Shown in pieces: positions 1 through 39,444 of a DNA stretch of 39,444 nt. A program made the position numbers and the translations under genes. The stretch is from Parvularia atlantis (lineage: Eukaryota; Opisthokonta; Rotosphaerida): contig CALSCO010001944.1 of assembly GCA_943704415.1 (NCBI GenBank), forward strand, positions 1 to 39,444, given 5' to 3'. Positions within the stretch are counted from its first letter, which is position 1. Every line of letters begins with the position of its first letter. The notes beneath the pieces are model-generated. The model saw only the letters and a program-made list of their open reading frames with translations. It made no database searches and was not told where the DNA came from.

Positions 1-14
1 ATACATGCGCACAC

Positions 15-1286
15 TCACGGCGAGTCGTGGCGGCGGCGTTCTGGCGAGCGCGAGCGGTGGTGGCGCCGGGGCTGATCCCGGTCCCGGTCCCGGTCCCGGT
101 CGCGGTTCCGATCACGCGCATAGTCGCGTTCGCGTTCGCGCTCATGGTCTGGTGAGTCGTGCCGCCGGCCGCGCTCCGCGTGCCGACTGTGATGGTCGTC
201 CGGCGAGTCGTGCCGCCGGCCGCGCTCGCGACCACGCTCCGGCGAGTCGTGCCTCCGGCCGCGCTCTGGCTCGCGCCGGTCCGGCTCACGGCCACGCTCC
301 AGGTCGCGCCGGTCAGGCTCGCGCCGGTCAGGCTCGTCGTCGGAGGAGTTCAAGCCGGGTTTGTGGTTCTTGTGCTTCTTCTCCTTCTTCTCCTTCTTGT
401 CCTTCTTCTTTTTCTTCTTGCCGCTGCCGTCGCCCGCTGCTTCGCCGCCCTCCACTGCGCCTGCCACGGGCGCGGCCACAAACACCTGCGCGGCGCCGTC
501 GTGCTTGTCGCCCGGTGCCGGTAGGCCCTCCTGCTCTGTGTATGAGCACGGCAGCAGCACGCGCACAGCGCGCTCGCACCTGACCGGGCAGCTGGTCGTG
601 CTGGTTCGAGTTGGTCAGCTTGGCGCGGAGCAGGGCGCTGCCGACGCTGCCAAAGCCCACGCCGAGCACGCGGTCAGCCTCGTCGTGCCCGACCGTGCCG
701 CGCTTGGTCGCTTCGGCGATCTCCTGCTTGGTCAGCTTGTTGGTGATCGCGTCGTCCTTCTTCTTCGTCTTGAACCCGCTGCGCGTTGCCCTCGCGTCAT
801 CGTTCCCGTTCGAGCACACACGTCACGAGCACGCACAGCGCCGACGCGAGCATCTCCGACTCCTTCTCTTTGATCGCGGCCAGCTCCTCGTCGCGCTTGC
901 GCTTGGCCTCGTCCTGCGCGCGCGCGCGCGACACGGTCAGTATCGGCGATCGCCGTGCGCGCCGTGCATGTGCGCCGCACATCGGCCTTAATGCGCTTGC
1001 CCTCGCCCGGCTGCGCGGCCGTCTTGTCCTTCGAGTACCACTGCAGGTCGCGCCCCATGATCCAGCGGCCGACGGGCGCCTGCGCAGGATGCGGCCGCGA
1101 TCAGCCGGTGGTGGCCCATCCGCCGCAACGCGCCATCAGGCTGTTGCCGAGATAGTGCTCGCGGTCCTTGTCGCTCTTGACATTGGTCCACTCGAACTGG
1201 TCGCGCCCGCCGCGCGTGCCGCCGCGCGTCGGATGGAACTGCGCGCGCGCCGCGAGACGTGAGCCGGCGGCAGAGACGCGGCGCAT
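15..1286 (-). CDS. MMTAG2-like (multiple myeloma tumor-associated 2 / C1orf35 family) nuclear protein, C-terminus possibly outside window
   Basis: The N-terminus carries the family signature of this small eukaryotic nuclear protein: a RGGRDQF-W-NVK-DK-RE-YLGNSLM stretch continuing across an intron into [16 protein letters not shown], then a charged helix ([18 protein letters not shown]) and an [11 protein letters not shown] segment. These join over four introns (the first is GC-AG at 1080-1133; the later donors are GTGCGG, GTGCGT and GTGCGA). The C-terminal third is a lysine run followed by repeated [10 protein letters not shown] and DRDRDR units, an RS/RD-like tail typical of splicing-associated proteins. 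Molecular function in the family is poorly known; it is reported as a phosphoprotein. The apparent stop TGA (15-17) lies inside a perfect GTGAGT donor, so an intron may start there and the true end may lie left of base 1. The start at 1286 is the nearest Met before the conserved block. It is tandem with the 7TM-RGS gene, 85 bp away. Confidence 0.8.
1080..1133 (-). other. GC-AG intron in the MMTAG2-like gene
   Basis: The 54-nt intron has donor GCGCGTTG, branch-like GGCTGATCGC and acceptor CTGCGCAG. Only a phase-0 join rebuilds the family sequence NSLM-APVGRW. A GT donor 4 nt downstream gives the wrong phase, and there is no other AG nearby. Confidence 0.7.
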
Positions 1287-1371
1287 CGACCCGCTACCAT
1301 GGCTGATCGCTGGCTGGGTGCGCGCGATGGAAATAGTAGTAAATCGGTACTGGGTAAGCATAATACGCTTT

Positions 1372-3503
1372 TCACGACGCCGGCGTCTCGACCACCTTGA
1401 CCGTCGTCAGCTCGAGCCCGGAGCCCGCCGAGCCAACGTTGATGCCGGGCTGGGTGCGCGCGCAACGCGGTGAGCCGAGCTCGCAAGCGTGGCGCACGCG
1501 CCGCACCTTCTGCCTGAGCCTGATGAACGCCGCGTCCTGCTTCCAGGCCGGGAACAGACTCGTCTTCATCAGCCAGTACGTCTCGCGCAGCGCGATGTCA
1601 AACGCGTTCATGTCGTCGGGCCGCTGCTGATGCGCCGCCGTCACCTGCTGCCGCACGGGGTCGGTCAGGTTGAGCTCCATGGGGCCGCCGGGCACGATGA
1701 AGCTGTTGCGCGGCGGCGGCGCGTGTCAGCTGCGTGAGCACGCCGTGAGGCCACGCCGCACTTGACGTAGATCTTGCGGCACTCCTCCATGCGCCGCGGC
1801 TGGTCCATCCGCGCGATCTCGTCCTTGCGCTGTATCTCGTTGAAGAAGCTGCAAACACGCTCAGTCCGAGACCGACCACACAACCGGGCCGCACGCACGT
1901 GACTGTCTCGGCGCAGAATGCGCGCACGCAGAAGCGCTTGAACTCGGACATGAACTCGGGGTGCCGCAGGTACTGGATCAGCCGCGTGTCGTCGTGGAAC
2001 GCGCTCCCGCCGCGCTGTGTGCCGCGCGCGTGTCAGGTGCGTCCGCGTCGGCCGGCAAGCTAGCGCACCACGAGCGGCGCGGGCTTTGGCGCGCCGTCCT
2101 GCTTGGCCGTGCTCAGCTCATCGCTCTGCGTTGGCGCCTCAGCCGCAGCCGGCGCAGTTGCGCGGCCGCGCGCACCGTGTCGTTTGACTGGTCCAGGTAT
2201 ATGTCCTTCGTCTCGTCCGACGAGCTGCCGCGCAGCAGCGCGCCGATGTTGAAGTGGCTCCAGTATTCCTGCACGCGTCTCGCTCAGCACATGGTCAAGA
2301 GCGACCGCCGCGCGCCGCGCACCCGGTACGAGATCAGGATGGGCACAAGCAGGATGTTGACGGCGCTCGTAGCGATCACGATCATGACAAAGATGCCAGC
2401 CGAGACGCTGATGAGGCGGGATGAGGCTGGGGCGCGCGTGGCGTGAGGCCGGTGCGCAGACACGAGCGCAAGGGCCGCCGCGCACCGATGACCCACAGCG
2501 CGAGGCACGACACGCCCAGGAACAGCTCGATCGTGAGCTCGCGCTTGATCGCGTAGATGTCGTCGAGCCAGTAGGCGAAGAACGAGATGACGGCGAGGAC
2601 GACGAGGTAGAACGCGCCGAACGCTGCGCGGCGGCGTTGATCAGGTCGCCGCAGACGCAGCAGCAGCGGGCGCGATGCCGCACCGCCCGTAATGTACACG
2701 TCCACGGAGAGCGCGCACGGCCCGTAGTCGCCCGGCAGCCGTCCGCTGTCTGTGCATCGGCGCGGCGCGCGTCGGCCATCGACAAGCGCCGCCGAAGGGG
2801 TACGCACTGGGCAGGCCGTACGTGAGGCCGAGCTGCAGCGCCGCGAAGAAGCCGATGAGGGCGAGCTGTGCGGCCGTGCTCTCGACGTAGGGGCGCAGGC
2901 GGTGCAGCCACGACGTCGTGCGCAGGCTGATCTTGGCCCGGTTCACGTTCATAACGAACACGAGCAGCGCGCCACGCATCATGATCGGCTGCGCGTTCAC
3001 GTTGCGCACGTCAACGACGACGACGAGGGAGGGGGGGGGGGATCCCGCACGACGCACGATCGCCCACAGCGGCAGGAACAGCGACGACGAGATCACATTG
3101 AGCCGCTGGATCGGGCAGAACGTGCTGCTGACGGGGTTCTGGTTGATGACGACGCTGCGCCGTGTGCGCCGTGTGAGCCGCGCGCGGGATCCCCTCCCTT
3201 CGCGAAGGGGGACGCGGCGGCGGGCGCACAGGATCACAAAGTGCCACGTGCCGAAGAGCATCGAGATGAGCGTGAGCAGCAGGCCGCGCGCCTGTCGTCG
3301 TCGGGCGGCGGCGCGGGTGAGTGGGCGAGGCGCAGGGGGAGACCGAAGGGCGGACGCGCCTTGAGCGGCTGCAGATGCCGCCGCGCCAGGTACCACGCCA
3401 GCAGCACCGTGAACAGCACGCAGTAGACGACGCACACCGCCACCAGCGCCGGCGACGGCGGCACAAAGTAGTCGACGGGCGGCGGCGGCGGCGCGCTGCT
3501 CAT
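1372..3503 (-). CDS. 7TM-RGS protein A (seven-helix receptor-like protein with C-terminal RGS domain)
   Basis: Seven hydrophobic helices come first: [108 protein letters not shown] and [21 protein letters not shown] cytosolic linker ([19 protein letters not shown]) follows, then an RGS domain: [20 protein letters not shown], a [20 protein letters not shown] box, [13 protein letters not shown], and [23 protein letters not shown] domains speed GTP hydrolysis on G-alpha subunits; 7TM-RGS fusions are known from plants (AtRGS1) and several protists. I infer 11 introns. The start is Met 3503, just before the first helix. A TATA-like ATATATA lies about 135 bp upstream. It is a tandem paralog of the gene at 5177-7362, with most introns at matching sites. 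Ligand and G-alpha partner are unknown. Confidence 0.85.
3292..3359 (-). other. GC-AG intron 1 of 7TM-RGS A
   Basis: The 68-nt intron has donor AAG|GCGCGTCC and an acceptor ending GACGACAG. A phase-0 join gives [13 protein letters not shown], matching LQPIK-ARGVLLTM in the paralog. The only nearby GT would put the second helix out of frame. Confidence 0.7.
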
Positions 3504-3900
3504 CGTTGGGGCCTCGGTTCGCGCGAAACACGCGGTTGCCAAGCAATCTTGCCCCAACCGTCTGTCTCGGCGAGTTCCCGGAGCAACTTCAACGGAGCGC
3601 AGACTGAACAAAACAGAAAAATCAGGCGTAGGACCCCTATATATCAGGCGGCCAGCACCTCGATCGACGGGCGCTCGAGCAGCTCCATCGCGGCGGCCGC
3701 GTGCTGGCGTCGCGCGCCGCGATCAGTCCAAGCGCACCTTCTGCTGCAGCTCGAGCCATCGGTACTATCGGCCACCGGCGCGCCAAAAAATAGCTCATTT
3801 CGGCATCTCAGCTGGTCGCACAAAAACACAGCAACCAAGCGGAAGGGACTATCCCGGGCGGGCGCACTGCCCCAGCCTCGGTGGCGCACGGGCACGGCGC
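3504..3900. promoter_or_regulatory. Intergenic region, likely promoter of 7TM-RGS A
   Basis: This 397-bp stretch lies between the kelch stop and the 7TM-RGS A start, both on the minus strand. It is less GC-rich than the genes. Its one clear feature is an ATATATA element (3638-3644, read on the minus strand) about 135 bp before the ATG, a plausible TATA box. A minus-strand open frame at 3644-3904 has no recognisable domain and is not called as a gene. Confidence 0.4.
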
Positions 3901-5031
3901 TCACGCACGGCGCTCCTGCGAGAAGACCTCGGCCGTGGCCACGGCCGCGGAACGCTGCGTCGCGCCGCCCGCGACAAGCACGTCGCCGTTCGACAGGACC
4001 GTGGCGGTGAAGCCGGCGCGGGCCGTGTTGAGCGCCGAGCCGAGACCGCCGCGGGTCCAGCGGCGCTGGGTCGGGTTGAAGAACTCGATCGCAGCGAGGT
4101 AGCCGCCCGAGACGCTCTCCTGGCCGGCGATGGTCAGGGCCTCGTCGTCAAGCAGGAGCACGGTCTGGTGGCCGATGCGCGGCGCGTCGAGCTCGGTGAT
4201 GATCAGGTTGAAGCGCGTATTGTCGTACAGCTCGGTCGTGGCCGTGGGCTGGCTGCCGGCGAGGCCGCCGGTGATGAGCACGTCGCCGTTGGCGAGCAGG
4301 GTCGCGGTATGGCCGTGGCGCGGCACGCCGAGCTCGTTGACCGTCACGACCCAGGTGCAGTAGACCAGGTTGGAGCAAAACTCGCCCACCGCCGTGTCGG
4401 TGCCGTTGACGGTCGTGCCGCCGACGACGAGGATGCGGTCGTTGGGCAGGAGCGTGGCCGTGTGGAACGCGCGCGAGACCTTGAGCGCGCCGACGGGGTT
4501 CCAGGGGCTGGTGGCGGTGTCGACGCGGTACTGCTCAACGCTGTCGAGGTAGCCGTCGGCGCCGAGGCCGCCGATGACGAGCACATCACCGCGAGCGAGG
4601 CGGATGGCGGCGTGGTACGCGCGAGCTGTGCGCATGTTGTCGCGCGTGCCGCTCGTCCAGGCCTTGGTCGCGTCGTTGTAGAACTCAATGCTGCTCAGGT
4701 ACGAGCCGTTGGCCGAGACGCCGCCCGTGACCAGCACGCGGCCGCTGCCGTCGTCGATGAGCACGGCGGCGTGGCCGCAGCGCGCCGCCGTCATCGCGCC
4801 CGTCGTCGTCCACGTCTGCGAGACCGGGTCGAACACCTCGGCCGAGTTGAGGCAGCCGCCGCTGCCGTCCGAGCCGCCCGCGACGAGCACGCGGCCGTTG
4901 AGCAGCGCCGTGGCCGTGTGGCCCGTGCGTGCCGTGCGCAGGCTGCCCGTCACCGACCACTGCGCCTGCGCGCCCGCCGCGACCAGCGCGATGACGACAA
5001 CCGCGATCGTGAGCACGTGCACACGAGCCAT
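3901..5031 (-). CDS. Secreted kelch-repeat beta-propeller protein, intronless
   Basis: A single exon of 376 codons. The N-terminus is a clear signal peptide (Met-Ala-Arg, hydrophobic core VLTIAVVVIALVAAG, cleavage after AQA). The rest is seven kelch units of about 50 residues, each with the pattern R-GHTAT-LL-NG-VLV-GG...TE-FDP...W. The last unit is short and probably closes the propeller with the N-terminal WSVTGSLRTART strand. There is no membrane anchor or other domain, so the product is expected outside the cell or in the secretory lumen. Kelch propellers bind proteins or sugars; the partner is unknown. It is the only gene here without introns, and such tidy signal-peptide-plus-kelch proteins are common in bacteria. 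A bacterial origin or retrocopy is therefore possible. It sits between the two 7TM-RGS genes on the same strand. Confidence 0.88.
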   Translation of the reverse strand: MARVHVLTIAVVVIALVAAGAQAQWSVTGSLRTARTGHTATALLNGRVLVAGGSDGSGGCLNSAEVFDPVSQTWTTTGAMTAARCGHAAVLIDDGSGRVLVTGGVSANGSYLSSIEFYNDATKAWTSGTRDNMRTARAYHAAIRLARGDVLVIGGLGADGYLDSVEQYRVDTATSPWNPVGALKVSRAFHTATLLPNDRILVVGGTTVNGTDTAVGEFCSNLVYCTWVVTVNELGVPRHGHTATLLANGDVLITGGLAGSQPTATTELYDNTRFNLIITELDAPRIGHQTVLLLDDEALTIAGQESVSGGYLAAIEFFNPTQRRWTRGGLGSALNTARAGFTATVLSNGDVLVAGGATQRSAAVATAEVFSQERRA

Positions 5032-5176
5032 CGTGACGAGTCGTCCTTGGCTGCTAACTACTGCATATGTATGCCGTTGAAGGGCCGTCGGCAGACGAGC
5101 ATGCGCGCCTTTGCCACGACGTGGCTACACAAGGCGCCACAGGTCCCGGTGTGTCACTTCATCACGCACGCCGGGC

Positions 5177-7362
5177 TCACATCAGCTGCGAGGGGTCCGA
5201 GTAGACGTCGGCCGGCTGGCCGCCAAGGTCGTTGAGCGGGATCGCGGGCATCGGCGTGTCGCTCAGCCGCGGCGACGGCACGTCCGGCACGTCCAGCGTG
5301 ATGGTCATGTCCGACGCGGTCAGGCTCGGGCGGGTGATTGCCGTCGGCGGCAGCACGCGTGTGAGCCGCACGAAGCTCGCGTCGCGCTTCCAGGCCGGGA
5401 ACAGGCTTGTCTTCATCAGGTAGTAGACATCGCGCTGCACCGGCTCAAACAAGTCCACGTCGTCTGGCCGCTGTGTGCCCCGCACTCAGCAATCTGCGCA
5501 CGCACGCGCCAAGGGGGACGTGCCTCCTTGTGCGCAGCCGTAACCTGCCGCCGCAGTTTGTCGGTGAGGTTGAGCTCCATCGGCGCCCCAGGCACGATGT
5601 AGCTGCGCGCGCGCATGTGAGTGCACACGAGCGGCGCTGGCCCCCCAGCGGTCGCGCGCACTTGTCAAACAGCCGCCGGCACTCGAGCGTGCGCCGCGCC
5701 TTGTCCATGCGCTCAATGTCGTGCTTGGCCTGCATCTCGAGGAAGAAGCTGCGCGCACACCCATGCCATCAGCCACCCCCGCCGCACAGCCACTCCCCCC
5801 GCACACGCACCCGATCGTCTCGGCGCAGAACGCGCGCACGCAAAACTGCTCAAAGTCGCGCCGGTACGCCGTGTTGCGCAGAAAGTCGATCAGGCGCAGG
5901 CTGTCGATCACATCAAGGTCACCCTGCTGGTGCACGGGTCAGTCGCGGCCGCGCACCGGCATGCACACGCGCACCACGGCCGACTTCTTGCGCGGGTCGA
6001 GCGACGGCTTGCGCGGGTCGGGCACAGCGAGCATTTCGGCCTCTTGCTCCTGGCGACCGTTGCTCTCCTGCGCGTGCACGCTCAAATTCCGCGAACCACA
6101 CCCGGTGGGGGGCGCACCGCCGCAAGGCTCGAGCCCGACGCGTCGCGCTTCATCGACATGTCGTCCGTCTGCGACGTAGCGCCGCTGTGCGACGGGTCCG
6201 CGATCGTCGCCTCGTTGAACAGGCGCCAGTGGCCCTGCGTGCGCGCACATGAGCCCCGTGCGCAGCGGGCACGTGCGCGCTCGCGTACATGGTACGTGTA
6301 GAAGATGGGCACAACGAGGATGTTGATCGACGAGATGCTGATGGCGAGCAGCACGAAGATCGAGCCGTACGTCTGTATCAGGCCGGCTTGGGCTGCTCGC
6401 GGACGGTCAGCAACCGTGCACGCACACACGCGCGGGGATGCGCACTGACGATCCACAGGCCCAGAAACAGCACGGCGATGACGAGCTCGACGGCCATCTC
6501 GCGCGAGATCAGGTACACGTCGCGGATGCGGAACGCGAGGAAGCTGATGACGGCGAGGATCACGACGTAGAGCGCGCCGAACGCTGCGCGCGTGTGCCCG
6601 CGCGTGTGAGCGAGAGGGTGCTTGCCTGCGTGGCCCACCCGCCGCGCACCCGCGAAGATCGGCAGGTTGATATTGGCGTTACACGGGCCGTTGTCGCCGA
6701 GCAGGCCGCTGCCTGTCGACGCGCTCGGTCAGCCGTGAGCACTGCGCGTGCCACCGATGCGCAGGACGCACGCGGCAGGCCGACCGACAGGCCCAGCTCG
6801 AGGCCGGCCATGGCGAAGATGACGGCGAGCTTGGTCCATGGGCTCAGGAGGACGGGGCGCCATCGGAGCAGCCACGATCCCGCATTGCGCCCGATCGTCT
6901 CGCGGCCGAGATGGATGCGGTAAGTCAGCTCGAGTGCGCGCAGCATGATCGGCTGTGCGCGCCCCGTCAGCGCCGGTCCCGTTGGTCGTGCAGCCGTCTG
7001 CCGGCGCACCAGCGCCCACATGGGGAAAAAGAGCGAGGCGCTGACGATGTTGAGCACGTCCACCGCGCACGTCGTCCCGTCCAGCCGCGACGTCAGGCAC
7101 AGCACGAAGAAGTCGTACAGGCCGTACGCCGTCGCGAACATGGTCAGCAGCACCCCGCGCGCCTGGCGGGCCGTTGAGCCGCGGTCAAGCGTGGCACTGG
7201 GCGGTCGGCCACGCGGCCCGTACGTGCCTTGATCGGCTGCAGGTCGCGCCGCAGCACATACCACGCGACAACGACCACCAGCAGCGTCGCGTACACGCCC
7301 AGCGCCGCCGCAAAGCCCGGCAGCGGCGGCAAGAAGGTGGCGGCGGTTGTTGGGGCGTTCAT
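5177..7362 (-). CDS. 7TM-RGS protein B (paralog of 7TM-RGS A)
   Basis: Same plan as the gene at 1372-3503. Seven helices run from YATLLVVVVAWYVLRRDLQP through VLLTMFATAYGLYDFFVL, NIVSASLFFPMWAL, LAVIFAMAGLELGLSVGL, GALYVVILAVISFLAF, MAVELVIAVLFLGLWIV and IFVLLAISISSINILVVPIF. A longer Ser/Lys-rich linker follows (SQTDDMSMKRD, DPRKPSLDPRKK). The RGS domain is [59 protein letters not shown] and [21 protein letters not shown] tail of about 60 residues (ending PADVYSDPSQLM) follows the RGS domain. About 11 introns are inferred, including two GC-AG introns (7163-7227, 5471-5523). The expected role is a membrane-bound regulator of G-alpha. The start is Met 7362, just before helix 1; the opposite-strand ANCHR-like gene begins 128 bp away, suggesting a shared promoter. 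Confidence 0.85.
5471..5523 (-). other. GC-AG intron inside the RGS domain of 7TM-RGS B
   Basis: The 53-nt intron has donor GAG|GCACGTCC, branch-like TTGCTGAGTG and acceptor CACACAG. The join VTAAHKE-RPDDV matches [12 protein letters not shown] in paralog A, where the same site has no intron. Confidence 0.7.
7163..7227 (-). other. GC-AG intron 1 of 7TM-RGS B
   Basis: The 65-nt intron has donor AAG|GCACGTAC, branch-like CTTGACCG and acceptor CCGCCAG. It lies at the same codon boundary (K|AR) as the first intron of paralog A, which is also GC-AG. Confidence 0.7.
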
Positions 7363-7490
7363 GGCCCAATCGGGAAAGCTCCGGTTGCACGTTTGTTTCA
7401 GGGGCCTGGGGGCAGGTTTCAGCCGTTCGCCCCGTGGCCTGGCCCCGGGACGGAGCACGTGCTCGCTGTCAAGAAGCACATCAAGTCACC

Positions 7491-8307
7491 ATGGGCGATG
7501 ACGCGGACCTCGCGCGCCGCATCGCCGCGCTCAAGTCGCCGCCGGGCCCGCCCGTGACGGATGAGGAGATCGAGCGGGTGCGCGGCGCGCGCACGTGCAC
7601 CTGTGCGCTCACGGGCAACGGGGCGCAGCGCATCGAGGCGCTGACGGGCAAGAAGGTGACGATGCGCGCGCCGGCGCCGCACGAGACCGCGGCCGAGGTC
7701 GAGCGCATGCTGCGCCGCCCGCCGCAGACCGAGGCCGACGAGGTCGCTGAGCTGCTGCGGGCGATGCAGGAGACGGCGGCGCTGGACCACGACGCGCATG
7801 ACGACCTCGACGGCGATGACGACAGCGACGACGAGGCCGCGCGCGTCGTGGCGATGGCGCACGACGAGGTGGCGCTCGAGGTGCGCGTGCGCACGCGCGT
7901 GCGTATGCATCGCGGCGGGCTGATGGCGCCCGCAGCGCGACGCCGTCGGGACGCCCGAGTCCGGCGACGAAGAGATCGCGCTGCGCCTGCAGAAGCTCAT
8001 CGCCGACCTGCCGCCCGCGCCGAAGACCGTGCCCGCTACTGCGCCTGCGTCCAGGCCAGCCGCAGCAGCGCCCCGGTCAGCCACGCGCAAGCCGATAGCG
8101 CCGAGCGAGCCGGACTCGGACGAGGACATCGAGAACTGGTGCTGCATCTGCAACGAAGACGCGACCGTGCGGTGCCGCGACTGCGACGACGACCCGTACT
8201 GCGCGCGCTGCTTCCGCGAAGGGCACCCGCGCTCGGACCCGTTCATGGCCGGGCACCGCACGACGCCGATCCAGCGCGGGGGCGGGCGCGGACGTCATCG
8301 TGCATGA
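7491..8307 (+). CDS. ANCHR/ZFYVE19-like abscission-checkpoint protein without a FYVE domain
   Basis: The C-terminus is an almost exact match to the ZFYVE19 zinc-binding end: [30 protein letters not shown]. Upstream are acidic and helical segments. The first, [12 protein letters not shown], fits the MIM1 consensus (acidic-x2-L-x2-R-I/L-x2-L-K) that binds MIT domains; similar helices occur as EEIERRIEALTG and [15 protein letters not shown]. In animals ANCHR works with CHMP4C to hold VPS4 at the midbody and delay abscission. Two GTGCG introns are inferred (donors near 7579 and 7880). The reading begins ATGGGCGATGAC at 7491, directly before the first MIM-like helix, leaving no room for the N-terminal FYVE finger of the human protein. 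It converges on the PLPP6-like gene with a 22-bp gap holding TGTACA. Confidence 0.85.
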
Positions 8308-8329
8308 CCGTGTACACGTGTGGGCGGGT

Positions 8330-9282
8330 TTACAGTGGGTGCTTTGAGAACGAGACTGGGTAGCCGTTGACGGCGCCGAACCACCACTGCCACGACTCGG
8401 TCGTCGGCAGCCAGAGCACGACCAGCAGCAGCCAGTACTCGGCCACGCCCGCCGCAAGCCCGGCCAGCACGTCCCTGCCGAGCGCGTCAGAACTGCACGT
8501 CGCACGCGCGCTACTTCGGGGACGTACCCAGCGTAGTGCCGGCCGAGCAGCACGCGCGATGCGGCAAGCACGACGGCCCACGCGACCGCGCCCACCTGCA
8601 GCGCCAGGCCGCCGATCGCACGCGCGATGAGGAACGTGGCGACGAGCGCGGCGCGCGACGTGTGCCCGCTCGGGAACGAGAAGCGGTCGGCCTGCGCACG
8701 CCCCGCGCTGTGAGCAGCACGCCGAACGTGTGCGTGTGGTGCGTACGGCCGGCGTGGCGATGATGTGGCCCTTGTTGTACGGCGGGCGCGCGCGCTGCAC
8801 GAAGATCTTGAGCAGCCCGACAAAGGCGACGTCGACGAGCAGCGCGACGAGAAACGCAAACGTCTCGAAGAAGCGGTCAATGTCGAACGGCTGCGCGAAC
8901 CACTCGTGCGCGACAACGACCGCCGCACCGACGAGCCAAGGCACGCCGTGGCCCGTGTACTCGAGCTGCGCGCATCCGTCAGCCTCACACAGCACGGCGC
9001 ACACGCGCGCACCGCCAGGCACAGCACGCGCAGCGGCGCGCCGCCCCAAGCCTGCGCCGCGTGCCACACCGCGCTTGACACAGCCGCATCGCGCCGGTGC
9101 AGCCACACGCCCGCCGTGCCCATCGCGCCTGCGGCGACGTCCCACGGCCCGCCGTCGTGCTCCGACTCGGGCGGCAGCACGGCCACGACGCGCCCGCGCC
9201 GCGGCGCGGCCCACGGCGCTGCAGGCGGCTCTTGCTGCTGCTGCTCGACGTTCGACACGGCGGTTCGATGACGCACGGCCAT
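8330..9282 (-). CDS. PAP2-family lipid phosphatase, PLPP6-like
   Basis: All three PAP2 phosphatase motifs are visible: KIFVQRARP (KX6RP), FSFPSGHTSRA (PSGH) and SRVLLGRHYAGD (SRX5HX3D, completed across an intron). The surrounding sequence (PSGHTSRAALVATFLIARAI, WAVVLAASRVLLGRH) resembles PLPP6/PDP1, the ER-membrane polyisoprenoid diphosphate (presqualene diphosphate) phosphatase, more than the six-helix LPP group. Several hydrophobic helices flank the motifs. The N-terminal ~60 residues are Gln/Pro/Ala-rich and probably cytosolic. Three introns are inferred, two with GTACG donors. The stop TAA overlaps a TGTAA element. The start at 9282 faces the GAPN-like gene across 301 bp. Substrate specificity is inferred from similarity only. 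Confidence 0.82.
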
Positions 9283-9583
9283 GGTGGTAAATGCGTGGTA
9301 CGGTGTCAGATCGATCGCGCTGACCGAGCCGCTTTCTCATTCTTCTTCGGTCGTCGTTGCTCTTTGCTCGTGGTGCTGCTGTCGCGCGCTGTCCACGTCG
9401 TCGTCGTCGTCGTGTGCTGCTTTCGTCGTTGTGTGACGCGCGCACGTGAACGTGGCGACGCAGCACGGCCGCGCGGCTGACGCGACAGCACGTGGCGCGA
9501 CGCCGCGCCGCTCACTTCTTTTCGCCGCGCCGCCGCGTGACACGCACCGCGCGCCCGCCCTCACAGCGCCCTAGAAGCAGCAC
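9283..9583. promoter_or_regulatory. Divergent promoter region between PLPP6-like and GAPN-like genes
   Basis: 301 bp separate two start codons on opposite strands. The stretch is CT/TCG-rich on the plus strand, with CGTCGTCGTCGTCGTCGTG-type tracts around 9388-9413. No tRNA-like fold or convincing small gene was seen. A CTGACC at about 9321 and CTGACGC at about 9477 could mark 5'-UTR introns, but I cannot place them. Confidence 0.45.
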
Positions 9584-11671
9584 ATGGCGCAGCAGGAGTT
9601 CAACGGCCTCTTCCTGAAGGAGCTGCCGGCGGACGCGCCGAAGCCCGTCGTGGTGTGCGGCCGTTCCCACGGCGTCCGCCTGCTGACCGCGGCGTCGACC
9701 AGAACGGCAACCGGTGGCTGCTCAACGGCGAGATCAAGGAGTGGACGGGCGAGCGCATCCCGATCTACTCGCCCGTGTACATGCAGGTGCGGCTGCCACT
9801 CGTTCTCGTTCGTGTCGTGTAATGACGACGAACGCGCCGGCAGGACGGCTCGCGCATCGTCCTGGGCGAGTACCCGATGATGACCGTGAAGGACTCGCTG
9901 GACGCGCTCGACTCGGCGCAGAAGGGTGCGCGGCGTCGCTCGTGCACGCGCACCCGATCGGGACGCTGAGCAGAATGCGGCAGCGTTCAACAAGGGCCTC
10001 GGCGTGTGGCCGCAGATGTCGGTCAAGCAGCGCATCCAGTGCGTCGAGAAGTTCCTCGAGGGCATGCGCACGCACCGCGACGAGATCGCCAACATCCTCA
10101 TGTGGGAGATCTGCAAGGTGCCGCACCCCGCCTGCGCGGCTGATCGCTCGCTCACCCGTGCCACGCAACGCAGAACAAGGCCGACGCGACCAAGGAGGTC
10201 GACCGCACGATCGACTACATCCGCGACACGATCCGCGAGCTCAAGCACCTCGAGAACGCCAGCGCCAGCTTCATCTCCGAGGGCGGCGTGCTCGCGCAGA
10301 TCCGCCGCGTGCCCATGGGCATCGTGCTCTGCCTCGGCCCGTTCAACTACCCGCTCAACGAGACCTACCAGACGCTCTTCCCGGCGCTGCTCATGGGCAA
10401 CTGCTGCATCCTCAAGACGCCGCGCACGGGCTGCCTGTGTCACGTGCCCACGCTGGAGCTCTTCCAGAAGTGCTTCCCGCCGGGCGTCGTCAACGTGATC
10501 CACGGCTCGGGCCGCAACACGCTCCCGCCGATAATGGAGAAGGTGCGTTCCGCGCACGCGCGCAGCCGGCACGTGCTCACGCCGGCAGCGCAGGGCGGCA
10601 TCGACGTCTTCGCCTTCATCGGCACGTCCAAGGCCGCCATCGAGCTGCAGAAGCTGCACCCGCACCCGAACCGCCTGCGCGTGTGCCTCGGCCTCGACGC
10701 CAAGAACCCCGCCTTTGTCACGGCGACGGCCGACCTCAACGTGGCCGTGACCGAGTGCGTCCTGGGCTCACTCTCGTTCAACGGCCAGCGCTGCACCGCG
10801 CTCAAGTGCATCTACGTCGACGCCAAGGTGCGCCCCGCTGCCGCGGCCGCCGCACGCCGCGCTGATCGCCGCACTGCGCAGATCGCCGACCAGTTTGTGG
10901 AGCAGTTCTGCAAGGCCGTGGACGCGCTCAAGATGGGCCTGCCGTGGGAAGCCGGCGTCGCCATCACGCCCCTGCCCGAGCCCGAGAAGCCGGCGTACCT
11001 CAAGTCGCTGATCGAGGACGCGCTCAGGTGCGCCGCGCGGGCGTGCGGGCGCAGACACGGTGCTGACGGACCACACAGCAAGGGAGCCAAGATCGTCAAC
11101 ACGCGCGGCGGCAAGCAGGACCGCACGTTCGTGGCGCCGACGGTGCTGTACCCGGTCACGAAGGACATGCGCTGCTGCGAGGAGGAGCAGTTTGGCCCGC
11201 TGATCCCGGTGCGCACTCCCGACGCACGTGCGGCGCCGCCGCTGACGGCGCACACACCCGCAGATCGTCCGCTACGAGACGCCCGACGAGGTCATCGACG
11301 CCGTCACAGGCTCGTCGTTCGGCCAGCAGGCGTCCGTGTTCAGCAAGGACCCGGCGACGGTCTCGCGCATGGTCGACTTCCTCGTGAACCAGGTCTCGCG
11401 CGTCAACATCAATGCGCAGTGCCAGCGCGGCCCGGACGTACTGCCCTTCACCGGGCGCAAGGTGCGCTTGTGCCGCGCGCTTGTGCCGCGCGCTCACTCT
11501 CGCTCCGCGCAGAACTCGGCCTGCGGCACGCTCTCGATCGCCGACGCGCTCCGCGTCTTCTCGATCCGCTCGGTCATGGCCACGAAGGACAGCAAGGCCA
11601 ACCAGGACCTGCTGACCGAGATCATGAGCGCCAAGTCGTCGCACTACCTGCGCACGGACTACCTTTTCTGA
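9584..11671 (+). CDS. Aldehyde dehydrogenase, GAPN-like (non-phosphorylating glyceraldehyde-3-phosphate dehydrogenase subfamily)
   Basis: About nine introns, mostly with GTGCG donors, split an ALDH of about 500 residues. Visible landmarks are RVPMGIVLCLGPFNYPLNET (cofactor-binding Pro-Phe-Asn-Tyr loop), LKTPRTGC, GSGRNT, the nucleophile loop LSFNGQRCTALK with the catalytic Cys, EEEQFGPLIPIVRYETPDE, and FTGRKNSACGTLSI. GAPN enzymes oxidise glyceraldehyde-3-phosphate to 3-phosphoglycerate, yielding NADPH in the cytosol. The LELGGK motif that supplies the general-base Glu in most ALDHs reads CLGLDAKNP here, so the usual Glu position is Gly; this may be a subfamily trait. The substrate is inferred from similarity to GAPN and remains uncertain. 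A TGTAA element lies 35 nt past the stop. It converges on selenophosphate synthetase. Confidence 0.8.
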
Positions 11672-11820
11672 GCGCGCCGCGGAACGGGCAGCGCACCATA
11701 CTTGTGTGTAAGTGGCCGATGCTGTTGCGAGCCACGGCTCATTTTTCGCACTGGCCACGTCCACAACAGGCCCTCCCGCGGCGCACGATCGCACTCCGCC
11801 CTCCTCAATGAGGGGGGTGT

Positions 11821-11890
11821 GACGCATCAGAGAAGCACTCGGCCGGCGCCTGGCGTGCGGGCCCGGTTTGGTGAGTGTCTCGTCATGGTC
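11821..11890 (-). promoter_or_regulatory. Candidate SECIS element in the 3' UTR of the SelD gene
   Basis: On the minus strand, about 57 nt after the SelD stop, ATGA (11886-11883) opens a hairpin and TGAT (11829-11826) closes it, giving the UGA/GA core of a SECIS quartet. The helix includes GAGA:TCTC and CACTC:GAGTG pairs with a 2-nt bulge. Thirteen nt after ATGA comes AAA, as needed in the apical loop. Beyond it, CCGGGC and GCGCCGG can form a second mini-stem, as in form-2 SECIS. A short GAC:GTC pair continues below the core. The fold was done by eye. Confidence 0.6.
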
Positions 11891-11943
11891 GGCAATCTGC
11901 GGAGCTCGCGGGAGGGGCCTCGCGGGCGCGGCGGTGCACGCTG

Positions 11944-13420
11944 CTAGACAATATGTGCAGGGTCGACCTCGACCACGCGGCAGTCAGGCGCGAGCTCGGC
12001 CGTACGGCTGCCTGAGCACACGCACTTTGTGAGCGGCGCCTGCCCGCAGTAAAGAGCACACGCGCACCGTTGACGACGTCGCCGACGATCCACGCGGGAC
12101 ACCCGTCCTGCTCGCGAATGGCCGACATAAACAGCTCGGCGTCCTCGCGCGTGAGCGCCACAAGCAGCCCGCCGGACGTCTCGGGGCCAAGGCCGTCGAG
12201 CAGCTTGAACGACGTGCGGCCGCAGATTGCGACGCAGCCGCGGAGCACGGGCAGCGTGTGGATCACGAACGAGACGGCGGTGCGCTGGTTCGACGCGAGG
12301 TTGCGCGCGTGGCCGAGGATGCCGAAGCCTGCGCTCGCGCGTGTCAGCTGCGAGCTCACGGCCTTGGTCCCGCGTTTGGCGCACCGGTCACGTCCGTGGC
12401 GGCGTGCGCGCCATGCGTGTGCATCAGCCTCGCCCCCGTCCGGTTCAGGCGCGCCATGCTGCGCTGCGCGGCAAAGTAGAGCGCGGTCACGTCGGCCTCG
12501 GTCACGACCTCAGCGATGCGGTGCCACTTGTCCGTCTGGCCACGCAGCCACTGGTGCGCGTTCACAGCGACCTGGCGATCGCGCGCTCAGCCAACGCAAA
12601 GGGCCTGCGCGACCGAGCGCGCCGCGCCTGCGTCCCGAGCGGCTTGGTGAGCACGATCACGTCGCCCGCGCGGGCGCCGACGGGCATAATGACGTCGGCC
12701 TGCGGGAGCACGGCCGTGGCTACGCCGCCGATGACGATCCACGGGTTGAGCACGGTCTGCCCGCCCGTGACGCCGCAGCCGGCCGCGCGCGCCGTGTCGC
12801 TGAAGCCGCGGATGAGCATGCGGCCGACGATCTGCGTTCGCTCGTCAGCGTGAGTCGCGGACGTCGCAAGCGGCGCGCCACCTGCTTCTCGTCCGCCGTG
12901 AGGTCCGTCGAGAGGCCGAGGAGCATGAGCACGTTGTCGCACTCGTGCACGCCCATCGCGTACAGGTCCGACAGCACGTTGGCGCAGGCGATGCGCCCCT
13001 GCTCGTACGGGTCGTCCACGTTTGGGTAGAAGAAGTCGGTCGTCTGCACGAGCACGACGCCGGGCACCTGCGCCACGCCATCGTCGTCGTCGTCGTCAGC
13101 AGCAGCAGCAGCAGCAGCCGCAGCAGCATTGAGGAGGCACGACGCACGCGCGTCGGCACGACCGCCGAGTCCATCCCGATGTTGCCGTGCGCCGCGCCCG
13201 CGATCCCGTCCAGCAGGGCGGCCAGCTCCTGCTGCGGGACCTGTGCCGTGCCGTGCCGTGCCGTGCCGTGCCGTGCCGTGCCGTACGTCAATCGCACAAT
13301 CGCACAATCGCGAACGCGCAGCAGCGCCACCTTGCAGGCTCAGCCCTTCAGCCGCGAGAAGTCGAGCAGGCGGAAGTCGGCGCGCAGCCCGTGCGCCGTG
13401 GGCGCGAACTCGTCCGCCAT
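11944..13420 (-). CDS. SEPHS2: Selenophosphate synthetase (SelD/SPS2) with selenocysteine at the active site
   Basis: Makes selenophosphate from selenide and ATP for selenocysteine synthesis. Seven exons (13420-13331, 13240-13148, 13067-12882, 12831-12628, 12571-12385, 12328-12068, 12011-11944) total 1089 nt and keep frame, giving 362 residues including Sec. The N-terminus reads [24 protein letters not shown], with UGA exactly where other SelD proteins have Sec or Cys, followed by the essential Lys three residues later. Further family blocks: [79 protein letters not shown] and GPETSGGLL. Intron 4 (12572-12627) is GC-AG. Intron 1 holds a GTGCC microsatellite and intron 2 a CTG/GAC one. A SECIS-like hairpin follows the stop. 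Reading the UGA as a true stop would leave only 26 codons before a perfectly conserved enzyme. Confidence 0.93.
12572..12627 (-). other. GC-AG intron 4 of SelD
   Basis: The 56-nt intron has donor CAG|GCGCGGCG, branch-like GGCTGAGCG and acceptor ATCGCCAG. The join gives [14 protein letters not shown], matching the animal SelD sequence KPLGTQVAV without a missing residue. No GT donor can restore this frame. Confidence 0.8.
13081..13128. repeat. GTC/CAG-type trinucleotide repeat in SelD intron 2
   Basis: TCG repeats run directly into AGC/CAG repeats on the plus strand. On the coding strand this is a CTG run followed by GACGAC, placed so that the run supplies the CTGAC branch-like site of the intron. 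Confidence 0.85.
13243..13282. repeat. (GTGCC)8 microsatellite in SelD intron 1
   Basis: Eight perfect GTGCC units on the plus strand. On the coding strand the GGCAC units end just 2 nt before the intron's acceptor CAG, so the array occupies the space where a branch site to acceptor spacer would be. Confidence 0.95.
13340..13342 (-). other. Selenocysteine UGA codon of SelD (Sec27)
   Basis: In-frame TGA in the context CTGAAGGGC-TGA-GCCTGCAAG (L K G U A C K). It is the catalytic position of SelD enzymes and is followed by seven conserved exons, so recoding to Sec is the natural reading. Confidence 0.92.
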
Positions 13421-14036
13421 CGCGGCAAATGCGCGCGCCTACCCACGCCGCTCTGCATGCCCGCGCGGCGTCTCGTCGTTGTCGCAGTTCTGCTCGCTGC
13501 CGTGCCCGGGGGGCGCGCGGCCAGGTGGGGGACAACACAGGCTGCAGGTCGGGTGGACGGCGCTGCGCATCGACCCGTCATCGGTGCAGACGATCAGCAA
13601 ATCGGGCACGGTGGCAGCGGTTTGCTGTTCAGGTCTGGGGGGGGCTGGCACACGCACAGGAGACAGGGACCGGGGAAAGGGCTGACGGGGGATGGTTTAT
13701 GGACAGGAAAAAGGCGGGAGTGCTTGAGCCAGCCAAGGGGGAAGCGGGAAGACTGCGGTTCGGTGAGAACGAGGGAAGGCAAACGCCTGGTCAGCGGGGC
13801 TGCCTGGCGAGAGGGCACAGGCAGCACATGGGATGGAGAGAGAAAGAAAGAGAGGAAGGAGGGTTGAAGGAAGAATGAAGAAATGAAGGACGAACGGCAC
13901 TGGTCCGGAAGATTATGAACTTATAACGGCGGCGGATGCGGACGACAGGCGGCGCCGACGGCAGACAAACGCCGCCGACACCGCGCACGCACGACCCGCA
14001 CGTCGCCGCCCCGCGCGGCCCACGCCGCTTATATGC
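13421..14036. other. Intergenic region with a purine-rich island
   Basis: 616 bp between the SelD start and the G-gamma stop. The first ~230 bp are GC-rich; a minus-strand frame there reads [19 protein letters not shown], which may be a 5' exon or chance. From about 13640 to 13910 the composition changes: lower GC and very purine-rich on the plus strand, with GAGAGAGAAAGAAAGAGAGG and GAAGGAAGAATGAAGAAATG tracts. I recognise no gene or transposon in it. It must hold the SelD promoter. Confidence 0.5.
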
Positions 14037-14322
14037 TTATATGATGGTGCAGCCGCCGCCGCCGCTCTTGTTCTTGCTGAACGGGTTTTGTGCCTGGTCA
14101 ACGGCGCCGTCGTGGATCAGAGGGTCGGCCGCCTTCTTGGTGAAGTCGATGTAGCTGCAAGGGGCGGTACGCGGGCGTCGTGAGCGGGGGATGCCGCTCC
14201 GACGTCTCACACGCGACGCACGCTCTGCTCGCCTCCGACACCTTGATGCGCGGACGGTCCAGGTCCTCCTTCAGCTTGTCCGTCAGCTGGTTGAGCCGCT
14301 CGAGCTTGGTCTCGGCCGACAT
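14037..14322 (-). CDS. Heterotrimeric G-protein gamma subunit with CaaX box
   Basis: Two exons (14322-14222 and 14154-14037, GTGCGT donor) encode 72 residues, the usual G-gamma length. An N-terminal helix (ETKLERLNQLTDKLKEDLDR) leads to PRIKVSEAS, the family's (D)RIKVSKA block. Then come DFTKKAADPLI, the hallmark NPF (QAQNPFSKNK), a Gly linker and the C-terminal CaaX sequence CTII. The Cys is expected to be prenylated (Ile at the end favours geranylgeranylation) and to anchor G-beta-gamma to the membrane. The G-gamma family is short and easily missed; the DPL...NPF...CaaX order makes this call firm. With the two 7TM-RGS genes 7-13 kb away, three G-protein pathway genes share the window, though distance rules out an operon. 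Confidence 0.9.
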
Positions 14323-14864
14323 GGCGCGCGCTCGCGGGTCGCGGAAGGCCTGGGCCGCCGCGTGCGCGTCCGTCGTGAGTCGCGTGCGTCGCATTTGTGC
14401 GTCGCTTGTGCGTCGCTCGTGCGTCCCCTCGGGCTCAAAAGCCGCAGAATCCCCCCCCNNNNNNNNNNNNNNNNNNNNNNNNNNNNNNNNNNNNNNNNNN
14501 NNNNNNNNNNNNNNNNNNNNNNNNNNNNNNNNNNNNNNNNNNNNNNCCCCCCCCCCCCCCCCCCACTGGACAGCAGCACCACGCGCAGCCCACGGCAACG
14601 ACGCGCGGCGCGCGCACGGCAAGCGGCACGAGAGGCGGGCACGAGGAGGAGAGGGCGACAGGCGGGCCGCATTCAGCCGAATCGAAGCAAACAGAGCGCT
14701 CCGGACGCTTCCAGAACGCTGCTCGAATGTCGATGCGAGGTGGCAGAAGGGCAGTGTGAGGCGCGGGCGTATGTAGTGACCGCGCGACGTCGCATTCGGC
14801 AGCGCCCGGCGGGTTCCGCAGGCCCGGCGACCGGGCGGCGCCGCGCCCGCCACGCGGCACGCGC
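14323..14864. promoter_or_regulatory. Divergent promoter region (G-gamma / ELP4) containing an assembly gap
   Basis: 542 bp between opposite starts, including the 88-nt gap. Left of the gap, GTGCGTCGCT-like units repeat imperfectly (about 14396-14425). Right of it the sequence is GC-rich without a clear TATA. I see no gene; anything inside the gap is unknown. Confidence 0.45.
14459..14546. other. Assembly gap (88 N) flanked by C homopolymers
   Basis: 88 Ns are preceded by eight C (14451-14458) and followed by eighteen C (14547-14564). The flanks suggest that sequencing failed in a long poly-C/poly-G tract, so the true length may differ from 88. Confidence 0.98.
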
Positions 14865-16268
14865 ATGGCGACGCGCAGCAGGCTGCTGCTGACCGCGACG
14901 GGCTGCGCGTCGCTCGATGGTGCGCGATTGCGAGCTGCCGCCGCCGATCTGGCTGATCGCGAGCGCCGATGCAGAGGCGCTGAGCGGCGGCGTCGCCGTC
15001 GGCACCGTCACGCTGATCGAGCACGAGGACGGCGCCGGGCGCCACGCCGACGTGCTGCTGCGCTACGCGATCGCCGAGGGCGTCGCCGCCGGCCACGGCA
15101 TCTGCGTCGCTGGCGAGCCCGGCGCGACTGAGCGGCTGTGGCGCGGTGCTGCTGCTTTCGTGCGAGCGCATCGTGCGAGTGCTGACGCGTCAGGGCACGC
15201 CAGGACTGCCGTCGCGCATGGAGCGGACGGCACCGGCGCCCGCGTCGAGCGAGCGCATGACGATCGCGTGGCGGTACCAGTCGCAGCCGGGCGCGGCAGG
15301 CACCGCGACCGCCGTCTCGTACTCGCACGAGTTTGACCTCAGCAAGCCCGTGGACGCGGCGGAGCAGGCGCAGCTCGCCGACGTGCACGACCGGTGCACG
15401 CGACGCCGCACGCGCGAGAGACGCGGCTCAATGTCGGCACTCGCAGTGGGTGGTGTGACCCAGGCGCGTTCTATCGCGGGCTGTACGAGCGCGTGCGCAG
15501 CCTGATCGTCGAGCGCTACTCGTGCGCCTTCTGCCGCTGCATGCATCGCTGCTCACTCCGCTCGCAGGGCCGAGCACGCGGAGGCGAGCACGGCCGACGC
15601 GCCCGCGAGCGTGCTGCGAATCGTCGTGCACGACCTCGGTGGCCCGCTCTTTGGCGTGGACGAAGTGCGGCGTGCGCGTCTGGTACCGCTGTGCGACGCC
15701 CTGACGCCGGCTGGCTGCAGAACGAGGTCCGCCAGTTTGTGCACGCGCTCAAGGGGCTGCTGCGGCGGTCGCTGGCCGTGTGCGTGCTGTCGGTCGACGC
15801 GCACGCACTGCGGCAGGCGTCGCCGGCGCTGCTCGCGCACTTGGAGCACCTGGCCGACACGGTCGTGTCAATGAACTCGCTCGGTGGTGCGGTGCTTGCC
15901 CAGTGCGCAGGTGCCGCTGAGCCGCTGTGCGTGCAGACCACGAGGAGCCGCCTAACCCGGCCTACGCCGAGTACACGGGCCTGTTTACGCTCGTCAAGCT
16001 GCCGCGGCTGAACGCGCTCGTCGCCCTCGCCGCGCCCGAGACGACGCGGCTGGCGTACAAGCTGCGGCGCAAACGGTGCGGCCGCGCACGGTCGCTCTGC
16101 GGTCGCTGATCCCCGCGCAGGCTCACGATCGAGCCGCTGCTGCTGCCGCCCGAGGCCGAGTCGTCACAGCAGCGCCTGCCCGGGTCGGCCGCGGCCGCGT
16201 CGACGGGCCCAGCGTGCAGCCCGGGCGTGGCGGGCGTGCTCAGCGCGAAGAGCGCGCTCGACTTCTAG
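14865..16268 (+). CDS. ELP4: Elongator complex protein 4 (PAXNEB family)
   Basis: ELP4 forms, with ELP5 and ELP6, the RecA-like hexameric ring of Elongator, which modifies wobble uridines of tRNA. Seven introns inferred. Family blocks in order: GCASLDEALSGGVAVGTVTL (the degenerate RecA-like start), AIAEGVAAGHGICVAG, MTIAWRYQ, SYSHEFDLSKP, CDPGAFYRGLYERVRSLIVE, VLRIVVHDLGGPLFG, QFVHALKGLLRRSLAVCV, NPAYAEYTGLF-LVKLPRLNAL, YKLRRKRLTIEPLLLPPEAE and the C-terminal SALDF. All align with human ELP4, including the LDF end. The start at 14865 leaves ~20 residues before the core, short but complete. One intron (15887-15936) could be misread as a 26-nt intron; only the 50-nt version fits the family sequence. 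It converges on the PWWP gene with 30 bp between, containing TGTACA. Confidence 0.93.
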
Positions 16269-16298
16269 TGCCACGGGGGGAAATGTACAGCAGCAGCG

Positions 16299-17035
16299 TC
16301 AGTCGGCAGCAGGGTCGATCAGCAGGCTGTCCTCGGGCGCGGCGAGGCCCAGCTGGCGCATGACGCGCAGGCGGAAGCGGTGGCGCTCGTGCCAGGCCGC
16401 GTCGCGCTCGCCCCACCGCGCGGCGACGGCCTTGGCCTCGGCGGCGCGCGCCTTGATCGAGCGCCTCTTGGTGGCGGGCGCGTCGCCGGCGCCGTCGGCG
16501 TGCCGGCGCCGTTGCGGCGGCGATGGCTGCTGCAGCTGCGGCTGCGCGACGTCAGCACGCGCGTCGATCGGGCCCGCCAACCAAACGCACGTCCAGGAAG
16601 CGCGGCGGCAGCGCGCCGGTGTCGCGGTACGTCTGCGCCTCGTCCACGGCCGTCTGGAAGCGCTTGCCCTTGGACGGGTCGGGCCGCGGGTCGCCGGCAG
16701 GCGCGGACGGCGGGGCGATGGCGAACGAGCGCGCGTTGGTGGCGGCGGGCACCCACGCGCTGCCGTGTGTCCGTCAGGCCCGAACCGTGCGCAGCAGCAC
16801 GGCGGCCCCACGCAACTCGTCGTACGTCCCGAGGAAGCGCACGGGCACGTAGCCGGGCTTGTGGGCCGTGCGCGATGCGCCGCGCGCGTCGTTCGCGTCA
16901 ATCACCTGCGCGCGCATCGGCATCGGGGCGCGCACGACGCGGGCGGGCGACGGCGCGCACCACCGCCGGCCAGAACGAGAACCCGGGCGCTTTGGCCCAC
17001 ACGAGCGCGCCAGGGGCGAGGGGCGGGGCCGCCAT
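16299..17035 (-). CDS. PWWP-domain protein (chromatin reader)
   Basis: The N-terminus is a PWWP domain: GALVWAKAPGFSFWPAVV, then across an intron VIDANDARG...KPGYVPVRFLGTYDELRG. PWWP domains bind methylated histone lysines and DNA through an aromatic cage; the W-A-K and F-WPA segments supplying it are present. Downstream are a linker (PSKGKRFQTAVDEAQTYRD), a Gln/Pro stretch, a basic patch (TKRRSIKARAAEAKAVAARW) and a C-terminal helix (WHERHRFRLRVMRQLGL) ending LLIDPAAD. No enzymatic domain is seen, so it is likely a small nuclear adaptor. Three introns; the donor of the second (around 16790-16830) is ambiguous and may be GC-AG. The start at 17035 is just before the PWWP fold. Confidence 0.8.
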
Positions 17036-17117
17036 CAGCAGCAACGACGAGGTGGTGCAAGCAAACGCCCGTCGCAGTGCTCCTCTCCTCCCCCCATACG
17101 TTTGTGCATGTGACAGT

Positions 17118-18181
17118 TCATCCGTGCCCGTGCTCGCCTCTCCCCACGCCCGCCGCGTGACTGAGCCTGGCCAGGCGGCTCTCGGCGAGCTCGGCGCGCT
17201 GCAGCAGCTCCTGGTTCTGCGCCTCGAGCGCGCCCAGGCGCTTCTGCAGCTTTTTGTTCAGCCCGAAGAGCTCGAGGTACTGCTGCCGCAGCGTCTCGAG
17301 CTCGTTCTGCACCCGCGCACGTCGCGTGAGCCCCGCCAGCGGCAGCGCAGCGACCAGCGGCGGCCGACCTGCTTCTTTTTGCGGTAGCGCGCGCTCGCCT
17401 CGCAGTTGCGCCGCTTCTGCACCAGCACGGGGTCGTCCTGCGTGCGCTCCGGTAAGCAGATGTGCGCACCCCCACAGCACGACGGCACACCGAGAACGGC
17501 GACTCGGCGCGCGAGTGCGGCCCTGTCGAGAAGAGGGCCGAGGGCGACAAGGGCTGACCGCACAGCGATTCGTTGTCGTCGTTGTCGTCGTCGTTCTCCT
17601 GCTTGAGCGCCGACTGCGGCACGGGCTGTGCGGACGCGAGCTGTGCGGGCGGCGACGGCACGGCCTTGCCTTTCTTCCCCGCGGGCGGTGCGCGCCGCAC
17701 GACGTTTGGCCGCTTGACGACGGCCTTGGCGCTGCGCACGCGCGTCGTCAGGACGTGTCGAGCGTGCAGCTGCGTGCCGTCCGCGCGCACCGCATCGCCT
17801 GCTGCCGCTGCTGCTGCTCCGTTTGCGGCTGCGCGTCGTGCAGCTGTGCGTCGTGCGCTGGCAGCAGCAGCGGTGGCGGCAACTGCAGCGCGGCGTCCAT
17901 CGCGTCGCTGTCGACGCTGCAGAAGCGGTCCGAGAACATCGTTGCCAGGTCCTCCATGTCGGCCGGGGCGGACGCGGGCACGTGCGCAAACTGCAGCTGC
18001 GCGAGCAGGTCGATGTCGTCGGCGCCCGCGCCATCGCCCGGCAGGGCCATGAATGGGCAGTGCAGCTCCTCGCCCTCGGCGTAGCTGCGCGTGTCTCGCC
18101 GTGAGCAACGCCGCCGTCGCTCGCACGATGCGCACGCATCCCGCACCAGACATCGTTCTGCAGCCGCTCAAACAGCGACAT
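17118..18181 (-). CDS. bZIP transcription factor
   Basis: The basic region DDPVLVQKRRNCEASARYRKKKQ holds the N-x7-R bZIP signature (Asn...Arg). After an intron a leucine zipper follows (NELETLRQQYLELFGLNKKL, then a further coiled coil to ARLSH). The KRRN-EASARYRKKKQ form resembles ATF4/Cys-3/Met4-like factors that control amino-acid or sulfur responses; that link is inference. The N-terminal half is acidic and hydrophobic (DIDLLAQLQFAHVPASAPAD, MEDLATMFSDRFCS), a likely activation region, followed by a basic Pro/Ala stretch and DDDNDDNE. The start at 18181 (MSLFERLQNDV) follows from a GTGCGG intron that joins it to YAEGEELHCPF. Four introns inferred. It is divergent from the helicase gene, about 210 bp away. 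Confidence 0.82.
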
Positions 18182-18390
18182 CGCGGGATGCGGTTGCGAG
18201 GCGCGTCCCACGCGGCCGATGCGGGCGGCCCCTTGCGCGCTCGACACACACGACGCAGACGAGGGAGGCTTGCGCGCCTGCACGTGGCACCGCGTGAGCG
18301 ATCGCGTGAAGGACACGGCGCCGCATGAGGTCATCCGTGCCAAGCACGGCCGTGCCCGCGCAAAGCATGGGGTTCCGTGACAGTTCGAAG

Positions 18391-20877
18391 ATGCGCTCGA
18401 ACGTGCTGACAGTCGCCGCGCGGCTGTCGACGGCGGCGGCGGCGGCGGGGCGGGCGACGCGGCCGATGCCGACCAACAGCTTCCGATCGGGGCTGCGTGG
18501 CGAGTTCAACCGGCGCGGCGAGCGCGGTCGGGCAGGTGGCGAAGGCGGCGGACACGAGCGCCGCGTCAAGGCGATGCGCAAGCGCGCGCCAGCGCTGGTC
18601 GGGGACAACGACGGGTTCACGGTCAACCGGTGGACCGACGACGACGACGACGACAAGGATCTGGAGCGGTCGCTCGTGACGGGCGCGCGGCAGCAGCAGG
18701 CCGAGATCCGCCTCAAGGACGACCCGCTGTACGGTGAGGACGAGGTGGGCGCGTCCACGGCACACACGCCGTCTACACGGCTGACGACCGCCGACGCGCA
18801 GATCTGGACCGACCCGGACCTGCTCCCGCCCGATCCGGACCGACCGCCGCCGCGCGTTCACGTCGCGCCGGCCGGGATTGAGCCGCAATACCTGACGAAG
18901 AAGTCGGTACACCACCTGCCGCCGCAACTCGTTGGCCCCGCGCGCCAGGCGCGGCGGCGGCTCAAGGCCGTGCGCGGCGTGGCGTCGACGCACGCGACCG
19001 CCCTGGCCGCGGGCGAGAGCGCGCACCGGCCGCCGACCGCGACCGAGCACAACGGCGTGCTGGCCGCGCGGGCCAACGCGACCTTCAAGCAGATCGGCAT
19101 CCGCGACCAGCACTTGCTGCAGCGCATGCACGACGCCGGCATCAGTGAGCCCAACTACCTGCAGCGCCTGGCCCTGCCGGCCATGCTCCAGTGCGTGCGG
19201 GCGGCGCAGTGGGAGGTAGATGAGCCTGACGCGTGCGCACAGGCCGCGTGACGTCGTGCTGCGCGCCCCGACAGGCACGGGCAAGTCGCTAGCCTTCACA
19301 CTCGCACTGTCGCACAACCTCGGCCTGCACACGACGGCGCAGCGCGTGCGTTGCCGTCCGCACGAGCCCGGTGCCAGCGCCTCATCGCGCAATCGCAGCC
19401 GCGACACATCGAGGGCCTTGTGCTGACGCCGACGGCCGAGCTCGCGCGGCAGCTCGAGCGCTGGCTGCTGTACTTTGCGCCGCCGCAGCTTCGCGACGAC
19501 AATATCGTGCAGGTACGCGCTGCGTGCCGTCTTGCGGTGCGCGCGGCTGATCGTGCACACGGTCGCAGGTCGTTGCGAACGACAGCGAGACGCACCGGCA
19601 CCAAGAGGACCTGATCGACCTCAAGCCGCCGCTCGTGCTGCTCGGGACGGCGGCGCGCGTGCGGTCGCTGCGCCAGCGCTTCCCGACGCTGCTCGACCGC
19701 CTGCGCATGCTGATCGTGGACGAGGTGGACGAGGTCTTCAGCCTGCCGACGCGCTACGCGCCGCTCGAGCGCCGTGAAGTGCAAAAACGCACACCGAAGC
19801 AGGGCGTGCTGTTGCTGAACGAGCTCGTGATCGCGGGGAAGATGGAGCACGGTGCCAAGGTGGTCGCGCGTGCCCGAGCACTGTGCGCATTGTGCTGACG
19901 ATGTCGCGCAGACGTGGCAGACGATTCTGGCCTCCGCCACGGTCAACACCATCGTCAAGCGCCACAGCAAGCACGCGGGCTGGGTGGCTGACGACGTAGC
20001 CTACATCGACGTTGGCCGCCCGCAGGCCTTTCCGACGTCGATCGCGCACACGTTCATCGAGGCGAGCAACGAGCGCACGCGGCTCGTGACCGTCGCACGG
20101 CTGCTCGAACGCATCCGGCCGGCGTCGAGTGCGTGTGCTGCACGGTTGTGCATAAGTGCACTGACGCACAGCACCGCACGCAGCCCTGGTGTACGTCGGC
20201 GCGACGATGGGCATCAGCGAGACTGAGGTGCAGGACGAGCTGCGCAAAGTCGACGTGCACGCCAAACTGCTGCGGGAGGCGCAGCCGTCGGGCACGTTCA
20301 GCGCGTTCCCGGGCCCGGGGGTGTGGCTGGCGGACGAGCGGCAGACGCGCGGGCTCGACACGGTCGGCGTGGACATGGTCGTCATCCTCGGCGCGCTCTC
20401 GTCGACGCAGGTGCGCGTGGCTGTGCCGCTTCGACGCATTTGCTAATCGCAGCGCAGGCGTACCTGCACGCAGCGGGACGCACGGGCCGGACGCGGCCGC
20501 GCACGCAGATCGCGCCGACGCCCCGCGACATCGCCGCCGAGCTAACGGCCGAGGGCGGCCGCCGCGTGCCCGAGCCGCCGCGGTGCATCACGGTCTTTGT
20601 CGAGGCCGAGCGGCCGCGGCTGCGCTCGCAGACGTCGGCGCTCAGCCTGGACCTGGACGCGCGGCAGTCGTTCTACGATCCGGAGGTGGAGCGGCAGCGC
20701 GAGAAGCTCGAGCCGGCGGCGCCCGCGCCCGGACCGGTGGCACCGCGCGAGCACCGGCACAAGCAGTACTCGGCCAAGGCGCGGCCGGACGGTGCCCGGT
20801 CGAGCCCGTTCCGCACCGAGACGCACGCTGGGCGGTACCCCAACTCGAAGCACCCCGCGAGGGGCAAGACCGCGTGA
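18391..20877 (+). CDS. DEAD-box RNA helicase, probably mitochondrial, with DEVD motif II
   Basis: The two RecA-like domains are complete: Q-motif region (FKQIGIRDQHLLQRM...YLQRLALPAMLQ), motif I APTGTGKS, Ia VLTPTAELARQ, motif II VDEVDEV (DEVD rather than DEAD), motif III ASATVN, motif IV-like LVYVGAT, motif V TRGLDTVGVDMVV and motif VI HAAGRTGR. A long N-terminal extension precedes the core. From Met 18391 (MRSNVLTVAARLSTAAAA) it is Arg/Ser/Ala-rich with no acidic residues, a typical mitochondrial presequence; in-frame Mets at 18325 and 18367 are alternatives. This suggests a role in organellar ribosome assembly like DDX28, but orthology is not proven. Seven or so introns inferred. The C-terminal tail is basic. 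It converges on epoxide hydrolase. Confidence 0.85.
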
Positions 20878-20949
20878 TGCGTGTGTGGCGCGCGCGGGAA
20901 CGGCGTGGCGGGTGCGGTTCGCAATGCACAGTACACTGCACGGCACGGT

Positions 20950-22555
20950 TCACTGAGTGGTGCGCGCCTCAACGGTCTTGACGAAGCGCAGAAAGTCGTC
21001 GAGGAGCACGTCTGGGATCTCCTACACGCCGCAGCAGGTGGCGCGCGTTAGACACGGTACAACATGCGCCACCGTGCGCACCATGGCAGCAAAGTGGCCG
21101 CCCTCGTCGGTCACGGTGAACGTGGCGATGTCGTGGAAGCGGTACTCGGCCCACGCGCGCGGCATGTTTTCGCCCGCGTAGCCGCGCGGCGTGACAAGGA
21201 GGCCGACCGGCAGCGTCACGGCCTCGCGCGCCGACGCCTCGAGGAAGCGCGGGTGCTGCAGGCTCTCGCGGTAGAGGCGCATGGACGAGGCGATCGTGTT
21301 GGTCGCCCAGTAGATCATGACCTGCCGTGCAGTTGGGGTGAGCGGCGGTGCCGAGAGCGCTGTGCACGCGCACGTTCGTCAGCAGCTCGTCCTTCGTGAA
21401 GCGGTTGAGCACGTCGCCGCGGCAGTCGGACCACGCCTCAAACTTCTCGACGATCCACGCGAGCAGGCCCACGGGCGAGTCGGAGAGGGCAAAGGCGGCC
21501 GTGTCGGGCGTGGTCGCCTGGAGGAACATGTAGCCGAGCTGGCCAAAGGCGCGTGGCATGAGGCGCGAGACGTAGGGCATGAAGATGGCGCGCTCTTTGT
21601 CGTCGGGCAGGACGAGGGCCGGCGCGATCTCGCCCAGCACGAGCCGCGGCAGCAGCGTCCAGGGCGAGCCCGTGCCGGGGAAGAAGTTGAGGTGGACGCC
21701 GCGCAGCTTGCCGTGCGGGAAGGTCTGCGCCATGGCCGAGCCGATCACGCCGCCCCAGTCGCCGCCTGGGCAGACGCGCGCGCCGTCAGCGATCAGCACG
21801 CGCGTCGAGGTCCGGGCCAAGCGAGCAGCACCCTGGTAGTAGAAGTCATCGTAGCCGAGCCGCTCCATCAGCTTGTAGAGCATCACGGCGACCTCGAGCA
21901 CCGACACGCCGGGCTGCGCCGGCGCCTGCGAGAAGCCGTAGCCGGGCAGCGACGGCACGACGACGTCGAGGGCCGTGTCGTCGTCGGCCGGCGCGACGAG
22001 GTCGTCGACGACCTTGTCGAACTCGGCGAAGGAGCCGGGCCAGCCGTGGACGAGCAGCGCGACATGAACGTGCTTGTAGCGCGTGCGGTCGGCGCGGACG
22101 TGGACAAAGTGGACGTCGAGGCCTGCGCGCCCGCGATCAGCAGCGGAGACGGCAGAGGGCGGCGCACCGTCGATGCGCGTCACAAAGTGCGCGTGCCGGT
22201 TGAGCCGCGCCTCCTGCGCGCGCCAGTCAAAGCCGTCGCGCCAGTACGCCGCCAGGTGCTCGATGCGCGCGCGCCCCACGCCGTACGCCGCGCCGCCCTC
22301 GAGCGCTGCGAAGCCGCGCGTGCGCCCCAGCCGCGCGCGCAGGTCGGTCAGCACGGCCTCGTCGACGTGGATCGGGCCCATCGCGCGCACGGCCGTGTCG
22401 TTGGCGGAGGCCGGCCGCGGGCCGAACCACGCGTCAGCGCGGCCCAGGTTGCGCGCGGCCAGCAGCGGCACGGCCGGGGCGCGCGCCGTCGCGAGCCAGC
22501 CGATGAGCGCGGCGCAGGCGAGGGCGAGTGTGGCGCACAGGAGCCGGCCGAGCAT
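20950..22555 (-). CDS. Microsomal-type epoxide hydrolase (EPHX1-like, alpha/beta hydrolase)
   Basis: An N-terminal membrane anchor (LLCATLALACAALIGWLATA) precedes an EHN domain (YWRDGFDWRAQEARLNRHAH, FVTRIDG, LDVHFVHVRAD) and the alpha/beta hydrolase core. Seen are the oxyanion HGWPG motif (ALLVHGWPGSFAEFDKVV), PSLPGYGFS, the nucleophile elbow QGGDWGGVIG with catalytic Asp (formed across an intron), and the base DEGGHFAAM with catalytic His. These enzymes hydrolyse epoxides to trans-diols at the ER membrane; substrates may be xenobiotics or lipid epoxides. Three introns inferred; the C-terminus EIPDVLLDDFLRF comes from a last small exon. A minus-strand TGTAC lies 15 nt past the stop. The lipase gene ends 52 bp upstream on the same strand. 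Confidence 0.9.
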
Positions 22556-22607
22556 CCGCGCGATCTGGAGCAAATCTGAGACACGCACGACACAACGCGT
22601 CTCAGCG

Positions 22608-23574
22608 TCACTCGAGGTAGCACTGGCCAAAGACCACGTTGAGGTAGTAGTTGTGCGCGCCGCAGTCAAGCTGGGCGGGCGGGACGCTGTTGGAGCAGTC
22701 CGGGTCCTCGCCCGACTTGTCGCACACGACCAGCGCGCCGCTCGCCGTCGTCCACACCTCGGTCGGCTGGTGGCGGTAGTCGAGCGCCTGGGGCGGCAGC
22801 TGCGGGAAGCAGTCGTTGTACTGTGCTGCGCGTGTGAGGGTGCTGCTTTGGCGGAGCGAGGCAAGCACGTGCCACGGTCATGCGCATCGACTGCGGGTCG
22901 ACGGACGTGTACCAGCGCGCGAAGCCGTCGTTGCCGACGCGCGGCTGCGGGCACATCAGCGTGTGGCGCGCGCGCGCACGCAGGAGGGGAGGGCGCACCT
23001 GGCCGAACGTGTACGACGTGGCGTTGATGCCGGCCGTGCGCAGGGCCGCGGCGCAGTGCACCGAGAGCGCGCCGCCGAACGAGTGACCGGCGCAGGCAAC
23101 GGCGTACGAGGGGAAGGCACGGCGCAGGCGCTGCACCTCGGCGACGACGGGCGGGGCGGCGTCGAGCCAAGCCGAGTAGAAGCCGCGATGGACGAGGGCG
23201 TCGGGCGGGGCGCCGACGTACTCGGTCTTGCGCAGGCGCACGTCCTGGATAAGGTTGCGCGTGTTGTCGGTGCCGCGCGTGCCGACGACGATGACCCGGT
23301 GTACGCTGTTGACAGCCGTGTAGATGTTGGTGCCGGACTTGCGCGTCGTGAAGAACGTCACGTTGGTTGTCCCGACCGTGTCGCGCAGCGGCGCGCAGTC
23401 TTCGGACGCGCACGTCCAGCGCTGCAGCGCCGGCGCGTCGCAGAACGCTGCCGACGCAAACTGCACAAACAGACGCGCCTGGCCCACGGGATCCGACGGG
23501 ATCTGCGCCGCAGCCAGCGCCGCGAGCGCCGCGACGAGCGCCGCGAGAAGCGTGACAGTCGAGGCGCGTGACAT
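22608..23574 (-). CDS. Secreted class 3 (fungal-type) lipase
   Basis: The signal peptide (MSRASTVTLLAALVAALAAL...AQIP) is followed by a Cys-containing segment (AAFCDAPALQRWTCASEDC) and the lipase_3 fold. Motifs: VIVVGTRGTDN (the oxyanion region, RGT), LVHRGFYSAWLDA, the nucleophile elbow CAGHSFGGALS, YTFGQPRVGNDGFARWY, an Asp-containing NDCFPQLPP loop and the catalytic His in DYRHQPTEVW. This Ser/Asp/His triad hydrolyses triacylglycerols or similar esters outside the cell or in lysosomes. A Cys-rich C-terminus ends FGQCYLE. Two introns are inferred; the second boundary (about 22830-22880) has two possible donors. The first ATG is 23574. Confidence 0.88.
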
Positions 23575-23813
23575 TCGCGGCAAAGTGGGTACATCACGCT
23601 AGCAGCGATCTTGAACGCTCTCGCTCGCGCTGTGTGCAAACGGTGCGGGCGGGCGCAGCTGCCGACGCGGCCTGAGGACGTGGCGCGCGTGATCGTGCAC
23701 TATGGACGTGCACGCAGCCGCAGTGGGCGCGATCAGTGCGGATGCGGTACCTCGACTGACGATGCTCTGCCGAGCCAAGGAGACGGTCAACAAGCAAACG
23801 ACGCTTGGGCACG

Positions 23814-25237
23814 TCACAGCTTCGCCGCGGGCGCGGGCGTCTCGGTCGAGGCACGCTTGACGGCGAGGGGTCGCGGGACGGGGTCGGGCTTGATGCGGAT
23901 GAGGCCCTCCTGCGCGACCGAGACGACGAGGCGGCCGGCGCGGTTGTAGATGCGCCCAAAGGCGAGGCCGCGGTTGGCGATGAGGCGTGGGCTCTGTGCG
24001 CGGCGTCGTTGTGTGAGCGCTCGATTGCGGCAAGTGCAGGCACGGCACCTCGAGCTCGTAGAGCAGCCATTCGTCGGCGCGGAAGGGCTCGTGGAACCAC
24101 ATGGCGTGATCGAGACTTGCCCTGGGGCGCGCGCGCGCGCGCGCAGTGAGCGACAAGACGCGCGAGGTGCGCGAACGCACATGATCTGGATGCGCGGGTT
24201 CTGCGGGCCGCCGGGGATGCCGTGCGGGAGGAGCGGCGTGCTGAGGAGGCGATGGTCCGACGAGTAGGCGGCGACGCACTGGTGCAGGCGCAGGTCGTTG
24301 CCGAGCGTGCCGACGGCCTTCATCCAGATGAGCTGGCACGACAGAGGGTGCGCTGAGCTGTCTGCGTGCGCCGAGACGAGACGCGCACCTGCCGCGCGGG
24401 CTCGATCTTGCGCGCGACGCGCCAGTCGGTGTGGTCGACAGCGCGGATGTCGGTGACGACGGGCTGCGGCGCATGGCGATCAGCTGCCCGTCACGCGCAC
24501 GCGGCACCACGGCACCTCGTCGATCAGCTTCTGCAGCCACTCCTTGGCGCGCTCGGGGAACGACGGGTCGTCGATGTACGAGCGGTAGCGGTCGCTCTGG
24601 CTGGGGAGGGTCTCGGGGTCGGGCGCGTACGGCATCGGGTACTGCGCGCGCGCGCCCGTCGTCGTCGTCAGTCGTTGTTGGCGCGCGATTGATGCGAGGG
24701 CGCGCCTGATGCTCGACGCAGTACTCCTCGGGCACCTGGAACGACGCCTGGCACACGAAGATCTCCTTGCCGTTCTGCGTGGCGATGACGGTGCGCGTCG
24801 CGAAGCTGCGGCCTGCCGCCGCCGTGAGCGCCACGCGCGTGATTCGAGCGCCGCACCGTCGCGCGTGCGCCGCACGTGGTACAGGATCGGTACGTCCACG
24901 TCGCCCGGCAGGACAAAGTACGAGTGCAGCGAGTGCACGCTCATCGTCTGGACGGCCGTGCGCGCGGCCGCGGCCTGTTGCGCGCGCTCGTGTCGGCGAT
25001 GCGCGCGAGCGGGCGAGACGGACGACGCGCACCAGCGCCTGGCCCACGACCTGCCCGCCAAACACCGCGCGGCCGCCGATGGGCTTCCAGTGGTACCGCG
25101 TGAAGCTCCGGAACAGGTTGACGTCGATCTCTGCGCGGCGGCGGCGGCGGCGTGTGGGAGGCGCGCGCCCGTGCCCAACCGCGTGTCGCACCCTCGAGGT
25201 CGAGCGCGTGCTCGATCAGCGCCTTCTCGTGCGCCAT
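23814..25237 (-). CDS. Peroxisomal acyl-CoA thioesterase (ACOT8/TesB type II)
   Basis: The double-hotdog thioesterase aligns end to end with ACOT8: EEIDVNLFRSFTRYHWKP, FGGQVVGQAL, VHSLHSYFVLPGDVDVPI, RTRDGRSFATRTVIATQNGK, IFVCQASFQ, GNDLRLHQCVAAYSSDHRLL, ASLDHAMWFHEPFRADEWLL, FGRIYNRAGRLVVSVAQEGL. The three C-terminal residues AKL form a peroxisomal targeting signal (PTS1). It hydrolyses acyl-CoAs in peroxisomal lipid breakdown; catalysis uses the Asp in SLDH and partner Thr/Gln residues. Eight introns inferred, one GC-AG (24642-24705). The start at 25237 corresponds to the ACOT8 start region. Only 22 bp separate it from the stop of the DDX56-like gene upstream on the same strand. Confidence 0.92.
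24642..24705 (-). other. GC-AG intron in the ACOT8-like gene
   Basis: The 64-nt intron has donor CAG|GCGCGCCC, branch-like CGACTGACGAC and acceptor GCGCGCAG. The phase-0 join VEHQ-YPMPYAPD matches the ACOT8 QHQFSMP region. Confidence 0.7.
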
Positions 25238-25259
25238 CGTTTGCTCGCTTACAATGTGA

Positions 25260-27809
25260 TCACACACGCCGTCGCCCTCCCCGCCCGCCTCGCCCGCCTC
25301 TCCCCCGCGCGCTGCTGCTGCTGCCGCCGCCCGCCGCCGAGCCGCGCTTGAACGTGCGCAGCGGGTCGGCCTTCTTGCGCTGCCGTTTCGTTCAGCCCGC
25401 GATCGAGCGCCGACACGCCCGTTCGCACCTTGGTCTGCCCGCGCTGGCCCTGCGGCCCGTGCCACTGCCGCTTCTTGCCCACGAGCAGCATGCCCGGCGC
25501 GCCCGCGTCTGCATCGACCGGCTCATCGTCGCCCGTCGTCACCGTTGACGCCGCCACCGCCGCAGCCGCCGTCTTGTCGCGCGGCAGGAGGTACTTGGGC
25601 ACGTGGCGCAGCTCGGCCGCGACGCGGTGCTGCAGCAGTGTCTTGTCGTGGCGCAGCGCCGCGAGGTCGTGCGGATTGTCCTCAAAGTGCGCCTTGAGCC
25701 GCTCGCTGTTCAAGATCTCGCTCTGCACACCGCGCGCCGCAGCGTCAGCGCACGTACAAGCAGCCGCGCAAGCCGACGCACCTTGATCTCCTTCAGCCGC
25801 GCCTCGCGGATGGTCGTGCGCGTGACGGCCCGCAGCGCATCGTCCACGCGGTAGCGGAACGCGTTGACCTCGTCCATCTTGAACTTGAACGGCTTGAGCG
25901 CCGAGCCGTGCGCGCGCTCGTCCGCTCCGTCCTCGTCCGCGTCGCTGTAGTGCCGCTGCACCTGCTTGAGCACGACCACGTCCTCCTCCGTCACGAACGA
26001 CAGTGCCGTCCCGTCCTTGCCCGCGCGCGCCGTCCGCCCCACTCGGTGCATGTAGCTTGCGACCGTCGCGGGAAAGTCAAAATTGAACACCGCCGCCACG
26101 TCCTTGAAGTCGACGCCGCGCGCCACGCCAAACTCGGCGTCGCGCTGCAGCCCGCGCTTGGCCTTTTTAGCCGGCTTGGGCTTTGCGAGCGCCTCGCCCT
26201 CGCCCTCGCCCTCGGCCGGCTCCGCGGTCGCAGTTGCGTCGGGCTTTGGCTCCGCCAGGCGCTGCGCCTCGTCGGTCGCGATGATGTAGTCGTACACGCC
26301 GCGGTTGAACTCCTGCACAATGTGGTAGCGCGAGTTTTGCGGCAGCTCGGCGTTGAGCACGCTGCGGCACGCGTCAGCCAGCGCAACATGAGCGGCGCAC
26401 ACGCGGGCGCACCAGGCCTTGATCGCAAACTGCTCCAGGAACAGCTTGAGCCGGTAACAGCGCTCGATGCTATTGACGAAAATGATCGCCTTGCCCTGGA
26501 CGAGCTTGAGCCGCAGGATGAAGAACAGCAGCAGGTACTTGTCCGTGTCGGTGGCCCTGCGCGCGACGAGCATGGGCACGGGCGCACGCGGAACGCGAGC
26601 ACGCACGCGACGCACATGACAAAGTACTGCGTCAGCGCCTGGTCGTCCGAGCCTTCCTCCAGCCGCAGGATCGCCTGTGCGTTGGCTTCAGCACGTCTGT
26701 GTCGCACATGTGCACGTGCGCACACGGACCGCCTTCTTGAGCACAAGCTGCTTGAGCTCTTCCACGTCCTGCGCAGACACGCTTAGCTGCGCAGCGCCCA
26801 GCCAGCCGCTCGCACGCACCGCGTTGAGCGTCGCCGACATGAGCAGCGTCTGCACGACCTTGGGCAGGTGCGTTACGATCCGCCGCACGTCGTCCTGGAA
26901 CCCGAACGAGAGCACGAGGTCGGCCTCGTCGATCACGAGCGTCTGAAGCGTGTCCCTAAGCGCGACGTTCTGCGTGCGCCTCAGCGTCAGCACCCCCGGA
27001 CACGCACGCCACGCCACACATGCGTGCGCACCCCCGCGTCGAGGTGCGCGACGATGCGCCCGGGCGTGGCCACGACGACGTCCGGCAGGTTGGCGAGCGC
27101 GCGTCTGCCGCAAACCGTTCAGAGCGCGCCGCACCAGGCAGGCCGCGCGCACTTTTGCGCGTCCATCGGCGTGTCGGCCGTGAGGCACACGTGGCTAACG
27201 AAGCGCGAGCAGTAGAACGTCATCATCTTGAGCTGCTCGCCGACCTGCTCGCACAGCTCGCGCGTGGGCACCAACACCAGTCCGAGCACGCCGCGCAGGT
27301 CGGGCTGTGCCTGTCGTCCGCATACGCACGCGTTCAGCACCGCACACGACCGATGCGCACACGACGAGCACGACAGAGAAAGGCGGATCAGATAGAGCTA
27401 ATATGAAGGTCGTCAGCGAGGCAAGAGCCCCGTTCAGCAAGACTAATCATTGTTTTGCGCATCACTTCCGCAGGCACCACTACCACCACCACCACCATCA
27501 CGCCACACGCACGTCGCACCTGCTTCGCCACGAGAATCTTGTGCAGCAGCGGCAGCGCGTACGCCGCCGTCTTGCCCGAGCCGGTCTTGGCGCGGCACAG
27601 CACGTCCTTTCCCTGTCGCGCGCGTGTGTTCACGCACAGGCGCGCGCCGCACAACAGCGCAAGAGACGCACCTCGAGCGCGATCGGGATCGCCGTCGCCT
27701 GCACCAGCGTCGGCCGGGTCACGAGCGCCCGCACCAGCGCCCGCGTCAGCCGCGCGTCCAGCCCGAGCGCCGCGAAGGTCGCCGCCGGTGCCACGTGGCC
27801 GGACGCCAT
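25260..27809 (-). CDS. DDX56: DDX56-like nucleolar DEAD-box RNA helicase
   Basis: Aligns along its length with DDX56 (yeast Dbp9), a helicase needed for 60S ribosomal subunit assembly. The motifs are the Q region FAALGLD...PTLVQATAIPIAL, motif I AKTGSGKT, LVLVPTREL, VVVATPGRIVAHL, motif II VIDEADLV, SFGFQDDVRRIVTHLPKVVQ, motif III SATLN, GKAIIFVNSIERCYRLKLFL, CVLNAELPQNSRYHIVQEFN, VARGVDFKDVAAVFNFDFP and motif VI HRVGRTARAG. The family tail follows (FRYRVDDALRAV, IREARLKEI, LKAHFEDNPHDLAALRHDK, HVPKYLLP). An acidic insert (EPAEGEGEGEAL) interrupts domain 2. About ten introns; the longest (27305-27519, 215 nt) is less GC-rich and has a CCA repeat. A TGTAA lies 6 nt past the stop. Confidence 0.93.
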
Positions 27810-27936
27810 GGCCGGCGTGTGGGAGGAAGTGCGTATGTCGCAGATGAAACTGATAGCGACGTCTGCTGTGTACTGATCATGGCATGCACTCGTTCCTCTG
27901 TTTGCACACGCGCACTGGACACCATCAAGGCAGCGG

Positions 27937-28014
27937 TCACTTGGCGCCGTTGGCCGCGGTGGCTGCTGCCGCGCTGCGCGCTGCGGCGAGCTTGTTGCGC
28001 ACCTCAAACACCTG

Positions 28015-28051
<37 letters not shown>

Positions 28052-29601
28052 ATGTCAGCCCGGCGGACACGCGGAGGATAAAGGCACCTCCGTGATGGCC
28101 GTCTTGAAACACTCAAAGTTGTAGTCGATCAGGCCGTGCTTCTCAAAGTGCTCTTCCCGCACGAGGCAGACGAGGGCGAGGAACCTGCGCGCAAACGCCG
28201 CACGCACTCAGCAGACGCAGCCACGGCGCTCGCGGACGCACTTGTTGACCTCGCGCATGTACAGCACCATGCCATTGTTGAGCTTGATGATGGCGTTGGA
28301 CTCGGCGTCGTACGAGATCGGGTCGCGCTCGTCCTTGAGCCTGCCGGCGCGGTGTGAGCGCGGCGGTGCCAGATTAAGCGGCGGCGCACCCGTAGATGCA
28401 CGAGATGTCGATAACGACGTCGATCATGTCGGAGCAGAGCTCGTACGACTGCATGTCGACGGGTGACGAGTCGGTGGCGATGTAGATCTTGCTGACGACG
28501 TCAAAGATGAACGCCTTCTCAATGCCCGAGTTCTGCGCAGGCGGGCGGCGCCGTCAGCAGGATAACAGCGCGGGCGGCGCCGCACCGAGCAGAGGATGTT
28601 GAGCAGGTTCTCGAGCGTGGGGAGCTGCGGGATGAGCTTCTGGATGACCTGCACAGGCGCACACGCGCACACGGCGTCACACGGTGTCACACCTACCACC
28701 AAAAACGCACGCACCTTGGAGAAGGCCTCAAAGATCGAGTGGTCGTAGATGGACGTGAGGTAGAACGAGAGGTGTATCTGGTCGAGGCGCGCGTCGGTGA
28801 GCTCGTCGGTCGTGCGCTGCTGGATGTCGCGCTGTGTCTCTGCGGCACTGCCCAATCAGCGGCTGACCAGCGCGCGCGGGCGCGCGCGCACCGATCTTGT
28901 GGTCGTCCGAGAGTCCGTCGACCTTGTGGATAAACACCTCGAAGCTGATGTTGGGGTTGACCTTGTACGCCTTGGTCACGGTCATGTGCAGCTTGGTCAG
29001 GGCCTCGATGTAATCGTCCTGCGACGTGCGCGTGAGCCCCGCCCGTGCCGATGCCGATGACGCGGCGGCGCGCGGACCTGCGCATCAATCACAAAGACGA
29101 GCGCGCCGCAGCCGCCAAAGATCATCTCCGAGTCGAACGCGGGGTCGAAAAAGTCGATCTGGCCGGGAAAGTCCCACACTTGGAACTGCACGAACGAGCT
29201 GTTGGAGATGTCTGCGCGGCGCGTGCGGGTGGTCGGCGTCTTTCTCGCACAGTGCAACAGGCGAGACGGACCGTTCTTGATGACCTTGCTCGTGCTCTCG
29301 AGGAAGAGCGTCTCGTTGGGCGACATCTTGTGAAAGACAACCTTCTGGATGCTCGACTTGCCGCTCCGGCGCAGGCCCATGAGCAGGATGCGTGGCTTGG
29401 TGTCGCCCGACGCGCCCACGCCCGCGTCCGCGCCCACGTCGTCGCCGCCGTACCCGAGGTCGTTGGGCAGCGACGTGCCGTAGCCCATGCCGTCGTCGTC
29501 GTCGGCGTACTCCTCGTAGGGGTCCTGTGCGCGCGAGCGGGTGCGGCGCGGCGTGAGCGAGAGCGAGAGAGAGAGGCGGCAGACGGCACACGCACCGACA
29601 T
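27937..29601 (-). CDS. RRAGC: RagC/RagD-type GTPase (TORC1 amino-acid signalling)
   Basis: Very close match to RagC/D. The first tiny exon (Met-Ser) is joined to [16 protein letters not shown]; then the G1 loop [57 protein letters not shown] (G3 WDFPGQ), [43 protein letters not shown] (G4 HKVD), [19 protein letters not shown], and the roadblock-type C-terminal domain ([40 protein letters not shown]). Rag heterodimers tether TORC1 to lysosomes or vacuoles in response to amino acids. About ten introns; two use GTCCG donors. The penultimate intron contains a TGCG repeat. Its start faces the LMBR1-family gene across 181 bp. Confidence 0.95.
28013..28051. repeat. (TGCG)n microsatellite in the last RagC/D intron
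   Basis: About nine and a half TGCG units. On the coding strand these are GCAC units between the branch-like GCTGACATG and the acceptor CACAG. Confidence 0.9.
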
Positions 29602-29782
29602 GTCTACCACTGGTTTTAGTGGGGTCGCCGTGGCTGGGCGCAAAATCATGCCATCGTGGCCAACATCGCGCCTCACTGTCTCAGCACTTCGCACAGCATG
29701 TCTGGCTTTGCATGATGCCCCGAACAGGTACAAGCATTACATTTATATTGCAACCCACGTGGTAGATAGGCGCGCGCCCGTC

Positions 29783-30842
29783 ATGGATGGGCCGGCGCCC
29801 GAGGCCGAGCCGCCCGACATCGCGCCCGACATCGAGCAGCAGTTCTACGGCGCGTCGTGTCGCGCGTCGGGGCCGATGCGGGCGCCGGCTGACCCGCGCG
29901 CCCGCGCACACACGCAGACTTCGTGCGGCAGCACATCATCTCGATGCTCGCGCTGCTCGTGCTGCTCGCCGTCTCGTTCGCGGCGCTGCGGCGCGTCGGT
30001 GGTGGTGGCGGCGGCGGTGGCGGCACGCGGATGGGCGCGTCGTTCTTCATCTGCGTTGTGTGTCTGTCCGCCGTGTGGGCGTCGCTGCTGCTGCTGCCTG
30101 TCACGGCCGTCGCGAGCGAGATCATCCTGCGCTACCGCCGCCGCTCGTGGTTCCGCTGGCTCGACGCTGACCTGCTCTCGACGCTGTGGTCGCAGGTACG
30201 GCGCGATCCGCCCCCCGCGCCCCCCCGTCGCCCGTTGCCGATCGCGTCCGCGCGGCAGGTGTACTACCTCACCAACACGGCCCTATTCATCCTCCTGCCC
30301 TTCGCCTACTTTTACTACGAGACCGAGGACCTGTGGCCCAAGCGCACGCTGCGCAAGATCAACGAGACGCTCAAAGTGCTCGTGCTGGTGCGTCCGTCCC
30401 AACTCGCATGCGCTCTTCGCTGCATCGCCTGAACGGGCGCGCACAGGTCGACCTGCTCATGTACATGTTCACGATCATCACCCAGACGCTGCTCGGCCTC
30501 GACCGCGCACACGGCTTCGCGGCGCTCAATGCGATCGCCTGCGTTGCCGGCGCGTCGCTGATCCTCTTGGTGCGCGTGCGATCGCGCTTGTCACACGCAG
30601 CCCTCAACCAGCGAGCAGACCCTCCCGAGCGGCTTTGGCGTGCTCTTCCGCATGATCGCCGCGCTGGGCGAGGACGTCGGCGAGGTGCTCCGGCGCGACG
30701 AGGAGCGTCTCGAGCTCGAGATCCGCACCGCCGAGCGGGGCCTGGCGTACCAGCGGCGGCAGGCTGCGCGCGGGTGCGTCTGTGCGCGCTGGCGTGGACG
30801 GCTCCGCTAACGCCTGTCGGCACCCAGTTTGCTGCCAACGGC

Positions 30843-30874
<32 letters not shown>

Positions 30875-31721
30875 TGATCATGAACGGCGACCACCACCAA
30901 GTGCCCGGGAAGGTCGCCAAGCAGCTCACGCGCCCGTTGACGCTCGAGGAGGGCGACGAGTGCGTCCGGCGGTGGCTGCGCGCGCGCGCGTCTCACGGTG
31001 TGGCCCGCAGCGAGTGGGTGCACGTGCAGGTGGACGACCCGACGCTGCGCGCTCTCCTCGCCGAGTACGACGCGCTCAAGCGGCGGCAGCAGACGGCGCA
31101 CAAGACGACGCAGCTGCGGCGTGTCCTGTACGTGCTCTGCTACGCCGTCAGCACCATCGCGTGGCTGCACCTCGTTGTCATCCTGGCCATCAACGTCGCT
31201 CAGGGCGTGGTGTCGCTCGTGACCGCGGCCGAGTGGAACACGACACCGCTGACCGGGCGCACCGAGGCGACCGCGGCCGGGCTCGCGCAGGCGACGGCCG
31301 AGGTGCTCCTGTTCCTTTACGTCTCGGTTGCGGCGATGGTTGGCCTGTACAGCCTGCCGCGGCTGCGCTGGTTGCGCTCCCAGTGCGTGCGCCTGGCTCG
31401 GCTGCCCGACGGCTGATCGCTGACGCTGTCGCGCAAAAAAACAGACCAAGCGGCACGGCCATGCTCGAGATCATTGGCAACCTGGGGCTGCTGCTGCTCA
31501 TGGCCACGGCACTGCCCTTTGTCGCGTCCATCTGCCGCCTCGTCAGCTTTGACGCGATGGGCCCGCTCCAGGGCGTGTACTTCTTCAGCGGGCGCAAGCT
31601 CGTCGCGCTCGCCTACCAGCTCGTGCTGCTCGTGGGCGCGCTCGTGCGGCACCCAGCCGAACTGCGCGAGTTGCTGCGCCCCGTGCTGCGCGCCGCGCAG
31701 GCCGTCGGCGTCGTGACGTGA
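29783..31721 (+). CDS. LMBR1/LIMR-family polytopic membrane protein
   Basis: Matches LMBR1-domain proteins: an N-terminal EQQFYDFVRQHII segment then a helix; LLLPVTAVASEIIL; WFRWLDADLLSTLWSQVYYL; TALFILLPFAYFYYETEDLW; a helix ending CVAGASLILL; a cytosolic coiled-coil region (FRMIAALGEDVGEVL, EERLELEIRTAERGLAYQRR) with a GNGNGNGN insert; helices LRRVLYVLCYAVSTIAWLHL and LLFLYVSVAAMVGLYSLPRL; then MLEIIGNLGLLLLMATALPF and a last helix LVALAYQLVLLVGALV. LMBR1 relatives include lipocalin receptors and LMBD1, a lysosomal cobalamin exporter partner; this sequence is nearer LMBR1/LIMR than LMBD1. Six introns; the first (29850-29917) is GC-AG. A TTTATATTG element lies about 35 bp before the ATG. Confidence 0.85.
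29850..29917 (+). other. GC-AG intron 1 of the LMBR1-family gene
   Basis: The 68-nt intron has donor TACG|GCGCGTCG, branch-like GGCTGACCC and acceptor ACACGCAG. The phase-1 join gives QQFYD-FVRQH. The GT 4 nt further in would break the first membrane helix. Confidence 0.65.
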
Positions 31722-31803
31722 CCCGCGCGCGCCACCCATTTTTCTGCTGCTGCCGCTGCCCAACTTGTACAACACCGCGCCACATAAAGAGACAACGGCG
31801 CAG

Positions 31804-33374
31804 CTATGCCGCCGGTCGCTGCAGCTTGGCCTTGATCTGCTCGATGTGCTGCACACGCGATGCGGTCAGCGGTGCGAGCAGTGGGTTGCGCGTGCCGCAC
31901 CTCGGACGTGATCTCGGTCACGCCCTGGTCGCGCAGCTTCAACAGCTCGGCCTTGAACTGCGCGACAAAGTTGCCGATCGCCTGCGCGACCACCTGCTGC
32001 TCGTACATCGGCCGCGTGCGCAGCGCAGCGACGCCGAGGTCGTATGTCGACGTGACCTCGGCCGGCTCGGCGGGCGCCGCCGTCGTATTGTCGCTGGCAA
32101 CCTGTCCCTCGCCCGCCTCGCCTGTCGCGTCGTCGTCATCGTCATCGTCGAGCTGGTTGGCCGAAAACTCGGGCCGGCCGATCGTCTCGATGAACTGGCG
32201 CACGTCCTGCGCGGCATGCGTCAAGCTCATGAGCAGTCGCTGCGACCGCACACACGCACCTCCAGCTCACTGTGCAGAAACACGCGGCAGCTCTCGCACT
32301 GGCACAGGGCCACGTCCCAGTCCTCGGCGAGGTACAAGTCGACGTCGCCGACGGGCGGGAACACTGCGCGCAGGCGGCTCAGCACACACGACCGGCAGAT
32401 TGGCGCGCACCGTCAGCGACGCTGCACGCCAGCCGCAGCTTCTTCGCCTCGCTCTCGCCGTCCACGGTGTCGGTCTGCGCTGCACGCTTCGTACCAATGC
32501 CGCCCTCGCCGTCCACAGCATCACCAACGTCGATCGCGGCTGCGACGACGGTTGCGATGACGGGTGCCGGCGGCTGCTCGTACCCGGCCGCGATGCCGCG
32601 CCGGCCGCGGTGCCGCGCGAGCGTGGGCCGGTTACGTGCGCAGCGGGTGCACACGAGCGTCGTGAAGGTGTCGGTGGGCGGCATCTGGCCGTGGCCGCCA
32701 ATGAGCCGAACAAACTCAACAAGTACGCGCCACGCACCTGGTACAGGCAACGCGTGTGGTACCAGTCCTCGCACACGGCGCACTGGTGCATCAGGTCCTC
32801 CTCTGCGTCAGGGTCGTACGGCTGGTCGCAGCGGCAGTAGCGGTTGAGAAAGTTGTGGTTGTAGCGGTTGCTAGGGTTGCTCGCCGGCTTGTCGGGACTG
32901 AGGCGGCACCGGAAGCCTGCACACCCCCCGCGTCGGCAGCCGCCACGATGCGGCACGAGCGAGCGCGCGCACCCGCAAACAGGCCGTTGCCGCAGTCGCA
33001 CACAAAGTCGCGCTTCGTGAACAGCTCGAGCAGCTCGTGCTCGGCGTGGCAGCTGATCGAGCAGCTGTAGCAGACACCCGCGAGCTGCGCGCCGCGCCGC
33101 CGTCAGCCGCCGTCAACCGATTGTACGCACGCGGCTAACCTTGCCGCTGCCCGTCGGCACGCACGTGCGGCACGCGTACACGCGCTGGCGGTCGACCGGC
33201 ACGTCTGCTGCGCGTTCAGCCCGGCCAAATAACCCCCCAACGAGCCCGCGCACCGGCCACAAACGTGCAGCGGTCGTGGTCGCCCGGCAGCACGCGCGCC
33301 GCCTCGCGCTCGAGCCGCGCCTGCTGCTCCAGCAGCTCGCCCGCCAGCAGCGCCGTCGACGTCGACGACGACAT
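31804..33374 (-). CDS. UBR7: UBR7-like E3 ubiquitin ligase (UBR box + PHD finger)
   Basis: Begins MSSSTSTALLAGELLEQQ, then a UBR-type zinc finger: DRCTFVAGDVPVDRQRVYAC, RTCVPTGSG, LAGVCYSCSISCHAEHELLE, LFTKRDFVCDCGN. A linker LSPDKPASNPSNRYNHNFLN leads to the PHD finger YCRCDQPYD...MHQCAVCEDWYHTRCL...LVCTRCA. The C-terminal UBR7-specific part contains DVALCQCESCRVFL, a long acidic run and a helical end (EITSEHIEQIKAKLQRPAA). Animal UBR7 binds histone tails and ubiquitinates H2B. Six introns are inferred, all with acceptable GT donors. It converges on the LMBR1-family gene across 82 bp containing TTGTACAA; the start faces the SDR gene. Confidence 0.92.
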
Positions 33375-33623
33375 TCGCGGTTCAGTGGCGCGCAAAAAGT
33401 AAGCTGACACGCGGCCATCACTGGGAGCCTCGGGCCGTGAGCGCGCGGTCGAACATCGATGAGGCGGAAGCTCGAGATCCGTGCGTGCGACGCCGGGCCG
33501 TCGTGCCCGGTTGTTGATCTCGTCTTGCATACGCGCGCGCAGCTCGGCCGATCCAAAAACGGCTGAAGACGTAGAGCGCAAAGCAGTGATTTTTTTCAAC
33601 GGTCGACGTTCGACAGCACGCCC

Positions 33624-34832
33624 ATGACAAGCGCCAGGTCGCGCCGCGTCTTCACCAATGCCGGCGACGCGCTGGTCACGTCGCCGCTGCGCAGCTCGGT
33701 CGAGGGGCTGCTGCAGCTGCTGTGGGGCGCGGTGGCGGGCGAGGCGGTACCGGCGGTGCTGGCGGCGGACGTGGCGCGGATCGGCACCGTCCTCGTCACC
33801 GGCTGCAACTGCGGCCTCGGCCGGGCCATCGCCGTGCGCCTCGTCCGGGGCGGCACGCGCCGGCTGCTGATGGCCTGCCGCGACGACGTGCCGGCGGCCC
33901 GCGACGACGTGCGCGCGCGCGCGGGCGTGCCCGATGCCGATGTCGCGATTGACTACGTCGACCTGGCCGATCTGCGGACGGTGCACGCCCTGTGCGACGC
34001 GTTGCGCGACCGCGGCGAGCGCATCGACGTGCTCGTGCTCAACGCCGGCGTCGTCACGGCGCGCGCGCGGCGCTCGGCCGACGGGCTGGACACGATGCTG
34101 CAGGTGCCGTGCGTCTCGCGATCGCATGCAGTGGCTGATCATGAGCCGCGCGCAGGTCAACTACCTCGCCAACACGGTGCTCGTGCGCCGCCTGCTGCAC
34201 GACGGCGTCCTGCGCTGCGCCGACCCGGCGCCCGACACGTGCCGCCCGCGCATCGTTCTCGTCTCGTCCGAGGACCACCGCCACCCGACGCGCGTCGACC
34301 TCGACGCGTTCGCGACCTTCCGCGACTACAACACGGCCTTTGACCTGTCGATGTACGGCGAGGTGCGCACCGCGCTCATTCGCACAACTACAAGTCACGG
34401 CTCACGGCGCGTGCGCACGCATAGAGCAAGCTTTACCTGACGACGTACGCGTGGGAGCTGTCGCGGCGCCTCAACCGCGGCCGCTCCGCCGGCGACGCGC
34501 GCGTGGCCGTGCTGGCCATGTGCCCCGGCCCGGTCAACAGCAACATCGCGAACGAGGCGCCCGCGTGGATCAAGCCGCTCGTGCAGCTGATGTTCCGCCT
34601 GCTCTTCCGCGACCCGCTCGATGCGGCGCTGCCAGGCGTGTACCTGGCCGCGGCCAGCGCGCTCGAGGGCCGCACGCAGGTCTACATGCACCGCTTCGCC
34701 GAGAAGCCGCCTGCGCCGCTTGTGTTCGACAAGGCCTTTGCCCGCGCGCTCTGGGACACCTCGGAGGACGTCGTCGCGGCCGTGACGGGCCGGGCGCGCG
34801 GCGCACACCCTGTTGCCCTGCTGGATGAGTGA
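33624..34832 (+). CDS. Short-chain dehydrogenase/reductase, retinol-dehydrogenase-like
   Basis: A Rossmann-fold SDR of classical type: cofactor loop VLVTGCNCGLGRAIAVRL (TGxxxGxG), LLMACRDD, VDLADLRTVHALCDAL, DVLVLNAGVV (NAG), VNYLANTVLVRRLL, catalytic Ser in RIVLVSSEDHR, and YGESK as the YxxxK pair, rebuilt across an intron whose acceptor is CATAG. After it come TTYAWELSRRL and MCPGPVNSNIA. The order and the SSEDHRHP motif resemble RDH11-14/WWOX-like oxidoreductases, which use NADP(H) on lipid alcohols or retinoids. Two introns, donors GTGCCG and GTGCGC. The N-terminal ~50 residues before the fold are amphipathic and may associate with membranes. Substrate not predictable. Confidence 0.9.
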
Positions 34833-34888
34833 TAGCGCACACACAATGATGGATCCTGGCCGCCGCGCACAGAACAAAGAAGGTCGGC

Positions 34889-37800
34889 TCACCCGTCCGC
34901 GTACCGCAGCTGGTACATGTCGCTGAGCACGCTGCCGCCGCTCGCCACGGCCGCGGCCATACTCGCGCCCGCGGTCGCGCCGGGCAAGGATGCGAGGACG
35001 ACGACGTCCTTGGTCGTGATCGTGCGCAGCCGCGCGGCCGCTCGCCCGGCCACCGGCGAGCCCACGCCTGGGCTCAGCGCGGACGAGGCGCGCGCGCGTG
35101 CGTCGGCGGCGGCCTGGCGCGATGGATGCCGCACAGACGCGTTCTGCGGCAGGCCCGTGCGTCAGCTGCACAGGACACGCTAGCACGCGGAAACGCACAT
35201 AGGTCAGCTGTGTCAACGACTGCAGCGCCTGCACGCGGCGCAGCAGCACAAGACGCTTGCCGATGCTCACAGGCAGCTCGTACGTCTTGACGCTGTCCTT
35301 GTCAAACAGCAGCAGCTGCGCCCCCGTGATGCCCTTCTCTGCGGCGGCCGTCAGCGATGTGCCATGCTCGGTGCCACATCACACTCACGCACCGCGACAC
35401 GCGTCCACGATCTCCTTCATGTCGATGTCGGCCAGCCACGCCGCAACATGGTCCACCGTCCACGTCGTCACATCAGCCGGGAGCCCGCGCTCAAGCGATG
35501 TCTTGGGGGTGCGCGTCAGGACGTCGCGCACGCACGTGCCAGGCAGGGCACGCGCCTTGCGCTGCGACGACACGTCCGGCGCGTCCCCCTCGGCCTCCGA
35601 CTGCTTACGACGCTGCGGCGCGCGTCAGACAGGCGCAGCGCAGCCAACACACCAAGCGCACCTCGGCCGCAATCAGCAGCTGCTTGAGCCACTCTGCCGC
35701 ATCCCCCTCGTCCGCCGCGGCAAGGAACATCCGGCGCCCGCCCGACATGATCGAGCTGCGACGGCTGCCTTCAGCCCGCACGGCCCGCTCAGCCCTCACG
35801 CAGCAGCGCGCACATGACGTTCTTGCGCCGCAGCGCTGTGCCGGTCTCGCGCACTTCGGCCAGGCGCAGCATGAGCGAGTCGATTGGGAGCATCTCCTGG
35901 CACGTGCTGCAGCGTCAGCCCAGTGCGGGACGCTCAAGCGCGCGCCCACGCACAAAGTCGTTCTTGAACACGAGCAGCGTGCTGCCCACGATCGCAAACA
36001 TGCGCCGCCGCCACGTGCGCGCGAGCAGCGGGCCCTCTGCGCCACACGAAGCTGTCAGCCGCAGACCGACCGCGACCACCACCCGCTGCGTACCGAGCCG
36101 GTGCAGGAAGCCGCGCAGGCGCTCGCCGGCCGCGCGCAGTCCGGCCGGGCTGCTCCCGGGCGAGTCGGTCGAGGGCGTAAGCTCGCGCCTGCTCAGGTCA
36201 CTCAGGCGCAGCTTCTGCACCAGGATCCCATCCGTCAGGCGCAACACCGACACACTTTCAGCGCCAAACAGCAGCACGAGGTGCGGGTACGCGTACACTG
36301 GCGGGCGACGCGGTCAGCGCACACGGCACAAAGCAGCGCAACAAGCGCACCGGTGCGCTTCGGCGGCTCCTCAAACGGCACTGGCGTGCGGCGCGACTTT
36401 TCAAACGTCTCAACGTCGAGAAACACGCCGACGTCTGTGCACGCCACGGGTGAGACGGTGCGCGCCGAGCAGCCGCAGCAGTGCGCACCGCTGAAGCACA
36501 CAAAGTACTCGTTCAGGTGCGCCAGGTGCACGACGTCGCAAGGGTACCGTCCGGGCTTCTCGGCCGAGCGGCACAGCTGCGCACACAACGTCAGAGCGAA
36601 AACACGCACGCCAGCGCGGCCGCACCTGCTCAACCTGCGACGTGTCCACGTCGAGCAGGTGGAACTCGGTCAGCTCGCGGAACGCGATGAGCACGGCGTC
36701 GTTGATGACTTTGAGCACGGTCGGCGGCGACGGGACGTAAAACTCCTGCGCGCGCGTTCACGTCAGTAACAGCGTGCACGCGCGGTGGGTGCGGCAGCGG
36801 TGCACCTTCTTCGGCACAAAGAGGAACGTGCCCTGCATGTCCATCTTCTCCAGCTCAAACATGTGCAGCGTCGTCGTGATGGCCGCGATCACGTACAGAC
36901 GCCGTCCGCGCCAGCCGTACGTAAACTCGTGGCAGCCCTTCGTGCCCGCAATCTTCTCGCCAAACCACTGGCCCTTGACGAGGTGGTACGCGACCAAGTG
37001 CGAGTTGCGCCCTGCGGCTCGCGCGGGTCAGCCACTCTGCACGCCGCCGCCGCGCACGGCCGGCGCACCGCAGAGCGCGAGCACGAGGTCGATCTCGTCG
37101 ATCACGCTGATTTTGTGGTAGATCTTGCGGCGCTCGAGCGGTGCCCACTCGAGCTTGCGCGGCAGAAGCGGTGAGTCGGCGCTGGTGTCCGGCACCGAGC
37201 CAGCCGTGAGCGCGCGCGACCGCTCGGCCACTGCAACGCGTGCCGTCAGCACCAGCGAGGCACTGCGAGGCGCGCCATAGCGCACCGCGCGGGCGCACGA
37301 ACGGCGTGTTTGGCAGGATCGCGAGGCCGTTGTCCGTGCCGAGAAAGATGTCCTTTGTGCCTGTGTGCAAACACGCGTACGTCAGACAGCGTCACGCAGG
37401 CAGCACGGTTCTGGCCGCGCACCGTACGTGTCACTGCAGCGCACGTCAAACAGCGCGTTCTCGTACAGCGCCTCCAGGCCGAGCGGTTGTGCGCGCAGGA
37501 TCTGCGTTGCGGCGCGACGTCAGCTGCTGCCATCACGCGCACAGCCGGCGCGCACGCACGTCGCCGGTGAGCCGCGCGAGCGGGCCGTGCGCCACGACCT
37601 CGGGCTCGCCAAACTGCACGCGGATGTCCTCGGCGATCGGGCGCAGGATAACGAGCGAGCCGTGCAACTCGAGCAGGTCCATGAAGCACGTTTTGGACGC
37701 GCCAACGAGCGTAATCTCCTCCTGCGGCGTCGCGTCCTGCTTGCGCAGCACCGATGGCGCAAACACGATCGCCAGGTTCTCGTTGCCCATCAGGTTCGTC

Positions 37801-39417
37801 TCGGCGAACGAGGCGACACACTGCGCGCCGCTCGGTGAGGCCGCCGCAGCGGACGCAGGCGGTGGCAGGGGCGCGCACCTTGAGGTACGACAGCAGCGTC
37901 GACAACAGCCACTGGTTCTCGGGCGGGAGCTGGATCAGCAGCGCATTGTACGCCTCCACCTTCTTGTCCTTCGGGAACGAGACTGCGGCGGGCAGCGGTT
38001 TCAGCGCGAGGCAGCCATGCGCAGTGCGCACGCAACGGATCGACAGGAACGACTGGAAGAGCGCGTACGGGATCAGCGGCTCGGGCAGCTCCTGCAGGAA
38101 CGCCTTGAGCACGCCCGCGACCGTGTGCGCCTCGCCTGACTCGAGGATGTGCACGGTCTCGTCTGTGGGCGCGCGTGAGCGTGAGTGCCGCTCGTGTCTC
38201 GCTGGCTGCGCGCGCTCACTCTTGTCAAACTGGTCCTTGATGCTCTTCATCGCGCTGCTGTTGCCGCTCTTGCGGAAGACGCCCTCGACCTCGTGGGCTG
38301 CGGCGCCGTCTCAGCGACAGCTGCCCGTGGTCAAAGCAGCGCGCCGCACACCGTTGTTGGCCAGCAGAAACTCGAGACACGTGTCGATCACGACCGGTAC
38401 CTGTGTCCCGTCGCGGTCCACGACGGCCGCCAGCGGCTGGCCAAACACGGGGCGCAGCGGCCGCATGTACGGCATTACCTCGAGCAGCCCCGGCGGCTTC
38501 TGGGCGAGGAACGGCGCGAGTGCGCGGATCTGGCCAGACGTCTGAGCGACCACACAGTGCCCGCAGCCGCCTCGCGCACGCGTACCCAAACGACGCGGTC
38601 GTGCCGGCTCGCGAAGGCCATCCAGTGCGTGACGGGCGGCTTGGTGATGACCGAGCGCTCTTTGGCGATGTCGTTGGCGCACCACTTCGATGGCAGCGCA
38701 CGCCGCACCGTCAAATGGCCGCAGATCGAGCCGGATCGAGAACGGCCGGGCCTCGTCGGCCTCGCTCGGCACCTCGATCAACGTGCCGGGCCTGTGGCGC
38801 GGGCGTCAGCCGTGTACCGCGAGTACACACCGCGTCCGAGGCGCACCACGGTACAGAGATGACGTCGTCCGAGCGCACGTGCACGTCGCGGCGATCGGTC
38901 ACGTGCAGCCCGTCGTGTCGCAGCTCTGGCGTCGTGGTCTGTTTGTGAGCGGACGTGCATGCAGATCGCATCGGGTCGCGCACCGGCGTACGCGAGCACC
39001 CACTGCCCGGGCTTGGCGTGCGCCGGGTCGCCGTTGAGGAACGCGACCCAGCTGCCCAGCAGCACGCCGAGGCGCTCGAGGCCCGGCACGATCTGCACAC
39101 GGCCGTCTCAGCGCCGCTGTGCGTCGATGCGCAACCGCGCGCGTACGCACCGCCTTGTCGCGCAGCCGCTCCCAGTGCGCCCCGGGTGCCACGCCCGCGC
39201 CCGTGCTCTGCATCGTCCCGCTCGTCCCGAGCCCGCCGCCGCTGCCGCCGAGCCCGCCGAGCCCGCTGCCGCCGCCGCTGCCGGCGCTGGCGAGGACGGG
39301 CGAGGCCGTGCCGGATGAGGGCGCGCCGAGGCCGCTGAGGGCGAGCGCGCCGGGGCTGGCGGGCGATGTGCGCGCAGCAGTGCCACCGGGCGGCGAGGTG
39401 GCGCGCGCCGTGGCCAT
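34889..39417 (-). CDS. PH-RhoGAP-CNH-PH-SAM Rho-GTPase regulator
   Basis: Starts with a Gly/Ser/Ala-rich stretch (Met 39417; it may begin further right). A PH-like domain follows (LGVLLGSWVAFLNGD, LHVTDRRDVHV, TLIEVPSEADEARPFSIRL, HWMAFASRHDRVVWI). The RhoGAP domain is VFGQPLAAVVDRDG, VPVVIDTCLEFLLANNAHEV, EGVFRKSGN (arginine finger), VAGVLKAFLQELPEPLIPY, PPENQWLLSTLLSYLK and NLMGNENLAIVFAPSVLR. The CNH domain includes GTKDIFLGTDNGLAILPN, IDLVLALCGRNSHLVAYHL, LKVINDAVLIAFRELTEF, NEYFVCFSDVGVFLDVETFE, YAYPHLVLLFGAESVSVL and TDGILVQKL. A second PH domain (LEGPLLARTWRRRMFAIVG...AAEWLKQLL) and a SAM domain (WTVDHVAAWLADIDMKEIVD, KGITGAQLLLFDKDSVKTYE) finish the protein. It should switch off Rho/Rac-type GTPases at membranes. 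About 19 introns. Confidence 0.88.
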
Positions 39418-39444
39418 CGAGGAGACGGACGACGGCAGACGGCG

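Follow-up and report, generated by a model that had tools for sequence, protein, structure and literature searches.

The window analysed here, a 39,444-nt stretch of the Parvularia atlantis assembly, carries a SelD/SPS2 gene on its minus strand (nt 13420-11944). The gene consists of seven exons specifying 362 residues and has an in-frame TGA as codon 27 (Table 1). Twenty-six residues precede this codon, the surrounding frame reads ...DFSRLKG-TGA-ACK and continues as ACKVPQQEL..., so that a Lys lies three residues after the Sec position, and translation ends at a TAG (nt 11946-11944). A preliminary description of this DNA had reported L-K-G-UGA-A-C-K in minus-strand exon 1, followed by six further exons with 362 residues in frame, and the gene model agrees with it on all of these points as well as in the end coordinates. 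The UGA-containing SelD reading frame is confirmed as real. The best database match is a EukProt transcript ORF, Unigene4476_Nuclearia_a (hereafter P0001), which is identical to residues 53-362; introns 2 to 6 (five of the six), including the GC-AG intron, are therefore supported. Exon 1 and intron 1 lie outside the coverage of P0001, and their limits rest on homology. According to PMC6299283, P. atlantis was formerly known as Nuclearia sp. ATCC50694, and PMC9492541 describes its genome as derived from metagenomic data of cultures. Introns 4, 5 and 6 are each 56 nt long, and intron 1 (nt 13241-13330, minus strand) contains, by eye, a short array of CACGG-type pentanucleotide repeats. The gene upstream of SelD (about nt 14200-14035, minus strand) specifies a Cys-containing tail that, judged by eye, resembles that of a Rab/Ras-type small GTPase. 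The window also holds a run of 88 N (nt 14459-14546), possibly an assembly gap.

Table 1. Features of the SelD gene of P. atlantis and its 3' flank, in window coordinates.
Feature	Position (nt)	Strand	Basis
Exon 1, ATG to ..LKG-UGA-ACK	13331..13420	-	Frame and SEPHS1 homology; outside transcript ORF P0001
In-frame TGA, codon 27, predicted Sec at catalytic position	13340..13342	-	Alignment with SPS proteins (Sec/Cys/Thr site)
Exon 2	13148..13240	-	Intron 2 donor (13147) set by P0001; exon 1 junction from homology only
Exon 3	12882..13067	-	Gene model and P0001 alignment
Exon 4	12628..12831	-	Gene model and P0001 alignment
Intron 4, GC-AG type, 56 nt	12572..12627	-	Joined reading agrees with P0001
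Exon 5	12385..12571	-	Gene model and P0001 alignment
Exon 6	12068..12328	-	Gene model and P0001 alignment
Exon 7, ends in TAG	11944..12011	-	C-terminus identical to P0001
Putative type II SECIS, 3' UTR	11821..11890	-	By anatomy; 57 nt past TAG

The identity of the protein was assessed by comparison with human SEPHS1 and the NCBIfam selD model TIGR00476, in both cases using a 358-residue version of the gene model (with another intron 2 donor) in which Cys replaced Sec. Human SEPHS1 (3fd5) was matched with an E-value of 1.7e-113 (phmmer), the alignment spanning residues 3-354 and extending on both sides of the UGA, and TIGR00476, which has a cut-off of 125 bits, returned 237 bits. Scores to the narrower selD models NF010705 and NF002098 were under their cut-offs. 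In the 362-residue model, both AIRS domains were recovered above the Pfam cut-off (PF00586, 51.8 bits; PF02769, 65.6 bits). Of the 7997 candidates scored in a protein search with SelD, 7989 had E<=0.001; among the best 120 of the 7997, the best named SPS matches after P0001 came from a sponge, a mite and an oomycete. That SPS2 is itself a selenoprotein is textbook knowledge, and like eukaryotic SPS2/SEPHS2 proteins the P. atlantis protein combines AIRS and AIRS_C domains with a catalytic Sec position and a Lys three residues later, in the one gene detected. It differs from the known eukaryotic SPS2 proteins in lineage, being that of a nucleariid, and in the residues that follow the Sec position, which are Ala-Cys-Lys as against Gly-Cys-Lys in three of four relatives reaching the site (the fourth has a gap there). 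Human SEPHS1 has Thr where the P. atlantis gene has UGA, but otherwise aligns over nearly the whole length. The homology to SPS proteins is continuous through the UGA, which lies at the known Sec/Cys position named in the preliminary description, with Lys three residues later (LKG-U-ACK). These comparisons support the assignment of the gene as a eukaryotic selenophosphate synthetase (SPS2/SelD) with a predicted Sec at its active site.

The genome assembly (616 contigs, 16,251,876 bases) was searched for further SelD genes and for components of the Sec pathway. The AIRS search yielded three matches, distributed over two loci, namely the SelD gene itself and a locus on contig C138 that, by motif, we take to be PurM, and for this reason no second SelD is counted as detected; the Cys-encoding second copy that had been considered as an alternative did not appear. 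The tRNA-Sec search produced 13 matches, of which a single one exceeded the cut-off (74.1 bits), and ARAGORN labelled it tRNA-SeC with anticodon tca. SepSecS gave six matches on two contigs, the best on C208 (E 3.0e-40) and further exons on C422. The fourth domain specific to eEFSec (eEFSec_4th) was found as two exons on C132 (E 4.6e-13 and 1.1e-7) and in none of 14 prokaryote control genomes. SBP2 is represented on C582 by three collinear pieces that are weak when taken singly (E 0.007, 0.05 and 1.6); after removal of an assumed intron, the joined piece matched the SBP2 of 7zjw with an E-value of 1.2e-25. An L7Ae search of the assembly returned six matches at four loci, which we read as RPS12, RPL7a, Snu13 and RPP38; on the features of these proteins, the four loci were set aside as SBP2 candidates. 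The working Sec pathway proposed in the preliminary description therefore has its tRNA-Sec, SepSecS, eEFSec and SBP2 genes in the same assembly. Its PSTK fared less well: the genome search found a kinase on C339 (E 5.5e-5) whose open frame matches TIGR03575 with an E-value of 1.3e-11, but the score of this frame, 44.3 bits, lies so far under the curated cut-off of that model (382.35) that the protein is named here only 'PSTK-like'. The genome accordingly encodes the Sec machinery, PSTK less surely than the rest.

Two further observations concern SBP2. Residues 1-140 found no match at E<=0.001 among 824 candidates of the protein collection, and the L7Ae end (C582, about nt 37340-38270, plus strand) is followed, in frame and free of stops, by repeats of the ankyrin type (Ank_2 of Pfam, 68.7 bits). 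In the part of the literature searched, SBP2, ankyrin and selenoprotein co-occurred in one paper, the available text of which is about tick-borne disease.

The 3' flank of SelD holds a candidate SECIS that was absent from the preliminary description. The gene converges with a plus-strand gene whose TGA stop lies at nt 11669-11671 and whose C-terminal residues look to us like those of an aldehyde dehydrogenase. Within the 272 nt between this stop and the SelD TAG, the minus strand reads AUGA(C)-GAGACACUC-ACC-AAA-CCGGGCC...GGC(G)CCGG-CC-GAGUG(CU)UCUC-UGAU. The core consists of AUGA (nt 11886-11883) and the quartet UGAC/UGAU (nt 11829-11826), which is flush with an upper stem of 9 bp that includes a 2-nt bulge. 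The AAA (nt 11869-11867) follows 13 nt after AUGA, the ministem comprises 7 bp, a bulge of 1 nt and a loop of 9 nt, and the basal helix is short. Type II SECIS parts such as are present in the candidate are described in PMC11227280, which also states that nearly all eukaryotic selD SECIS are of type II; the type II model given there, made for archaea, has a ministem loop of 2-6 nt as against 9 nt in the candidate.

How often such an arrangement arises by chance was estimated in several ways. A text pattern for the SECIS core matched the whole genome 161 times (79 forward, 82 reverse), and the same pattern read backwards 36 times. Scoring of core plus upper stem covered 68 sites, these being the 100 listed of the 161 matches minus 32 on two AT-rich contigs (14 on C3 and 18 on C242); the window's candidate, which was outside the 100, was added by hand. 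The candidate scored 21 and the next best 18 among the 68 other sites scored from the matches listed. The frames at the next four best-scoring sites were read by eye, and no UGA-bearing selenoprotein was recognised. C3 and C242, AT-rich against the GC-rich window, carry clustered tRNA genes and are possibly mitochondrial. Among random sequences with a fixed core, 299 of 20000 reached the stem score of the candidate, and a Markov simulation gave 13 comparable sites per 1.2 million bases, or 0.003 per 272 nt. Two other sites in the window, both on the plus strand, score as high or higher (nt 9433, score 21; nt 24785, score 23), and taking them as background gives about 0.007 per 272 nt. A background of 55 partly overlapping GC-rich loci (331,838 strand bases) held one such place, shared by two overlapping loci, or about 0.001. 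A comparable core and stem would thus be expected by chance about 0.001-0.007 times in 272 nt, figures that serve as a guide only, since the scoring was chosen after the candidate had been seen.

The candidate could nevertheless be a chance resemblance, with a genuine Sec-containing SPS2 whose UGA is recoded by another RNA structure, as for most fungal selenoproteins, which are reported to be without a consensus SECIS. In keeping with this reading, Rfam SECIS_1 had no match across the window, the 3' region or the whole assembly, and the 106 nt that were folded show no excess stability over shuffled sequences (z -0.42; 65 of 200 shuffles were at least as stable). In its plain SECIS shape the candidate folds at -20.1 kcal/mol, while the minimum is -25.4 and a fold with the SECIS stems forced comes to -25.3; both the minimum-energy and the forced fold add pairs in the quartet, and the minimum uses another ministem. 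The two plus-strand sites of equal or higher score point in the same direction. What makes this reading unlikely is that the core, the AAA spacing, the upper stem and the ministem occur together, at the expected place, within 272 nt, and that the chance figures for core and stem are low. We regard nt 11890-11821 as a putative type II SECIS that probably belongs to SelD.

The start of P0001 bears on a second alternative, in which translation would begin at Met53, the UGA would be the plain stop of a short upstream frame and the product would lack the catalytic loop. P0001 is called from Met53 and leaves exon 1 uncovered, but Met53 is merely the first Met after the UGA and is where a caller taking UGA as a stop would begin. 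The alignment to SEPHS1 already begins at residue 3, ahead of Met53, and the Sec machinery has been retained, so that a Met53 start is highly improbable. A sequencing or assembly error at a true Cys codon (TGC/TGT) is hardly credible, for although the assembly is a draft, P0001 likewise has no sequence upstream of Met53, perhaps only through truncation, and the Sec machinery is present. The preliminary description had foreseen that automatic gene callers would truncate the gene or start it after the UGA, and P0001, which begins after the catalytic residue, is such a case: a concrete mis-annotation in which the public transcript ORF of SelD lacks its active-site position. Two relatives of SelD, P0058 from Polychytrium aggregatum and P0006 from an environmental source, have a start Met that coincides with that of P0001 or follows it closely; on the strength of these positions they may also be Sec-containing SPS2 genes truncated by gene callers.

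We are highly confident that the only selenophosphate synthetase detected in this organism is an SPS2 that uses Sec27 and that its own UGA is recoded, probably through the putative type II SECIS in the 3' UTR. By what is established for such proteins, the enzyme would use Sec27 to turn selenide into selenophosphate in an ATP-dependent reaction. While SelD is being translated, the SECIS would be bound by SBP2, which would recruit eEFSec carrying Sec-tRNA-Sec. The latter would be made by SerRS, PSTK and SepSecS, and SepSecS would use the selenophosphate that SelD itself makes.

Beside SelD, the GPx, Rdx and TrxR families were surveyed for selenoproteins. Both GPx loci found in the assembly carry Cys. 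The Rdx family (SelT/W/H) gave no match at E<=0.001, and a lone weak match (E 0.38) did not have the look of a selenoprotein. The TrxR-like search returned six matches on two contigs, of which we take C129 to be a glutathione reductase and C224 a dihydrolipoyl dehydrogenase. A C129 match flagged with four TGA seems, by eye, to hold an intron and the stop. The presumed glutathione reductase ends ..AAEEFVTMR-TGA, and for this reason UGA appears to be a normal stop as well. That the Sec pathway has been kept almost solely for SelD, as a nearly self-serving loop with a canonical SECIS just outside Fungi, is a distinctly doubtful proposition.

The work of Mariotti et al. from 2019 is said to have found that most selenoproteins of Sec-using early-branching fungi are without a consensus SECIS, and it may have covered nucleariids. 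P. atlantis is like these fungi in having kept the Sec machinery within Holomycota, but differs in its candidate for a canonical type II SECIS, an element that most fungal selenoproteins are reported to lack. In the part of the literature searched, no paper was found for Parvularia with selenocysteine, or for nucleariid with either selenoprotein or SECIS. PMC4561486 reports no bona fide SPS2 in fungi among the 284 genomes searched then, and PMC10778597 puts the Sec-using fungal species at nine. Harpellales share SelenoH, according to PMC12611240, whereas the P. atlantis assembly lacks an Rdx match at the threshold given above.

The gene described here is an ordinary SPS2 with Sec, and its novelty is modest and lies in the lineage. 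The nucleariids are the sister group of Fungi, and the results point to a Sec pathway among them whose SelD has a SECIS that is likely to be of canonical type II. If this is true, the loss of the consensus SECIS reported for most fungal selenoproteins would fall after the split between Fungi and nucleariids, and this placement becomes testable.
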